From Anaerolineae bacterium (GTDB lineage Bacteria; Chloroflexota; Anaerolineae; Aggregatilineales; Phototrophicaceae): 64,000 nt of DNA. Position numbers and translations under genes: made by a program. Shown piece by piece: positions 1 to 64,000 of this stretch. The notes below the pieces were generated by a model. The model saw only the letters and a program-made list of their open reading frames with translations, was not told where the DNA came from and did not search any database. Each line of letters starts with the position of its first letter. The first letter of the stretch is position 1. The DNA lies in the NCBI GenBank assembly GCA_025055175.1, contig JANWYT010000019.1, forward strand, positions 1 to 64,000, given 5' to 3'.

Positions 1-516
1 TTCAGTGGCTACAGCGACGTCGCCATCGGGATAGCCCGCCTGCTAGGGGTGACCCTGCCAGAGAACTTCAACCGTCCCTACATGGCCCACAACATCACGC
101 TGTTCTGGCAGAGCTGGCACATGAGCTTGTCGAATTGGGTGAGGAACTACGTCTTCTCGCCCCTGACGCGCGCCCTCATGCGCCGCGAACCCGCCCCGTC
201 TGGCGAAATCGTGACGCTCATCGGCCATCTGACGACGATGGGGATCATCGGGCTGTGGCACGGGATCACCTTGCCCTTCATGATCTGGGGTTTGTGGCAG
301 GGCTTGGGTCTGTGGGTTCACAAGACCTGGAGTGACCGCACGCGCAGATGGTATCGCAAACTCAAGGATCAGCCTGCGCATCTGCGCGCCTGGACGCTAG
401 CCGGCTGGCTCATCACCTTCCATTACATTGCGCTGGGTTGGACTTGGTTTGCCCTGCCCGATGCTGGCCTGGCGCTCAGAGTCCTGCTGGGCCTATTTGG
501 AGTGGTGCGCGGATGA
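1..516 (+). CDS. MBOAT family O-acyltransferase, C-terminal part
   Basis: The reading frame is open from base 1, so the start lies outside the window and only about 171 residues are seen. The fragment contains the MBOAT hallmark region (WQSWHMSLSNWVRNYVF, with the conserved WHxSL-type histidine), a second conserved histidine in GLWHGI, and several hydrophobic segments. This matches AlgI/DltB-like membrane O-acyltransferases that move acyl groups across the membrane onto extracellular polysaccharide or other acceptors. The stop codon overlaps the ATG of the SGNH-like gene (ATGA at 513-516). AlgI-type acyltransferases are commonly paired with SGNH-fold partners, so an exported-glycan acetylation role is inferred. 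The substrate cannot be read from this fragment. Confidence 0.85.
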   Translation, partial: FSGYSDVAIGIARLLGVTLPENFNRPYMAHNITLFWQSWHMSLSNWVRNYVFSPLTRALMRREPAPSGEIVTLIGHLTTMGIIGLWHGITLPFMIWGLWQGLGLWVHKTWSDRTRRWYRKLKDQPAHLRAWTLAGWLITFHYIALGWTWFALPDAGLALRVLLGLFGVVRG

Positions 517-1676
517 CGAGTTGGAATTGGCTCACGCAAACGCAGGCCCGTTGGCCTTTTGTGCTGCGCGTCCTGCTAAAAACAGGGCTGCTACTGGCGG
601 CCTTCAACTTGATATACGCCGCCTTGCAACCCTTGCCCGCCATTGGACAATTGTCGATCTACGGTTGGCTAGCGCCCTATCGACCTCGCCTGCCTTATGC
701 AGATCGACCGGAGCTGGCCTACAGCCTGAGCCTGAACAGCCTGGAGACCATGTTCGCCAGCCACGCCATCCGAGCGCCCAAAGCCACTGACGAATACCGC
801 GTGGCTTTAATCGGCGACAGCTCCACTTGGGGCGTGCTGCTTCGTCCTGAGGAGACCTATGCGGGGGTGCTGAACACACTAGACCTGAGCAGCCCCGATG
901 GTCGGCGCATGGTCTTTTACAATCTGGGCTATCCACAGCAGTCGCTGGCCAAAGACGGCCTCATCCTGCAAGAGGCTCTGCACTACGGCCTGGACGAGGT
1001 GCTTTGGTTGGTCACCCTGGAAGCCTTTGCGCCTCATGCTCAGCTCGATCCGCTGATCGTGCGCCAAAATCCTGCCCGCGCGCGCGCCTTGTTAGGCGAT
1101 GAGTTGGTGGCGCATTACGAATCGCTGCCTGATGGCCCGATCTTGCACCGCTCCACCTTCTGGGATGAGACGCTGTTCGGGCAGCGCCGCGCTCTGGCGG
1201 ATTGGTGGCGCTTGCAGTGGTACGGCCTGGCTTGGGCCAGCACAGGCCTGGACCAGCACTATCCCGTCAGTTATCCGTTGCGAAGCAATGACTTCAGCCC
1301 CCAAGACTTCGACGGAGATTTGACGAGCTGGCAGAACTACAACGCAGAGAGGCCTTTGACTGCCGATGACTTGGCCTTCGGCGTGCTGACTCGCTTAAGC
1401 CAAGTCGCAGGCAGCGTGCCGCTGCGCTTGGTCAACGAGCCAATCTTCATCGCTGATGGCCAGGGCAGTGAGACGCGCTACAACTTCTGGTATCCGCGCT
1501 GGGCTTATGACTTGTATCGTGAGCTACTGAGCGACCACGCTCAGGCCTACAACTGGGCCTACCTAGATTTGTGGGACGCCATCGCTCCCGATGAATTCAC
1601 AGACAGTCCAGTACACCTGACGCCGCGCGGCGCACAGCAGACGGGCAAGGCCCTGGCTGCCTGGCTGACCCGCTGA
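513..1676 (+). CDS. SGNH-fold membrane-anchored protein, partner of MBOAT
   Basis: The product is 387 aa. I chose the ATG at 513 because it overlaps the upstream stop as ATGA; an in-frame start further upstream would lie inside the MBOAT gene. Residues about 15-38 form one membrane anchor. A GDSSTWG block near residues 101-107 provides the nucleophile-type serine of SGNH/GDSL hydrolases, and a C-terminal DSPVHLT segment supplies the Asp-x-x-His pair. The arrangement resembles AlgJ/AlgX/PatB-like proteins that work with an MBOAT partner in acetylating exported polysaccharides. Esterase or transferase direction cannot be decided from sequence. No glycan synthase is visible in the window, so the acceptor is unknown. 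Confidence 0.75.
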   Translation: MTSWNWLTQTQARWPFVLRVLLKTGLLLAAFNLIYAALQPLPAIGQLSIYGWLAPYRPRLPYADRPELAYSLSLNSLETMFASHAIRAPKATDEYRVALIGDSSTWGVLLRPEETYAGVLNTLDLSSPDGRRMVFYNLGYPQQSLAKDGLILQEALHYGLDEVLWLVTLEAFAPHAQLDPLIVRQNPARARALLGDELVAHYESLPDGPILHRSTFWDETLFGQRRALADWWRLQWYGLAWASTGLDQHYPVSYPLRSNDFSPQDFDGDLTSWQNYNAERPLTADDLAFGVLTRLSQVAGSVPLRLVNEPIFIADGQGSETRYNFWYPRWAYDLYRELLSDHAQAYNWAYLDLWDAIAPDEFTDSPVHLTPRGAQQTGKALAAWLTR

Positions 1677-2006
1677 AGACACGCGCCCTCTCAGACAGGA
1701 CGTTATACAACCCAACCTGAGTCAACCTGTAACCGTAATCAGGGGGGCTTTTTGTGCTTTTTTATCCACGCCGAACCTACGAGAAATCGTTTTGTAACGT
1801 GCCGTAAAAATCTATAAAGGTTTTGGGCAAGTTGATTGAAGGCTCGCTGTCTCCTTCTATACTCAGATCATGAAAGAACAACGATTCCAGCAATTTTCTT
1901 TGGAATCAGCAGCGACGAATGTCTAGCATCATTAAGCCATTAAGGGGGAAGACTTGTACCACGTTCGCTCCAAATCGGCAGGATTATGTTTTTCCAGGAG
2001 TTCATG
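1677..2006. other. 330-bp intergenic region before the giant PKD gene
   Basis: No credible coding frame is present. The left part has a weak C/G-rich element followed by T-runs around 1750-1765, possibly a poor terminator for the SGNH gene. The middle is AT-rich and holds a promoter candidate at 1836-1863. The right end carries AGGAG at 1996-2000, which decides the start of the next gene. Confidence 0.5.
1836..1863 (+). promoter_or_regulatory. Candidate sigma70-type promoter of the giant PKD gene
   Basis: TTGAAG (1836-1841) is separated by 16 bp from TATACT (1858-1863). It sits about 140 bp before the coding start, leaving a long 5' leader. Assigned by consensus match only. Confidence 0.4.
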
Positions 2007-5000
2007 ATGTCTCAACACAATGCACCACTTCGCAGTAGTACGCAATATATCCTCATCGGCGCTGTCGCTTTTGTGGTGTTGCTGGGCGCACTGCTGGTTA
2101 TCTCCAACCAGGGAGGCCAGCGAGGCACAGCGACACAGGTTGCCATCGCTGCGACAGCCACCAACACTGACGCACCGCCGACGGCCACCCCAACTGAGGA
2201 GCAGATCAGCAACGTCACCGCCACCCTCGTCCCTGGCTTCCGCGATGGCAGCGAGCAGGAAGTACCCCCCGAAGAAGGCAAAGAAGGTGAGGAGCAACAC
2301 CCCCCACTCGCAGAAGACAACAACGTCCCGCCGCCCCCTGAGGACAACAACGTCCCGCCGCCCCCTGACAATGGCGACCTGGACGACGATGGAGACGGCA
2401 TCATCAATCGCAGCGACGCCTGTCCTAACGACAAGGATCGCGGCTTTGGCGTTTATGCCGATGGCTGTCCTGTCTTCGACCAGGACGGCGACGGCGTGGG
2501 CGACAATGTGGACGCCTGCCCCAATCAGGGCGATCGGGGCAACGGTGTGGACGGCAGCGGCTGCCCTAACCCGCCCCCGACACAAGAAGCTGAGCCTGTC
2601 TTCCTCAACTTCACCTTCAGCGCCGACGCCGAGGGGCTGAACCTGAGCGGCACAGCCCAAGTGAACACCAACTCCGCCAAGCCCGTCACCATCACCTGGG
2701 ACTTCGGCGATGGCAACGGAGCAAGCGGCAATGTCGTCAGCCACACCTACGCGCAGGGCGGTCAGTACATCGTGACCGTGACCGTCAGCGATGGTGACAT
2801 CACCGAGATTGACAGCCGAGAGATCATCGTCAGCGCGCCCCAGGTCAGCAGCTCGGCTTGCGTTATCACGGGCGCTACCATCACCAGCACCCCAGGCCAA
2901 CTGCCCGCGACAGTGAACTTCACAGCCAGCGGCCTGAACATCCAGGCCTTCAACTGGTTGTTTGGCAACGGCCAGAGCGCCAGTGGCGAGAGCGTCCAGG
3001 CCAACTATGCCGAGACAGGCGACTACACCTACACCTTGACCTGCGTTGTCGCCGATGACGTAGTGGGCAGTGGTGGCGTGCTGGGTGCGGACTACGTCTT
3101 CACTGAGACGATCAACATCCAGGCCACCTCAACCGACAGCGTGCGACTGATCGCCAGCTTCGTCATCGAACAGGGTTCACTGCAGGTAGGCCAGGCTGTC
3201 AACCTGACCAGCACCTCTCGCTTGGAAGGCGAAGGTGTGGAAGGCGCAACCCTGAGCTACGCTTGGATGGTCAGCGGAGCAGAGAGCTTCGGCGGCAGCG
3301 GCAGCAGCTTCAGCTTCACCCCGACCCAGGCGGGCGTCTACGACATCAGCCTGGTCGTCTCGGCAGTGGTCGGTGGCCGTACTCTGAGCGCGCCAGCTAG
3401 CGGCACGGTCGAAATCGTCCAAAACGTGGCTGCGCCCAACGTGCGCGTCATCCTGACTCCCAACAGCGGCAAGTTCCCGTTGAACGTGGTTGCTAGCCTG
3501 GAGAACACAGGCGGCACGATCGTCGGCTACAATTGGGACTTCGGCGGCGGCAGCGGCGGCGACGCCAGCAGCGCAGGCCCGCACAACCTGACCTTCGCAA
3601 CAGCGGGCAAGTACACCGTCAGCGTCAGCGTGGCTGGCCCCGGCGGCACAGCCAGCGCCAGCGCTGAAGTCGTCGTCCTGGAAGACCTCATCCCGCTTAA
3701 GGCCAGTTTCACTCTTCAGGCTGGTGAGCGCGTAGAAGGCACGGTGCAATACTGCTTCACCGACACTAGCGAGGGCGACGAGATTACCTCGTTTGACTGG
3801 TCGCTAGTCAACAAGACGGCAGGCCAGGACGTGAGCTTGCCTGCCTTCAGCGGTCGCGGCGGCAACTTCTGCGTCACCTTGACGGATGGCGTTTACCAGA
3901 TCAGCCTATCCGTCAGCAACCCTAGCGGCAAGCTGTCCTCTGCTTCGGCTCTGTTCGAGGTAGCTGAGGGCATTCGTGCGCCCAGAGTAGAGATCGTCGG
4001 CGCGCAGACGCAGGTCACCGTCGGCCAGACCATCACCTACAACGCCAGCTTCACAGGAGCGGTGCGCCAGTTCGTCTGGACGATCACAAGCGAGGGCGGC
4101 AGCGAATTCGCGACAAGCGAGCCAAGCCTGACCCGCACCTTCGACAAGGCAGGCAACTTCGTCATCAAGGTGCGCGCGATTGGCCCTGGCGGCTTCGCCG
4201 AGTCAGCCAGCGTGAACGTGACGGTCAGCTTCCCAACGATTAGCTGCCCCATCAGCGGCGCGACGGGCAACGTCAACTACAATGCGTCCACGACCTACAG
4301 CTACAGCGTCAACATCGCTCAGGCTCAGGCCGCAGGCCGTACTCTAACTTACGCCTGGACGATCAATGGTCAACCCGCCGGCAGCGGCACGTCCGTCACC
4401 CTGCCGCCCATCACTCAGCCTGGCACGACGACCATCAGCGTGCAAGTCTTGGCCGATGGCCAGGTGGTCTGCCAGCAGTCTGCCAGCGTGACCTTCGCCA
4501 TCCGCACCGTGACTTGCGACATCAGCGGCACGCTGACGCCGCGACTCAACCAGCAGGTGACGTATAGCAGCAGCAACGTCGCCAACCTAGATGGCCGCAC
4601 TGTCATCAGCACCGCTTGGGAGCTGAGCGGCTTGGCAGCACAGGGCAGCAACGGCAGGTACACCTTCACGACGCCTGGCACAGGCCAACTGACGATGACC
4701 CTAACGCTGAGCGACGACAGCACTTGCACGCGCACGCGCACGATCACCGTCAGCGAGAGCCAGTACGCCTGCCGCATGAGCCAGGGCGCACAGAACCAGA
4801 ACGTCTCGCTGTTTAGCAGCAGCAACTACCGCGCCGTGATCGACGGCACGACCAGCGGCCAGACCGTGAGCTACAACTGGACGGTGAACTGGAACGGCGG
4901 CACAGAAGGCAGCGGCAGCGCCAGCAGCGCTAGCTCCAGCCGCGATTTGACAGTTATCTTCGACAAGCCAGGCGCCACCTACAGCGTCAGCGCGGATATT

Positions 5001-8000
5001 TTCGTCAATGGCACGTTCATCTGCACCGTGACGCGCAGTGGCGTGGGCGTGGGCAGCACCGATCCTTTCACCTGCGATTTCAACGGCAACCTGAACGTCT
5101 TTCTGAATCAGCGAGTCACTTACAGCTCCACCATGAGCGGCGCTGGATCGCGCAAAGTCCAGAGCTACGCCTGGACACTGCAAGGCGAAGGCGTCAGCGA
5201 ATCAGGCGACGGGCAGAACTTCTCCCCCATCTTCCGCCGAGCGGGCAGCTACAACATCAGCTTCCAGGCAACGCTGGAGGGTGGCGCCACCTGCCCCATC
5301 AAGACCAAGACGGTGACGGTCAGCGAGAGCGAAGCCACCTGCCGCTTGAGTATCCCCGCCAACGTCCCTAACGACCGTAACGCATCCCTGAACGTCTCGG
5401 TCAACCCCAGTGGCGTCGTCAGCGGCTTCACCTGGACGTTCAACGGCAAGCAGTACAGCGGCCAAAACATCACCATCCCCGCCACTGCTCTGCTGGATGC
5501 CGGCTTGGGCGGCGCGATCAGCTTCACGGGTACGAGCAGCGATGGCCGCACTATCTGCGCCCTGGAAGCCCAGCTCAATATCGTCGAACGTCCGCTGGAA
5601 TGCCGTCTGAGCCTGCCTGAGTCGATCACTATTGGCGAAGCTTTCAGCGGCTCTGTGAATATCACCAACCTGAATGGCCGCCCTGTTACTTACCAGTGGA
5701 CGGTCAACGACCAGCCCGTCAGCAACAGCTCCAGCTTCAGCACCGTCTATCAGGGCGCTGAGGGGGACGTGACAGTGGCGCTGGTCGTCACCCCCCAACA
5801 GGGCCGGGGTTGCTCCGTCAGCAGGACTGTGAGGGCTAACGAGAAGGCCAGGATCAACGCCCTGGTGGATCGCCCCGTCGTACAGTTGGGTGGTTCGGTC
5901 ACTCTGAGCGCGCAGACGGTGGGCATTGACCGCAGCACCCTGACCTGGACTTACCCCGATGGCTCGCGCGAACGCAGCGAGACAGGCCGCTACCTCTTCG
6001 ACAGCATTCCCGAAGGCGGCAGCGCCGAGTTCATCGTCGAAGGTCGCAACGCCACCCTGGGAACGCTACGCGCCTCCGTGCGCGTGACGGTGGTCGGCGA
6101 GGCGCGCCTCAACGTCAGCTTCACAGCCAACCCCTGGCAGACGACCGTCGGCAACCAGATTTGCTTCACGGACACGACGACTTCTTCCAACGCGAACATC
6201 GCTCAATGGAAGTGGAGCTGGGACTTCGCAGGTCTGGGCAGCAGCGACGTTCAGAACCCCTGCTTCACCTTCCCCAGCGACGGCGACTACTCGGTGACGC
6301 TGGTCGTCAACGACGGTTTGCTGACCAACAACGCCCGCAACATCGTCCAACTCTTCAGCGTCCTCAGCAGCAGCGCCCGCTTCGACGTGCGCTACGAAGG
6401 TCGCGGACGAGTGTGCTTCATCCCCGACGCCGCGGGCGTGACAGTGACGGGCTGGGACTTCGGCAATGGCAGCAGCTCGGAAAGCGGCGGCGAAGTCTGC
6501 GCCACCTATGCAGAAGACGGCGAATACACCGTGACCATGCGCTTCCGCCAGGGCGAAGCTCAGAGCGTGGTGACGCGCCGCATCAAGATTCAGGGCGGCG
6601 GCTCGGTGGCCTTCCCTGTCGTCGAAGGCCGCGCCTTCTGTGCCGCCAATGGCGTAGCCACCTTCGTCCTGAGCAACATCGGCGCGGACATGACCCAGGA
6701 TGGCAGCGTCAGCGCCACCATCAACGGCCAGCCAGCCACCATCTCCGCCGACAGCTTCCGCTTGGCAGGCCGCACCCTGACGCAGACCTTCACTGTCAGC
6801 GGCGCTTTCGGCCAAACCGTGACCTTCGCGGCCAGCGGTGGCGGCATTAGCCCCATCACGGCAAATACGGTTTGCGCTGAACTGCCGCCGACCGAAGAAC
6901 TCACACCAGAGCCGACGGAACAGCCTACCGAGCTACCGACTGAAGAACCCACTTCGGAACCGACGCCTGAACCGACCGAAGAACCCACGTCCGAACCACT
7001 GGATGCAGAGCTTGGCTTACGCTGTACAGTGGAAGGCAGCTATATCGACGTGACCGTCTCCTTGCAGACCGTCCCTTACACGCTGGAAGTCGTCGATGGC
7101 GCAGCCACCGCTGAAGTCGTTCGGGGCGACCGCACCATCGGCCCGCTGAGCAACGGCGCTACCGTGACCGTCATCTACGGCAAGCAGACCTGGAAGCTGA
7201 CAGTAGAATGCGATGAAGACGACGAACCTCAGTTCAGTCTGCTGCTAGTCTGCCGCTCCGAAGGCAGCTTCGTAGAGATCGTGGCTGAAGACGAGGAAAG
7301 CTTTTACGGCGTGGAGATTATCGATGGCAACGCAGTCATCAAGATGGAATACATGGGCAGCCGCACCGTCGGCCCGCTGAGCAACGGCGCTACTGTGACC
7401 ATCTTCTTCGGCCGCGAACAAAGCCGCTCGTTGATAGTGAACTGCGAAGAACAGCCCACCGACGTGCCGCCCACCCAAGTGCTGCCCACCCAAGTGCCGC
7501 CCACCCAAGTGCCGCCGACGGCTACTCCCGTGACCGTCGCTAAAGCTGATCTTTGCGGCGAAGACATGGCCACGCGCGATGGCGACTTCCCGCTCATCAG
7601 CCTCGATCCGAGCCGCTGCGGCCCCGACCGTGAACGTGCCATCCCCAACTGGCGCTCTGTCATCAGTGGCGAAGCCGTGTGCGTCGACTGGCTAGCCTAC
7701 CACACCAACATCACCGGCGACTGGGAAATCTTCCGTTTGGGTGAACTGCCAGCCGAGCTGGGCTTCAATCCCGATGCTGACGTCAACATCTCCAAAGGGC
7801 GTGGACGCCGTATCAGCGACCTCGGTCCGGCTCGCTCACCCGACTCCAAGTTCATCGCCTTCTCTAGCAACCGCGACGGCAACTGGGAAGTCTACGTCGC
7901 CCCAGTAGATGGCACATTGGAAGATCAGCAGCGCGTCACTTACAACGACAACGCCATCGACATAGACCCCGTTTGGTCGCCTGACGGCACGAAGCTGGCC

Positions 8001-8777
8001 TACGAATCGACGGTCGATGGCAACTGGGAAATTCGCCTGGTTGACTTGATAACAGGCCAGAAGTTCCGCTTGACCTTCCACCCGTCCAACGACATCAACC
8101 CCTACTGGGGCAAAGACAGCACGAAGCTGTTGTTCCAGAGCGACCGTGAAGGTTCGTGGCAGATTTACGAGCTAGACATCAACGACGTCAATAACCCATC
8201 GGTGCGCCGACTGACCACTCCCGTTGAAGGTGTGGACTACCAAGATGCCCTGTTCAGCAACGACAACCTGCGCATCGTCATGCGCGCTGAGAGCGTGAAC
8301 GCCAACGGCGTCCTGCAAAGCGTGCTGTTCGTCCTTGACCTGGTGACGGGTGAACTCACCCAGATCAGCCCTGAGGGCGCTGACGCCCGCAACGCTTCTT
8401 GGTCGCCCAACGACAAGCTCATCGCCTACCAGTCCAACGAAGTCAGTAACACCTACGATATCTACGTTTACGAGGTAGAGACCAATCTGCGCCGTCTGCT
8501 GACGGACAATGAAGGCGAGAGCTTGGGTAACATCGACACCTCGCCCACGTGGATTTGCGAATCGGAGACCGTGGTCTTCACCAGCGATGCCATCGACGGC
8601 CAGAATGACATCTTCTCTGCGTCGGCTCGCCCGATTGATGGCCCACCGCTGGTGGTCGAGAGCGAAGCCAATCGCATGACGCAGGACAACGCCAACGACC
8701 GCGACGCACAAAACACGCCGTCCGAGGAGAACGCCAGCCGCAACGGTCAGGTGCCGCCCAAAGTGACAAGCAACTAG
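2007..8777 (+). CDS. Giant exported PKD-repeat protein with TSP3-like region and TolB/PD40-like propeller
   Basis: The product is about 2256 aa. The start at 2007 lies 6 bases after AGGAG; ATGs at 2004 and 1986 are in frame but worse placed. Residues about 11-34 are a membrane anchor or signal. An acidic Pro-rich linker follows, then two Asp-rich DxDGDGxxDxxDACP units (about 122-188) like thrombospondin type 3 calcium-binding repeats. A long array of Ig-like PKD domains (about 192-1530) shows WDFGDG and YTVTVTVSDG-type strands and many paired cysteines. A Glu-Pro-Thr linker, two copies of a small domain sharing GPLSNGATVT (about 1667-1815), and a Pro-Thr-Gln linker come next. The C-terminus (about 1890-2210) is a beta-propeller with repeated WSPDG/SNRDGNWE motifs like TolB/PD40. 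It is probably a surface adhesin or stalk protein; ligand unknown. Confidence 0.8.
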   Translation: MSQHNAPLRSSTQYILIGAVAFVVLLGALLVISNQGGQRGTATQVAIAATATNTDAPPTATPTEEQISNVTATLVPGFRDGSEQEVPPEEGKEGEEQHPPLAEDNNVPPPPEDNNVPPPPDNGDLDDDGDGIINRSDACPNDKDRGFGVYADGCPVFDQDGDGVGDNVDACPNQGDRGNGVDGSGCPNPPPTQEAEPVFLNFTFSADAEGLNLSGTAQVNTNSAKPVTITWDFGDGNGASGNVVSHTYAQGGQYIVTVTVSDGDITEIDSREIIVSAPQVSSSACVITGATITSTPGQLPATVNFTASGLNIQAFNWLFGNGQSASGESVQANYAETGDYTYTLTCVVADDVVGSGGVLGADYVFTETINIQATSTDSVRLIASFVIEQGSLQVGQAVNLTSTSRLEGEGVEGATLSYAWMVSGAESFGGSGSSFSFTPTQAGVYDISLVVSAVVGGRTLSAPASGTVEIVQNVAAPNVRVILTPNSGKFPLNVVASLENTGGTIVGYNWDFGGGSGGDASSAGPHNLTFATAGKYTVSVSVAGPGGTASASAEVVVLEDLIPLKASFTLQAGERVEGTVQYCFTDTSEGDEITSFDWSLVNKTAGQDVSLPAFSGRGGNFCVTLTDGVYQISLSVSNPSGKLSSASALFEVAEGIRAPRVEIVGAQTQVTVGQTITYNASFTGAVRQFVWTITSEGGSEFATSEPSLTRTFDKAGNFVIKVRAIGPGGFAESASVNVTVSFPTISCPISGATGNVNYNASTTYSYSVNIAQAQAAGRTLTYAWTINGQPAGSGTSVTLPPITQPGTTTISVQVLADGQVVCQQSASVTFAIRTVTCDISGTLTPRLNQQVTYSSSNVANLDGRTVISTAWELSGLAAQGSNGRYTFTTPGTGQLTMTLTLSDDSTCTRTRTITVSESQYACRMSQGAQNQNVSLFSSSNYRAVIDGTTSGQTVSYNWTVNWNGGTEGSGSASSASSSRDLTVIFDKPGATYSVSADIFVNGTFICTVTRSGVGVGSTDPFTCDFNGNLNVFLNQRVTYSSTMSGAGSRKVQSYAWTLQGEGVSESGDGQNFSPIFRRAGSYNISFQATLEGGATCPIKTKTVTVSESEATCRLSIPANVPNDRNASLNVSVNPSGVVSGFTWTFNGKQYSGQNITIPATALLDAGLGGAISFTGTSSDGRTICALEAQLNIVERPLECRLSLPESITIGEAFSGSVNITNLNGRPVTYQWTVNDQPVSNSSSFSTVYQGAEGDVTVALVVTPQQGRGCSVSRTVRANEKARINALVDRPVVQLGGSVTLSAQTVGIDRSTLTWTYPDGSRERSETGRYLFDSIPEGGSAEFIVEGRNATLGTLRASVRVTVVGEARLNVSFTANPWQTTVGNQICFTDTTTSSNANIAQWKWSWDFAGLGSSDVQNPCFTFPSDGDYSVTLVVNDGLLTNNARNIVQLFSVLSSSARFDVRYEGRGRVCFIPDAAGVTVTGWDFGNGSSSESGGEVCATYAEDGEYTVTMRFRQGEAQSVVTRRIKIQGGGSVAFPVVEGRAFCAANGVATFVLSNIGADMTQDGSVSATINGQPATISADSFRLAGRTLTQTFTVSGAFGQTVTFAASGGGISPITANTVCAELPPTEELTPEPTEQPTELPTEEPTSEPTPEPTEEPTSEPLDAELGLRCTVEGSYIDVTVSLQTVPYTLEVVDGAATAEVVRGDRTIGPLSNGATVTVIYGKQTWKLTVECDEDDEPQFSLLLVCRSEGSFVEIVAEDEESFYGVEIIDGNAVIKMEYMGSRTVGPLSNGATVTIFFGREQSRSLIVNCEEQPTDVPPTQVLPTQVPPTQVPPTATPVTVAKADLCGEDMATRDGDFPLISLDPSRCGPDRERAIPNWRSVISGEAVCVDWLAYHTNITGDWEIFRLGELPAELGFNPDADVNISKGRGRRISDLGPARSPDSKFIAFSSNRDGNWEVYVAPVDGTLEDQQRVTYNDNAIDIDPVWSPDGTKLAYESTVDGNWEIRLVDLITGQKFRLTFHPSNDINPYWGKDSTKLLFQSDREGSWQIYELDINDVNNPSVRRLTTPVEGVDYQDALFSNDNLRIVMRAESVNANGVLQSVLFVLDLVTGELTQISPEGADARNASWSPNDKLIAYQSNEVSNTYDIYVYEVETNLRRLLTDNEGESLGNIDTSPTWICESETVVFTSDAIDGQNDIFSASARPIDGPPLVVESEANRMTQDNANDRDAQNTPSEENASRNGQVPPKVTSN
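2316..2368 (+). repeat. Tandem 27-bp repeat encoding DNNVPPPPE units
   Basis: Two copies of a 26-bp block starting GACAACAACGTCCC lie at 2316-2341 and 2343-2368, identical at nucleotide level. They encode duplicated Asp-Asn-Asn-Val-Pro4 units in the linker after the membrane anchor. This is a recent in-frame duplication. Confidence 0.8.
7455..7514 (+). repeat. 15-bp tandem repeat encoding PPTQV units
   Basis: Four 15-bp units (7455-7469, 7470-7484, 7485-7499, 7500-7514) of the form CCCACCCAAGTGCCG, the first and second slightly diverged, encode a Pro-Pro-Thr-Gln-Val linker before the C-terminal propeller domain. Confidence 0.8.
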
Positions 8778-8790
8778 CACCACGACTCAG

Positions 8791-8810
8791 GGGAGGCTCA
8801 CCAGCCTCCC
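8791..8810 (+). terminator. Hairpin after the PKD gene
   Basis: GGGAGGCT, loop CACC, AGCCTCCC: a perfect 8-bp stem 13 bases after the stop codon. No T-run follows, so termination efficiency is uncertain. Confidence 0.5.
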
Positions 8811-8820
8811 TCATTCAGCT

Positions 8821-8858
8821 CAGCGTCAAGAGGATCGTGAACGATCCTCTTGACGCTG
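8821..8858 (+). terminator. Perfect 18-bp inverted repeat, second hairpin
   Basis: CAGCGTCAAGAGGATCGT is followed by GA and then its exact reverse complement. It follows the first hairpin by 10 bases. It may be a strong second terminator or an RNA 3'-end stabiliser; no T-tract is seen. Confidence 0.5.
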
Positions 8859-8935
8859 CCATCACAACACAAGAAACATTCAGCATGAGCAAAGATTTGA
8901 ACAAACACAACAAATTTGTAAATATTAGCAATTTA

Positions 8936-8964
8936 TTGACCTGTTGCATAAAACATGCTACGCT
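8936..8964 (+). promoter_or_regulatory. Candidate promoter of the binding-protein/kinase operon
   Basis: TTGACC (8936-8941), 17-bp spacer, then TACGCT (8959-8964) preceded by TGC, an extended -10. It lies in an AT-rich stretch 37 bases before the ATG at 9001. Confidence 0.4.
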
Positions 8965-9000
8965 TATCGTTGCAACACTTGTTTACGAGCAACCCACATC

Positions 9001-10263
9001 ATGAAACAACGTCGTTGGCCCTACACAGCGGTACTTGTACTCCTGGCAGTCGTCATCATCTCAATCGTCAGCCGCAACCCCTCAGAGCCGATCAAAATTG
9101 GGGTATTACATTCTCTCAGTGGGACGATGGCCTTCAGCGAAAGCTCTGTGGTAGACGCCACTCTGTTAGCCATCGAAGAAATCAACGCACGAGGTGGTTT
9201 GCTGGGCCGCCCGCTAGAAGCCATCGTCAGCGATGGCCGATCCGATTGGCAGGTCTTTGCACGACAGGCAGAAGCGCTCATTCGCGACGAAGGGGTGCAA
9301 GTAATCTTTGGTTGCTGGACTTCTGCCTGTCGTAAAACCGTCAAACCCGTCTTTGAAGCATACAATCACCTCCTGATCTATCCAGTGCAATACGAAGGCC
9401 TGGAAGCCTCGCCCAACATCGTCTACACTGGCGCCGCTCCCAACCAGCAAATCATCCCGGCTGTCCGCTGGGGAATAGAAAATTTGGGACGACGTGTCTT
9501 CCTGGTCGGCTCGGATTATGTATTTCCGCGCACTGCTAACGAGATTATTCGTCGCCAAGTGCAGGCATTAGAAGGCGAAATCGTAGGCGAAGCCTATCTA
9601 CTGCTGGGTGACACTGCTGTTCAGCCCATCATAGAAACTATCATCCAGACACAACCGGACTTCATCCTCAACACCATCAACGGTGACAGCAACATCGCCT
9701 TCTTCGATGGCCTGCGCGCTGCCAACATTCGTTCTGAAGACATCCCAACCCTATCGTTCAGCATCGCAGAGCCAGAGCTACAAACCTTGACCCTGGATAA
9801 CGTCGTCGGCGACTACGCTGCCTGGACATATTTTCAATCCATAGATAGGCCGGAAAATCAAGCCTTTGTGGAACGCTTTCACGCGCGCTACGGAGAGGAT
9901 CGCGTCATCAGTGATCCGATGGAAGCTGCCTATTTCGGGGTGTACTTGTGGTCACAGGCCGTCACCGATGCTGGCGACACCCATCCTCAGGTTGTGCGAC
10001 GTGCCATGCACCGCCAGAGCTTCAACGCTCCTCAGGGCGTGGTCTATGTCGATCCGCAGACGCAGCACGTGTGGAAGACCGTCTTAGTGGGACAAATTGG
10101 CGCAGATGGCCAGTTTAAGGTCGTCTGGAGTTCCGTTAATCCAGTGCGCCCCCTGCCCTACCTGGCTGCTTACCGCACCCAAGGCGAGTGGGATGCTTTC
10201 CTCCATAACCTGTATATGGGTTGGGGGCAGCGATGGGCCAACCCTGGCACAGAGGTGGAGTGA
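9001..10263 (+). CDS. ABC-type substrate-binding protein, amide/urea-binding-like (Peripla_BP_5), likely sensory
   Basis: The product is 420 aa. The ATG at 9001 gives a short basic start and a hydrophobic segment (about 8-23), an export signal or anchor. The mature part begins IKIGVLHSLSGTMA, continues with AIEEINARGGLLGRPLE, and has an IFGCWTSACRKTVKP segment and a YPVQYEG segment typical of UrtA/AmiC-type amide- or urea-binding proteins. The fold is the two-lobed type I periplasmic binding protein. Unlike urt operons, no permease or ATPase follows. The stop overlaps the start of a sensor kinase by one base (TGATG). I infer that ligand binding is read out by the kinase instead of feeding a transporter. 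The ligand is not determinable here. Confidence 0.8.
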   Translation: MKQRRWPYTAVLVLLAVVIISIVSRNPSEPIKIGVLHSLSGTMAFSESSVVDATLLAIEEINARGGLLGRPLEAIVSDGRSDWQVFARQAEALIRDEGVQVIFGCWTSACRKTVKPVFEAYNHLLIYPVQYEGLEASPNIVYTGAAPNQQIIPAVRWGIENLGRRVFLVGSDYVFPRTANEIIRRQVQALEGEIVGEAYLLLGDTAVQPIIETIIQTQPDFILNTINGDSNIAFFDGLRAANIRSEDIPTLSFSIAEPELQTLTLDNVVGDYAAWTYFQSIDRPENQAFVERFHARYGEDRVISDPMEAAYFGVYLWSQAVTDAGDTHPQVVRRAMHRQSFNAPQGVVYVDPQTQHVWKTVLVGQIGADGQFKVVWSSVNPVRPLPYLAAYRTQGEWDAFLHNLYMGWGQRWANPGTEVE

Positions 10264-12170
10264 TGAAGATACGCTGGCGCGATACTTCCATCCTAACGCG
10301 CCTGTTGCTAGGCTTCCTGGTGATCGGCTTGTTACCCCTGGGCATCAACACGCTCATCACCTTCAACAGTTGGCAAAATGCTCTACAAAGCGAAGTCGAG
10401 GCCAAGCTGCGAGCCATAGCAGATGGCAAAATCTCTCAAATCGAGACGTATGCTCTGGAACGCGCCCGTGACGTGGTAGCCCTCAGCCGCATTCCAACCA
10501 TCATCGAAGCCACCTTGCGTTTCAGCGACATTCTGCAAACGGCCGATTCCGACTCTGAGGCCTACAAGGACGTAGACCGCAGCATTCGTTCCCTGATGAA
10601 TCTCATCTTAGACGGTTCTGGCTACGACAACCTCATGCTCTTCTCCGCCGATGGCGTCCTACTCTTCTCCGTGCTACCGATGGCCAACGTTGGCCAAAAT
10701 TACATCCAGATGCACTTCGGCAATCCGCTAGCGCAAACGCTGGTCAACGCCCGCACACTGCTAGAAACGGAAATTTCCCGCCTGGTGATGGATGGTGAAC
10801 AAACCTATTCGTTCATCTCCGCGCCTATCTTCCTAGAGGGAGAAGTTGCTGGAATTGTGTCTATCCAGCTCAAAGGCAGCGACTTAATCGAAGTCATCAA
10901 CGACCGTGCCGGCCTGAGCCTGGGAGAGACCGGGGAGACGCTGGTGGGTTTCGTCCAAGATGGTGAAGCACTGTTCTCTTCTCCGTCTTCAACACAGCCT
11001 GGCTTCTCGCCACTCGCAGGCCTCAACGAGAACTTTCGTAACACTATGAATGCAGCACTACGAGGCATTCAAGGACGTGGGATTGCTCGCGACCACCACA
11101 ACCAAGAGGTCATCGCCGTTTGGAGCTATTTGCCTTCGCTGCGCTGGGGCATGATGGTCAAGATCGACACCCGCGAAGCTTTTGGCGCGATCGCGGCCCA
11201 GCGCAACTTCGTCTTGGGCTTGATGCTCTTAACGCTGGTCGCGCTGGTGGCTATCTCATACACCCTCGCCAATTCGCTCTCGCGACCCATCCAAAATCTG
11301 GTCAGTGCGACTGAAACCGTGGCCCAGGGCGTTTACGAAAACAAAATCGCTGTTCAGGGTACAGGCGAGATTCGTCAGTTGGTTGATGCTTTTGACCGCC
11401 TAATTCGCAACACCATTGCGCAGCGAACCCGCGAGCTGGAGGAGATAGCTCGCCAGGAACGCGAAAACAGCCGCTTGAAGGACGACTTCATGGCAGTCGT
11501 GAGCCATGAGCTGCGCACACCTTTGAACGCCATCATCGGTTTCATGGGCATTGTTCAGCAAAAGGCCAACTTAGACGAGAAGAACGCCTACCGCCTGGCG
11601 CGCGCGCGTGCCAACGCCGAACGCCTATTAGCCCTTATCAACGACATCCTAGACATCAGTCGCATTGAGTCTGGGAATATGGTGGTCTTCAAACAGCCGA
11701 TGGCTCTGGGAGCGTTCTTTGAGCGCTTGCACGGGCAAATGCAATCGCTAGCTGAGGAGAAGGGCCTGAGCTTCACTCTGAGCCTGGCCGAAGACCTACC
11801 TCCTACCATCTACAGTGACGAAGAACTGCTGACCAAGATTTTCGTCAATCTGGTTGGGAACGCCATCAAGTTCACCGATCAGGGTTTTGTTCGTATCACC
11901 GCCAAACGCGAAGCAACTTCTTGGACTGCCATTGTCCAGGACAGTGGGCCAGGCATACCACCTCACATGCACCAAGCCATCTTTGAGCGTTTCCGCCAGG
12001 TCGATAGCTCGCCTACCCGCCGTCACGGCGGAACCGGACTGGGGTTGTCTATCGTCAAGAGCCTTGTCTTATCTCTGAACGGCAGCATACGCTTGGAGAG
12101 CGCCTTAGGAGAGGGATCGAGTTTCATTGTTACTCTGCCGCTGGAGATGCAAAGCGACACATTGAAGTAG
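10263..12170 (+). CDS. Membrane sensor histidine kinase with Cache-like sensor domain and HAMP
   Basis: The product is 635 aa. The ATG at 10263 follows GAGGTGGAG. Membrane segments lie at about 11-33 and 316-340 and flank a 280-residue extracellular domain resembling dCache. HAMP follows (about 335-388), then HisKA with SHELRTPLNAIIGF (phospho-acceptor His415). The ATPase domain shows an N box (LVGNAIKFT), G1 (DSGPGIP) and G2 (GGTGLGLSIVK). It autophosphorylates and should pass phosphate to the adjacent receiver protein. The overlap with the binding-protein gene suggests the periplasmic protein acts as co-receptor, but the Cache-like domain could also bind ligand itself. There is no fused receiver. 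Confidence 0.9.
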   Translation: MKIRWRDTSILTRLLLGFLVIGLLPLGINTLITFNSWQNALQSEVEAKLRAIADGKISQIETYALERARDVVALSRIPTIIEATLRFSDILQTADSDSEAYKDVDRSIRSLMNLILDGSGYDNLMLFSADGVLLFSVLPMANVGQNYIQMHFGNPLAQTLVNARTLLETEISRLVMDGEQTYSFISAPIFLEGEVAGIVSIQLKGSDLIEVINDRAGLSLGETGETLVGFVQDGEALFSSPSSTQPGFSPLAGLNENFRNTMNAALRGIQGRGIARDHHNQEVIAVWSYLPSLRWGMMVKIDTREAFGAIAAQRNFVLGLMLLTLVALVAISYTLANSLSRPIQNLVSATETVAQGVYENKIAVQGTGEIRQLVDAFDRLIRNTIAQRTRELEEIARQERENSRLKDDFMAVVSHELRTPLNAIIGFMGIVQQKANLDEKNAYRLARARANAERLLALINDILDISRIESGNMVVFKQPMALGAFFERLHGQMQSLAEEKGLSFTLSLAEDLPPTIYSDEELLTKIFVNLVGNAIKFTDQGFVRITAKREATSWTAIVQDSGPGIPPHMHQAIFERFRQVDSSPTRRHGGTGLGLSIVKSLVLSLNGSIRLESALGEGSSFIVTLPLEMQSDTLK

Positions 12171-12187
12171 TCTGACAGGAGACTGTG

Positions 12188-12595
12188 ATGAGCTTGGATA
12201 GCTATTACGCGCTACTGGTTGGGAAAACTGTCTTAGTGGTGGACGATGAGCCAGATAGCTTGGAAATTGCCGAGACACTGCTCACTGACCTGGGCGTCAA
12301 AGTTCTCGTCGCCAACAATGGCAGGCAGGCGCTCATCTTGCTGGAAGACGAGCATCCCGACTACATCATCTCAGATTTGTCTATGCCCGTCATGTCAGGC
12401 TGGGATTTGATCGCTGCGCTCAAGCAGGATAGGCGCTTGATGGATATTCCCGTCTTCGCTCTGACGGCCCATGTCATGCCTGGAGACCGTAGCAAGGCTA
12501 TCGCTGCTGGCTTTCACAACTATTTGACGAAGCCTCTCAATCCCGACACCTTCGTCAACGACTTGCTGAGCTTGATCCAACAACTGCACACCTAG
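12188..12595 (+). CDS. Single-domain response regulator (CheY-like receiver)
   Basis: The product is 135 aa. The ATG at 12188 lies 5-6 bases after CAGGAGA; a GTG one codon upstream is in frame but less well placed. It consists only of a receiver: acidic pocket Asp19-Asp20-Glu21, phospho-acceptor Asp63 in ISDLSMP, and Lys115 in LTKPLN. No output domain follows, so it likely acts by protein-protein contact, as CheY or Spo0F-type intermediates do. It is 17 bases behind the histidine kinase and is its probable target. Confidence 0.9.
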   Translation: MSLDSYYALLVGKTVLVVDDEPDSLEIAETLLTDLGVKVLVANNGRQALILLEDEHPDYIISDLSMPVMSGWDLIAALKQDRRLMDIPVFALTAHVMPGDRSKAIAAGFHNYLTKPLNPDTFVNDLLSLIQQLHT

Positions 12596-12604
12596 CTTCA
12601 GGAG

Positions 12605-12625
12605 GCCTCGCGTCGGAGCGCAGGC
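12605..12625. terminator. Weak hairpin between convergent genes
   Basis: GCCT-(C)-GCG, loop TCGGAG, CGC-AGGC: a 7-bp stem with one bulge between the receiver gene and the convergent LLM gene. It could serve either strand. No T-run. Confidence 0.25.
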
Positions 12626-12630
12626 TCGCA

Positions 12631-13656
12631 CTACAGCACCCACTCAGCGATCAGGCGCAAGACGTTGATGTCGTATGTGCCGATGTTCAGCGTGCCAATG
12701 CCGCTCTCTCTCCACAGCTGCAAGCGGTCTTTAATGCGCGCCGCCGATCCAACCAGCGCCACTGCGTCCACCAGCTCGTTGGGGACGGCAGCCATCGCCT
12801 CAGCCTTTTTGCCTTCCAGATACAGATCTTGGATCAAGGTCGCTTCAGCTTCGAAGCCATAACGCACGGCCAACTCGTTGTAGAAATTCTTGCCTTTCGC
12901 GCCCATCCCACCGATATAGAGGGCCAGCATAGGCTTAAGCATGTTGCAGGCCACTTCAAAATCGTCGTCCATCGCTACGCTCACTGTCGGCGCAATATCG
13001 AATTGATCGGCAGTCTTGGCAGCTTTGGCCAGGCCCGCTTCGACATGTTCGTGGAAAGTCTCATGGTAGCGCTCTGGCGCGAAGAAAATGGGCAGCCAGC
13101 CGTCGGCAATTTCAGCGGCCAATTCAATGTTCTTCGGGCCGATAGCCGCGATATATATGGGAATATCGGGACGACTGTGCAGAATGCTCTTGAGCGGCTT
13201 GCCCAGTCCTGTCGCGTCCTCACCCCGATAGGGAATCTGATAATGCTCGCCGTCGAAGACTAGTGGTTCTTGGCGGGCAAAGATTTTGCGGACGATGGTC
13301 ACATACTCGCGAGTCTTGACCAGCGGCTTGCCGTAGGCCACGCCATGCCATCCCTCGGCCACCTGCGGGCCAGATAGGCCCAAACCCAGCAACATCCGGC
13401 CGCCGCTGAGCTGGTCAAGGGTCATGGCGGTCATGGCGGTCATGGCCGGGGTGCGCGCCGGCATTTGCATGATACCTGTGCCGAGCTTAATACGCTGTGT
13501 CAGCGCACCGATCCAAGCCAGCGGCGTGACAGCGTCGCTGCCATAGGCTTCGGAAGTCCACAACGCATGATAGCCTAGCCTGTCCGCTTCCAGGATCAGC
13601 TCCAGCGGCAGCTCTAACTTAGCCCCGGAATAGCTGATGATGAGTCCTAGCTTCAT
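12631..13656 (-). CDS. LLM-class (luciferase-like) F420-dependent oxidoreductase
   Basis: The product is 341 aa, normal for the family. The N-terminus [11 protein letters not shown] and residues near [59 protein letters not shown] and [24 protein letters not shown] are the usual TIM-barrel landmarks of luciferase-like F420-binding proteins. A GAGAGGG motif precedes the start on the minus strand. Members reduce or oxidise diverse substrates with the deazaflavin F420, or FMN in some branches; the substrate here is unknown. The gene is single, transcribed opposite to its neighbours, and convergent with the receiver gene. No F420 biosynthesis gene is in the window. Confidence 0.85.
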
Positions 13657-13834
13657 AGAAAAACCCTCTCAAAAAATGCTGCGGCTGAGCCACGAATTGA
13701 ATCTACGTTTAGTAGTGTGCCGCAGGCTGATCTTTCAGCGCAACAAGACTCACGGACGTCTCATGCGCGCCTTGACAAGCGTCCTAGCGAACTATTCAAT
13801 AAAGGGCCTGCTCATCTGCTGCGAAAGACAGTCT

Positions 13835-14557
13835 ATGCTGCACCGACTCGGACGCGCATTGCCACCACTGCTCCTGCTGGTAATCTTGCTGAGCTTGGGA
13901 GCAGCGCTGCTGCTGCGCTGGTTCGGCACAACATCGACCAGCAACGACCTCATCCGCGAGTTTCTGCTCAACCCCAATGTGCGCCCCCAACTGAGCAATC
14001 AGGCGCTGCGAGCCTGCCCCGACGCGCCCTTCATCCTGCCTAGCAGCGGCCTGATCGGCCTACTATGGGGAGACACAGCCCTGCCTTACAACACTCTGCG
14101 CCGCCACACTGGGATCGACGTCTTCGGGGACGGGCCGAGTGGCACAGTCCCCATCTTCGCAGTCTACGATGGCTATCTCACGCGCGCAGATGACTGGCTG
14201 AGTACCGTCATCATCCGCCACGATGATCCGCTACAGAGAGGCCGTACCATTTGGACGTACTACACACATATGGCCAGCCGCGACGGCACGCAGAGCTACA
14301 TTGTCGCAGACTATCCGCGCGGCACGCGCGAGCGCTTCGTAGCGCAAGGGACACTGCTGGGCTACCAGGGAGAATATGCTGGCCCAGGGGCAGCACCCAT
14401 CGCTATGCACCTCCACCTGAGCATTGTCACAAGCGAAGCTGACGGCAGCTTCCGAAACGAAGCCTTCATCGACAACACGCTCGATCCTTCGCCCTATTTC
14501 GGCTTGCCGCTGCGTTTAGAGGACGACCCGCCCCGTCCCATCCCTTGCCGACCCTGA
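13835..14557 (+). CDS. Membrane-anchored M23/LytM-like peptidase
   Basis: The product is 240 aa from ATG 13835. Earlier in-frame ATGs at 13763 and 13637 would place coding sequence in the promoter region or over the LLM gene. A hydrophobic anchor spans about residues 7-28. The C-terminal domain holds the LytM zinc-site elements: HTGIDVFG (His-x3-Asp), a further histidine in YYTHMAS, and HLHLSI (His-x-His). All metal-site residues of active M23 enzymes therefore seem present. It probably trims peptidoglycan or another extracellular peptide. No strong ribosome-binding site is visible at 13835, so the exact start is uncertain. Confidence 0.75.
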   Translation: MLHRLGRALPPLLLLVILLSLGAALLLRWFGTTSTSNDLIREFLLNPNVRPQLSNQALRACPDAPFILPSSGLIGLLWGDTALPYNTLRRHTGIDVFGDGPSGTVPIFAVYDGYLTRADDWLSTVIIRHDDPLQRGRTIWTYYTHMASRDGTQSYIVADYPRGTRERFVAQGTLLGYQGEYAGPGAAPIAMHLHLSIVTSEADGSFRNEAFIDNTLDPSPYFGLPLRLEDDPPRPIPCRP

Positions 14558-14767
14558 GTTGGCCTGAAGATGGGCAAGAGGATCTACACTCCCCTCTCGC
14601 ATCGGCCTCCGCTCTCTGGATCAATGGCCGTGCGCCTTCATCGGCTGGCAAGAAGAACGTCGTCGCCAATCGATAACACCTCTCACTGAGCCTGGTGAGC
14701 CTTCGGAGTTACAATAGAGAAAAGCGTTGATGTCTCATCAGAGAGCAACTCACTCAAAGGATTTTTT

Positions 14768-16465
14768 ATGCTCAGCGACATTGCTATCGCCCAAGCGGCA
14801 CAGCTCAAGCACATTCATGCCATCGCCGACGAGATGGGCCTGACGCCTGACGACGTGGATTTGTACGGCAGCCCCTACGTCGCCAAGCTGCGTCTGGAAG
14901 CGCTAGATAAACTCAAAGATCGTCCCAACGCCAAGTACATCGTGGTGACGGCCATCACGCCCACCCCGCTGGGAGAAGGGAAAACGACAACTTTGGTTGG
15001 ATTGGGCCAAGCGATGAAGCACATCGGCAAGCGAGCCATTATCGCGCTGCGCCAGCCCTCGCAAGGGCCAACTTTCGGCATCAAGGGCGGCGCTGCCGGC
15101 GGCGGCTATTCGCAGGTCGTCCCGATGGAGACTTTCAACCTGCACCTGACCGGCGACATCCACGCTGTGACGGCGGCCAACAATTTGCTGGCGGCCATGA
15201 TCGACAATCGCCTCATGCGCGGCAACCCGCTCAACATCGACATCGACAGCATCACCTGGAAGCGCGTGCTGGACGTGAACGATCGGGCCTTGCGCGAGAT
15301 CGTCATCGGGTTGGGCGGCAGAGAGAACGGCGTCCTGCGCCAGACGGGTTTCGACATTGCTGTCGCCAGCGAGGTCATGGCGATCTTGGCGCTGACGACT
15401 TCGCTCCAAGACATGCGCCAGCGCTTCGGGCGCATCGTCATCGGCCTCAGCCACGACAAAAAACCCATCACAGCGGAACAGATTGGCGCAGCGGGCGCAA
15501 TGACCGTCCTCATGCGCGAAGCTATTCGTCCTAATCTGCTACAAACCCTGGAGAATACGCCGGCCATCGTCCACGCTGGACCGTTCGCCAACATCGCACA
15601 TGGCAACAGCAGCATTCTAGCGGATATGTTCGGCATCAAGGCAGCAGACTACCTGCTGACCGAGGCCGGCTTTGGGGCAGACATCGGCGCAGAGAAGTTC
15701 TTCAACATCAAGTCGCGGGCCAGCGGCCTAGAGCCTAACGCAGCAGTGCTAGTCGTGACTGTGCGCGCGCTGAAGGCCCACTCTGGCCATTACCGCGTCG
15801 TAGCAGGCAGACCTCTCCCTGCGGAGATGCTGGAGCGTAACGTGAGAGATGTAGAGCTAGGCGCAGCCAATCTCATCAAGCAGATTGAGAACGTGGCCAT
15901 ACACGGCGTAACCCCAGTGGTGGCGATCAATTCTTTCGCCACCGATCACGCAGATGAAGTTGCGGCCATCCAGCGAATTGCCACCGAAGCCGGCGCGCTG
16001 GGCGCGGTCGTCGCGCGTCATCACGCCGAAGGCGGACGCGGCGCGGCTGAACTGGCAGAGCTAGTCGTGCAGGCCTGCGAACGTCCCAACAGCTTTCGCT
16101 TTCTCTATCCTCTAGAACAGCCACTCAAGGCCAAGATTGAGACGATTGCCACGCGCATTTACGGCGCAGGCAGCGTGAGCTACGAACCGATGGCCGAGCG
16201 CCAACTGCGCGATTACGAAGCCAACGGCTTTGGCCGTTTGCCAATTTGTATGGCCAAGACTCACCTGAGCTTGAGTCATGACCCTGCGCTCAAGGGCGCG
16301 CCCAAAGGCTTCACCCTGCCCATCCGCGAAGTGCGGGCCAGCGTCGGCGCTGGCTTTATCTATCCGCTGGTGGGCGAGATGCGCACCATGCCGGGCTTGC
16401 CCGACCACCCAGCAGCGGAAGCGGTCGACCTGGACGACGAAGGACGTGTCCTGGGCTTGTTTTAA
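14768..16465 (+). CDS. fhs: Formate-tetrahydrofolate ligase
   Basis: The product is 565 aa, the usual family length. It makes 10-formyltetrahydrofolate from formate, tetrahydrofolate and ATP in cytosolic one-carbon metabolism. The P-loop TPLGEGKTT lies at about residues 66-74, followed by the conserved GLGQAM, RQPSQGPTFGIKGGAAGGG and HAGPFANIAHGNSSI blocks. AAAGGA ends 6 bases before the ATG. No other folate gene is adjacent, so the context gives no hint about acetogenesis versus biosynthetic use; with a 2-oxoglutarate dehydrogenase nearby, a biosynthetic role is more likely. Its stop codon overlaps that of the convergent TetR gene. Confidence 0.97.
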   Translation: MLSDIAIAQAAQLKHIHAIADEMGLTPDDVDLYGSPYVAKLRLEALDKLKDRPNAKYIVVTAITPTPLGEGKTTTLVGLGQAMKHIGKRAIIALRQPSQGPTFGIKGGAAGGGYSQVVPMETFNLHLTGDIHAVTAANNLLAAMIDNRLMRGNPLNIDIDSITWKRVLDVNDRALREIVIGLGGRENGVLRQTGFDIAVASEVMAILALTTSLQDMRQRFGRIVIGLSHDKKPITAEQIGAAGAMTVLMREAIRPNLLQTLENTPAIVHAGPFANIAHGNSSILADMFGIKAADYLLTEAGFGADIGAEKFFNIKSRASGLEPNAAVLVVTVRALKAHSGHYRVVAGRPLPAEMLERNVRDVELGAANLIKQIENVAIHGVTPVVAINSFATDHADEVAAIQRIATEAGALGAVVARHHAEGGRGAAELAELVVQACERPNSFRFLYPLEQPLKAKIETIATRIYGAGSVSYEPMAERQLRDYEANGFGRLPICMAKTHLSLSHDPALKGAPKGFTLPIREVRASVGAGFIYPLVGEMRTMPGLPDHPAAEAVDLDDEGRVLGLF

Positions 16466-17064
16466 CTAGGTCGCAGCGCGCGCGTGAACAGCACGATCAC
16501 TTGATCCATGACGGCGGTCAGCTGCGGCGAATCGGCTGGCGGAGGGCCGCTATACTGGGGCAAGCCCATCAGCATAAACAGCAGGCCAGCCACCAATTCA
16601 GGCGACAAAACTGGGTCGATCTGGCCCTGAGCCTGGGCTTGCACTACTAAAGTCTGAACGCGCTGGTTGACGGCTTCGCGTTGTTCAATGAACTGTGGGT
16701 GCTGATTGTTGATGGCGACGAACACTTCTTGGTTGACGCCTTGCAGCATAGAGTCAGGTTGGTAGCGCTTGATGAGCATCATACGCAGAATACCCTGGAG
16801 CTGCTCCAGCGGCGAGAGTTGAGCTAGGCTATCAGCGTGGCTGTACAGCTCTTGCAGACCGCGCACCATCACATGAGCGATGAGGTCGTCCTTGCTCTTG
16901 AAGTGCTGATAGAGGGTGGGCTTGGAAATGCCCACCACTTCGGCCAGCTCGTCCATCTTCAGGTTGACGAAGCCCTGCTCGCGGATCAGGCGCGCAGCTT
17001 CCGCCAGAATCTCTTGCTCGCGGCGCTGCCATTCACGCTCTTTGAAGGATAAGCGTTGCGGCAT
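16462..17064 (-). CDS. TetR/AcrR family transcriptional regulator
   Basis: The product is 200 aa. The N-terminal helix-turn-helix domain (about residues 12-60) contains the typical LAEVVGISKPTLYQHFKSKDDLI. The C-terminal helical ligand domain ends in a hydrophobic stretch near LVAGLLFMLMG. It probably represses itself and perhaps an unlinked target, since its upstream neighbour on the other strand (the kinase-TPR gene) starts 270 bp away. A promoter with an overlapping inverted repeat lies just upstream (17099-17128). Ligand unknown. Confidence 0.9.
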   Translation of the reverse strand: MPQRLSFKEREWQRREQEILAEAARLIREQGFVNLKMDELAEVVGISKPTLYQHFKSKDDLIAHVMVRGLQELYSHADSLAQLSPLEQLQGILRMMLIKRYQPDSMLQGVNQEVFVAINNQHPQFIEQREAVNQRVQTLVVQAQAQGQIDPVLSPELVAGLLFMLMGLPQYSGPPPADSPQLTAVMDQVIVLFTRALRPS

Positions 17065-17098
17065 GGAAAAATCCGTTCAAAAATCTACCTTTGCGTCA

Positions 17099-17128
17099 AT
17101 AATAGTTCCAGACAGTATATTTTGTCAA
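17099..17128 (-). promoter_or_regulatory. Strong candidate promoter of the TetR gene
   Basis: On the minus strand: TTGACA (complement of 17123-17128), 18-bp spacer, TATTAT (complement of 17099-17104). The -35 matches consensus perfectly and the -10 matches five of six. It lies 35 bases upstream of the ATG. Confidence 0.6.
17111..17126. promoter_or_regulatory. Candidate TetR operator in the promoter spacer
   Basis: GACAGTATATTTTGTC is an imperfect 16-bp palindrome (6 of 8 positions pair). It covers the spacer and part of the -35 box of the TetR promoter, where a bound repressor would block polymerase. Confidence 0.4.
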
Positions 17129-17334
17129 AGGCTGCACAGCCAATGCTCATGCAGCCTCCTTGCATGACTAGGAAGACAAAGCACCTCGTTTTGAGAGGAG
17201 TTTGGGGCAAAAGAAGGCACGAGCATTCATGCGGCAGCCCTCGTTCATCCATGCCAATGCATGGTCAATCCTGGCTGACAGTGATACACTGATTTAGGTG
17301 TGTCATCGAGCCGACAGGTAAGTATGTAAAATCG

Positions 17335-20300
17335 ATGAAAGATCAACAATTGCTGGGCAATCGCTATCAGCTTCATGAGCGCCTGGGTGAAGGTGGAATG
17401 GGAGTCGTCTATCGGGCGACAGACCGTCTGACCAGCAGCACTGTCGCGCTCAAGCGCGTTATCATCCCCAGCGGCAGCGAAGGCAAAGGAGTGCGCCTAG
17501 CCCTCACACGCGAATTCCGCACCCTGTCCAGCTTGCGCCACCCACACATCATTGGCGTGCTGGATTACGGCTTCGACGATGCGGGCCAGCCCTACTTCGT
17601 CATGCCCCTAGTTGAACAGGCACGCGACTTGCGCCAAGCCACGCGCCAGGCGGACGACCGCACGCGCGTGAAGCTGCTCATCCAGCTCTTACAGGCTCTG
17701 GCCTACCTGCATAGGCGGCGCATCGTCCACCGCGATCTGAAGCCAGGCAACGTGTTGGTGACTGCCGATGACGCGGTGCGCGTGCTGGATTTTGGCTTGG
17801 CTGTCGAAAGTGAGCTGGCGTTGGAGATCAGCGGCACAATGCTTTACATAGCTCCTGAGGTCTTGCAGATGCGCGGAGCTTCTGCCGCTTCGGACTTGTA
17901 CGCAGTGGGAGTGATGGCCTACGAAATCTTCGCCAACCGCCATCCTTTCAACACCGATAACCTGACTGCGCTCATCGGCGACATCTTGACGCGCGATCCC
18001 GACCTGAGCCTGATCCCCGACCTTGACCTGGATCAGCCACCGTCGGTGTCCCTGCGCGTTGTCATCGGTCGCCTGATGGAGAAAAACCCGCAAGACCGCT
18101 ACGCCGACGCCTATGCTGTCATCGATGATCTGAGCCTGGCTGTTGGCACGAGCAGTCCTCGAGAGAGCGACGCCATCCGCGAGTCTTTCCTGCAAGCAGC
18201 CCAGTTTGTGGGCCGCCAGGCCGAAATGAAGGCGTTGCAAGACGCTCTGGAAGCGTTGTGGCAGGGCGTAGGCGGCCGTTGGTTGGTGACAGGCGAGGTC
18301 GGCGTGGGCAAGTCGCGCCTGCTGGATGAGCTGCGCGTGCAAGCTCTGGTGCGCGGCGCGCTAGTCTTGCGCGGGCAGGCCGTCGCAGAACAAGGCGCGC
18401 CTTTCGTCTTGTGGCGCGAACCACTGCGCCGCCTGGTGTTGACCCTAGAGCTAGACGACCTGCAAGTCAGCATTCTGCGCGAAGTTCTGCCCGACATCAG
18501 CGTCATCCTGGGCCGCGACGTGCCGAGCGCTCCACTGCTAGACGGAGCAGCCGCACGTCAGCGCTTGACTCTGGCCATCGCCGAAGCCTTTGCTCGATTC
18601 CGCAAGCCCGTTGTCCTGCTGTTGGAGGACATCCACTGGGCGACGGGTAGTCTCGATGTTCTGCAAGCTCTCAATCGCCTAACAAACGATCGCCCCCTGC
18701 TCATCGTCGCATCTTATCGCTCTGATGAAGCACCGCAACTGGCTCAGAGCCTGCCCGACATGCGCATCATCCACTTGGAACGCCTGAATCGCGCAGAGGT
18801 TGAAGCGCTGGCCAGCAGTATATTGGGCGCGAGCCAGGTGCAAGCCCCTGTCCTGGAGCTGCTCAATCACGAGACCGAGGGCAACGCCTACTTCTTGGTG
18901 GAGACAGTACGCGCTCTGGCCGAAGAAGTCGGTGGCCTAGAACGCGTCGGCTCAGAGACGCTGCCCTCGCGCGTATTCGCCGGTGGCGTGGCCCAAGTCT
19001 TGCGTCGTCGTCTGGGGCGCGTCTCGGAACGGTATCGCCACTATCTCAACCTGGCAGCTATCGCTGGTCGTGCAATCGATCTGGCCCTGCTGCAGGGTTT
19101 AATTGGCCCAGACCTAGACGACTGGCTGACAACCTGCGCCAACGTAGCGATCTTCACCAACTGGGATGAAAGCTGGCGCTTCGCTCACAACAAGCTGCGC
19201 GAAGTCCTGCTGAGCGACCTGCCCGCTGATGGGCGTGCCGATCTCCATCGCCAGGTAGCCCAAGCCTTTGAAGCCGCCTATCCCAACGCGCCGCAGACCT
19301 ACGCGCGCTTGGCCGATTTGTGGCGCGAAGCTGGTGACACAACCCGCGAAATCAATTACGCAGAGAAAGCCGCCGCCCTCAACCTAGCGACGGGCGCTTC
19401 CAGCGAAGCCCTAGACCTGTTTCAACGCGCTCTGCGCGGTTTGCAGGTCATCAATCCTCAGGACGACTTCTCTCGTATGCGTTTGCTGAAGCAGCTTGGC
19501 GATACTTATGAGAGCCTGAGCCAATACGATGAAGCGCTACGCTGCTACCAACAGAGCATTGATCTGGCCCAGAGCTTGGACAACCGAGGCAACTTGGCAG
19601 CAGCCCTGGTCGGCTTGGGCGACGTGCAGACCAAGCGCGGCCAACTGGCCGAAGCCGACGCGACGCTGCAACTGGCCCTAAGCCTGGCCCGTCAGCAAAA
19701 CGACCAGGCTTTGGTGGCCCAAGCTCTCAGCGGTCTGGGGACAATTGACGCCAAACGCGGCAAAGTTCGGGAAGCCACTGCTTTGTTCGAAGAAGCATTG
19801 GCCCTGCGACGCGGGTTGGCCGATCAGCGCGGCGAAGCCGCTGTGCTGAACAACCTGGGGATCGTCATGCGCTTTCGCGGGCAGTACCAGGCTGCTCACG
19901 ACCACTATCAGCAATCGCTGGCTATTCGGCGCGCTATCGGTGATCGGCGCGGCATGGCCAACGTGCTGAGCAATCTGGGCGTCGTGAGCAAGGTCTTGCT
20001 GGGCTACGACGCAGCACGCACCTACTACGATGAAGCTATCGCCATCTTCAAGACGATTGGCGACCTGCGCGGGCAAGCTGTCCTGCTCAATAATCGTGCC
20101 ATGCTGGCGTTGGAGGAAAACCACCTGCAAGAGGCAGAAACAATCTTCCACGAGGCGGCCAATCTGACGCGCACCATCGGCGATACGCGCACCCTAGCCT
20201 ATGCTCTGGACACGCTAGGCCACTTGGCCCTCCTGCGGCAGAACTACGAGACAGCAGCGCAGCGCTTCGACGAAGGACTGACCATCTATCGTCAGATTGG

Positions 20301-20796
20301 CGACAAGCGCGGCTTGGCCAACACCCTCACGGCGCGTACCTTTGCCCTACGCGAGCTAGACCGCCTGGAGGAAGCCGAAGCCGATTTGTGCGAAGCGCAC
20401 GTCCTTTACACCGACATGGAAGACCCGTTGGGCCTGATTGCTGTGCAGCACAGTCGGGGCTTGAACGCGCTCTACGCCCATCAGCCAGATCACGCGCGCG
20501 ACTGCTTCCAACAGGCTCTGCAGGCTGGCCAGCGCACCGACGTCTTGGCCTACTTAAGCTACGCCCTGTCGGGCTTCGTGGCTCTGTTCATGGTGCGGCG
20601 CCGCACCGACGAAGCGCTGCGCCTGCTGGGTTTCATCCAGAGCCGATCCACCGAAATGCTGACAGTGCGCGCTTTCCTGGGCAGGCTACACACGCTGCTG
20701 CTGCGCGACATCTCTTCTGCTCATGTGGCAACTGTGCTGGCCCAGGGCCAAAGCTTGACGCTGGATCAGGCTCTGGCCCTGGCCGCAGAAGCCTAG
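17335..20796 (+). CDS. Ser/Thr protein kinase - AAA ATPase - TPR protein
   Basis: The product is 1153 aa. The Hanks-type kinase domain (about 1-275) has the glycine loop GEGGMG (18-23), Lys40, HRDLKPGN (132-139), DFG (152-154) and APE (173-175), so it should be active. A LuxR/MalT-like AAA module follows, with Walker A GEVGVGKS (330-337) and Walker B LLLEDIHWA (about 425-433). From about residue 660 on there are many TPR units, including repeated NNLGIVMRFRGQYQAAHDHYQQSL-type helices. No transmembrane segment and no C-terminal helix-turn-helix are seen, which separates it from MalT-type transcription activators. It probably integrates a signal through TPR-mediated binding and nucleotide switching and outputs by phosphorylation. 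It is monocistronic. Confidence 0.9.
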   Translation: MKDQQLLGNRYQLHERLGEGGMGVVYRATDRLTSSTVALKRVIIPSGSEGKGVRLALTREFRTLSSLRHPHIIGVLDYGFDDAGQPYFVMPLVEQARDLRQATRQADDRTRVKLLIQLLQALAYLHRRRIVHRDLKPGNVLVTADDAVRVLDFGLAVESELALEISGTMLYIAPEVLQMRGASAASDLYAVGVMAYEIFANRHPFNTDNLTALIGDILTRDPDLSLIPDLDLDQPPSVSLRVVIGRLMEKNPQDRYADAYAVIDDLSLAVGTSSPRESDAIRESFLQAAQFVGRQAEMKALQDALEALWQGVGGRWLVTGEVGVGKSRLLDELRVQALVRGALVLRGQAVAEQGAPFVLWREPLRRLVLTLELDDLQVSILREVLPDISVILGRDVPSAPLLDGAAARQRLTLAIAEAFARFRKPVVLLLEDIHWATGSLDVLQALNRLTNDRPLLIVASYRSDEAPQLAQSLPDMRIIHLERLNRAEVEALASSILGASQVQAPVLELLNHETEGNAYFLVETVRALAEEVGGLERVGSETLPSRVFAGGVAQVLRRRLGRVSERYRHYLNLAAIAGRAIDLALLQGLIGPDLDDWLTTCANVAIFTNWDESWRFAHNKLREVLLSDLPADGRADLHRQVAQAFEAAYPNAPQTYARLADLWREAGDTTREINYAEKAAALNLATGASSEALDLFQRALRGLQVINPQDDFSRMRLLKQLGDTYESLSQYDEALRCYQQSIDLAQSLDNRGNLAAALVGLGDVQTKRGQLAEADATLQLALSLARQQNDQALVAQALSGLGTIDAKRGKVREATALFEEALALRRGLADQRGEAAVLNNLGIVMRFRGQYQAAHDHYQQSLAIRRAIGDRRGMANVLSNLGVVSKVLLGYDAARTYYDEAIAIFKTIGDLRGQAVLLNNRAMLALEENHLQEAETIFHEAANLTRTIGDTRTLAYALDTLGHLALLRQNYETAAQRFDEGLTIYRQIGDKRGLANTLTARTFALRELDRLEEAEADLCEAHVLYTDMEDPLGLIAVQHSRGLNALYAHQPDHARDCFQQALQAGQRTDVLAYLSYALSGFVALFMVRRRTDEALRLLGFIQSRSTEMLTVRAFLGRLHTLLLRDISSAHVATVLAQGQSLTLDQALALAAEA

Positions 20797-20985
20797 CCAA
20801 GACAATTTCGCACATCAGCGAAGCCACGTGCGCCGCCAGGTCGGCGAGACATCACCCGCGCCAAAGGTTAGACCATGCAAGCTTTTGTCTTCTCCCTGCT
20901 CGGAGAGAGCATAGTTCCAGCGCCCAATTATCGCGTTGAGCCTGCGCGCAGGCAGCGCGTCACGAACAAGAACGAGCTTTGCACC

Positions 20986-23900
20986 TCATTTGTCCAGCCA
21001 GAAACCGTAGATGAAGCGCAGTAGCTCTAGGGGGTTGCGCGGCTGCTGAACCTGCTGATCGAGTTTCTTGCCCAGGCGGTTGTCGTCCTGCAGCACAGCT
21101 GGGTCGGCGTTGTGCAGGATGAGGGGCAGCAGCTGAGTTAGGCGCTGCAGATCGGCGCCTAGACCGTCGGCAACGTCGGCGGCCTCTTCTTGAGGGAGGG
21201 TGTTCAGCAGGTCATCTAGTTCTGCGCCCAAGCTGGCAGCGTTCAGGCTGGCCACGCGATTCGTGGGCAAAGTTTGGGCAGCGGCGCGCAGGACGGCGGC
21301 GAAATCTGCCGTCTCAGTGACTAGGGCCATAGGTGCGGATGGGCCGAACAGGCTGAGGCTGCGGCCCTCCTGGCGCAGCTTCAGCGGCGCAGGCTTGCCT
21401 TTGCTCAGGTGCAGGCCCATCAGGCGCAGGATATCTAGGGCATGCCTGGGCCTGCCAGGATCGCCGAGGGTGAGCGTGTCCCCATTTGGCTTACCGATGA
21501 GCAGTATGGCGCGGCCTAGATTGCGTAGGTTTTGGGCGAAGGTCTGGTGCAGGGCGCTGTCAATGCGCGCGCGAAAGTTCTCCAGCAGAGCGTCTAGGAG
21601 GGCGATGGACGGCTTGTCTCTACCGCTGTAGGCTTCGGCCAGAGCTTGCAGCAACTCTGCGCCGCTGTGGACGATGGCAGCATAGCGTTCCAGCGAGAGA
21701 CGATTCATAGCCAGGCTCAGGTCGTAGGCCAGGCGCAGTTGACGCCCAGCGCTTCCGCCGATCTCGTTACCGTAGAAGCCGATGACGCGCTCAGCAGGTT
21801 TGGGGGCAGCCAGACGCACATAATGGCGCAGCAGCGCAAAGGCAATAGCATCGCTGGCCTCGCGCAGCGTCTTGTAGTTCTGACTGATACTGTTCAGGCT
21901 GAGTTTCTCATCGACCTGCAAAGCAGCAGCGCGCGCCATCAAGCGAGCCAGGCGCAGTAGGCGTTCTTCATCGCGCTGGCGCACAAAATAGGTGATAAGG
22001 TGCTGGATAGCCATAGGCGCGGATAACTCAGCATAACGCTCGCTGCTCGTCAGCTCATCGGCAGTTTCGCGAGCATAGTCCAGCAGCTCAGCAGAGTGGC
22101 CACTGGCTTCCAGCGCACCACAGACAGCCATCATCAGCGGCACGTCGCGGATGCCATAGTCGGTGAGAGCTTCTAGGATTTTGCGAGCCTCCTGAGCTGA
22201 GAGCGGCACTTCGGCTAGCAAGGCGCGCACCATCTCTACATATTCGTCCTGGCGTTCCTGCTCAAACAAGTGACGTGAGAGGTCGTTCATGCCTCTAGCC
22301 AGCAAATCAACGCGCTTGCAGGCCATGAAGAGCTGCAAGACAGCGCGCGCTGCATCGTCGCTTAGGCTGTCTAGGCGTTCGTAGACAAAACGAGCAATCT
22401 TGAGCAGGATGACGCCGTACTTGTCGCCCAGCGGCGAACGGGCCACCTTGACCAATTCGCGCAGAGCAGCAGCGTCGATCAGGCTTCGGCGGCCTGCTTC
22501 GTGGGCCATCTCTGCCAAGCGCACTAAAGCTTGTCCTCGTCCAGCTGAACCGACAGACTCAGCAGCTTCTACCAGCAGGCGCGGCGACGGCTCAGCGTCT
22601 GTGGCAGCCAGAGACGCTAGGAAGCGCTTGATACTGCGTGGCAGCGTCACAGCATAGGGTTTGAAGGTCAGCAGGCGCTGAATGGACGGCTTTTCTAGGC
22701 AGTTGAGCGCTATGAGCAAGATACGAGACGGCAGGCGATCATCCTGGTCAGCCACCCCCACCAGCAGATCAACCAGGCGCAGAGCGATCTTCTCCAGCAA
22801 TAGACTACCTTCTAACAGCTGAGTCCGCTCCAAAAAATCGTGGATAGCGCCTATATCGCGGGCTTTGATGGCGCTCTGCACAGCGGCAATGGCCGAGCGA
22901 TGGAGCAAATCCACCCATTCTGGCCCTTGTGGGCTGAGCGGGTTGTCAGCCCAGGAGTGCAACATGGCGAAGACAAGCGGTGCTTTGCCCTGGCGCAGCG
23001 CGTCTTCGAGCTGCATAAAAGCCTCTCGGGCCAGGTCAGGATATTTGCTCATAGTGACGGCCAGCGGATCGACGTGTTGAGCGTCATCAAGAGCCAGCGA
23101 AAACGTGAGCAAGTGACGCGCGTAGGCCAGGCGCATGGCGTCGTCTAGCGTGGGATCGTCGGCCAAGACTTGGGCAACCTCGCGCGCTTCGACGGGCAAA
23201 TTGCTCAGCACTGAACGATCCAGCTTGGCGCGATACGACGCATAGGCCAGCGAGTCGGCCAGACTGTCCCCCACGCGGAAGCGCCAACCAGCCGTCTGAG
23301 TGAGCGCTTCGGCCTGCTGCACTGCAATTTGGGCGTCCAGGCGGAGTTGGGAGAGGATGAAGCGGCTGTAGTCATCAGGAGTGTCCAGGCCGTCCACGCG
23401 ATGAGCGGCCCAGTCGTAGACCACAGCGCCCTGCTCGACGTCCTCAGCAAAGCTAATCTGAGCCTGCACCAAACTGGCTGCTTCGTTGTATAGAGCAAAG
23501 GAAACGCTGAAGCGCGTCGAGGGTGGCAGCAGCGTCAGCAAACCTTCTACAAAGTCATAGCGGCTTTTAGGATCGTTGGGCGCGCGGCGCACTACCAGAG
23601 GGCGGCCTTCAATGATCGCCGAGAGCAGCGGCTCTAAAGTGCGCGTATTGTTGCCCGTGAGGGTCATCAGTTCCAGTAAATCGTTGGCTTGTTGGTTGGC
23701 GCTGCGCTGAGGCGGTCGCTCGAACTCCACCTGGGGCAGCGTATCGCCCAACATCTCATAATTGGGCAAGCGTTCCTGCACCAGGGCCTGTAATTCGCCC
23801 ACAGCCCCCTGTAAACCACGCGGAATGTCAGGGGGCAAGAAGACGAAGTGGCGCATGGTCTGGCCTTCGGTCGTCTTCTGAGCTTGCACAAAGATGAACG

Positions 23901-24093
23901 GCACTTCTTTGCTGCGCAGCAAGCCCCAGGCGCTCAGCGGCAGATCGACGTGGGCAGGCAGCAGAGCCACGCGCAGGGCCACCGCCACCATGTCGTCGCT
24001 GACGCCACACGAGCGCGCCAACACGCGCGGGCTACCTTTCAGTTGGCCATGATGGACGAGTTGGCCATAGTAAAAATGCTCCAATCCAATCAT
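20986..24093 (-). CDS. Large protein resembling GTPase-associated protein 1 (GAP1-N like); function unknown
   Basis: About 1035 aa from the ATG at 24093, which follows AAGAGG by 9 bases; an ATG at 24144 is also in frame but touches its GGAGGG. The first 110 residues (LEHFYYGQLVHHGQLKGSPRVLARSCGV, and later the LPPDIPRG region) and LLTLLPPSTRFSVSFALYN near residue 200 recall the GAP1-N domain described beside bacterial GTPases in conflict and signalling systems. This is recall, not a search result. The remaining 750 residues look all-helical and repeat-like (LLRLARLMARAAAL, LVRLAEMAHEAG), without a recognised catalytic motif, membrane segment or signal peptide. No GTPase gene is adjacent in the window. 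It is the last gene of a long minus-strand run. Confidence 0.6.
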   Translation of the reverse strand: MIGLEHFYYGQLVHHGQLKGSPRVLARSCGVSDDMVAVALRVALLPAHVDLPLSAWGLLRSKEVPFIFVQAQKTTEGQTMRHFVFLPPDIPRGLQGAVGELQALVQERLPNYEMLGDTLPQVEFERPPQRSANQQANDLLELMTLTGNNTRTLEPLLSAIIEGRPLVVRRAPNDPKSRYDFVEGLLTLLPPSTRFSVSFALYNEAASLVQAQISFAEDVEQGAVVYDWAAHRVDGLDTPDDYSRFILSQLRLDAQIAVQQAEALTQTAGWRFRVGDSLADSLAYASYRAKLDRSVLSNLPVEAREVAQVLADDPTLDDAMRLAYARHLLTFSLALDDAQHVDPLAVTMSKYPDLAREAFMQLEDALRQGKAPLVFAMLHSWADNPLSPQGPEWVDLLHRSAIAAVQSAIKARDIGAIHDFLERTQLLEGSLLLEKIALRLVDLLVGVADQDDRLPSRILLIALNCLEKPSIQRLLTFKPYAVTLPRSIKRFLASLAATDAEPSPRLLVEAAESVGSAGRGQALVRLAEMAHEAGRRSLIDAAALRELVKVARSPLGDKYGVILLKIARFVYERLDSLSDDAARAVLQLFMACKRVDLLARGMNDLSRHLFEQERQDEYVEMVRALLAEVPLSAQEARKILEALTDYGIRDVPLMMAVCGALEASGHSAELLDYARETADELTSSERYAELSAPMAIQHLITYFVRQRDEERLLRLARLMARAAALQVDEKLSLNSISQNYKTLREASDAIAFALLRHYVRLAAPKPAERVIGFYGNEIGGSAGRQLRLAYDLSLAMNRLSLERYAAIVHSGAELLQALAEAYSGRDKPSIALLDALLENFRARIDSALHQTFAQNLRNLGRAILLIGKPNGDTLTLGDPGRPRHALDILRLMGLHLSKGKPAPLKLRQEGRSLSLFGPSAPMALVTETADFAAVLRAAAQTLPTNRVASLNAASLGAELDDLLNTLPQEEAADVADGLGADLQRLTQLLPLILHNADPAVLQDDNRLGKKLDQQVQQPRNPLELLRFIYGFWLDK

Positions 24094-24197
24094 TCGCGCC
24101 TGCCTCTTCAAGAACATCATCGCAGGGGTGCGGAGTGACTGCATCCCTCCTCATATTATCATAGATCATAGCGCGTGGCGCGTCAGACGTTCAGACA

Positions 24198-27122
24198 CTA
24201 CAGCACAGGCGTCACTTGCATAGGCACAGGGAGTTGCTGATTAGCCTGAGCCAAAGCTTGCGGCGAACCCAGAGCCACGACGGCGCCGCTCTCAGCTACG
24301 CGCGCCAACACGTCCGCCAGGGCATGAAAATCGGCCAGCGTCGTCCCCAGAATTTGATCGCGGGTGCGTTGACGGTCTTCATCTGTGTAGCCCACCAGGT
24401 GATTGACGAAGGCGCTGAAGCCTTTGGCGTCGGGCAATTGATAGGCGTCCACCTGGCCAATAGCACCGATGATGGCCTTCTCTAGGTCATCATCGCTGAG
24501 CTGCAAGTTGCGCAGGTAGTCTGCTGCGCCATCGTAAGCCGCCAGCGTGCCGACCAAATTAGGATCGCGCCAGCTCAGGAAAGTCGCAGCGCCGCTCAGG
24601 TGGCTGAAAGACAGCGCACCGCCATATGCTCCGCCCTGCACGCGCACCCGATTCCACAGGTAGTCCAGGTTCATGTGTTTGAGGATGACGATCTGTGAGC
24701 CACTGAACTGGTAGCCCAGGCTGTAAAGATTCGCGCCTTTGCCGACGAAGTTCACCTGAGCCGGCACGCTCAGGCCCTCATAGGGCGGAAGGGCTGCCGC
24801 GCGCCAATCCCAGACCTGCGGAGCGCGCTCTGCCTGGGGCAAGCGCTCCAAGAAGGCACGCACCTGTGGCTCAATGGCTGCCCAATTCTGCACATCTAGC
24901 GTCACATTCAGCATGAGTCCATGCCGATGAATGATCGCAGACCGCACTGCTTCCAAATCGGCCAAGACGCCACCCCAATCGGACTCGATCCGCTGGGCTA
25001 AGTCGCGCAGGAAGAAGAGCTGGCTGATGCCGCCCATCTGCTCGGCAAACCAACCAGAGGGATCGAAACGAGCGCGCAAGCGGGCGCTGACGAAGGCCTG
25101 CCCCATGATGGGCAGATAAGTCTCCATACCAGCTTTCTCCTCCAGCACCATCTGGCGGAAGCGCTCGCGGTTATCTAGCTTGAGCGTGAGTAGCACATCG
25201 GCCATGATAGCCAGCATATCGGCCACCTGGTGAGGCATGGCCTTGCCGCGCAGCAGCAAGCGAGCTGCTAGACCCTCTTGGCGGTGCAACGCCGAGGCGA
25301 AGCTGCTAGCGTACAGACCTCCGGTCTTGGCGCCAATGCGCTGCGACAGGCGCACGTAGTCCTCTTGCTCTGTGCCAATCTCCAACAGCGACTTGCTGAA
25401 CAGGTCGAGGTAGGGGACGAGACGCTGCGGCACGCTGCTCAGGTCGAAGGCCAAGTCGATATAGGCAACGCCACGCGTGTGGAGATTGTGATAAAGCACA
25501 GGCACGCCGTCCAAGTCCAGAAGCTCGCTGGGGGTCACTTTAATCTTGGGATCGATGTCGCGAATCGACAGAGTGGGGATGGTGGCCAGGGCCTCCGCGC
25601 TATCTGGTGTATTCTGGCGTTCACGCAGCAAGCGCGTATTTTCGACAATCGCCTCCAGTTCGGCGAGGCTGAGTTGAGCGCGCGTCTGCTCCAGGCGCTG
25701 CCGCTCGGCGGCTTCGCGCTGCGGCCCCACCTGTGGATCAGGGACGAGGGTCACAGTGACGCGGTGCGGATTGTCTAGCAGATGAGCGCGGATGAGACCC
25801 TCAAAGAAGCGCGGATTCTCAGCCAGTTGGGCCTTGATGGCGTTCAGTGGGCCTTCAAAGGCCAGAGCGCTGAAGACATCGCCGCCATGAAGCCAGATGG
25901 GCATGAGACCGATGAAGGTCGCCAAGCCGCGCGGATAGCCGCCAGTGTTGCGTTCACGCAGCTGGAACTCAAAGGTGTTGAGCGCTGCTTCGATCATGCC
26001 CGCGTCAATACCTTCTTCGGCCAGACGGGTCAGCGTCTCTAGGATGAGCGCTTCTACTCGGTCAGCATCCTCGGCGACAATCCCTTTCAAGCCTACGCCA
26101 AAGCTCATCTCGCGCTGATAGCTGTTGAGGCCGCTGCCTGTCAGGTCTTCGCCCAAGCCGCTCTCAATCAGGGCTTGACGCAGAGGTGAAGCCGGAGTCT
26201 CCACCAAGATATGCGCCAACAGCTCAAATTGCATGAGGCGCGTCGGATCGCTTGCTTCGGGCAAGAGCCAGCTCACGACGATCAGGCTGCGTTTGTCGTC
26301 TTCATCGGCTTCGCCGGCGTCCACTCGCTCAGTCAGCTTGCGCGGCGCGGCGAAGCGCGCTTGCAGCGGCAATGTCGCGTCCACAGGGCGAGCCTGGAAT
26401 TGGCCGAGGTACGAATCGAGCAAGCGCAGGCGTTCTTGCGGATCATCATCTCCGTAGAAAAAGATGCGCGCGTTGGAGGGATGATAGTAGGTGGCGTGGA
26501 AGTTGCAGAACTGCTCATAGGTCAAATCGGGAATGCTAGGCGGAAAGCCGCCAGAGTCGTAAGCATAGGGCGTATCGGGCAGCAGCGCACGACTCATGAT
26601 TGAGTCCATGACCGCTTCTGGCATAGAGTAGACCGACTTCATCTCATTGAAGACCACGCCCTTGAAGATGAGGGGCGACTCGGTGGACTCCAGCTCGTAG
26701 TGCCAGCCCTCCTGCTCAAACGTAGGTCGATCGATGCGCGGGAAGAAGACAGCATCTAGGTAAACATCGACCAAGTTGTAGAAGTCGCGCAGGTTAGTGC
26801 TGGCCACGGGGTAAATCGTCGCGTCGGCGAAGGTCATGGCATTGAGGAAAGTCTTGAGCGAAGTCTTGAGCAGCTCTACGAACGGCTCTTTGACGGGGTA
26901 TTTGCGGCTGCCTGCCAAGACGCTGTGTTCTAGGATGTGGGGCAGGCCCGTGTCATCAGCAGGCGGAGTCTTGAAGCCGATGGCGAAGGTCTTGTTCTCA
27001 TCGTCGTTCTCAACGGAGAGTAGTTCAGCTCCCGTTTGCAGGTGACGCCACAGCTTCACCTGCGAATCTAGTTCCGCGATGTACGCCTCGCGCTGCAGTT
27101 CAAAGCCATATAGGCGGGTCAT
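24198..27122 (-). CDS. M16C zinc metallopeptidase (PreP/Cym1/insulinase-like)
   Basis: The product is 974 aa, normal for M16C enzymes. The inverted zinc motif HILEH (His62-x-x-Glu65-His66) is intact and is followed by the family signature around residues 67-110 (LLKTSLKTFLNAMTFAD, TIYPVASTN, DFYNLVDVYLDAVFFP). FNEMKSVYS, also conserved, lies further on. Both M16 halves are present in one chain, so it should form the closed peptidase chamber that degrades unfolded peptides. There is no signal peptide, so it is probably cytosolic. The start follows GAGGAT by 6 bases. It lies 66 bases after the dus gene in the same direction. Confidence 0.93.
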   Translation of the reverse strand: MTRLYGFELQREAYIAELDSQVKLWRHLQTGAELLSVENDDENKTFAIGFKTPPADDTGLPHILEHSVLAGSRKYPVKEPFVELLKTSLKTFLNAMTFADATIYPVASTNLRDFYNLVDVYLDAVFFPRIDRPTFEQEGWHYELESTESPLIFKGVVFNEMKSVYSMPEAVMDSIMSRALLPDTPYAYDSGGFPPSIPDLTYEQFCNFHATYYHPSNARIFFYGDDDPQERLRLLDSYLGQFQARPVDATLPLQARFAAPRKLTERVDAGEADEDDKRSLIVVSWLLPEASDPTRLMQFELLAHILVETPASPLRQALIESGLGEDLTGSGLNSYQREMSFGVGLKGIVAEDADRVEALILETLTRLAEEGIDAGMIEAALNTFEFQLRERNTGGYPRGLATFIGLMPIWLHGGDVFSALAFEGPLNAIKAQLAENPRFFEGLIRAHLLDNPHRVTVTLVPDPQVGPQREAAERQRLEQTRAQLSLAELEAIVENTRLLRERQNTPDSAEALATIPTLSIRDIDPKIKVTPSELLDLDGVPVLYHNLHTRGVAYIDLAFDLSSVPQRLVPYLDLFSKSLLEIGTEQEDYVRLSQRIGAKTGGLYASSFASALHRQEGLAARLLLRGKAMPHQVADMLAIMADVLLTLKLDNRERFRQMVLEEKAGMETYLPIMGQAFVSARLRARFDPSGWFAEQMGGISQLFFLRDLAQRIESDWGGVLADLEAVRSAIIHRHGLMLNVTLDVQNWAAIEPQVRAFLERLPQAERAPQVWDWRAAALPPYEGLSVPAQVNFVGKGANLYSLGYQFSGSQIVILKHMNLDYLWNRVRVQGGAYGGALSFSHLSGAATFLSWRDPNLVGTLAAYDGAADYLRNLQLSDDDLEKAIIGAIGQVDAYQLPDAKGFSAFVNHLVGYTDEDRQRTRDQILGTTLADFHALADVLARVAESGAVVALGSPQALAQANQQLPVPMQVTPVL

Positions 27123-27188
27123 GGATTATCCTCGTAGGAAGAAATGTGCTTTAGAGCGCAGATTCTAGACCATGTTCGTCAGAATGAG

Positions 27189-28214
27189 CTATGGCCAATG
27201 ACCTACAGCGTCGCATTCCCCCGCTTCGACGATGGGCAGCAACAAATCTTCGATCTGCTGGAGCGATTCGGCCTGGACAAGCTGCTTGCGCACCAGCGCC
27301 GAGCCAGGTTCATCGACGTGAAACTTATTGAGCTGGCCGCGCAGTTCCAGAGCGATTTGGGCAGGCTTCATCCAACTATGCTCAAACATGAGTCGGGCCA
27401 GACGCAGGGCCAGGCGGGCGCGTTCGTGGCGTGGTGGATCAGGAAGCACTTCGCCAGTGCGCAGGTAGTGGTCGATCTGAGCGAAGACCCAGGGTCGTCC
27501 CAACGCACCACGTCCGACCATGACTCCATCACAGCCAGTCTGAGCCAGCATGGCGGCGGCATCGTGGCCGTTCAGCACATCGCCGTTGCCGATGATGGGC
27601 AGATCGGGGACGACTTCTTTAACGCGGCGGATCACGTCCCAGTCGGCGCGACCCGTGTGGCCTTGTCCCGCAAAACGAGCGTGGACGGCTATCGCCTTGA
27701 CGCCAGCGTCGCGCGCGGCTTTGGCGAAAGGCACAGCTGTGACGACGCCGTCTTCATAGCCGCTGCGCACCTTCACCGTCACTGGCACGCTGACCGCCTT
27801 ACACACCGCTTCGACGACAGCCGTCGCCGTGCAGACGTCGCGCAGCAGCGCCGCACCTGCCCCCTTCTTGGCAACTTTCGGCACCCAACAGCCCATGTTG
27901 ATGTCGACGATTGTCGCGCCATGATCGACGATCATGCGCGCTGCTTCTGCTAGCTCGTGCGGGTTTGCGCCGTAGAGCTGCACAGCTATCGGGGACTCGT
28001 CGGCGCGCCAATCGAAGCGCTGGCGCGTGCTGGGGTCTGCGCCTCGGTGGTATAAGGCGCTGCTGCTGAGCAGCTCGGTGCAGACCAGGCCGCAGCCACC
28101 CAACTCGCGCACCAGGCGGCGGAAGGCGTAATGGGTGTGGCCAGCCATTGGCGCCAGAGTCAGGGGCGGGTCAATAGCCATTGGCCCAATGAAGAACGGC
28201 ACTGGTGGATTCAT
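27189..28214 (-). CDS. dusB: tRNA dihydrouridine synthase (DusB-like)
   Basis: The product is 341 aa from ATG 28214, which overlaps the stop of the phosphatidylcholine synthase gene (ATGA). A longer in-frame start upstream runs through that gene in another frame and is not credible. The FMN-binding TIM barrel begins LTLAPMAGHTHYAFRRL. The catalytic cysteine is expected at Cys109 in DINMGCWVPKV, where the family usually has GCP; Trp replaces Pro. KVRSGYEDG, AVHAR and NGDVLNG/GVMVGRGALGRPW follow. It reduces uridine to dihydrouridine in tRNA D-loops using NADPH. Pairing with a lipid gene is probably only transcriptional. Confidence 0.9.
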   Translation of the reverse strand: MNPPVPFFIGPMAIDPPLTLAPMAGHTHYAFRRLVRELGGCGLVCTELLSSSALYHRGADPSTRQRFDWRADESPIAVQLYGANPHELAEAARMIVDHGATIVDINMGCWVPKVAKKGAGAALLRDVCTATAVVEAVCKAVSVPVTVKVRSGYEDGVVTAVPFAKAARDAGVKAIAVHARFAGQGHTGRADWDVIRRVKEVVPDLPIIGNGDVLNGHDAAAMLAQTGCDGVMVGRGALGRPWVFAQIDHYLRTGEVLPDPPRHERARLALRLARLMFEHSWMKPAQIALELRGQLNKFHVDEPGSALVRKQLVQAESLQQIEDLLLPIVEAGECDAVGHWP

Positions 28215-28894
28215 GCGCGTCTCAGACGAAACTCCGTGTAAAAACTGGCGGCAAGATACCACACAGGATAGATGGCGCTCAAGAGGATGAGTTCTGACGC
28301 GGGTTGCTCTTGGAGCAGCAACAGGAACAGCAACAGTCCCCAAGCTGCCCCGCCGTACAGGCCCACGCGCCAGAAGGTCATACCCTTGCTGGGGTACAGG
28401 TAGCGCGTCGGGACGAAAGACAGGGCGCTGGGGACGAGGACGAGCAGCAGCGCCAGCCAATCGGCGGGCTTCAGCCACCACAAATACAGCGCCACGCCAT
28501 TCCACAGGCTGGGGAAGCCGATGAAGAAGCCGTCGTCCGTCTTCATGTTGGTCTGGCCGTAAGCGTACAACGCTGCCAGCGTCGGAAAGACCGTCCAGGC
28601 GATGTGAGGCAGCAAATTTTGTGAGCCAATGATGAAGACAGGAATCCAAACATAAGTCAGGAAGTCGATCACGTTATCGACCATCGCGCCATCGAAGTGT
28701 GGCAAGGAGGCGTGGACGCGCGCGCGGCGCGCCAGGATGCCGTCTGTGCCGTCGATCAGGGCCGCCAGCACCAACAGCAAGAAAGCTTGGCGGATTTGAC
28801 CCTGGGCCGCTGCGTACAAGGCGAACAGTCCGACTACGCCACCGCTCATCGTATAGAGGTGGACAGCCCAAGCCAGAGCTTTGGCGCGGCTCAT
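28211..28894 (-). CDS. pcs: Phosphatidylcholine synthase (CDP-diacylglycerol-choline phosphatidyltransferase)
   Basis: The product is 227 aa with about seven to eight membrane segments. It carries the CDP-alcohol phosphotransferase motif: Asp51-Gly52-x2-Ala55-Arg56, Gly69-x3-Asp73-x3-Asp77. The 12-residue spacing between Arg56 and Gly69, the preceding AWAVHLYTMSGGVVGL and the downstream TNMKTDDGFFIGFPSLWN are, from memory, hallmarks of bacterial Pcs; PgsA and PssA have shorter spacing. Pcs condenses CDP-diacylglycerol with choline to give phosphatidylcholine in the membrane. Its ATG overlaps the stop of the receiver-kinase gene and its stop overlaps the start of dusB, both as ATGA. Choline is presumably taken up; no choline transporter is in the window. 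Confidence 0.85.
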   Translation of the reverse strand: MSRAKALAWAVHLYTMSGGVVGLFALYAAAQGQIRQAFLLLVLAALIDGTDGILARRARVHASLPHFDGAMVDNVIDFLTYVWIPVFIIGSQNLLPHIAWTVFPTLAALYAYGQTNMKTDDGFFIGFPSLWNGVALYLWWLKPADWLALLLVLVPSALSFVPTRYLYPSKGMTFWRVGLYGGAAWGLLLFLLLLQEQPASELILLSAIYPVWYLAASFYTEFRLRRA

Positions 28895-30039
28895 GCCGTC
28901 CCCGCCTGGGTCGTTTTCAGCGGCAGAAACACACGGAAAGTGCTACCCTGTCCCAGCTGACTCTCCACTTCAATGCTGCCGCCATGCGCTTCCACAATGC
29001 TCTTGACGATGCTCAAGCCCAGGCCTGTGCCTTCCACAGCCCGATGTTCGATAGTGTTCACGCGGTAGAACGGTTCAAACAGCCTGTCCAGCGCCTCTGT
29101 CGGAATGCCCAGGCCGTTGTCACGCACCTCCAAAACAGCCTGTCCATCCATCAGACTCAGGGCAACGCTCACTTCACCACCCCGCCGCGTATATTTGATA
29201 GCGTTGCTCACCAGGTTATCGACCACGCGGGACAGACGATTGGCGTCGGCCTGGAGCATAATCGGCTGGTCGGGGACGATGACCGTGTAGCGCTGCTGTT
29301 TATCGCGCGCTGCCAGCTCCTGATCGCTGGCTTGCTGGCGCACTAATGCGCTCAGGTCAAACTCGCTGATCTCCAGCGTGATCCCAACTTCCATCTTGAG
29401 CAAGTCCAGCATATCTCCCACGAGGTGTCCCATCTTCCTGGAGGCGCGCTTGATCGTCTCCAGATAGCCCTGAATCTCGGCATCGTCCTGTATCTTGGGG
29501 TGCGTCTCCAGCAGGTAGACATAACCGTTGATGAGGGCCAGCGGATTCTTGAGGTCATGAGTGGCTGAACCGATGAATTGACGGCGCAGTTCATCCAGCA
29601 GGGCATATTGCTGCACTTCGCGCTGACGCAAGGTATCAATTTCGCGGCGTTGGCGGTAGATGGTCAATTGACCGTCGACGCGGGCCATGACTTCGCGCAC
29701 TTGGAAGGGTTTGACGATGTAGTCCACACCGCCCACTTCGAAGGCTTTCACGATATCTTGCACGTCGTTCAAAGCGCTGATGAAGATGACGGGGATATCT
29801 TTGGTCTGGGGATCGGCCTTCAGGCGTTGGCACACCTCGTAGCCGCTCATCATCGGCATATTAATGTCCAGCAGAATCAGCTCTGGGCTGCGCTGAGCGA
29901 CGATCTCTAGAGCTTGATAGCCATCGTTGGCTTCTAGCACCTCGTAATGACGTCTACGCAACATGTCACCGAGCAGACTCACGTTGAGCGGCGTGTCATC
30001 CACGATGAGAATCCTGCCTTTAGTCCCTGATGATTTCAT
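28891..30039 (-). CDS. Response receiver-histidine kinase hybrid, soluble
   Basis: The product is 382 aa from ATG 30039, 7 bases after AAGG on the minus strand; further upstream in-frame ATGs lack a ribosome-binding site. An N-terminal receiver (Asp14/Asp15, phospho-acceptor Asp58 in LLDINMP, Lys110) is followed by a short coiled segment, HisKA with SATHDLKNPLALING (His161), and an ATPase domain with LVSNAIKYT, DNGLGIP and GTGLGLSIVKS. There are no membrane segments, so it takes its input through the receiver or a partner, as an intermediate in a phosphorelay. It overlaps pcs by four bases, suggesting translational coupling between the signalling and lipid genes. Confidence 0.9.
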   Translation of the reverse strand: MKSSGTKGRILIVDDTPLNVSLLGDMLRRRHYEVLEANDGYQALEIVAQRSPELILLDINMPMMSGYEVCQRLKADPQTKDIPVIFISALNDVQDIVKAFEVGGVDYIVKPFQVREVMARVDGQLTIYRQRREIDTLRQREVQQYALLDELRRQFIGSATHDLKNPLALINGYVYLLETHPKIQDDAEIQGYLETIKRASRKMGHLVGDMLDLLKMEVGITLEISEFDLSALVRQQASDQELAARDKQQRYTVIVPDQPIMLQADANRLSRVVDNLVSNAIKYTRRGGEVSVALSLMDGQAVLEVRDNGLGIPTEALDRLFEPFYRVNTIEHRAVEGTGLGLSIVKSIVEAHGGSIEVESQLGQGSTFRVFLPLKTTQAGTA

Positions 30040-30084
30040 GTGAAAACCTTGCATGATGATGAATGATTTCAGGGTCATTATACA

Positions 30085-32040
30085 TCATGCAAGAGGATGG
30101 GCGGCTTCAGGCTGATTGCCCAGGGCTAGAACGGCTTCGGCTTCTTCCTGTTGGCGGAACTGGCTCATGTACAAGTCGTAGTACGCGCCGCGCTGGGCCA
30201 GCAAGCTCTGGTGCGTGCCACGCTCCACGATTTGGCCATCGCGCAGCAGCAGCACTTGGTCAGCGCTGCGGATAGTGCTGAGGCGGTGAGCGATCACAAA
30301 GCTGGTGCGACCCTTGAGTAGCTTTTCAAAGGCCGCCTGAATGACGCGCTCGGTGCGCGTGTCTACGCTGCTAGTGGCTTCGTCCAAGATGAGAATGCGC
30401 GGGTTCATTAGGGCCACGCGCGCAATGGCGATGAGCTGACGCTGCCCCTGAGACAAGCCGCTGCCGCGTTCACCTAAGACGGTTTGATAGCCTTGTGGCA
30501 GACGTTCGATGAAGTCGTGGGCCGCCACCATCTTGGCGGCTGCGATGACTTCTTCATCGGTGGCGTTCAGCTTGCCGTAGCGGATGTTCTCCATGACGCT
30601 TGTAGAGAATAGGTAGGTATCTTGCAGCACAATACCGATCTGTCGACGCAGGCTGTGGCGATCGACTGTGCGAATGTCGATCCCGTCGATGAGGACGCGG
30701 CCTGCGCTAGGATCATAAAAGCGCGGCAGCAGGTTGATGATGGTCGTCTTGCCAGCTCCTGTCGGCCCAACGATAGCCACTGTCTGGCCCATCTCGGCGG
30801 CAAAACTAATCCCCTTGAGGACTTTTTCGCCCTCTTTGTACTGCGCTTCCACGTCTTCAAAGACCACACGTCCTCGGATTGGTGGCATAGGCGCGGCGCT
30901 GCTATCGACCTCATCTTCGACAGGAGTCGCCAACAGGTCAAAAATGCGCTCACCGCCGGCAATGCCACTCTGCACGTTCGTCCACAACAAAGCGATTTGT
31001 TGGATAGGCTGGTTGGCGCGCTGGGTATAGGCGATGAAGGCGAAGACCATGCCAATGCTCACGGCATTGGCAGACAGGAAGCTGATTTGGCCCAGGATGG
31101 CCAAGCCGCCGAAGACGACCACCGTCCCCAGCGAGACGTAACCCAGGGCTTCTAGCACCGGGTTCAAAGCACTAGTGAACAGAGCTGCTTTGACGTTAGC
31201 GCGGCGGTTGGCGTCGTTGCTGGCTTCAAACTGGGCAATGCTCTCTTCTTCACGACTGAAGGCCTGGACTTCGCGTGCGCCAGCAATGCTCTCCTGGAGA
31301 TCGGCGTTTACGCTGCCAATGCTCTTGCGCGCTTCGCGGAAGGCGCGGCGCGCCTGCTGGCTGAAGTAGCCGCTCGTCCACAACATAACAGGGACGACCG
31401 CTAAGCTCACCAGCGCGTAGATGAGGTTGGTTTGCAGCATACGCACGACAATCCAGACGACGATCACCACGCTCAGCAGCACTTGCAGCAGAGCAAAACT
31501 GAAGGTCTGCTGGATGGTGTCCATGTCGTTGGTGACGCGGCTCATCACATCACCGCCTTCGTGTTGACTGTAGTAGCCCAGCGGCAGGCGCTGGATGTGA
31601 GTGAACAAATCGCGCTGAAGCTGGCGGATGACATTCTGAGCCGACCAGCGCATGGCGTGAAAGCCCAAGCCTGTGCTGGCAGCGTTGAGCAGCAGCAGAC
31701 CGAGCATGATCCCTACCAAGCCCGCCACGCCACTCAGGCGTGCATTGATAGCTTCTTGGCCACCGCTGTTGTTCAGCCATTCAGGCTGGATTTCTGTATA
31801 CCAGCAAGCATCTAGACGAGTAGCCTGAGGCACAATGTAGCAGTCTACGGCCTGACTAACGACCTCTGGCACATTCACCGTAGCCCAAGCTGCTGTCAGG
31901 ATAAGCAGGCACGAGATGAGCAGGCCAGGCCAATAGCGGCGGAAATAGCGAGCAAAATTGACTAAAGTCGCCCTAACTTTGCGGGCTTTGCGGGTCTCCG
32001 TATCCAAAATGCGGCGACCACCATCCACGAAGAAGCTCAT
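30085..32040 (-). CDS. ABC exporter half-transporter, consensus ATPase site subunit
   Basis: About 651 aa from ATG 32040, which has AAAGGA 9 bases upstream; an ATG at 32064 overlapping the previous stop (TAATG) is the alternative. It has a six-helix membrane domain with an unusual long extracellular loop after the first helix, containing Cys residues (VDCYIVPQATRLDACWYTE). The nucleotide-binding domain has Walker A GPTGAGKTT, a variant signature LSQGQ, a canonical Walker B ILILDEATSSVD and switch histidine VIAHRLSTI. This is the consensus-site chain of a heterodimeric type IV exporter, partner of the 32064-33977 product. Substrate unknown; MarR control suggests toxic compounds. Confidence 0.92.
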   Translation of the reverse strand: MSFFVDGGRRILDTETRKARKVRATLVNFARYFRRYWPGLLISCLLILTAAWATVNVPEVVSQAVDCYIVPQATRLDACWYTEIQPEWLNNSGGQEAINARLSGVAGLVGIMLGLLLLNAASTGLGFHAMRWSAQNVIRQLQRDLFTHIQRLPLGYYSQHEGGDVMSRVTNDMDTIQQTFSFALLQVLLSVVIVVWIVVRMLQTNLIYALVSLAVVPVMLWTSGYFSQQARRAFREARKSIGSVNADLQESIAGAREVQAFSREEESIAQFEASNDANRRANVKAALFTSALNPVLEALGYVSLGTVVVFGGLAILGQISFLSANAVSIGMVFAFIAYTQRANQPIQQIALLWTNVQSGIAGGERIFDLLATPVEDEVDSSAAPMPPIRGRVVFEDVEAQYKEGEKVLKGISFAAEMGQTVAIVGPTGAGKTTIINLLPRFYDPSAGRVLIDGIDIRTVDRHSLRRQIGIVLQDTYLFSTSVMENIRYGKLNATDEEVIAAAKMVAAHDFIERLPQGYQTVLGERGSGLSQGQRQLIAIARVALMNPRILILDEATSSVDTRTERVIQAAFEKLLKGRTSFVIAHRLSTIRSADQVLLLRDGQIVERGTHQSLLAQRGAYYDLYMSQFRQQEEAEAVLALGNQPEAAHPLA

Positions 32041-32063
32041 AGTGGCTGATCCTTTGCTAGGCA

Positions 32064-33977
32064 TTAAGACGCGGGCTGGGCGTCTTCGACCAACTGAGAC
32101 TTGAAAATTTCAGCGTAGATGGGGCTGGTCTCCATCAGTTGCGCATGTGTACCGATGGCGGCAACTTCGCCTTTGTCTAGCACGACGATCAGATCGGCGT
32201 TGCGCACTGTCGAGATTCGCTGAGCGATGACGAAGCTCGTCCTGCCCTTCATCAGACTGTCTAACGCACGCTGAATCTGGCGTTCAGTGGCGAAGTCCAC
32301 GCTGCTCGTGCTGTCGTCCATGATGAGGATTCGCGGCTTGAGCAGCAGAGCGCGAGCGATGGCAATGCGCTGCTTTTGTCCACCGCTGAGCGTTGAGCCG
32401 CGCTCACCGACGCGCGTCTGGTAGCCATCAGGGAAGCTCATGATGAAGTCATGAGCAGCAGCGGCCTTAGCCGCTTCAATGACCTCGTCATCGCTGGCAT
32501 CGGGACGGCCAAAGGCGATGTTGTCGCGGATTGTGCCGCTGAACAGATTCGTCTCTTGCAAGACAATGCCAATCTGGCTGCGCAGGCTGTCCAGAGTCAC
32601 ATCGCGCACATCGCAACCGTCGATCAGGATTGCGCCATCGCTCACATCATAGAAGCGCGGCAGCAGGTTGATGATGGTCGTCTTGCCACTGCCGGTCGCG
32701 CCGAGCAGCGCCACCGTCTGACCAGGTTGTACGCAGAAGCTGACTCGTTTGAGGACAGGAGCGCTGCTGTTGAAATAGCGGAAGGTAACATCGCGGAATT
32801 CGACCTGGCCTTGGATGGGTGGCATGATGGCGGCTTCAGCCTTGTTCTTGACTTCGCTCTCGGCATCCAAAATCTCGAAGATACGCTCCGACGACGCCGA
32901 AGCTTGCGCCATCAGCGAGATGATGAAGCCCAGCTGGCCCAGAGGCAGGAAGATATACACAAGATAGAGGTTGAACTTTTGATAGCTGCCCAAGTCCAGC
33001 GTGCCGCCCAGAATTTGTGGCGCTGCAAAATATAGGATCGCTGCCTGCCCCACCTGAGCCAGCGTGAAGATGATTGGGAAGAGGGTGGCAAAAGTGCGCG
33101 AGACGCGCATTTGCTGCTCATAAAGCTGATCTGTCGCCACGTCGAAGCGCTGCTTCTCGTGCTGCTGACGCACAAAAGCCTTCACCACTTTGATACCAGC
33201 CACGTTCTCCTGCAAGATGGTATTCAGGGTCGAAATACGCCGCTGAACTTCTGCAAACAGAGGCTGGGAAATTTTGCCGAAGACGCCAAAGAGGATCATT
33301 GACAGCGGCAAAATGGGGACGACGACTAAGGCTAGACGCCAATTGGTGGCAAATAGGATGACTAGCGTCGCCACTAGCAGCAGCAGAGCCTGCACAGCTA
33401 ACACCAGACCTTGCGCGATGAACAAGCGCACCTTCTCCACGTCGTCCGTTGCACGGATCATGAGCTGACCCGTCTGATTGCGGTCATAGTAGCTGAAGGA
33501 CAAGCGCGATATCTTAGCGAAGATCATGTTGCGCATGTCGAAAGCTATGGCCTGCGATGTCCACTCTGCCATGTAAGTCTGCACAAAGGCAAACAGGCCA
33601 CGCATGATGGCGAAGCCCACGATCAGCAAAGCTGCATTCACAAGCAAACTAGGAGCGAGGTTGAGCGTCGTTTGCAGCCCATCTACCGTCTCACCAGCTG
33701 CATGCAGGGCTAAGTCGCGGGCAAAAGTCGGTTGGATGGACAGTAACTGATCTGCGCGAAAGGCGCGCGTTACGGCATTGATCATGTTCTGCACCAGCTC
33801 TGGCACAGCCAGCTGGGCCAGGGTCGCCACGAACAGCGCGCCATAGGCGACAGCAATGGCGCGCTTGTGCAGACCCAGGAAGCTGATGGCGCGGCCAAGC
33901 GGAGCGCGCGGACGTTCAGACGCTGCACTGGTCTGCTTAATTTGCTGGCTTGTAGTTAGAGGTTGGCTAGCTTGCAT
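32064..33977 (-). CDS. ABC exporter half-transporter, degenerate ATPase site subunit
   Basis: About 637 aa from ATG 33977 (AAGAAG 9 bases upstream), overlapping the MarR gene; ATG 33986 is the alternative. Six membrane helices are followed by an ATPase domain with Walker A GATGSGKTT and canonical LSGGQ. Walker B reads ILIMDDSTSSVD, with Asp where the catalytic Glu should be, and the switch histidine is Gln (VIAQRISTV). These two changes are the signature of the degenerate site in heterodimeric exporters such as TM287/288 and BmrCD. Its partner is the next gene downstream. Confidence 0.92.
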   Translation of the reverse strand: MQASQPLTTSQQIKQTSAASERPRAPLGRAISFLGLHKRAIAVAYGALFVATLAQLAVPELVQNMINAVTRAFRADQLLSIQPTFARDLALHAAGETVDGLQTTLNLAPSLLVNAALLIVGFAIMRGLFAFVQTYMAEWTSQAIAFDMRNMIFAKISRLSFSYYDRNQTGQLMIRATDDVEKVRLFIAQGLVLAVQALLLLVATLVILFATNWRLALVVVPILPLSMILFGVFGKISQPLFAEVQRRISTLNTILQENVAGIKVVKAFVRQQHEKQRFDVATDQLYEQQMRVSRTFATLFPIIFTLAQVGQAAILYFAAPQILGGTLDLGSYQKFNLYLVYIFLPLGQLGFIISLMAQASASSERIFEILDAESEVKNKAEAAIMPPIQGQVEFRDVTFRYFNSSAPVLKRVSFCVQPGQTVALLGATGSGKTTIINLLPRFYDVSDGAILIDGCDVRDVTLDSLRSQIGIVLQETNLFSGTIRDNIAFGRPDASDDEVIEAAKAAAAHDFIMSFPDGYQTRVGERGSTLSGGQKQRIAIARALLLKPRILIMDDSTSSVDFATERQIQRALDSLMKGRTSFVIAQRISTVRNADLIVVLDKGEVAAIGTHAQLMETSPIYAEIFKSQLVEDAQPAS

Positions 33978-34527
33978 GGGGTTCATCTTCTTGGTGGATG
34001 GTCGATACGCTAGGTTCTGGGACAACGCTGCTGCGAAAAGCGCTGATGTGCTGCTCGATGTCGCGCAGGAGTTGTTCACCGTCTGGCAGGCAGTGAATCA
34101 TCTGGCGCAAAAGGGTCAAAAGCTGGGAAGCTCTTTCCTGGCCCATCTGCACGAAAGCCTGATAAATTAGGTCGTCATCATCAATAACCTCAATTCGGCG
34201 GACGCACTCTGCGCCGTCGGGCGTGAGCGAGATTTGCACTCGCCGCCTATCTTGCGGATCGCGCTGTCGAAACACATAGCCCTTGCGCTCCAGGCCATCG
34301 ATCGTCGGCACGAGCGTTGATGGATCAAGCACCATCTTCTTGCTCAGGTCGCTGAGCGTATTGTCGCCGCTATGCTGAAGCACCTTCAGCACGCCCATCT
34401 GCAAGCCACTGATGTCTGCGCCAAGCCGCTGCAAGCGCTGTTCGACGTGGACGCGCGTGATACGAGATAGGGCCGCGCCGATAATGCGCCACTCCATTGC
34501 CAAACGCCTCAGATCGGGATCATTCAT
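33967..34527 (-). CDS. MarR family transcriptional regulator
   Basis: The product is 186 aa. The ATG at 34527 follows GGAGG by 4-5 bases; longer in-frame starts would include the operator and promoter. A winged-helix core spans about residues 30-110, with LSDLSKKMVLDPSTLVPTIDGLERKGYVFRQRDPQDRRRVQISLT containing the recognition helix and the Asp-Arg-Arg wing. It is the first gene of the exporter operon and overlaps the first ABC gene, the classic arrangement for a repressor of drug efflux that binds the transported compound. A 17-bp palindrome at the promoter is its likely site. Confidence 0.93.
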   Translation of the reverse strand: MNDPDLRRLAMEWRIIGAALSRITRVHVEQRLQRLGADISGLQMGVLKVLQHSGDNTLSDLSKKMVLDPSTLVPTIDGLERKGYVFRQRDPQDRRRVQISLTPDGAECVRRIEVIDDDDLIYQAFVQMGQERASQLLTLLRQMIHCLPDGEQLLRDIEQHISAFRSSVVPEPSVSTIHQEDEPHAS

Positions 34528-34546
34528 GCGCCCTCCAATTTTTTGT

Positions 34547-34563
34547 ATACCAACTATTGGTAT
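34547..34563. promoter_or_regulatory. Candidate MarR operator, perfect palindrome
   Basis: ATACCAA-CTA-TTGGTAT, two perfect 7-bp arms with a 3-bp centre, lies just downstream of and two bases into the -10 box of the MarR promoter. Location and size fit a MarR dimer site and autoregulation. Confidence 0.65.
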
Positions 34564-34590
34564 CCTAAACCTTCTTTCGCAGGATGTCAA
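34562..34590 (-). promoter_or_regulatory. Promoter of the marR-ABC operon
   Basis: On the minus strand, TTGACA (complement of 34585-34590), 17-bp spacer, TAGGAT (complement of 34562-34567). Perfect -35 and spacing, 4/6 match at -10. Confidence 0.6.
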
Positions 34591-34691
34591 TGGGTCGCGC
34601 TTGCTGTACAATCGAAGGCACATGAGAACTTTTTTTAAGACAAGGTGAGCCTCTTTTTATCGCTGCAAGGATCAGAGGGAGCAAATAGACC

Positions 34692-36290
34692 ATGAGCAAG
34701 CACTGGTGGCAGACAGGCGTCGTCTATCAGATTTACCCGCGCAGCTTCAAGGACGACAACGGCGATGGCGTAGGCGACTTGCCGGGGATCATCAGCAAGC
34801 TGGACTACCTCAACGACGGCACGCCCAACAGCTTGGGAGTAGACGCCATTTGGATCAGCCCCTTCTACCCATCCCCTATGAAGGATTTTGGCTACGACGT
34901 GGCCGACTACTGCGACGTGAATCCCCTCTTCGGCACGCTCGACGACTTCGACCGCCTGCTGGCGGAAGCGCACAAGCGCGGGATCAGGGTTATCATCGAC
35001 TGGGTGCCGAACCACACCAGCGACGAACACCCCTGGTTCATCGAGTCGCGCAGCAGCCGCGACAATCCCAAAGCCGATTGGTACTTCTGGCGCGACGCCA
35101 AGCCCGACGGCAGCCTGCCCAACAATTGGGGCAGTCACTTCGGTGGGCCAGCCTGGAGCTATGACGCCACGCGCAGCCAGTACTACCTGCACCAATTCGA
35201 CCCCGGTCAGCCTGACTTAAACTGGCGCAATCCACAGGTCAAAGCTGCTATGCTGGACGTGCTGCGCTTCTGGCTGGCGCGCGGCGTCGATGGCTTCCGC
35301 ATGGATGTGGTGTACATGATTATGAAGCACCCCGACCTGCCCGATCAGCCCTGGGTGAACAACCCACAGGCGCGCGCTGCCAACGACCTGTACTTCCGCC
35401 AAGAGCAGATTTACAGCCACAGCCACCCCGACATCTTCCCGCTCATGCACGAAATCCGCACGCTGCTAGACTCCTATGGAGACAAGGTGGGGATCGGCGA
35501 AATTTGGATTGAGCCAGAGAAGTGGGTGCAGTATTACGGCACACCAGAGCAACCAGGCTTGCACCTGCCCTTCAACTTCCGTCTGATCACCACGCCCTGG
35601 ACGGCAGAAGCCGTGCGAGCTGAAGTCGAATTCATGGAAAGCCTGATCCCTGCCTGGGGTTGGCCCAACTACGTGTTGAACAACCACGATCAGCAGCGTT
35701 TAGCTTCGCGCCTAGGCCAGCAGCATGTGCGCAACGCGGCCCTGCTGCTGCTGACTCTGCGCGGCACACCTACGCTCTATATGGGGGAGGAACTGGGCAT
35801 GCTCAACGGCCACATTCAGCCCGACCAAGTGCGCGATCCGCAAGGTCTGCGCATGGGCTTGGAGAACACCCGCGATTTCTGTCGCACTCCCATCCCCTGG
35901 GATGCCAGCCCCAACGGCGGCTTCGGCACAGGTACGCCCTGGCTGCCTGTCAATCCAGACTACGAGACGCGCAATGTGGCGGCACAACAGGCCGACTCGC
36001 AGAGCGTCCTCGCGCTCTACAAGCGCCTGATCTGGCTGCGTAAGCAGTCGGCAGCGCTGGCCCAGGGCCGCTATGCTAGCGTGGCCTCTGAGCCTGGAAT
36101 CTACGCCTACACGCGCCAGGCCGACGACGAGACGTTGTTAGTCGTCCTCAACTTCAGCAGCGAGGCGCGGCAGCACCCCGTGCCGAGCCAGGCCGAAATC
36201 GTCCTCAACACCACGCTAGATCGTGGCGGGCCGGTCAGCGGCGCGCTGAACTTGTCTCCGTACGAAGGCGTGCTGCTGAAGCTGAGCTAG
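34692..36290 (+). CDS. GH13 alpha-glucosidase (oligo-1,6-glucosidase-like)
   Basis: The product is 532 aa. The (beta/alpha)8 barrel starts WWQTGVVYQIYPRSF and has the calcium loop DDNGDGVGDL. The catalytic residues are visible: nucleophile Asp205 in GFRMD, acid/base Glu270 in IGEIW, and Asp333 in NNHDQ. The conserved DWVPNHTS precedes them. A C-terminal beta domain ends the chain. Members hydrolyse alpha-glucosidic bonds in isomaltose, sucrose, trehalulose or malto-oligosaccharides; the exact preference cannot be told. There is no signal peptide, so it acts on imported sugars. GAGGGAG precedes the ATG. Three bases separate its stop from the next gene. Confidence 0.93.
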   Translation: MSKHWWQTGVVYQIYPRSFKDDNGDGVGDLPGIISKLDYLNDGTPNSLGVDAIWISPFYPSPMKDFGYDVADYCDVNPLFGTLDDFDRLLAEAHKRGIRVIIDWVPNHTSDEHPWFIESRSSRDNPKADWYFWRDAKPDGSLPNNWGSHFGGPAWSYDATRSQYYLHQFDPGQPDLNWRNPQVKAAMLDVLRFWLARGVDGFRMDVVYMIMKHPDLPDQPWVNNPQARAANDLYFRQEQIYSHSHPDIFPLMHEIRTLLDSYGDKVGIGEIWIEPEKWVQYYGTPEQPGLHLPFNFRLITTPWTAEAVRAEVEFMESLIPAWGWPNYVLNNHDQQRLASRLGQQHVRNAALLLLTLRGTPTLYMGEELGMLNGHIQPDQVRDPQGLRMGLENTRDFCRTPIPWDASPNGGFGTGTPWLPVNPDYETRNVAAQQADSQSVLALYKRLIWLRKQSAALAQGRYASVASEPGIYAYTRQADDETLLVVLNFSSEARQHPVPSQAEIVLNTTLDRGGPVSGALNLSPYEGVLLKLS

Positions 36291-36293
36291 GCC

Positions 36294-37529
36294 ATGATAA
36301 GGCGCGTACAAGTCCTCAATTACCGCGCACTACGCTACGTTGACCAGTTCCTAGCGCCCTTTCAGATTCTCATCGGGCCAAATGCCAGCGGTAAATCGAC
36401 CTTCCTGGACGCTATCAAGCTGCTAGCAGAGCTGGTGGAGAAGAACTCCGTCTACGAAGTTGTCCAGGCGCGCAGTGAGGCAGGGCTTGAGGATTTGACG
36501 TGGATGAGACAGACCGATTGGTTTGAAATTGCCCTGGAAGCCGATATTCCGTCCCACCTACACCAGAAGCACCCCAAGCTGCGCTACGAAGTACGCCTCG
36601 GCGTCGATCAGGGCGAAATTGCTTTGCTGAGCGAGCGCCTGTGGTTTGTTACGTCAAGCAGCAGCCCAGCAATGCAATCCCCAGACATATTTCCGCGCAT
36701 CGTCCATCCACCCGAACGAATCACGCGCGGCACAAAGCAAACGCCCAGTGGTTGGCGCTCCATCATCAACAAAACCAGCGCCAGTGACTACTTCAAATCC
36801 GAAAAAACCGACTGGAATATCAATTTTGGCTTTGGGCGCGCCAAATCCGCCTTAGCCAACGTACCACAGGACGAAGAGCGCTTCCCCGTCGCTTCATGGT
36901 TCAAAAGCTACTTAAGCGAAGGCGTCCAGCGAATCATGCTCAACAGCGCCGCGCTGCGCAGCCCAAGCCTGCCTCAGTCTCCGCGCCGCTTCTTGCCTGA
37001 CGGCTCTAACCTGCCGACCATGATCCACGAGTTGGAGCGACATCACCCCGACAAGCTGAGCGAATGGATTCAGCACGTCCAGACAGCCTTACCCGACGTT
37101 GCGGGCATTCGCACCATCGAACGTCCAGAAGACCGCAAGCGCTATTTGAGCTTGCAGTACCACAACCAAGTAGAAGTCCCGTCTTGGGGAGTATCGGATG
37201 GCACGCTGCGCCTGCTGGCCCTCACCATCCTGGCTTACTTGCCCGACGTGCGCGGAGTCTATCTGATCGAAGAACCAGAGAACGGCATTCACCCCAAAGC
37301 TATGGAGACGGTCATCCAGTCTTTGCAGTCCGTCTACAGCGCCCAAATGATGATCGCCACTCATTCGCCCATCATCGTGCGCATGGTTCAACCCTCAGAT
37401 CTATTGTGCTTCGCGCGCACTCCCGAAGGCATGGTCGACATCGTCAAAGGCAGTGAACATCCCGTCCTCAAAGATTGGCGGCACGACGTCGAATTGTCCG
37501 TCCTCTACGTCGGAGGCGTGCTTGGATGA
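36294..37529 (+). CDS. AAA ATPase, AAA_15/21 (OLD/SMC-like), putative defence or nucleic-acid sensor
   Basis: The product is 411 aa. Walker A GPNASGKST lies at about residues 28-36, following the RecF/OLD-style start MIRRVQVLNYRALRYVD. An ABC-type signature is in WGVSDGTLRLLAL, Walker B is VYLIEEPENGIHP (about 322-334) and an ATHSPIIV H-loop follows. This is the ABC-like ATPase family found in OLD, RecF, PARIS (AriA) and other phage-defence effectors, usually without a nuclease domain in the same chain. Its stop overlaps the next gene (ATGA). I recall similar ATPases annotated as MAD3 of the methylation-associated defence system but cannot check. Its downstream neighbour suggests a two-component effector. 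Confidence 0.85.
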   Translation: MIRRVQVLNYRALRYVDQFLAPFQILIGPNASGKSTFLDAIKLLAELVEKNSVYEVVQARSEAGLEDLTWMRQTDWFEIALEADIPSHLHQKHPKLRYEVRLGVDQGEIALLSERLWFVTSSSSPAMQSPDIFPRIVHPPERITRGTKQTPSGWRSIINKTSASDYFKSEKTDWNINFGFGRAKSALANVPQDEERFPVASWFKSYLSEGVQRIMLNSAALRSPSLPQSPRRFLPDGSNLPTMIHELERHHPDKLSEWIQHVQTALPDVAGIRTIERPEDRKRYLSLQYHNQVEVPSWGVSDGTLRLLALTILAYLPDVRGVYLIEEPENGIHPKAMETVIQSLQSVYSAQMMIATHSPIIVRMVQPSDLLCFARTPEGMVDIVKGSEHPVLKDWRHDVELSVLYVGGVLG

Positions 37530-38152
37530 CTCAAGATTTGGTCGTCGTCTGCGCCGACCTAGATGCAGAACAGGCGCTCAAGACTATGCTGAGCAATAAT
37601 CTCAAGTTAGGTACAGCGCCCTTCAGTTTCTCGCTTTATCGCCACCAGGGTGACTCTAACTGCCGCAACAGCGCCCATGACTTCTTGAAGCCTTTCGTCG
37701 ATCAGTACCGCTTCGCGCTGGTCGTCTTCGACCATCACGGCAGCGGAGACGAACGAGTCGCGCCTGATGAAGTGAGGCGGCAGGTGTTGGAAAATCTATC
37801 CAGAGCAGGATGGCAGGGACGCTGTGAAGCCATCGTCATCGCACCAGAGCTAGAAGCCTGGGTATGGAGCGAGTCACCCAACGTAGCCCAGGTCATGGGC
37901 TGGGAATCGACGCCCAAGTTGCGCCGCTGGTTGCAAGAGCAGAGCCTGTGGCCTGAGCAGGTTGCCAAGCCGTCCGATCCTAAGAGCGCCTACGAGAAGG
38001 CTTTGCGCCAAGCCAAGAAGGCGCGTTCCGCCCGAATTTTCGCCCAGTTGGCCGAACACGTGAGCTATAAAGGCTGTCAGGACGCCAGCTTCAACCTGCT
38101 GTTGGACACTTTGAAGGGCTGGTTTCCGCCCCAAGAAGCTAACTTCACATGA
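37526..38152 (+). CDS. MAD4-like / TOPRIM-like partner of the AAA ATPase
   Basis: The product is 208 aa from ATG 37526, 9 bases after GGAGG and overlapping the ATPase stop. The chain starts with a hydrophobic strand (LVVVCADLDAEQALK), then has LVVFDHHGSGDE (Asp69) and VIAPELEAWVWSESPNV (Glu108, Glu110). Strand-acidic-residue spacing resembles TOPRIM/DUF4276-type nuclease partners of ABC-like ATPases. I also recall the PELEAWVWS and VFDHxGSG pattern from proteins named MAD4. Neither identity was tested. The C-terminal third is helical and basic. The pairing with the upstream ATPase is strong; a nucleolytic function is hypothetical. Confidence 0.6.
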   Translation: MTQDLVVVCADLDAEQALKTMLSNNLKLGTAPFSFSLYRHQGDSNCRNSAHDFLKPFVDQYRFALVVFDHHGSGDERVAPDEVRRQVLENLSRAGWQGRCEAIVIAPELEAWVWSESPNVAQVMGWESTPKLRRWLQEQSLWPEQVAKPSDPKSAYEKALRQAKKARSARIFAQLAEHVSYKGCQDASFNLLLDTLKGWFPPQEANFT

Positions 38153-38730
38153 AACGCCCTAAGCTCCAACGCAGGCCCGACGCACCTCCTGGACAAGCCA
38201 TCCGCCAGCGCTACCAGGCTCAGGGGGTGGAGCGCTTCTATGCTCAGGAGGGTGCGCATTATCGCAATCCCCATGAGGCCATCGTGGCGCGCGCCATCCA
38301 AGACGCTGTTATACGTTGGTCGTTGCCTCATGCCCATGTGTTGGATTTAGCCTGTGGCAGCGGTGAAGCCACCCTGGCCCTGTGGGCCATCGCGCCCCAA
38401 AGCCAAATCCTCGGCGTCGACCCCTACACGAGCCAGGCCTACCGAGCGCGCACGGGCCAGGACGCACTGCCTTACACGTTTCAACAAGTGGCACAAGGCG
38501 CGCTGGCCGACCAGCGCTTCGACCTGATCGTGTGCAGCTTTGCCCTGCATCTGGCTGACGTATCGTGGCTTCCCTCGCTCTGCCTGGGCTTAGCCCAGCT
38601 CGCGCCACACCTGTTGGTCATCACGCCGCACAAGCGCCCTCTCCTGCGCGAGAGCTGGGGCTGGGCCTTGCTGGACGAACACATAACAGAACGAGTGCGC
38701 GCTAGGGCGTATCGCGCCACCCTCAGCTAA
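38149..38730 (+). CDS. Class I SAM-dependent methyltransferase
   Basis: The product is 193 aa. The SAM-binding motif I is LDLACGSGEATLAL (about residues 65-78), followed by ILGVDPYTSQAY (motif II acid) and FDLIVCSFALHL (motif III/post-I). It lacks the NPPY or DPPY motif of DNA adenine methylases, so a protein, RNA or small-molecule substrate is more likely. Its ATG overlaps the preceding stop (ATGA), putting it in the same tight unit as the ATPase and MAD4-like genes. The stop overlaps that of the convergent SH3 protein gene. Whether it belongs functionally to the pair is open. Confidence 0.8.
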   Translation: MKRPKLQRRPDAPPGQAIRQRYQAQGVERFYAQEGAHYRNPHEAIVARAIQDAVIRWSLPHAHVLDLACGSGEATLALWAIAPQSQILGVDPYTSQAYRARTGQDALPYTFQQVAQGALADQRFDLIVCSFALHLADVSWLPSLCLGLAQLAPHLLVITPHKRPLLRESWGWALLDEHITERVRARAYRATLS

Positions 38731-39692
38731 CGCTTAGGGACGACGACGAGCGTCCCATCGCCCACCAGGCGCACCCAGTTCGGCACGACCCAGCCGCGAA
38801 TGCCGTTCCATTCCACGTGTAGCCAGAAGATTACGCCACCGCTCATCGTCTTGCCCAGAATCTTCATCTCTGCGCCCCAGGGGATTTGAGCGATGGGTGC
38901 GACGCGCATACTGGGCCTGCGGCGCAGATTCAGGTTGTCCAGTGCCCGCCCACGAACGAGCAAATCTGGCGCGTTGTCCAGCTGATCGAAAATGCTGCCC
39001 TGGGTGGGGATGTTGAGGTTGCCGCGCACGTTCAGGTAGCGTCCGCTGGCCCAGCCCTGAATGCCGTTGATACTGATGAGATACCAGGTGTACTCGCCTT
39101 CGTCATCGTTGCGAGCCAGCACAGGGTATTCGACGTTGGGTCGCGCGATGGCCAACATGGACGCGCCCAGATAAGGGCCGCTCCGCACTGCCAGGCCACG
39201 CACGAAGAATACTGTCGCAATCGTCTCTGGGATGGCTGTCGGCGACGGAGTAGGCGTGCCAAAGATCGGCGTTGTCCCCTGGACACCAGTGCAGCGCAGC
39301 GTATAGGTGACAGTGAGGCGCGCAGGATCGTTGCTGGTGAGGGTGAGGATGGCATTGCGCGTCCCCAGAGCTGTCGGCTTACATTGGATAGTGAGGGTGA
39401 GCGGCGGGCCGCCGTCGGCAACTGTGGCGGGGAAGCTTGGGCCGAACAGCATAAAATCCGAAGCGTGTTCGCCGCTCAGTGCGCCGCCCGACGGTAGATT
39501 GATGATGAGCGGCGCTGTGCCAGCCTCGCTGATGGTGAGGATGAAGTTGAGCATCGTGCCGACGGTCACCGCGCCGAAGTCTAGCACGGTGTTAGGGGCG
39601 GGAACGGAGTTGTATATCGGAGCTTGGGCTGCGGCCGTGGGCGCAAAGGCCAACAGCAGACCTACAGTCATCAGGGCAGACAGTCGCTTCAT
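38727..39692 (-). CDS. Secreted protein with HYDIN/Ig-like domain and SH3b repeats
   Basis: The product is 321 aa from ATG 39692 (GAGGAA 5 bases upstream); ATG 39704 is possible. A signal peptide ends near AAAQA (residues about 17-24). Residues about 30-140 form an ASPM-SPD-2-HYDIN/choice-of-anchor-D-like Ig fold (LDFGAVTVGTMLNFILTI, LTLTSNDPA) of the type found in secreted proteins. A Pro/Thr linker leads to SH3b units: one near VRGLAVRSGPYLGASMLAIARP...WYLISINGIQGWASGRYL and another near LNLRRRPSMRVAPIAQIPWGAEM...GVIFWLHVEWNGIRGWV. These units usually bind cell-wall peptides or glycans. It probably sits at the cell surface. Confidence 0.8.
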   Translation of the reverse strand: MKRLSALMTVGLLLAFAPTAAAQAPIYNSVPAPNTVLDFGAVTVGTMLNFILTISEAGTAPLIINLPSGGALSGEHASDFMLFGPSFPATVADGGPPLTLTIQCKPTALGTRNAILTLTSNDPARLTVTYTLRCTGVQGTTPIFGTPTPSPTAIPETIATVFFVRGLAVRSGPYLGASMLAIARPNVEYPVLARNDDEGEYTWYLISINGIQGWASGRYLNVRGNLNIPTQGSIFDQLDNAPDLLVRGRALDNLNLRRRPSMRVAPIAQIPWGAEMKILGKTMSGGVIFWLHVEWNGIRGWVVPNWVRLVGDGTLVVVPKR

Positions 39693-39847
39693 GAGCTTCC
39701 TCATAGTGTTGCATGAGCTGAAGACTACTTCAAGTATATCCGCAAATGCGTTATATGCGTGTGGCTCTTCCGCGTTCACGACGTTCAGCCCTGTTTGAAC
39801 GTTTGCTAAGCGCTTGTGCTAAATTTCACTCAGTCGTGGTATGCTGG

Positions 39848-39863
39848 TACTGACTAGTCGGTC
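39848..39863. promoter_or_regulatory. Candidate TetR operator upstream of the men operon
   Basis: TACTGACTAGTCGGTC matches the pattern GAC-Y-GAC-YR-GTC-R-GTC except for T in place of G at the first base. The core GACTAGTC is a perfect palindrome and the flanks continue it. It lies 24 bases before the TetR start codon, where it could block transcription initiation. Confidence 0.55.
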
Positions 39864-39887
39864 TAGCAGAGATGACGAGACGCCACT

Positions 39888-40499
39888 ATGGATGAGCCGC
39901 AAAGCACGCGCCAACGCATCCTTGACGCTGCTCTGAACGTCTTCAGCAGCAAAGGCTACCACGACGCTCGCATGGACGAAATCGTCGATCAGGCCCAGAC
40001 CTCTAAAGGAGCGATCTACTTCCACTTCCCCAACAAGGAGCGTCTGTTCATCGCTCTGGTGGATCAATTCGCTGACCTGATTGAGCGTCGCGTGCAGGAA
40101 GCCATGCAGCCCTATCCTCAGGGGATGGATCGGGTGCGAGCCGCGCTGGTCGCTGTGCTGGAGACCTTCGGCAAATATCGTCGCCCGGCCAAAATCCTGC
40201 TAGTGCAAGCAGTTGGCCTGGGCAACGTCTTTGAGAAGAAGCGCCTTGAAGTGACCGACCGCTTCGCAGAGCTGATCCGCGTCCAGCTTGAAGACGCCAT
40301 CGACAAAGGCGAGGTGAGCGCAGTGACGCACGCCGAGAGCGCCATCGTCGCTCACGCCTGGATGGGTGCAATTTACAACGTCGTCATCCAATGGGTCTAC
40401 ACAGCTGAACCACCTCCTGACCAAATCCTGGCGGCGCTGCTGCCCCTGCTGCTACGCAGCGTCGGCTACCAGACGACAGAAGCTGAGGCACACCCATGA
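39888..40499 (+). CDS. TetR family regulator of the menaquinone operon
   Basis: The product is 203 aa. The N-terminal helix-turn-helix (about residues 9-55) contains ILDAALNVFSSKGYHDARMDEIVDQAQTSKGAIYFHFPNKERLF. The C-terminal domain is helical, resembling lipid or acyl-CoA-binding TetR proteins. It overlaps menF (ATGA), so it is co-transcribed with the pathway; a strong GACTAGTC-centred palindrome lies upstream. The likely role is a repressor of its own operon that responds to a pathway or lipid-related ligand. Which ligand is unknown. Confidence 0.9.
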   Translation: MDEPQSTRQRILDAALNVFSSKGYHDARMDEIVDQAQTSKGAIYFHFPNKERLFIALVDQFADLIERRVQEAMQPYPQGMDRVRAALVAVLETFGKYRRPAKILLVQAVGLGNVFEKKRLEVTDRFAELIRVQLEDAIDKGEVSAVTHAESAIVAHAWMGAIYNVVIQWVYTAEPPPDQILAALLPLLLRSVGYQTTEAEAHP

Positions 40500-41848
40500 G
40501 CTACATCCGCGATCACTATGGCAGACTCATCAGCCTGAGCCTGCCCTGCCCCGACCTCAGCCTGTTGGACTTCTTGCGCCAGCACCAGGATCAGGCTCGC
40601 TTCTACTGGCAAGACGGCGTGCGCGGCACAGCCTTCGCCGGCGTAGGCGCGGCGCTGGAGCTGAGCGCCTGGGGACAAGAGCGCTTCGCTCAAATTGATA
40701 GGCAGGCGCGCGAGTTGTTCAGCGAAGCCTACGTTGAAGGCGCAGTCCAGCCCAGGTTGTTCGGCGGATTCGCCTTCCGCGACGACGGCATACCTGACAA
40801 CGCCTGGGCCGATTTTCCGCCAGCCCATTTCGTCCTGCCACACTACTTGCTGACTCGTCAAGGATCGGCATCTTACCTGACCCTGAACGTGCAAGCACCG
40901 CCAGAAGAAGACCCGCGCGCCTTGCTGCCAGAGTTGCGCGCTGCCCTGCAAACTAAGATCGCCAGCCTAGACGTTTGCCCACCTGCCGAACCTTTTGCCC
41001 CAGCTCCGCTAGAGCTGCGCTACCCTTTGGATCAAGCCGCCTGGCGCGCCATGATCGACGAAGCCACGCAGCGCATTGCCAATGGTGAGCTGAAGAAGGT
41101 CGTCCTATCGCGGGTGGCCGAGATTAGCTATGCTCAGACGGTAGACGTAGACAGCGCACTGGCTTACCTGGACGCGGCCTACCCAATGACCATCCGCTTC
41201 TTGTATGAGCCGCGTCCGCACCACGCCTTCTTCGGAGCGACGCCAGAGCTGCTGGTAGAGCAGCAGCGCGACAGGCTGCGGACGATGGCCCTCGCGGGCA
41301 GCCGCCGACGCGGCCAGGATGCCGAGGATGACGCCAGGCAGGCGCAGGCCCTGCTAGACGATCCCAAAGAGCGCGAGGAACATCGCCTGGTGATCGACGC
41401 CTTGTGCGCCAAACTAGCACCACGCATGGCCCGCCTTCACATCGGCCAGACGCAAGTCATGGCCCTGCCTAACATTCAACACCTCTACACACCGCTGGAA
41501 GGCGAGCTGCTGCGGCCAGAGCGCCTGCTGTCTTGGGTGGAGCTGCTGCACCCCACGCCAGCCCTGGGCGGTGAGCCGCGCGACGCCGCTATGAACTTAA
41601 TTAAAGCGCTGGAAGCTGCTCCGCGCGGCTGGTACGCAGCGCCTATCGGCTGGATAGACGCCGACGGCAGTGGGCAGTTCAGCGTGGCCATCCGCTCGGC
41701 GGTAGCTCAAGATCGGCGCGTCTGGCTGTACGCGGGCTGTGGCGTGGTGGCCGCCAGCGACGCCGCGCGCGAATGGGACGAGACAGCTCTCAAATTCCGC
41801 CCTATGCTGGCAGCTCTCGGTGCAAAGGAAGCAATTCATCATGGCTAA
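40496..41848 (+). CDS. menF: Isochorismate synthase
   Basis: The product is 450 aa, normal for MenF/EntC/DhbC. It converts chorismate to isochorismate, the first step of menaquinone synthesis. The chorismate-binding C-terminal half has LKKVVLSRVAEI, FFGATPELLV, TMALAGSRRRG, EHRLVIDALCAKLAP, and the final block LHPTPALGGEPRDAAM...RGWYAAPIGWID with GAGCGVV-type YAGCGVV. These carry the magnesium and chorismate ligands. The ATG overlaps the TetR stop; its stop lies 8 bases inside menD. Confidence 0.92.
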   Translation: MSYIRDHYGRLISLSLPCPDLSLLDFLRQHQDQARFYWQDGVRGTAFAGVGAALELSAWGQERFAQIDRQARELFSEAYVEGAVQPRLFGGFAFRDDGIPDNAWADFPPAHFVLPHYLLTRQGSASYLTLNVQAPPEEDPRALLPELRAALQTKIASLDVCPPAEPFAPAPLELRYPLDQAAWRAMIDEATQRIANGELKKVVLSRVAEISYAQTVDVDSALAYLDAAYPMTIRFLYEPRPHHAFFGATPELLVEQQRDRLRTMALAGSRRRGQDAEDDARQAQALLDDPKEREEHRLVIDALCAKLAPRMARLHIGQTQVMALPNIQHLYTPLEGELLRPERLLSWVELLHPTPALGGEPRDAAMNLIKALEAAPRGWYAAPIGWIDADGSGQFSVAIRSAVAQDRRVWLYAGCGVVAASDAAREWDETALKFRPMLAALGAKEAIHHG

Positions 41849-43613
41849 TCGCAACATCGTCTGGAGTCACGTCTTCGCTGACGAGTTAGCGCGTAGTGGG
41901 GTGCGCCATGCCATCATCGCCCCTGGTTCGCGCAGCACCCCGCTGGCCTTCGCCTTTTATGAGGTAGAAGACATTCGCGCGCACAGCCTGCTAGACGAAC
42001 GCAGCGCCGCCTTCTTCGCCCTGGGGTTGGCTCGCACCACCCAAACGCCGGTCGTGCTGCTGTGTACCAGCGGCAGTGCAGCTGCTAACTTCTTCCCGGC
42101 CATCGTGGAAGCTCACGAGACGCGCGTACCGCTGATCGTCATCACAGCGGATCGTCCTCATGAGCTGCGCCACAGCGGCGCCAACCAGACCATCGATCAG
42201 ATTAAGCTGTACGGGAATTACGCTCTGTGGTCGGTGGACATGCCCCTGCCAGAGGCACAAGCCCCCACCCTGGCTATCCGCGCTTGGCGCAGCGTGGCCA
42301 ACCGCGCAGTGGCCATCGCCAGTGGCCTGAGGAAAGGTGTCGTCCACCTCAATATGCCCTTTCGCAAGCCACTTGAGCCGCTGCCTGTCGGCGACGACCT
42401 GACGCTGGCAGACGATGCGCGCGACCTGTTCCAGCGCAGCATGGGCCTGCCTCATACCCAAATCGGTCATGGGATTGCGGCCCTGAGCGACGTACAGGCC
42501 GACATGTTGGCGGCGGCGGTAGACGCCAACCCGCTGGGCCTGATTGTGCTAGGGGCGAACTGCCCGACAGACATTGCGGACGCGGTGAACCAGCTCAGCG
42601 CACAGACGGGCTACCCCGTCCTGGCCGACGCCGCTAGCGGCCTGCGTTGGATGAGCGACAAGTTCCTGGGGGGATACGATAGCTTCCTGTCGCGCCGCCC
42701 TGCCGCCTGGCAGCGCCCTCAGATCGTTATCCGCTTCGGCGATGTGCCGACCTCGCAGGCCCTCAACGACTATCTGAACAGCCCAGAGATCAAGTACCTC
42801 ATCCAGATCAGCGAGAGCGGCGTGTGGGCTGACGACTCGCACCGCCTCACCCACCTCATCCAGGTCAACGAGCGCTTCGCCATCTTACAACTGCTCAAGC
42901 GCATTCATGGCCGTCAGCCTGGAACGTGGATGAGCCAATGGGCAGCCGCAGAAGAAGTTGTCTGGGCTACGCTGAGGGACGCTCAAGAGACACCTTTCGA
43001 CGGCTTGTTCGTGGCTGAAGCGGTGCGTCTGTTGCCCGACCACAGCACGCTGTTCGTCGGCAATAGCCTGCCCGTCCGCCACCTGGAACAGTTTGGCCAG
43101 CCGCGCAAGGCCTACATCCACGCCTTCGCCAGCCGAGGCGCCAGCGGCATTGATGGCAACATCAGCACCGCTTTTGGCCTGGGCTTCGGCAGGCCTGAAC
43201 ATCCGCTGTGCGCCATCGTCGGCGACGTGACCTTCTACCACGATATGAATGGCTTGTTGGCAGCGCGTCGGCTGAACATACCCATCACCCTGGTCGTCCT
43301 GAACAACAACGGTGGCGGAATTTTCTACCGCCTGCCGGTGGCTCAGTTCGATCCCGTCTTCACCGACCTGTTCGTCACGCCACACCACCTGGACTTCCAG
43401 CATAGCGCGGCGCTCTATGGCTTCGACTACCTGCGCACGGCAGATTTAGCCGCTTTTCGTCAAGCTTTCCAAGACAGCGTAAGCCAACGCAAGACGACGC
43501 TGATTGAAGTGCCGACGGACGCCCAAGCTGACCTGGCAGCGCGTCGCGCCTACCTGGATAAGCTGAACGTGCCACTGCTAGCCCACGATGCAACAGCTCA
43601 CCCGCAATCTTAA
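41841..43613 (+). CDS. menD: 2-succinyl-5-enolpyruvyl-6-hydroxy-3-cyclohexene-1-carboxylate synthase
   Basis: About 590 aa from ATG 41841, which follows AAAGGAAG and overlaps menF. It is a thiamine-diphosphate enzyme that adds the succinyl-semialdehyde unit from 2-oxoglutarate to isochorismate. The N-terminal domain starts with the family pattern [31 protein letters not shown]; the ThDP-activating Glu is expected at Glu53 in [13 protein letters not shown]. The C-terminal binding loop is [13 protein letters not shown]...[11 protein letters not shown]. The 2-oxoglutarate dehydrogenase genes in the same window compete for the same substrate. Confidence 0.95.
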
Positions 43614-43644
43614 CACCTTCACAAGACAGAAAGGATACGTCATT

Positions 43645-44523
43645 ATGAGCCAAATGAGCCAAACCGTCCTCGGACTGAGCGACCTACTGCCCTGGCAGAT
43701 GGTCAAAGAATATCAAGACATCACCTACCACAAGGCGGAAGGCATTGCCCGCATTGCCTTCAATCGTCCAGAAGTGCGCAACGCTTTCCGCCCCAAGACC
43801 ATCGACGAAATGACCGAAGCCTTCTTGGACGCCTGGCGCGATCCTGAGGTCGGCGTGGTGTTGCTGACAGGAAATGGGCCAAGCCCCAAGGATGGCAAGT
43901 ACGCCTTCTGCAGCGGCGGCGACCAGAAAGTGCGCGGCGACACTGCCGGCGGCTACGTGGACGACGAAGGCGTAGCTCGCCTCAACGTCCTTCAACTCCA
44001 GCGCTACATTCGCACCATGCCCAAGCCGGTGATTGCACTGGTGGCTGGATATGCCATCGGTGGCGGCCACGTGCTGCACGTCATCTGCGATCTGACCATC
44101 GCGGCGGACAACGCTATCTTCGGCCAGACCGGTCCCATCGTCGGCAGCTTCGACGGCGGCTACGGCAGCAGCTTCCTGGCGCGTATCGTTGGCCAGAAGA
44201 AGGCCCGCGAAATCTGGTATCTGTGCCGCCAGTACAACGCCGCCGAAGCCCTGGAGATGGGCCTGGTGAACAAGGTCGTCCCCGTCGAACAACTGGAAGC
44301 AGAGGGCATTCAATGGGCGCGCGAAATTTTGGAGAAGAGTCCCATCGCTATTCGTATGCTGAAAGCCAGCATGAACGCCGCCATTGACGGCGACACTGGT
44401 ATCCAGGTCTTGGCCGGCGACGCAACCATGCTGTTTTACATGACGGAAGAGGGCGACGAGGGCCGCAAAGCCTATGTGGAGAAGCGCAAACCTAACTTTA
44501 AGCGCTTCCGCCGACTCCCCTGA
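43645..44523 (+). CDS. menB: 1,4-dihydroxy-2-naphthoyl-CoA synthase
   Basis: The product is 292 aa from ATG 43645 (AAAGGA 9 bases upstream); an ATG at 43654 is in frame. It is a crotonase-fold enzyme that closes the second ring by condensing o-succinylbenzoyl-CoA. The MenB-specific sequences [25 protein letters not shown] and [18 protein letters not shown] are present; the last marks it as MenB and not an enoyl-CoA hydratase. C-terminal [14 protein letters not shown] also fits MenB. Confidence 0.96.
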
Positions 44524-44549
44524 GCTGACCTGAACGAGAAGCGCAGCAC

Positions 44550-46046
44550 ATGGAAGACTGGTTGGCAGCACGGGCCAGGTCAAGACCTGAAGGCCTGGCT
44601 CTGCTCAGCAGCGCGCAGGCTCGCACCTTCCGCCAGTGGGACGCCGAAGCGGCGCTGATGGCGGCGCGCTTGCGCGCAGTGGGGGTACGGACAGGCCAGC
44701 GCGTACCGCTATTGCTGCCCAACGGTTTTGCCTATGCCTGCGCTATCTTCGCTCTGTGGCGCGTGGGGGCTGTGCCTGTGCCGCTCAACCTGCGCCTGAG
44801 CGCGTCGGAGCTAGCCTGGCAATTGGGCCACCTGCGCGCCTCGCTGTTGCTAGTGAGCGCTGAGACCTACCCGCTGGCCAGAGAAGCGGCAGCGGGCCTG
44901 CACCTCCTGGATATAGGTGACAACGTCAGCTTGGACGTGGACTCGCTAAGCCGCTACGCTCCCCAAGAAGACCCAGGGCCACCCAGACCTTTCGATCCGC
45001 AGGCGGATGCCCTGTGGATGTTCACCAGCGGCACGAGCGGCAAGCCCAAAGCAGCGCGCCTGAGCTTCAACAATCTGTTCACGAGCGCCCTGGCTTCAGC
45101 ATATACGCTAGGCCTGCTGCCTCAGGATCGCTGGCTGTGCCTCTTGCCCTTTTACCACATCGGCGGCCTGAGCCTGTTGACGCGCTGCTGCTTGTACGGT
45201 TGCACGCTAGAATTCTTCTCTAAATTCGACGCGGAAGCAGTCAACGCTCATCTGCACGCGCAGCCCGTGACGTTGGTTTCGCTCGTGCCGACGCAGCTGT
45301 GGCGCATGTTGGAAGTGCGCGGTCAGCGCCAACAGCCTCAAGCCCTGCGTCTGGTCTTGCTAGGAGGCGCAGCGGCTTCGCCTGATCTGATGGCGCGCGC
45401 GCAAACTGGCGGCGTGCGCGTGGCCACCACTTATGGCCTGACCGAAGCCGCTTCACAAGTGGCGACAGCCTTGCCCCATCAAGCCGTCGCCAAGCCGTCC
45501 AGCGTGGGCAAGCCCCTCATCTTCACCCACGTGAGTATTGCCGATGAAGAAGGCCAGCCCCTGCCCGCAGGTCAGCACGGCGAAATCGTGGTGCGCGGGC
45601 CGACGGTCATGCAGGGCTACGCCGACGATGACATAGCGACGGCGCGCGCCCTGCGCGACGGCGCTCTGCACACAGGCGATATGGGCTACCTAGACGAAGA
45701 CGGCGACTTGTTCGTCTTGCAACGACGCAGCGATCTGATCGTCAGCGGCGGCGAGAACGTCTATCCCAGCGAAGTCGAAGCCGTCCTCGGCCAACATCCC
45801 GCTGTCGCCGAAGTGATCGTCGTCGGCGCGCCTGATCCTGAATGGGGGCAGGTCGTCTGCGCCGCCATCGTCCTCAGGCCCGATCACAACGCCGACGCGG
45901 CGGATATTCTAGCTTTCAGCAGGCAGCGCTTGGCGGGCTATAAGCAGCCACGTCGTCTGCGCTTCGTGGCAGAACTGCCGCGTAACCCCTTAGGGAAGAT
46001 TTTACGTTCACAAGTGGTTGATTGGTTTCATCAGCGCCATGACTGA
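44550..46046 (+). CDS. menE: o-succinylbenzoate-CoA ligase
   Basis: The product is 498 aa, in the MenE size range. It is an ANL-superfamily adenylating enzyme that activates o-succinylbenzoate with ATP and then CoA. Motifs in order: P-loop WMFTSGTSGKPKAARLSF, TYGLTEAASQVAT, GDMGYLDEDGDLFVLQRRSDLIVSGGENVYPSEVEAVL and a C-terminal lysine region near PRNPLGKILRS. The assignment as menE instead of a general fatty acyl-CoA ligase rests mainly on its position in the operon. It begins 26 bases after menB. Confidence 0.9.
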   Translation: MEDWLAARARSRPEGLALLSSAQARTFRQWDAEAALMAARLRAVGVRTGQRVPLLLPNGFAYACAIFALWRVGAVPVPLNLRLSASELAWQLGHLRASLLLVSAETYPLAREAAAGLHLLDIGDNVSLDVDSLSRYAPQEDPGPPRPFDPQADALWMFTSGTSGKPKAARLSFNNLFTSALASAYTLGLLPQDRWLCLLPFYHIGGLSLLTRCCLYGCTLEFFSKFDAEAVNAHLHAQPVTLVSLVPTQLWRMLEVRGQRQQPQALRLVLLGGAAASPDLMARAQTGGVRVATTYGLTEAASQVATALPHQAVAKPSSVGKPLIFTHVSIADEEGQPLPAGQHGEIVVRGPTVMQGYADDDIATARALRDGALHTGDMGYLDEDGDLFVLQRRSDLIVSGGENVYPSEVEAVLGQHPAVAEVIVVGAPDPEWGQVVCAAIVLRPDHNADAADILAFSRQRLAGYKQPRRLRFVAELPRNPLGKILRSQVVDWFHQRHD

Positions 46047-46070
46047 ACACGCTAACCATGCGATGAGCCT

Positions 46071-46916
46071 ATGCAAGAACGCGATCTTCTGCATTTTCAC
46101 GCGCACGAAATCACCATCGAGGACGCGCGCTACCGTGTGCTGGTGGCCCTACCCCGCGACCGCGCCAACGTGCTGATCTTGCACGGTTTCACGGGCCGCG
46201 CCGAATCCAACATGCCGCTGGCTCGCACCCTGCGCGACGCCGGCTTCGGCATTATCATGCCCGACCTGTTGGGACACGGCCGCACTATCGCTCCTTACGA
46301 TCCCATACGCTATCGCATGGAACAAGCAGCCGCCGATCTGTTGACCTTGTGCGACCAGATCGATCCTGCCAAGCTACACCTGGTGGGCTATTCGATGGGT
46401 GGACGCCTAGCCCTGTACTTGGCGACGCAGCAACCAGATCGCTGGTATTCGCTGGTGTTGGAGTCGGCCAGTCCCGGCCTGGCTGATCCGATTGCGCGGG
46501 CCGAGCGGCGCGCCGAAGATAATTTGTTGGCAGCGGAGATCGAAGCGCGTGGGATCGAATGGTTCGTGAGGTATTGGGGCAAGCTACCTCTGTGGCGCAC
46601 TCAGAACGCCGATCAGCGCGAAGCGTTGCGTCGAGAGCGTCTGCAAAACGATCCAAAGGGCCTAGCTACCAGCCTGCGCGGCATGGGAACAGGGGTACAA
46701 CCCTCGCTGTGGAACGACCTGGATCGAATCACATGCCCTACGCTGCTGATTGCAGGACGGCGCGACAGCAAATTCCTAGAGGTAGCCCACGCCATGCAAG
46801 CGCGTATGCGCCAGGCGCGCCTGAGCGTCTTCCCTGGCACAGGCCACGCCGTCCATGTGGAAAAACCTGAGGACTTCCAGAGGCAAGTGCTAGGATTTTT
46901 AGCCGATTGTGAGTAA
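46071..46916 (+). CDS. menH: 2-succinyl-6-hydroxy-2,4-cyclohexadiene-1-carboxylate synthase
   Basis: The product is 281 aa, an alpha/beta-hydrolase that eliminates pyruvate from the MenD product. The nucleophile elbow is GYSMGGRLALYLA (Ser108). The oxyanion region is LHGFTGRAESN, the acid lies in GRRDSKF and the catalytic His is in PGTGHAVHVEKP. The LHGFTG and GYSMGGRLAL patterns are typical of MenH. It lies 24 bases after menE in the same orientation. An unusually weak ribosome-binding site precedes the ATG. Confidence 0.88.
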   Translation: MQERDLLHFHAHEITIEDARYRVLVALPRDRANVLILHGFTGRAESNMPLARTLRDAGFGIIMPDLLGHGRTIAPYDPIRYRMEQAAADLLTLCDQIDPAKLHLVGYSMGGRLALYLATQQPDRWYSLVLESASPGLADPIARAERRAEDNLLAAEIEARGIEWFVRYWGKLPLWRTQNADQREALRRERLQNDPKGLATSLRGMGTGVQPSLWNDLDRITCPTLLIAGRRDSKFLEVAHAMQARMRQARLSVFPGTGHAVHVEKPEDFQRQVLGFLADCE

Positions 46917-46971
46917 AATTGTCGTCTATCGGCACTCAACGTTCAACCACGCCTAAGCCAGGGAAACTTTT

Positions 46972-48066
46972 ATGACCGACCGAATCAAGGCGCTCCGCGC
47001 TCAGATTGATGAGATTAATCTTCAGCTCCTCGACCTGCTCAACCGACGCGCGACGATTGCCAGCGAAATTGGCAAGGTGCAGGCCGAACTTGGCTCACAG
47101 TTTTACGATCCACAGCGCGAAGCCGAAATGCTGACGGCTCTGCAAATGGCTAACAAAGGCCCATTCAGCAACGACACGATCAAAGCGCTGTTCAAGGAAA
47201 TTTTCAAGGCATCGTTGGCCCTAGAGGAGAAAGAAGCGCGCCAGAAGATCATCGTCCAGCGCAAGACGCCAGATCAACAGACGGTCATCACCTTCCCCGA
47301 CGGCACGAAAGTCGGCGACGGCAGCTTCCAGATCATTGCTGGAGCGTGCGCCATCGAGAGCTACGAACAGATGGACGCCGTCGGCGAAGTGCTAGCCAGC
47401 GAAGGCGTGAAGATTATGCGCGGCATGGCTTACAAGCCACGCAGCTCCCCTTACGACTTCCAGGGTCTGGGCGAGGAGGGCCTGAAGATTGCCCGCCAAG
47501 TAGCCAACAAGTACGGCATGTTGGTCGTGACCGAGATCATGGACATGTCGCAAATCCCCATGATGTCTGACTACGTGGACATCTTCTGGGTGGGGGCGCG
47601 CAACATGCAGAACAGCTTCTTGCTCAAAGCTCTGGGCAAAGTAAAGCAGCCCGTCATCCTCAAGCGCCACTTCAGCGCTACGCTCAAAGAGCTACTCTAC
47701 TCAGCTGAATACATCGCCTCTGGTGGCAACACCCAGATCATCTTCATAGAGCGCGGCATTCGCACCTTCAACGAGGAGACGCGCAACACTCTGGACATTG
47801 GAGCTGTGCCTCTGCTGAAGATGGAGAGCCACCTGCCCGTGATTGTAGATATCAGCCACAGCGCGGGCCGCCGCGACTTGGCCATCCCCTTCGGCAGGAT
47901 TGCGAAGGCTAGCGGCGCCGACGGCCTGATGGTAGAAGTCCATCCCAATCCCCCTGTGGCCATGAGCGACGCCAAGCAGCAGCTCTACTTCGACCAGTTC
48001 CGCGCTCTCATGCGCGCCATCAAAGACGTGCCAACCCCGATGGAACTGGACGCCGTCAAAGAGTAG
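46972..48066 (+). CDS. aroF: Bifunctional chorismate mutase / DAHP synthase
   Basis: The product is 364 aa. Residues about 1-90 are an AroQ-type chorismate mutase helix bundle (MTDRIKALRAQIDEINLQLLDLLNRR...IGKVQ). Residues about 100-355 form a type I-beta DAHP synthase with GACAIES, GMAYKPRSSPYDFQGLGEEGL, VTEIMD, VGARNMQN, ILKRH and DISHSAGRRDL, covering phosphoenolpyruvate, metal and phosphate sites. It makes the first shikimate-pathway intermediate, and the mutase domain typically mediates feedback by prephenate or chorismate. Its position behind the men genes could balance chorismate supply with menaquinone demand. It is not directly part of the men pathway. Confidence 0.94.
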   Translation: MTDRIKALRAQIDEINLQLLDLLNRRATIASEIGKVQAELGSQFYDPQREAEMLTALQMANKGPFSNDTIKALFKEIFKASLALEEKEARQKIIVQRKTPDQQTVITFPDGTKVGDGSFQIIAGACAIESYEQMDAVGEVLASEGVKIMRGMAYKPRSSPYDFQGLGEEGLKIARQVANKYGMLVVTEIMDMSQIPMMSDYVDIFWVGARNMQNSFLLKALGKVKQPVILKRHFSATLKELLYSAEYIASGGNTQIIFIERGIRTFNEETRNTLDIGAVPLLKMESHLPVIVDISHSAGRRDLAIPFGRIAKASGADGLMVEVHPNPPVAMSDAKQQLYFDQFRALMRAIKDVPTPMELDAVKE

Positions 48067-48102
48067 GCAGTTCGTCTTGAGGAGTCTTTGATCATAGGCG
48101 AG

Positions 48103-48948
48103 CTAAGCCGTCTGATCTTCCCAACGGTGGCCGCCCAGGCGCGTGCCGACGGCCACCAGGCTCACGCTGACGAGGTACAGACCTAGCAGCGGCCCCATGA
48201 CTAGGAACATGTTCACCGGGTCAATCGTCGGGGTGATGAGCGCCGCCAAGACAGAAGCCGCTACGATGGCGATCCGCCAGTTGCGCAACAGGGCTTTGGC
48301 CCGCACTACCCCCAGCAGGGCCAGCACGAAGAACACCAGCGGCGCTTCAAAGGCCACGCCCATCCAAAACACCAGGGCCGTGACGAAGCTCAGGTACAGG
48401 TCAGCCGTCCAGTCTGGTTTGAAGATGGTGGGCTGGAAGCTCTCCAGGAAGCCCAGAGCCGGCGGCATGAGGACGAACCAGGCGAACAGCGCGCCGACGA
48501 CGAACAAGCCAGCAATCGCAGGGATAGCCATGAGGACGTAGTTGCGCTCGCGGCGTGTCAGGCCAGGGATGACGAACATCAGGATTTGGTAGGTGATGGC
48601 GGGGACGGCCACCACCCCACCAGCCATCAGGGCCACGCGGAAGTAGGCGACGACGGCTTCCGTCGGGCCAAGGGTTTGCAGGCGACAGTCCTGCAAACTG
48701 GCCACGCGACAGTACGGCTCTAACAGCAACTCAAACAAATTGCCTGCAAAGAACAAGCCTAGAACGGTGGCCACCACCAGCGCTGCTAACCCACGCAAGA
48801 CGCGCACGCGCAACTCATCTAAGTGTTCAAACAGGCTCATGCGCGCCTGGTGGCCGTCGTCGATCACCTCGTCAGGGACAGGAGGCGCAGAAGCGACTGA
48901 CCTGTCCTGAAGCGGCGCGCTGCGGCGCAGTCGTGGGATCAAGCGCAT
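48103..48948 (-). CDS. tatC: Twin-arginine translocase subunit TatC
   Basis: The product is 281 aa with six membrane helices. The N-terminal cytoplasmic SLFEHLDELRVRVLR contains the conserved acidic residues that contact the twin-arginine signal. LTRRERNY and LITPTIDPVNMFLV are family landmarks. It recognises folded twin-arginine precursors together with TatB. It lies 3 bases after the tatB-like gene. Confidence 0.95.
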   Translation of the reverse strand: MRLIPRLRRSAPLQDRSVASAPPVPDEVIDDGHQARMSLFEHLDELRVRVLRGLAALVVATVLGLFFAGNLFELLLEPYCRVASLQDCRLQTLGPTEAVVAYFRVALMAGGVVAVPAITYQILMFVIPGLTRRERNYVLMAIPAIAGLFVVGALFAWFVLMPPALGFLESFQPTIFKPDWTADLYLSFVTALVFWMGVAFEAPLVFFVLALLGVVRAKALLRNWRIAIVAASVLAALITPTIDPVNMFLVMGPLLGLYLVSVSLVAVGTRLGGHRWEDQTA

Positions 48949-48951
48949 GAC

Positions 48952-49488
48952 TCAGCTCCTCTCCTCTGAGTCTGTAGAGGCAGGGAGCTGCGACCACGTG
49001 CCGAAGCGCGATGACAAGGAGTCTAGCAGCGCAGAGTCGCCAACGCTGGGATTGCTCCAACTACCCAAGCTTGGGGCTGGCGGCGCTGCTGCTTCGCTAG
49101 GTGCAGCGCCATTTGCACCGCTGGTCAGCTTGCGTCCCGTCAGGAGCTGTTCTGAGCGGCGCGTGTGCGGAGCTGAGACAGGCTTTTGGCTCAGGGAGGC
49201 TTCATCCAGGGTCTGGCGCAGGGGATCAGTGAGCGGCTTCATGGCTTGGTTGATCGTCTGGTTGAGCGATTGGCGCGTGGGCAGCTCTTTGGGCAGCTTG
49301 ACATCCAAGCCGGCTGCGTCCACCTCTTGCTGCACAACGTCCATCATCTGAGACCACATTTGGCGCAGCTTGGCAACCCAGCGCCCCAGATGATAGGCCC
49401 ATTCGATCATGCGCTTTGGGCCGGCGACCACTAGCGCAATCAGCAGGATCAAGACCAGTTCCGCCCCACCAATGCCGAAGATGTTCAT
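48952..49488 (-). CDS. tatB: TatB-like twin-arginine translocase subunit
   Basis: The product is 178 aa from ATG 49488, 8-9 bases after AAGGAA; an earlier in-frame start at 49536 lacks that site. One N-terminal membrane helix (FGIGGAELVLILLIALVVAGP) is followed by a Gly-Pro hinge and a long amphipathic helix (KRMIEWAYHLGRWVAKLRQMW). The length and sequence favour TatB over TatA. The C-terminal half is low-complexity and Ser/Ala/Pro rich, not conserved. A separate tatA is not visible in the window. Confidence 0.85.
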   Translation of the reverse strand: MNIFGIGGAELVLILLIALVVAGPKRMIEWAYHLGRWVAKLRQMWSQMMDVVQQEVDAAGLDVKLPKELPTRQSLNQTINQAMKPLTDPLRQTLDEASLSQKPVSAPHTRRSEQLLTGRKLTSGANGAAPSEAAAPPAPSLGSWSNPSVGDSALLDSLSSRFGTWSQLPASTDSEERS

Positions 49489-49584
49489 ACTTCGTATTCC
49501 TTTTGCCATGAATGGGCTTATTATACCGAGCAACACGCGCGCATACAGACTATATCCTAGTGAAACAACCGAGCGAGGCTCAGG

Positions 49585-50724
49585 GTGAGGATTGGCATCA
49601 TTAGCGGTGAATACGCCCCGCTGCGCGGCGGCATCAGCGATAGCAACCAGGCGTTAGTGGGGGCGCTGCTGCGGCGCGGCCACGCTATCGCCCTGCTCAC
49701 CAATCCTGGCAGCGCTGAGAGCAGGCCGCAGACGAGCCTGGACTGGTCGGCTGGCTGGGGCTTGCCTTGCTGGTGGCGCACTCCGCGTTGGGGCATCAGG
49801 CGCAGCGTCCAGGTGGTCAACTTCCACTACCAGACGGCCATGTATGGCATGTCGCCCTGGGTTCATGGTCTGCCCAAGCGCTTCGCTGCGCCGTGCGCCG
49901 TCACTTTCCACGACCTGCGCTTCCCTTACCTCTTCCCCAAAGCTGGCGACGCCCTGCGGAAGCATTTCGTGCTGGCCCTGGCGCGCCAAGCCGCGCTGGC
50001 CATCGTCACCAATCACGAAGATGAGGCTAGTCTGCATCAAGCGGGGATTGGACATACGGCCCTCATCCCTATCGGCAGCGGGATCGAACAAACGCCCCTC
50101 AGTCGTGAAGCGCGCGCTGCTCTGCGCGCCAGCCTAGGCCTGGCCGAAGATGAGCTGCTCTGGGGGCATTTCGGCTTCTTATACCCCAATCGTGGCGTGG
50201 AAGCACTGCTCTATGCCCTGCGCCGCCAGCGCGACGCAGGCCAGGCAGCGCGCTTGCTCATGATCGGTGGGCGCGAGGGCGGCCCGACAGACGACGTTTA
50301 CGTGGCGCGCCTAGACAGACTCATCGCCGAACTAGGCCTGAGCCAAGCAGTTGCCTGGACAGGCTACGTTGAGCCGTCCCAAGCCAGCGCCTGGCTGCAA
50401 GCCTGCGATGGCCTGGTGCTGCCCTTCGCCGACGGGGCATCCTATCGGCGCAGCAGCCTGATGGCTGCCATCCAACACGCTTGTCCCATCCTCACCACCC
50501 AGCCCCAGGTGGTCATTCCTACGTTTGAACACGGCGTCAACCTGTGGCTCGTCCCACCCGACGACGTGGACGCCTTGACTGACGGGCTGACTCGCCTGAG
50601 CGACGCGGCGCTGCGCACTCATCTGGCCCAGGGCGTGGCACGCTTGCGCCAGCACTTTCAGTGGGATGACATCGCCGCACGCTACGAGTCAGCCTTTGCT
50701 GCACTACTTGAGAAGACGCCATGA
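49585..50724 (+). CDS. GT4 family (GT-B fold) glycosyltransferase
   Basis: The product is 379 aa, starting at GTG 49585 with MRIGIISGEYAPLRGGISDSNQ, the usual N-terminal Rossmann start. The C-terminal domain has GFLYPNRGVEALLYAL, LMIGGREG and GYVEPSQASAWLQACDGLVLPFADGASYRRSSLMAAIQHACPILTT, containing the nucleotide-sugar-binding acidic region of GT4 enzymes. It transfers a sugar from a nucleotide donor onto a lipid or glycan acceptor. The stop overlaps the GT2 gene, so the two act in one pathway. The acceptor is unknown. Confidence 0.85.
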   Translation: MRIGIISGEYAPLRGGISDSNQALVGALLRRGHAIALLTNPGSAESRPQTSLDWSAGWGLPCWWRTPRWGIRRSVQVVNFHYQTAMYGMSPWVHGLPKRFAAPCAVTFHDLRFPYLFPKAGDALRKHFVLALARQAALAIVTNHEDEASLHQAGIGHTALIPIGSGIEQTPLSREARAALRASLGLAEDELLWGHFGFLYPNRGVEALLYALRRQRDAGQAARLLMIGGREGGPTDDVYVARLDRLIAELGLSQAVAWTGYVEPSQASAWLQACDGLVLPFADGASYRRSSLMAAIQHACPILTTQPQVVIPTFEHGVNLWLVPPDDVDALTDGLTRLSDAALRTHLAQGVARLRQHFQWDDIAARYESAFAALLEKTP

Positions 50725-51608
50725 CTTCGCTCTCCATCCTCATCACCTCCCGCAACGAACCCGACACCATCGGTCAAGCCATCGAAGCTTGCCTGCGCGA
50801 CTTGCCTGCCGACGGCGAAATCATCGTCGTCTGCCCCGATCCACCGACGCGTGCAGTAGTCATGGAATGGGCCGCACGCGACGAGCGAGTACGCCACCTC
50901 TACGACATGGGACGCGGCAAGCCTGCCGCGCTCAATCTGGGCGTAAAGGCTGCCAAAGGGGAGATTGTGGCCTTCACCGATGGCGACGTGCAGATCGACC
51001 GAGGCGCGCTACCTGCCCTGCTGCTGCCGCTGCAAAAGGCTCAGGTTGGGGCAGTAACTGGACGACCGATCAGCGTCTCGCCGCGCGACACCATGTTGGG
51101 CTACTGGTCGCACCTGCTGACGGACGCAGCCCACGCTGCCCGCCAATCTCGCCAGATGAGCGGCCAATTCCTGTTGTGTTCTGGCTACTGGTTCGCCGCG
51201 CGACGCGCCCTCATCCCGCACATCCCAGAGGACGCCCTGGCTGAAGATGCCGTCATCAGCCACCGAATCGCCGAGCAGGGCTGGCAAATCGCCTATGCGC
51301 CACAGGCCCGCGTATGGGTCAAATACCCCACCACCTACGCTGATTGGCTGCGTCAGAAGGTACGTTCCGCCGGCGGCTACGTCCAAGACTACATCATGCG
51401 CTCGTCAGTCCACATGCGCAGCGCACGCACAGAAGCCCAAGAAGGTGCGGGCTTCGCCTGGCGCTATGGACGCAACTGGCGCGAGAAGCTGTGGACTGTG
51501 GCATTGTTTGCAGCGCGCTTGCACCTGTGGGCGCTGGTCTATTGGCGAGTGCGCGTGCGCAAAGTACCGCTGGCGCGCCTGTGGCAACGGGTGGCCAGCA
51601 CCAAATGA
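50721..51608 (+). CDS. GT2 family glycosyltransferase
   Basis: The product is 295 aa. The GT-A domain begins LSILITSRNEPDTIGQAIEACL. The metal-binding DxD appears as FTDGDVQID and the catalytic acidic pair as LAEDAVISHRI. RQKVRSAGG is a variant of the QxxRW processivity motif, so processivity is uncertain. The C-terminus has one hydrophobic helix that may dock to the membrane. It overlaps the GT4 gene by ATGA and probably acts on the same glycan. Confidence 0.88.
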   Translation: MTSLSILITSRNEPDTIGQAIEACLRDLPADGEIIVVCPDPPTRAVVMEWAARDERVRHLYDMGRGKPAALNLGVKAAKGEIVAFTDGDVQIDRGALPALLLPLQKAQVGAVTGRPISVSPRDTMLGYWSHLLTDAAHAARQSRQMSGQFLLCSGYWFAARRALIPHIPEDALAEDAVISHRIAEQGWQIAYAPQARVWVKYPTTYADWLRQKVRSAGGYVQDYIMRSSVHMRSARTEAQEGAGFAWRYGRNWREKLWTVALFAARLHLWALVYWRVRVRKVPLARLWQRVASTK

Positions 51609-51633
51609 GCTAGGCTAAGAAATGGCTAACAAA

Positions 51634-51648
51634 GCCCTCTAAAAGGGC
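51634..51648 (+). terminator. Hairpin after the GT2 gene
   Basis: GCCCT, loop CTAAA, AGGGC: 5-bp G/C-rich stem 26 bases after the stop. No T-run follows; weak. Confidence 0.3.
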
Positions 51649-51657
51649 GTCAGCAAG

Positions 51658-51685
51658 AGGTGCTGCTATGGTAAAATCAGCACCT
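51658..51685. promoter_or_regulatory. Inverted repeat around the sucA promoter
   Basis: AGGTGCTG and CAGCACCT, perfect 8-bp arms separated by 12 bases, embrace the extended -10 element at 51669-51677. This is where a repressor dimer could act on sucAB. Confidence 0.4.
51669..51677 (+). promoter_or_regulatory. Candidate extended -10 promoter of sucAB
   Basis: TG-G-TAAAAT (51669-51677) is an extended -10 box matching TATAAT at five of six positions, 40 bases before the ATG. No good -35 is seen, as is common for extended -10 promoters. Confidence 0.45.
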
Positions 51686-51717
51686 AAGACGCCCAAACGA
51701 GAACTCTAGAGTGGATT

Positions 51718-54498
51718 ATGCTGGCCAATACCCTGTTTCACGGCGCGAACGCTGGTTATGTCCTGGAACTATATGAACGGTATCAGCAAAGCCCCGATGT
51801 TTTCGACGCGGCCACGCGCCGCTTCTTCGAGCAATGGACGCCTGAACTGGCTGATAACGTGGCCCAAGTCATGGCTTCTGATAGCCTGATCGACATGCAG
51901 AAGGTCGTCGGCGCGATTGGCTACGCTCAGGCTATTCGCCTGTACGGCCATTTAGAAGCCAAGCTTGACCCGCTGGGCCAGCCTAGCCCCGGCGACCCAG
52001 AGCTGAACCCTGCCATGCACGGCGTCACGCTAGACGACCTGCGCACCCTGCCTGCCGCGCTGATCGACGGCCCGCTGGCTCAAAACAGCGCTCATATGCT
52101 GGAAGTCACCCAAAAGCTGCGCACCATCTATAGCGGCTCTATCGGCTACGATAACGACCACATCCGCATGCCCGCCGAGCGCCAGTGGCTGCGCGAAGCC
52201 GCCGAGTCGCGCCGCCACCAGTTCAATCCGCAAGCCGATGACCTGCGCGCCCTGCTGGAACGTTTGACGCAAGTCGACGCCTTTGAGAACTTCTTGCAGC
52301 GTACCTTCCCTACCAAGTATCGCTTCTCCATCGAGGGGCTGGATATGATGGTGCCGATGATGGACGAGATGGTGCGCCTAGCTGCTGAAGTCGGCACTGA
52401 GACGATGGCAGTGGCGATGGCTCATCGTGGACGCCTGAATGTGCTGGCCCACGTCATGCACAAGCCCTACGATCAAATTCTGCTAGACTTCAAGGATTTC
52501 GCGGAGGTGCAACAAGCCCACGACGCCATCGGCTGGACGATTGACGACGTGAAATACCACAAAGCCTGGCAGCGCCGCGTGCCGACGGCCAACGGCCAGA
52601 CCCTGACGTTGACCATGCCGCCTAATCCCAGTCACTTGGAAGCCGTGAATCCGGTGGCGGTGGGCATGGCGCGCGCCGCCGGCACGACCGTCAATCGACG
52701 CGGCGCGCCCAGCTTCGACCCGCGCAAGACGCTGCAAATCCTAGTTCATGGCGATGCGGCCTTCCCTGGCCAGGGCATTGTCGCTGAGACATTCAACTTG
52801 TCGCGCCTGCCTGGCTATTGGACAGGCGGCACGATCCACTTCATCGCCAATAACCAAGTAGGCTTCACCACCCTGCCCAAGGACGGCCGCAGCACGCTCT
52901 ATGCCAGCGATCTGGCCAAAGGCTTCAAAGTGCCGATTCTGCACGTCAACGCCGACGATCCAGCCGCCTGCATTGAAGTAGCACGCATAGCCTTTGCCTA
53001 TCAAGAGTACTTCGAAGCCGACTTCCTGATCGACCTGATCGGCTATCGGCGCTACGGCCACAACGAATTGGATGAGCCAGGCTTCACCCAGCCCAAGATG
53101 TACGAAATCATCCGCAAGCACCCGCCGGTGCGCCAGCTCTGGCAGGCGGTGGCTGTGCAGCGCGGCGCGGTCACGCCCCAAGAAGCAGAAGCCATGCTGA
53201 CGCGCTACGACAACCAACTCCAGGAAATCTACGATAACCTGAAGCCCGAAGACGACAAGACGCAGATTAAAGAGCCACCCCAGCCCGGCACTGCCCGCAA
53301 GACCAAGACCGCTGTCACGATGGAACAGCTTATCGCTATCAACGACGGGCTGACGGGGACGCTAGAAGGCTTCAACTTCTATTCGCCGCGCTTCGAGAAG
53401 ACCATACGCGCGCGCCGCACCACCCTCAACGACCCTGACCTGCCGAGCATAGACTGGGCCACCGCTGAAGAATTCGCCTTCGCCACGATCTTGGCTGACG
53501 GCGTAGCCATCCGCTTGACAGGCCAAGATAGCGAGCGCGGCACGTTCAGCCACCGCCACGCCGTGCTGTACGACGCCCAAACAGGTCAGCCCCTCACGCC
53601 CTTGTGCGAATTCCCCCAAGCCCAAGCCGCCTTTGAAGTGCGCAACAGCCCACTCTCGGAAATGGCAGCGCTAGGCTTTGAGTACGGCTACAACGTTCAA
53701 GCGCCAGAGCGCCTGGTCATCTGGGAAGCGCAATACGGCGACTTCATCAACGGTGCGCAGACCATCGTCGACGAGTTCATCACCTCCGCGCGCGAAAAAT
53801 GGGGGCAGACGCCTTCGCTAGTGCTGCTGCTGCCACACGGCCACGAAGGCGCAGGGCCAGACCATTCCAGCGGCCGCTTGGAGCGCTGGCTGCAACTAGC
53901 TGCCAAGAAGAACATCCGCGTCGCCAACTGCACCACCTCTGCGCAGTATTTCCATCTGCTGCGCCGCCAGGCTGCTCTGCTCAAGACCGACCCGCTGCCC
54001 CTAATTATCATGGCTCCTAAGAGCCTTCTGCGTAACCCTGATGTCGCCTGCCGTCCGCTGGATTTGGTCGGCGAGTCGCGCTGGCAGCCCATCATCGACG
54101 ACAAGCAGGCCGATCCCGCAGTAGTGCGCCGCCTAGTGCTGTGTTCGGGCAAGTTCTACTACGATCTGATCGGCAGCGAATGGCGCGCCAAACATCCAGA
54201 AGTGGCCATTGTACGCGTAGAGCAGCTGTATCCCTTCCCCTCAGATGATCTGCAAGTCATCTTCGACAAGTACAGCGCCGTAGAACAAATCGTCTGGGCG
54301 CAGGAAGAGCCGAAGAACATGGGAGCGTGGGAGTTCATGCAATACCGTATCAAAAAGATGGTGGGTATTGGCATTCCAGTGAACTACGTAGGCCGTCGAC
54401 GCAGTTCCAGCCCAGCAGAAGGCTCGAAGACTGCGCACCAGATCAACCAAGCGCTGATTGTGGAATATGCCTTCACCTGGAGATTTGACAACCAGTAG
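51718..54498 (+). CDS. sucA: 2-oxoglutarate dehydrogenase E1 component
   Basis: The product is 926 aa, normal for E1o. Early conserved blocks include MLANTLFHGANAGYVLELYERYQQSPDVFD. The ThDP core has VAMAHRGRLNVLAHVMHKPYDQIL, then the GDAAFPGQGIVAETFNLS segment and IANNQVGFTT for metal and diphosphate. C-terminal GQDSERGTFSHRHAVLYD and LPHGHEGAGPDHSSGRLERWLQ are typical. It oxidatively decarboxylates 2-oxoglutarate and passes succinyl to the lipoyl arm of E2, feeding the TCA cycle. The E2 gene follows 63 bases later. E3 is not in the window. Confidence 0.97.
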   Translation: MLANTLFHGANAGYVLELYERYQQSPDVFDAATRRFFEQWTPELADNVAQVMASDSLIDMQKVVGAIGYAQAIRLYGHLEAKLDPLGQPSPGDPELNPAMHGVTLDDLRTLPAALIDGPLAQNSAHMLEVTQKLRTIYSGSIGYDNDHIRMPAERQWLREAAESRRHQFNPQADDLRALLERLTQVDAFENFLQRTFPTKYRFSIEGLDMMVPMMDEMVRLAAEVGTETMAVAMAHRGRLNVLAHVMHKPYDQILLDFKDFAEVQQAHDAIGWTIDDVKYHKAWQRRVPTANGQTLTLTMPPNPSHLEAVNPVAVGMARAAGTTVNRRGAPSFDPRKTLQILVHGDAAFPGQGIVAETFNLSRLPGYWTGGTIHFIANNQVGFTTLPKDGRSTLYASDLAKGFKVPILHVNADDPAACIEVARIAFAYQEYFEADFLIDLIGYRRYGHNELDEPGFTQPKMYEIIRKHPPVRQLWQAVAVQRGAVTPQEAEAMLTRYDNQLQEIYDNLKPEDDKTQIKEPPQPGTARKTKTAVTMEQLIAINDGLTGTLEGFNFYSPRFEKTIRARRTTLNDPDLPSIDWATAEEFAFATILADGVAIRLTGQDSERGTFSHRHAVLYDAQTGQPLTPLCEFPQAQAAFEVRNSPLSEMAALGFEYGYNVQAPERLVIWEAQYGDFINGAQTIVDEFITSAREKWGQTPSLVLLLPHGHEGAGPDHSSGRLERWLQLAAKKNIRVANCTTSAQYFHLLRRQAALLKTDPLPLIIMAPKSLLRNPDVACRPLDLVGESRWQPIIDDKQADPAVVRRLVLCSGKFYYDLIGSEWRAKHPEVAIVRVEQLYPFPSDDLQVIFDKYSAVEQIVWAQEEPKNMGAWEFMQYRIKKMVGIGIPVNYVGRRRSSSPAEGSKTAHQINQALIVEYAFTWRFDNQ

Positions 54499-54561
54499 GT
54501 GGCGCGCTGCGCTTTTGGCACGCCTACAATGACTCTGATCCGAACACAGGGAGATATGCGA

Positions 54562-55779
54562 ATGGCTGTGAATATTGTAGTACCGCCCCTGAGCGAGTCG
54601 GTCGTGGAAGCGACGGTGAGCGAATGGCGCAAGAAAATCGGCGAAGCCGTCAAGGCAGGTGAGGTGATCGTCGTGCTGGAGACAGACAAGGTGGCGCTAG
54701 AAGTGGTGGCTGAAGCTGATGGCGTCTTAGCCAGCATTGTTCAGGCTGAAGGCGCGGACGTAGGCGCTGGAGCTTTGCTAGGGACGCTAGAGGTCAGCGG
54801 CGCAGTCATCACACCGCCCACTCCCGTCACACCTACGACCGTCCCAGCCCCAGCGAAGGACAGCGCTCCACACGCAACTCCCGTCGCTCGGCGCGCTGCT
54901 GAAGCCCTGAACGTTGATTTAGCCCAAGTGAGCGCCAGCGGCGGCAAGATCACCAAGTCGGACGTCATCGCAGCAGCCAGCACCCCGATGACGCAAGCGC
55001 CCTCACCGCTCATTAACCCCAATCCGCGTCCCGCCCCACAGCAAGCGCCCATCATAGCCAGCAGCGCTCGCCCGCTCGATCCGCGCGAGCAGCGGGTGAA
55101 GATGACGCGCCGCCGCCGCACCATCGCCCAGCGCCTGCACGAAGCCAAGCAGGCCACTGCCATGCTGACCACCTTCAACGAAATTGACATGAGCGCCGTA
55201 AACGCGGTGCGCGCGCGGCGCAAGGATGTCTTCAAAGAGCGCTACGGCGTGAGCCTGGGCTACAACGCCTTCTTCGTGAAGGCCGTCGTAGGAGCGCTGA
55301 AAGCCTTCCCCATCTTGAACGCCGAAATTGACGGCTCAGACATCATCATGAAGCATTACTACGACATTGGCATCGCCGTCAGCACCGATGAAGGCCTGGT
55401 CGTGCCGATCATCCGCTCAGCAGATACCCTGTCTTTCGCCCAGATTGAGGCGAAAGTCAAAGAGTATGCAGAACAGGCGCGCAATGGTACGCTGACGATC
55501 GAGTCGCTGATGGGTGGGACGTTCACCATCACCAACGGTGGCGTGTTCGGCTCGCTGATGAGTACGCCCATCCTTAATCACCCACAAGTGGGCATTTTGG
55601 GCCTGCACGCCATCAAAGAGCGACCTATCGCCCTGAACGGCGAAGTCGTCATCCGCCCGATGATGTACGTCGCCTTGAGCTACGATCATCGCCTGATTGA
55701 CGGCCGCGAAGCCGTGCAGTTCCTGGTCAAGGTCAAGGAATACATTGAAGACCCTGAACGCTTGCTCATTGAGGGTTGA
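54562..55779 (+). CDS. sucB: Dihydrolipoyl succinyltransferase E2 of the 2-oxoglutarate dehydrogenase complex
   Basis: The product is 405 aa from ATG 54562, 8 bases after AGGGAG; the ATG at 54556 sits too close to it. The lipoyl domain (about 1-78) has the modified lysine Lys43 in [13 protein letters not shown] Pro/Ala/Thr linker leads to a peripheral-subunit-binding domain (about 115-150, [16 protein letters not shown]) and then the catalytic domain from about 180. The active site reads HRLIDG (His376, Asp380), with [12 protein letters not shown] earlier. It transfers succinyl to CoA. It is a direct partner of the E1 gene upstream. Confidence 0.96.
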
Positions 55780-55811
55780 TTCAAGCCCTCCCGATCCAGA
55801 TTCAAAAGTAA

Positions 55812-55835
55812 ACGCGAGGCCGTCGAGCCTCGCGT
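55812..55835. terminator. Hairpin between sucB and the convergent ABC gene
   Basis: ACGCGAGGC, loop CGTCGA, GCCTCGCGT: perfect 9-bp stem. On the minus strand it is followed by a T-rich run (TTACTTTTG), so it works best for the ABC operon, which ends just upstream on that strand. Confidence 0.55.
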
Positions 55836-55840
55836 CGGCT

Positions 55841-57664
55841 TCAAGCCATCTCAAGCGCACGCTCTAGCTCCGCTTCACGCTCTCTGCGGAACTGCTTGGT
55901 GTACAGGCTGTAGTAGTGGCCGCGCTGACGCAGCAGTTCGCTGTGCGTCCCCATCTCGATGATCTTGCCGTTCTCCAGCACGACGATACGATCTGCGTTC
56001 TTGATAGTAGACAGGCGATGGGCAATCACAAAGCTGGTGCGGCCCTCCATCAGCGTCTCCATGCCCTTCTGGATCAGCGCCTCCGTGAGAGTATCGACGC
56101 TGCTAGTGGCTTCATCCATGATGAACAGCTGCGGCTCGGCCAGGATGGCGCGGGCAATGCTGATAAGCTGCTTCTGACCTGTAGAGAGCAACACACCACC
56201 TTCACCTACTTCCGTATCGTAGCCCTTCTCCAGCGTCGCAATGAAGTCGTGAGCGCCGGCGGTGCGAGCGGCGGCTTCAATCTGCGCGTCGGTGGCTTCC
56301 AGGCGACCGTAGCGGATGTTGTCGCGGATCGTGCCGCTGAAGAGGTGCGGCGTCTGCAAGACCATCCCGATTTTGCTGTGCAAGGAATGCAGAGCTATCT
56401 CGCGATAGTCGCGCCCATTGATGAGGATTCGGCCTGCGCGCGGCTCGTAGAAGCGGCAGATGAGGTTGACGATGGTGCTCTTGCCGCTGCCGGTGTGACC
56501 CACCAGCGCCACTGTCTCACCAGCCTTTACCTTCAGGCTGAAGTTGGTCAGGACGGGCTTATCGGCGTCGTAGTAGAAGGTCACATCCTCGAAGACGATG
56601 TCACCCTCAATGCTGTCCACCTCGACGGCGCACGGACGATCCACAATATCTGGCTTGGTATCCAACAGGCTGAAGGCGCGTTCGGCGCTGGCGATAGCGT
56701 GCTGCATGGAGGCATAGACGCGGGCCAAGTCCTGCACAGGCCACATCATGAAGGTGACGTAGCCGATGAAAGCGTTCAGGCCGCCGATGGTCAGGCCCAG
56801 CGCTTCACCGGTCAGTCCGACGATTTGCTGACCACCCAGCACCAGGATCGCGCCAACAGCCAGGCTGCTCATGATCTGGACAGTGGGCAGAAACAAGGCG
56901 CTGTACCAAGCTGCCTTGTAAGACGCTCGATACATGCTGCGCGTCAGGTCGCCGAATTCTTCTAGCGACGTCGCTTCGCGGTTGAGGGCCTTGATGACGC
57001 GCACGCCGGTAATCATCTCGTTGTAAGCGCCGATAATCTCGGAGTTGTACTTGCGCGATTCGCGGTAGTGCAGCAGGATACGCGCCTTGAACCACAACGC
57101 CGCAAACCACAGGCTGGGTATCAAGGGCAGGATGGCCAGGGCCAGCTGCCAGTTAATGCTGAACATGAAGATGAGCGCGGTGACGATGTTCATCACAGCC
57201 CAAATCACGTCTAGCAAGCCCCAGGACACCAGATCAGCAATTCGTTCGCTGTCGCTATTGACGCGCGACATGATCCAGCCGACAGGCGTCTTGTTATAAT
57301 AGGTGAGCGACAAGGTTTGTAGATGGTCGAACATAGCCTTGCGCAGGTCGTAAGTCACGCGCTGGCCCAGCTTGCCCGCTAAGTAAATGAAGACGAACAC
57401 ACCGAAGGCTAGGACGAACATCATCAGCGCGTAAGTGACGACCAACTCCACAATCCGCTGAGGATTGCGCGCGATGATCCCCTGGTCGATGATCTGTGCG
57501 CCGATGAAAGTCAAAGCTGCTTCGATGAAAGCCACCGCGCCAATAGCCACCATGAAGCCCAGGGCCATCCACTTGTGCGGGATCAGCAAGCGCAGGATGC
57601 GGCCCAGCGTCCCCACATTGGTGCTGGTATGGAACTCTTCCTCTTCAAACTGCCAGTCCGACAT
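55841..57664 (-). CDS. ABC exporter half-transporter, consensus site subunit (second pair)
   Basis: The product is 607 aa with a six-helix membrane domain and one ATPase domain. Walker A is GHTGSGKST, the signature is the variant LSTGQ (LLSTGQKQLISIARAIL), Walker B is the canonical LFIMDEATSSVD with Glu, and the switch region is VIAHRLSTI. The gene overlaps the upstream ABC gene by 20 bp, so the two are co-translated partners. It is the consensus-site half of a heterodimeric lipid- or drug-type exporter. Substrate unknown; no regulator is attached. Confidence 0.93.
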   Translation of the reverse strand: MSDWQFEEEEFHTSTNVGTLGRILRLLIPHKWMALGFMVAIGAVAFIEAALTFIGAQIIDQGIIARNPQRIVELVVTYALMMFVLAFGVFVFIYLAGKLGQRVTYDLRKAMFDHLQTLSLTYYNKTPVGWIMSRVNSDSERIADLVSWGLLDVIWAVMNIVTALIFMFSINWQLALAILPLIPSLWFAALWFKARILLHYRESRKYNSEIIGAYNEMITGVRVIKALNREATSLEEFGDLTRSMYRASYKAAWYSALFLPTVQIMSSLAVGAILVLGGQQIVGLTGEALGLTIGGLNAFIGYVTFMMWPVQDLARVYASMQHAIASAERAFSLLDTKPDIVDRPCAVEVDSIEGDIVFEDVTFYYDADKPVLTNFSLKVKAGETVALVGHTGSGKSTIVNLICRFYEPRAGRILINGRDYREIALHSLHSKIGMVLQTPHLFSGTIRDNIRYGRLEATDAQIEAAARTAGAHDFIATLEKGYDTEVGEGGVLLSTGQKQLISIARAILAEPQLFIMDEATSSVDTLTEALIQKGMETLMEGRTSFVIAHRLSTIKNADRIVVLENGKIIEMGTHSELLRQRGHYYSLYTKQFRREREAELERALEMA

Positions 57665-59489
57665 AGGATAGCTCTCTTTCCAGTTCGGTTTCGATACTCG
57701 CCTGCATGTCGTAAGTCTTGCGATAGATACCGTCGCGTTCGGCCATGAGCTGCTCGTGAGTGCCGCGCTGGACGATTCGGCCCTTGTCCATGACTAGGAT
57801 CAAGTCGGCGTTCATGACGCTCTGAATGCGGTGCGCAATGACAAAACTGGTGCGCTGGCTCATCAGGCCGTCCAGCGCCTCCCGAATCTGGGATTCGGTC
57901 TGGGTATCGACGCTGCTGGTGGCGTCGTCTAGGATGAGAATGCGTGGGTTCTTGAGCAGGGTGCGGGCCAGAGCAACGCGCTGCTTCTGGCCACCACTCA
58001 AGGTCACACCGCGCTCTCCTACTAGGGTGTTGTAGCCTTCTGGGAAGCTAGCGATGAAGTCGTGGGCTGCAGCGGCGCGGGCCGCAGCTTCAATCTCTTC
58101 CTGGCTCACCTCGCGATAGACGCCATAGGCGATGTTGTTGCGAATGGTAGTAGAGAACAGGAACGGCTCTTGCTCTACGACGCCGATCAGGTTACGCAGG
58201 AAGACACGCGGATAGGCTTTCAAATCCACCCCGTCCAGCGTGATCCTGCCACCTGTGTAGTCGTAGAAGCGCGTCAGCAGAGCCATGAGGCTGGTCTTGC
58301 CGCTGCCAGTTGAACCTAGCAGCGCGACAGCCTGGCCTGGCTCAACCTCAAAACTGATGTCGTGCAACACCGGCTTGCCAGGCTCATACTCAAACGAAAC
58401 GCCTTCAAACTTCAGGCGGCCCTGCGGCTGAGAGACGGGAGCGGGCAGGCCATAGCCCATGTCCTCCCAGTCAGGGCGGATGACCTCGCTCAAGCGGTCA
58501 TACGACACCATCGCTTCGCTAACTTGAACAATGAGACGGCCTAGGTTGCGCACTGGGTCGATGATCCACCAGACGACGCCAACGTAGGCGACATACGTCC
58601 CCAGGGTAATCTGGCCGTCTAGCACCATCAAAGACGCGGCCAGATAGCCGAGAGCAGTTTGTAGGCCCATTAGCACATCGGTGAAGGGCCAATAGATCGC
58701 GTGCATCGTCATGAAGCGCGTCCCCAAGCGGAACTTCTTGTGATTCTCACCTTCGAAGCGCTGCTTTTCAAAGTCTTGGCGCGCAAAGGCCTTGACCACG
58801 CGCACGCCGCTCAGGTTCTCTTGTACCGTGCGCGAGACGACAGCGTCTTGCTCCTGAAAATCTTCGTAAGCCGCGGAGACGCGGCGGAAGAAGAACAGCG
58901 ACAGCACCATCACAATCGGGATCACCAGCACAGAGAGCAGGGCCAGCGGCGCGTGCAGAAACAGCAGCGCCGCAAAGTTGACCACGAACAGTACAAAGAT
59001 TCGGCCAATACCGATGAGCTGCTCTGCGAAGAAGAGGCGTATGGCATCTACGTCGCTGGTCACCCGCTGGATGAGTTCACCAGTGGGCATTTTATCATGA
59101 TAAGCAAACGGTAAGTGCTGGAGGTGATCGAAGAGGTAATCCTTGAGGCGCAGGGCCACGCTTTCTGAGACGCGCGCTGCTCGTTCATTGCTACGGAACG
59201 AGAAAAAGCCGCGCACCGCCTGCATGGCCACGTACAGCAGCGCCACTGCAAGCGCAGCAGTCATGAAGCTTTCATCAGGACGGACGAGGATGTTGTCGAC
59301 GAAATAGCGGATGAGCAAGACTCCACCCGTCATCAGAAGAGCCGCCACCCCCAACGAGAGCGTTGCGCTCAGATACATGGGACGGTAGCCCTTGAGCAGC
59401 CGCCATAAGCCTAGCAGGCGGTTGTGCGCCAGCGTCGCCTTGACGTTGAACGTGTCGGCTGTGGTGGCTTTAGTTGCAATTTGTGCCAC
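57645..59489 (-). CDS. ABC exporter half-transporter, degenerate site subunit (second pair)
   Basis: The product is 614 aa, GTG start at 59489 (AAGGAG 9 bases upstream on the minus strand). Walker A is LLGSTGSGKTS and the signature is canonical LSGGQ. Walker B ends in Asp (ILILDDATSSVD) where Glu is expected; the switch histidine VIAHRIQSV is retained. That makes it a partly degenerate site, milder than in the pair at 30085-33977. It is the first gene of the operon. Confidence 0.93.
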   Translation of the reverse strand: MAQIATKATTADTFNVKATLAHNRLLGLWRLLKGYRPMYLSATLSLGVAALLMTGGVLLIRYFVDNILVRPDESFMTAALAVALLYVAMQAVRGFFSFRSNERAARVSESVALRLKDYLFDHLQHLPFAYHDKMPTGELIQRVTSDVDAIRLFFAEQLIGIGRIFVLFVVNFAALLFLHAPLALLSVLVIPIVMVLSLFFFRRVSAAYEDFQEQDAVVSRTVQENLSGVRVVKAFARQDFEKQRFEGENHKKFRLGTRFMTMHAIYWPFTDVLMGLQTALGYLAASLMVLDGQITLGTYVAYVGVVWWIIDPVRNLGRLIVQVSEAMVSYDRLSEVIRPDWEDMGYGLPAPVSQPQGRLKFEGVSFEYEPGKPVLHDISFEVEPGQAVALLGSTGSGKTSLMALLTRFYDYTGGRITLDGVDLKAYPRVFLRNLIGVVEQEPFLFSTTIRNNIAYGVYREVSQEEIEAAARAAAAHDFIASFPEGYNTLVGERGVTLSGGQKQRVALARTLLKNPRILILDDATSSVDTQTESQIREALDGLMSQRTSFVIAHRIQSVMNADLILVMDKGRIVQRGTHEQLMAERDGIYRKTYDMQASIETELERELSYVGLAV

Positions 59490-59549
59490 TGAGCTATGCT
59501 CCTTGTCTGGGTGGGTTTCTTGTGACTACAAAGGTTCATAACGGCTCAG

Positions 59550-59578
59550 ATGGTCTCACAAAACACATCAAGTGTCAA
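59550..59578 (-). promoter_or_regulatory. Candidate promoter of the second ABC operon
   Basis: On the minus strand: TTGACA (complement of 59573-59578), 17-bp spacer, GACCAT (complement of 59550-59555), which is a poor -10. An extended -10 (TGCTATTAT, complement of 59587-59595) further upstream is an alternative. Confidence 0.35.
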
Positions 59579-59706
59579 GCAACGAAATAATAGCATTTTT
59601 GCACTTAACTGCATAATCTCTGTCGTAGGAGTCTGCAAAAAGGATTGGCAACCCGGCAAAGGTCCACTTGCTGGGCCGAACGGATGGGCAAGCTGAGCTT
59701 GAGGGG

Positions 59707-62700
59707 CTAGGAAGCAGGGCAGAGCGGCTCAATGCTGTATTGAGTGCGCTCAAGGCAGGTGAAATCGCGCACATAGCGGTTGCTGCGCGCCCAGTCGATG
59801 AGGTCGTCGCTGAAGGTGCGCCAAGCAGTGATGTCAGCAACGTCACCACTGAGGGCTAGGTTAGCGCGTGGATGGAAGGCTAGGGCAAAGACTGGGCCGT
59901 TGCTCAGGCGGAACTGCTGGGCTACGCGCAGCGTCTGCACGTCCCACAAAGTGAGCAGACCGCTGGACGAGCCGACTAGCAGTCGCGAACCGTCAGGACT
60001 GTAAGCCACGCTCCACAGGATGTCAATATCGACACCGAGCAAGCGCGCGCGCTCGCGGCCAGCCAACCAATCCCACAGGATAACCACGCCATCTCGCCCT
60101 ACCGAGGCCAGAACAGCCCCATTCGGACTGAGCGCTAGGCTGTAGACGGCAGCGCTGTGGCCCCGTAACCGCGTCACCTCTCGTCCATCAGTCACACGAT
60201 AGACAGTGATGAGGCCATCGTCGCTGGCAGACGCGAAGTGCAAACCGTCAGTGCTGACGACCAAGTCGGTGATCCCTCGACCTCCTTCTTGATAGCGCCG
60301 CTCCTCTAGCGTAGTGGCCAGATTCCACAGGACGATCACGCCATCGCTGTCGGCGCTGATGGCGCGCTGACCATCGGGCAGATAAGCTACCGCCTGGACG
60401 TTAGCTGTGTGGCTGCTCAGGCGCGCAATCTCTTCCCCTGTTTGGGCGTTGACCTGGAAGAGCAGGCCGCGTCGCGAGCCGATTAGCAAGGTGCGTTCGC
60501 TAGAGTCGAGAGCTGATGCCGTAATCGGCACTTCGTAGGTGAAGCGCTGCGCCTCGCGGCCTGAAGCCGTATCCCAAATGCGCAAGGTGCGATCCGCAGA
60601 CGCCGAGAAAAATCGCTCACCCTCGCGGCTGAAAATTAGCTCCGTGAGGCGATTTTGATGGCCCAGGTAGCGCCTCACTTCGCCGGGATTGCCGACGTTC
60701 CAAACACGAATGCTGTTGTCTTTGGCGCCAGTCACGGCCAAGTAGCCGTCAGTACTGATCTTGAGCGAGAGCAAAGCGTCGCTGTGGCCCTTGAGGCGGG
60801 CCAGCTCCAAGCCGTTCTCAGCTGACCACAGACGCAGCAGGCCGTCGACTGTCGCGCTGATGAGGGTACGGCCATCAGGATGGAAGGCCACCCCGCGCAC
60901 TTCGGACGTGTTGCCCAGCAGGCGGCGCACTTCGACTCCATTGGCAACATCCCACAGGATCATCGTGCCATCGGCAGAAGCGCTGATAGCTGACGCGCCA
61001 TCTGCCGAGAAATCGGCACCGGTGATGGCCGAACGATGGCCGACGAAGTCGCGGACGATCTGGCCGTCAGCAGCGTTGAGCAGCAGCAGACGACCATCTC
61101 GCGCGCCACTCAGCAGAGTTTGGCCGTCTGGGCTGATGGCCAGCACAGTGGCGGCGGCCTGGTGAGCGGCGTAGCGAGCGCGCTCCTGGCCCGTCTCTAC
61201 ATCCCAGGCGATGATGAGGTTGTCGCTAGCGCCACTGTACAAAGTACGGCCATCGGCAGAGAATGCCAGCGAGCGCACAGGGGCGCTGTGGCCTGTCAGA
61301 CGGACGCGTTCCTGACTCTGTGCGACGTCCCACACGATGACGAGAAAATCAGCAGCAGCGCTGGCCACCAAGTCCCCTGCTGGGCTGAAGACGACGGCTT
61401 CAATGTCGCCGTTGTGGCCGCGCAACACAGCACGCTCTGCGCCGCTGGCAGCGTCCCACAGGCGCACGGTGGCGTCGGTAGAGGCGCTGGCGATGAGCGT
61501 CTGCTGGCGGTTGATGTCTACGCTCGTCACCCAAGCGCTGTGGCCGCGCAGCACCATGCGCGTCCCGCGTGCCTGAGCCACGTTGGCCAGCGTAGTCAGA
61601 GACTGCGGCGGTGGCTCGGCGCCGCTGGCCGAGAGCAAGGCCAGAGCCAGAGCCAGATCGCCATCGTCGTCGGCCAGAGCATTCCTGGCGCTGGCCTCGT
61701 AGGCGATACTCTGAGAGAAGGCAGCGTTGCGGTTGGCTTCGATGGCCGATTGTTCTGCCCTGGCGCGTTCGTTGAAGGCGAAGGCGCTCAGGGCCAGCGC
61801 GCCGAAAAACGCGACAGTGACGAAAGCCACCAGCAAGCGTAAGCGCGTGATCGACTGGCGCTTGAGCTGTTCTTCGCGTTCCCGTTGCCTGCGCTTCTCC
61901 TGCTCACGGCGCAAGCGTTCAGCAATGCTGAAGTCCAGGAACTCGCGCTCCGATTCGGTCAGGAGCAGGGTCGTCTCCTGCGCCCAGCGTTCATACTGCT
62001 CCAAGCGCACGCCGCGCAATAGATAGCTAGGATCACGCTTGGCGTTGTGCCATTCTTGAGCCATCGACGATAAGGCGCGCTGGAAGCGCACGTCGTTGCG
62101 ACTGTCGTCCAGCCAAGCACGCAGACGCGACCACTCGCGGATGATAGCTTCATGAGCGACTTCGACGGTGGGGCTGCGGGTCAACGGGTCGCGGTCGAAG
62201 GTCAGCAGACGGGCTTTGCCCAGTGTGTCGATGACTTGGCGCATGATGGCCACGTCGTCGGTCGTCTCGTCGGCGTCGCGGATAGCCGTCACTTCACTGA
62301 GCAGAGCGCGGCGACGCGTGTCCTCCGTGCCTTCACCCAGAGTAATCAGGCGCAAGAAGAGCTGGCGCATGGCTTCGCGCTGCGGCGCAGCCTGTTCCTG
62401 ATAGATGGCGTCAGCGCGGCGCGCTAGCGCACCACGCACCCCTCCCATCTCCTTGTATGCCAATGGCGAGATGACTGAGCCTTCGCGCAGTTCGAACAGC
62501 TCGCTGAGGGCATATTGCAGCAGCGGCAGCGCGCCAGGCTGTTCCTTCACTTCGTTGATGATAGCCGTCACCAGGCCAGGATCGTAAGTCACCCCCACGC
62601 GCTGAGTCGGCTCAACAATGGCCCGCTCCAGCTCTGAGGACGAAAGCGGCACGACCACCTCACTGCGGTCGCGCACCATGTCGCTGATGATGGGCTGCAA

Positions 62701-64000
62701 GAGCGGACGATCATAAAAATCAGCGCGGATGGCTACCACCAAGCGCAAGCGGCTGTTGGCGCGCACGACGGCGCGGTGCAAGCTGGCCATGAAGCGATTG
62801 ATGACCTGCTCGTCCTCAACTTGGGTGAAGACTTCCTCGAACTGGTCGATGAACAGGAACAATTCGCTAGAGTCGGGGGGCAGCAGTTCATCGAGCAAGT
62901 CAGCGAAGCCATCTTCATGAGCGCGCAGACGCTCTTTGAGATTCTTAGGCGGCTGAGAGGCCAGGCCTGTCAGGACGTTCTCTAGCTCGTCAAAGGGTTG
63001 CCCACCTGGCACGATCAAATCGTAGAACCAGCGATCTGAGCCGGGCAGGCCGCCCGCGCGCAGCGCAGGGATGAGACCGGCGCGCACCACCGAAGATTTG
63101 CCACTTCCGCTAGGGCCAACCACCACCATAAAACGCGAGAAAGGCCCTTGTTCGTTCAGGCGGCGCAACAAGCGCTGCACCAGGGCTTCGCGGCCGAAGA
63201 AATTGGCGGCGTCAGCTTCCTGGAAGGCGCGCAGACCTTTGTACGGGTTGAGGAGGATAGCACTGGCTTCAGTACTGAGCGTGGTCTTAATGTCGATGGG
63301 AAGGCTTTGTCTGCTGGCCTGCTGGAAGGCATGAGTCAGGCTGAGCGCGTCTGGATAGCGCATTCTGGCGTCGAAGGCGGTTGCTTTTTGCAGGACTTCA
63401 TCCAGGCCCACGGGTAGATCAGGCCGCAGGCTGCGCAACAGCGGCAAAGGCGTCACTTGTCGCTGCTGGAGGAGCTGCGTCACCGAGAGTTCCTCCAAGT
63501 TGGGAAAGGGGTGGCTGCCCGTGAGCATTTCATAGAGGACGATCCCCAGGCTGTAAATGTCCCCCTGCGACGAGATGAGGCCGCCAGCCAACTGCTCTGG
63601 GGAAGCATAGGCTGGTGAACCCATGCCCGCGAATTCATCGCCTCCCTGTTTGAGGATTTGGGCAATGCCGAAATCAGCCAGATAAGCGTTGCCATCATCG
63701 TCTAGCAGGATATTCTCTGGCTTAATGTCGCGGTGGACGACGCCGTAGCGGTGAGCCAGAGCCAGGGCAGCGGCGACGTTCTCTAGGACGCGGCTCACTT
63801 GGTTCAAAGGCAGTGGGCCATTGTCAATCTGGCTGCGCAAGTGACCACCGCGCAACCAGCGCATGACGATGTACGCGCCCTCAGGGTCGCGCCAATAATC
63901 GTACAGCGGCACAATGTAGGGGTGTTCTAGGCCGGCGACTAGTTGAGCTTCTGCTTCGAAGCGGCGGATGAAGTTAGGGTGGTTGGCGAAGGCCGGCCAG
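59707..64000 (-). CDS. Kinase-nSTAND-WD40 receptor, N-terminus beyond window
   Basis: At least 1430 residues are seen; the frame is open through the right edge (upstream sequence FEAEAQLVAGLEHPYIVPLYDYW is still kinase), so the start is missing. The Hanks kinase has VVHRDIKPENILL, a DFG motif (LADFGIAQIL) and ASPEQL. It leads to an nSTAND1-type ATPase (NPYKGLRAF...FFGREALVQRLL, Walker A GPSGSGKSS). One transmembrane helix (LLVAFVTVAFFGALALSAFAF) follows the helical region. The C-terminal half is 14 WD40 repeats, fitting two seven-blade propellers. The topology suggests an outer WD40 sensor and an inner kinase/ATPase. This is a Chloroflexota/Cyanobacteria-style large signalling protein. Confidence 0.88.
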   Translation of the reverse strand, partial: WPAFANHPNFIRRFEAEAQLVAGLEHPYIVPLYDYWRDPEGAYIVMRWLRGGHLRSQIDNGPLPLNQVSRVLENVAAALALAHRYGVVHRDIKPENILLDDDGNAYLADFGIAQILKQGGDEFAGMGSPAYASPEQLAGGLISSQGDIYSLGIVLYEMLTGSHPFPNLEELSVTQLLQQRQVTPLPLLRSLRPDLPVGLDEVLQKATAFDARMRYPDALSLTHAFQQASRQSLPIDIKTTLSTEASAILLNPYKGLRAFQEADAANFFGREALVQRLLRRLNEQGPFSRFMVVVGPSGSGKSSVVRAGLIPALRAGGLPGSDRWFYDLIVPGGQPFDELENVLTGLASQPPKNLKERLRAHEDGFADLLDELLPPDSSELFLFIDQFEEVFTQVEDEQVINRFMASLHRAVVRANSRLRLVVAIRADFYDRPLLQPIISDMVRDRSEVVVPLSSSELERAIVEPTQRVGVTYDPGLVTAIINEVKEQPGALPLLQYALSELFELREGSVISPLAYKEMGGVRGALARRADAIYQEQAAPQREAMRQLFLRLITLGEGTEDTRRRALLSEVTAIRDADETTDDVAIMRQVIDTLGKARLLTFDRDPLTRSPTVEVAHEAIIREWSRLRAWLDDSRNDVRFQRALSSMAQEWHNAKRDPSYLLRGVRLEQYERWAQETTLLLTESEREFLDFSIAERLRREQEKRRQREREEQLKRQSITRLRLLVAFVTVAFFGALALSAFAFNERARAEQSAIEANRNAAFSQSIAYEASARNALADDDGDLALALALLSASGAEPPPQSLTTLANVAQARGTRMVLRGHSAWVTSVDINRQQTLIASASTDATVRLWDAASGAERAVLRGHNGDIEAVVFSPAGDLVASAAADFLVIVWDVAQSQERVRLTGHSAPVRSLAFSADGRTLYSGASDNLIIAWDVETGQERARYAAHQAAATVLAISPDGQTLLSGARDGRLLLLNAADGQIVRDFVGHRSAITGADFSADGASAISASADGTMILWDVANGVEVRRLLGNTSEVRGVAFHPDGRTLISATVDGLLRLWSAENGLELARLKGHSDALLSLKISTDGYLAVTGAKDNSIRVWNVGNPGEVRRYLGHQNRLTELIFSREGERFFSASADRTLRIWDTASGREAQRFTYEVPITASALDSSERTLLIGSRRGLLFQVNAQTGEEIARLSSHTANVQAVAYLPDGQRAISADSDGVIVLWNLATTLEERRYQEGGRGITDLVVSTDGLHFASASDDGLITVYRVTDGREVTRLRGHSAAVYSLALSPNGAVLASVGRDGVVILWDWLAGRERARLLGVDIDILWSVAYSPDGSRLLVGSSSGLLTLWDVQTLRVAQQFRLSNGPVFALAFHPRANLALSGDVADITAWRTFSDDLIDWARSNRYVRDFTCLERTQYSIEPLCPAS

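Follow-up and report, generated by a model that had tools for sequence, protein, structure and literature searches.

A UrtA-Type Binding Protein Encoded With a Sensor Kinase in an Anaerolineae Bacterium: a Candidate Membrane-Anchored Urea Receptor

Gene Organization at the Locus

The window, a stretch of 64,000 nucleotides from an Anaerolineae bacterium (contig JANWYT010000019.1), carries three consecutive genes on the forward strand: gene A (9001..10263; ATG at 9001, stop codon at 10261-10263), encoding a UrtA-type putative urea receptor protein of 420 amino acids, gene B (10263..12170, ATG at 10263), encoding a sensor histidine kinase of 635 amino acids, and gene C (12188..12595, with GTG at 12185 as an alternative start), encoding a lone receiver of 135 amino acids. 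The stop codon of gene A and the start codon of gene B overlap by one base (TGATG). The gene order of the original prediction, i.e., a UrtA/AmiC-like gene overlapping a Cache-like/HAMP kinase gene and followed by a lone receiver, was confirmed. A perfect inverted repeat (8821..8858) in the stretch separating gene A from its upstream neighbor was read directly from the sequence and possibly marks where the transcript of that neighbor ends. Five neighboring genes (1986-8777 and four within 12631-17064) were scanned with Pfam: their products are a surface-type protein with PKD/PD40 domains, a luciferase-like monooxygenase, a protein that could not be assigned to any family, formate-THF ligase, and a TetR regulator. 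None of the five is an ABC permease or ATPase, and the genome (89% complete) contains neither a UrtB over the cut-off (best score 140.6 against 250.3 bits) nor a second strong match to PF13433, which agrees with the claim that no permease or ATPase is present; counts of PF02653 are too unspecific to reveal permeases for urea.

The product of gene A matches PF13433 with 531 bits and scores 491.9 bits against TIGR03407, which is less than 1 bit short of the cut-off (492.75 bits). Since receptor-type cyanobacterial relatives score above this cut-off, it does not separate the receptor from the transporter kind. In the AlphaFold2 (AF2) model (pLDDT 91.5), the top fold match is the urea-binding protein of Caldicellulosiruptor (8tg1). 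A hydrophobic N-terminal helix without cysteine (residues 6-24 in a hydropathy scan, 6-23 in the model; 9016..9072, forward strand) is probably an uncleaved membrane anchor; simple-rule counts of lipoboxes and signal peptides are too coarse for a comparison of receptors and transporters. At the C-terminus, alignment rows reveal a receptor signature (10180..10236, forward strand), which consists of a helix (residues 394-407, ordered in the model) and the tryptophans W397-x10-W408-x3-W412.

Gene B encodes two predicted membrane helices (residues 10-28 and 317-335) with an extracytoplasmic domain in between (10377..11153, forward strand). Its dCache_1 match of 32 bits lies under the 45-bit cut-off, but the predicted fold is nevertheless that of a dCache domain (AF2 pLDDT 89, matches to dCache structures in the PDB); a search with the N-terminal sequence among solved structures returned nothing meaningful. 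Such a domain could receive a binding protein, and we propose it as the docking partner of gene A. On the same strand follow a HAMP domain (11265..11411) and a HisKA and HATPase_c kinase core (11478..12146), all over their Pfam cut-offs, with no receiver attached.

Gene C matches PF00072 with 91 bits and comprises a receiver domain alone, with no output domain detected by Pfam, as in CheY-type single-domain regulators. The five relatives found in the host's family instead have a hybrid kinase and then, as third gene, a REC-kinase protein (four by match; L189, the fifth, by a reading frame of 364 aa), i.e., the lone receiver is not conserved among them. Derivation of gene C from the receiver of these hybrid kinases, or by shortening of the relatives' third gene, was rejected: identities to either kind are 23-33%, and the tree leaves gene C unplaced. 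A CheY-like output without a DNA-binding domain had been predicted; as a conserved feature it did not survive the comparison, because the relatives use several kinds of output, namely REC-kinase and REC-GGDEF proteins, OmpR-type regulators, chemoreceptors, SpoIIE phosphatases, a cyclase, and Ser/Thr kinases.

Genomic Context of the Relatives

The main set of loci comprises the best 80 of 248 confirmed relatives, and the receptor clade is therefore over-represented in it. A signalling protein adjoins or is fused to the binding protein in 76 of these best 80 loci. Directly downstream lies a dCache-type signalling gene in 53 of the 80: 45 are kinases by their HisKA match, three SpoIIE phosphatases and one a cyclase, while four end before any output domain; HATPase_c was matched in 43 of the 53. 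The pairing with a dCache-type gene is far beyond chance. Fusions to a Ser/Thr kinase account for another 21 of the 80, assigned by match to a reference and verified with Pfam in six, none of which shows a dCache domain, and a chemoreceptor gene follows in two of the 80. The family carries the labels of 15 phyla. Regular neighborhood of urt transporter genes would have spoken against a co-receptor; UrtB occurs in five of the best 80 loci, all from Alphaproteobacteria, in each case with a second, permease-linked UrtA alongside the receptor. In the alphaproteobacterial locus L060, an OmpR-type regulator lies between the receptor pair and urtA-urtB, and a second permease gene is present. A few loci deviate: in L083, the signature-bearing gene is followed by a TamB-like gene, which is not a signalling gene, and L097 and L104 show no recognized partner. 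In L097, L104, and L057, which have long N-terminal extensions, Pfam matches nothing but the binding domain; the extensions may stem from over-long reading frames and were treated as unsafe.

A second survey gave matches from 85 of 369 genomes, of which the best loci alone were taken (up to 30). The second set of 48 loci includes three (L192, L222, L223) from genomes already used, and for most of the 48 the flank is too short to reveal a kinase core. The C-terminal signature is present in 11 of them: six have a dCache-type gene next, four are Ser/Thr-kinase fusions, and one stands behind an overlapping GGDEF-EAL gene; a permease is the next gene in none of the 11. L197 and L198 of this set have a dCache-type gene next and no signature.

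In phylogenetic trees, the receptor-linked proteins form one clade, and all permease-linked UrtA rows fall outside it. This clade has 85 rows (SH-aLRT 99) in a first tree, from which duplicates and fragments had been removed beforehand, and 48 rows (bootstrap 95, SH-aLRT 100) in a more careful tree, for which five long-branch rows were removed and the remainder thinned to 84, partly at random, and in which the columns of the C-terminal signature should have dropped out under a 60% fill rule. The W-x10-W-x3-W helix signature is found in 84 of the 85 receptor-clade rows, L092 being the single exception, and in none of 48 transporter-type rows; five transporter-type rows have no permease match within their short flank. 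A mirror test with identity distances from 30 related pairs gave a partial correlation of 0.70 between gene A and the dCache region given the kinase core, and of -0.02 between gene A and the kinase core given the dCache region, i.e., the binding protein co-varies more with the sensor domain than with the catalytic core. The rows classed as kinase-partnered in this comparison, and in those of signature and pocket, include a few non-kinase outputs.

The Ligand-Binding Pocket

Nine urea-pocket residues have been named for UrtA of Prochlorococcus (PMC10392092). Mapped via motifs of aligned PDB sequences, they correspond to W106, S108, Y127, Q130, E132, Y173, F175, N227, and S254 of gene A (9316..9762, forward strand), and all nine are identical. 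The nine are also kept in 57 of 57 other rows with a signalling partner; since 66 of 392 columns are invariant among these rows, such a match has a chance of 7e-8. Almost every transporter UrtA row has the same residues as well, and pocket identity therefore says nothing about signalling. The amide receptor AmiC, on the other hand, has other residues at the positions of W106, Q130, F175, N227, and S254, and an amide-type pocket in gene A was therefore rejected. Taken together, the nine conserved residues and the five differences from AmiC make urea the likely ligand; of the predicted amide/urea-binding character, the urea part stood and the amide part did not.

Proposed Mechanism and Alternatives

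Our interpretation, to which we assign a probability of roughly 0.78, is that the product of gene A, paralogous to transporter UrtA, is a urea receptor anchored in the membrane, which signals through the kinase of gene B to the receiver of gene C. Outside the membrane, gene A would close on urea, and the closed form would engage the dCache domain of gene B, perhaps via the C-terminal tryptophan helix. This contact would alter kinase activity, and phosphate would pass from gene B to gene C and then onward to an output. The proposal that the binding protein belongs to a receptor and not to a transporter is supported by the receptor clade, the association with signalling genes in the best 80 loci, the co-variation with the sensor domain, and the genome without a UrtB over cut-off. 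It is independent of the kind of output, and the non-kinase partners therefore leave its strength unchanged.

The same mechanism might serve a ligand other than urea, for instance formamide, acetamide, or a similar small compound of the amide kind, which we consider unlikely though worth weighing. Neither urease nor urea carboxylase is over cut-off in 37 of 53 receptor genomes, including the one studied here, where urea would thus be a cue without known use. The urea carboxylase model TIGR02712 was matched in 51 of the 53, in all but two below cut-off; among the rows listed, these weaker matches fall mostly within about the first 440 of 1201 positions and are read as other biotin carboxylases. 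Moreover, position 253, beside the pocket residue Ser254, is Phe in each of the 81 counted receptors, with Val in 40 of the 46 rows of transporter type, and PMC3098086 warns that such systems may serve related amides. However, all nine urea-pocket positions are unchanged, the amide binder AmiC departs from them at five, and in the five alphaproteobacterial loci the receptor adjoins urtA-urtB, all of which argues for urea.

Two further alternatives concern the role of gene A itself. DCache domains usually bind ligands directly, and the closest fold matches of that of gene B include amino-acid and uric-acid receptors; the kinase might therefore sense a ligand of its own, with gene A delivering or buffering solute nearby. 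This appears improbable, as the [RK]xW[YF]-type motif, which we take to be the signature of amino-acid dCache domains, occurs in none of 57 partner sequences, gene B included, and the six scanned Ser/Thr-kinase fusions show no dCache domain. Strong similarity to UrtA and the narrowly missed TIGR03407 cut-off could, finally, indicate that gene A is simply the UrtA of a urea transporter whose genes are scattered, and that it stands beside a kinase by chance. This was rejected as very improbable on the evidence from the genome, the separate clade, and the signalling genes next to or fused with most of the best 80 relatives.

Relation to Known Systems and Implications

Gene A shares fold, family, and the nine pocket residues with UrtA, the binding protein of the urea ABC transporter (TIGR03407; 7s6e, 7s6f, 8hic, 8tg1), but is set apart by its clade, its C-terminal tryptophan helix, its predicted membrane anchor, its kinase partner, and a genome with no UrtB over cut-off. 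AmiC, the receptor of the amidase operon (1pea, 1qo0), is similar in fold and likewise a related protein used for regulation; besides its different pocket, it acts on AmiR and not on a kinase. Signalling of periplasmic binding proteins with histidine kinases is described for AioX/AioS, TorT/TorS, and LuxP/LuxQ (PMC5908839). Like these, gene A is encoded with a membrane kinase and has no permease of its own beside it; unlike these, which belong to other binding-protein families with other ligands, it is related to UrtA, and its family spans 15 phylum labels and has further partners in chemoreceptors, SpoIIE phosphatases, a cyclase, and Ser/Thr kinases. In Corynebacterium, GlnH is thought to control the Ser/Thr kinase PknG with GlnX (PMC9769921), i.e., through three separate proteins, whereas the planctomycete forms of the gene A family are single-chain fusions. 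Co-receptors of binding protein and kinase are already known, and a UrtA-type urea receptor would be a new version among them; no description of such a family, or of a comparable urea-sensing two-component system, was found in the literature searched.

As receptor proteins reach, or almost reach, the cut-off of the transporter model, genomes may list receptors as urea uptake parts; in the sets examined, a short C-terminal motif separates the two kinds. In the planctomycete fusions, a Ser/Thr receptor kinase is formed by one chain, and its ligand is predicted. More tentatively, and with somewhat less than even confidence, we suggest an ancient and widespread family of urea receptors that parted from UrtA, is marked by the tryptophan helix, and connects to histidine kinases, chemoreceptors, SpoIIE phosphatases, cyclases, c-di-GMP enzymes, and Hanks-type Ser/Thr kinases, either through a dCache partner or as a direct fusion, with most carriers reading urea as an environmental signal without the ability to eat it. 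Should the ligand be urea, it would be monitored by many bacteria that lack urease, which would alter the view of urea as a signal in soils, in waters, and near animals.

Organization of the Locus

Gene A (ATG at 9001, stop codon at 10261–10263), which encodes a UrtA-type putative urea receptor, is assigned by PF13433 (531 bits) and falls less than 1 bit short of the cut-off of TIGR03407, the NCBI urea-binding-protein model. Gene B, encoding a dCache-HAMP histidine kinase, starts at 10263, i.e., at the last base of the gene A stop codon, so that one base is common to stop and start. HAMP, HisKA, and HATPase_c score above cut-off in gene B, and dCache_1 (Pfam) reaches 32 bits, below the cut-off of 45. 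For gene C (12188–12595), domain searches return a receiver alone. The original prediction of this three-gene arrangement, with an overlap of one base between genes A and B and a lone receiver behind them, was confirmed, and the proposed absence of an ABC permease or ATPase holds for the five neighboring genes scanned. Upstream lies a very long gene (1986–8777, 2263 aa) with repeated PKD domains and, close to its end, PD40 propeller repeats; a 38-base perfect inverted repeat (8821–8858) separates it from gene A.

Gene Context of Relatives

Among the best 80 of 248 relatives (one genome per species; 15 phylum labels, at least one doubtful), 53 are directly followed on the same strand by a gene whose N-terminus is of the gene B dCache type. 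These partners contain dCache_1 (51), HAMP (50), HisKA (45), HATPase_c (43), and receiver domains (26; all Pfam), which bears out the proposed co-occurrence of binding protein and kinase. Eight partners lack HisKA: four end before any output (cut genes at loci L048, L050, L055, and L067), and in the others a SpoIIE phosphatase (L031, L068, L073) or a guanylate/adenylate cyclase (L053) replaces the kinase behind dCache-HAMP. In 21 further relatives, the receptor is fused C-terminally to an N-terminal part matching a Ser/Thr kinase reference, confirmed by Pfam in all six fusions scanned; the planctomycete single-chain proteins L059, L069, L075, L084, L105, and L107 combine a Hanks-type kinase, a membrane helix, and a UrtA-type receptor. 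Two relatives are followed by a chemoreceptor (L058, L088), one lies at a contig end, and three have other contexts. Urt permease genes regularly found beside close homologues had been named as evidence against the coupling; UrtB occurs within only 5 of the best 80 loci, every one alphaproteobacterial.

Individual loci vary further. L060 reads receptor, hybrid kinase, OmpR-type regulator (opposed), separate UrtA, and two permease genes. A REC-GGDEF gene precedes the receptor gene in L005, a receiver-matching gene of equal length occupies the same place in L057 (Candidatus Chloroploca), and an overlapping GGDEF-EAL gene precedes it in the gammaproteobacterial L195. The label Pleurocapsa minor of L036 looks wrong; this relative appears to belong to the window's family. 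L094, labeled Stygiobacter, groups with Magnetospirillum rows in the tree, and its genome has UrtB, urease, and urea carboxylase above cut-off, as does one Magnetospirillum genome; it is possibly a mixed assembly.

A Receptor Clade With Its Own Signature

The tree of 144 rows contains a branch with SH-aLRT 99 and length 0.45 that unites 85 of them: all 58 dCache-partner rows, 21 Ser/Thr-kinase fusions, two chemoreceptor-linked, two from Myxococcota, and two without context. It excludes all 43 permease-linked and five further transporter-type rows. A more careful tree of 84 rows likewise places 48 receptor rows in one clade (bootstrap 95, SH-aLRT 100), which was recovered in 96% of 200 bootstrap trees. 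Three cyanobacterial proteins in which UrtA is fused directly to a kinase (L169, L170, L172) are placed among transporter UrtA in the 144-row tree, which suggests more than one origin of kinase coupling. In these and in L171, the UrtA domain sits at the extreme N-terminus of a histidine kinase; no signal sequence was seen in any of the four and no membrane helix is predicted in L171. They may have originated separately as cytosolic urea sensors.

The clade also carries a C-terminal W-x10-W-x3-W helix, which ends 84 of its 85 rows (exception, L092) and is found in 0/48 transporter-type rows, 0/5 outgroup rows, and 0/4 direct cyanobacterial kinase fusions. Residues 394–407 form an ordered helix in the AlphaFold2 model of gene A (pLDDT 91.5). 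A further 48 loci, drawn from Gammaproteobacteria and Planctomycetota, formed a second set; the motif is present in 11 of them (six with a dCache-type gene next, four Ser/Thr-kinase fusions, and L195 behind GGDEF-EAL) and absent from 37 (31 with permease, two with a dCache-type gene, two kinase fusions, two unknown).

For the N-terminal half of gene B, a dCache fold is predicted (pLDDT 89), which matches solved dCache domains, e.g., those of PctA and PscC; an [RK]xW[YF]-type motif of amino-acid dCache domains occurs in 0 of 57 partner sequences. Across 30 pairs with a kinase core, gene A distances correlate with those of the dCache region when the core is allowed for (0.70, permutation p 0.0002), and not with those of the core when dCache is allowed for (−0.02). 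Context, clade, signature, and co-variation make the proposed role of gene A as co-receptor for the kinase well supported by sequence comparison.

Urea as Probable Ligand

According to PMC10392092, nine residues surround urea in Prochlorococcus UrtA. Every one of them recurs unchanged in gene A and the 58 dCache-partner rows, where 66 of 392 columns are invariant, giving a chance of 7e-8 for nine invariant pocket residues. In the 21 Ser/Thr-kinase fusions, Val replaces the pocket Asn in one row; among the 43 permease-linked rows, eight of the nine residues are each conserved in at least 41 and the Phe in 35. An amide or urea ligand was originally suggested; the pocket is of the urea type, AmiC being unlike it at five of nine residues. 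The ligand of gene A is probably urea, judging from these residues.

Urease is encoded in 16 of 53 receptor genomes and urea carboxylase above cut-off in two, both also urease-positive, leaving 37/53, many of them drafts, with neither enzyme at the thresholds used, including the named-strain records Allochromatium warmingii (L046, genome G438) and Tautonia sociabilis (L088, G464). UrtB occurs in 10/50 receptor genomes, plus 0/3 others. The window's genome (3.38 Mb, 89% complete), whose nearest named relatives place it in Chloroflexota, has one strong PF13433 match and, within that completeness, no urease match and neither UrtB nor urea carboxylase above cut-off.

In Chloroflexota, 24 of 400 genomes contain a match, which identity and context divide into four receptor-type (window included), 13 transporter-type, and seven distant. 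Within the window's order, 18/154 genomes have a single match each: six are receptor-type (the window and five loci read), and UrtB adjoins in all six read of the other 12. The five receptor-type relatives in the window's family have a hybrid kinase with receiver (862–906 aa), followed by a REC-kinase gene (four by match, L189 by reading frame). Among 21 genomes searched, UrtB above cut-off is found in 0/8 receptor versus 12/13 transporter-form genomes; urease gives the same counts (0/8 versus 12/13), a figure not valid for the whole family since the L036 genome (G429) has urease and L036 appears to correspond to G670, one of the five family relatives. In receptor genomes lacking both urease and urea carboxylase, urea would act as a cue, unless the true ligand is a closely similar compound.

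Our search of a literature collection with few subscription journals and no preprints found no description of a UrtA-type co-receptor for a kinase; in a source on planctomycete kinases (PMC11032199), the word urea is absent. AioX, TorT, and LuxP are binding proteins that function in signaling together with a histidine kinase (PMC5908839). The putative UrtA-type co-receptor would be an addition to the binding-protein/kinase co-receptor systems already known.
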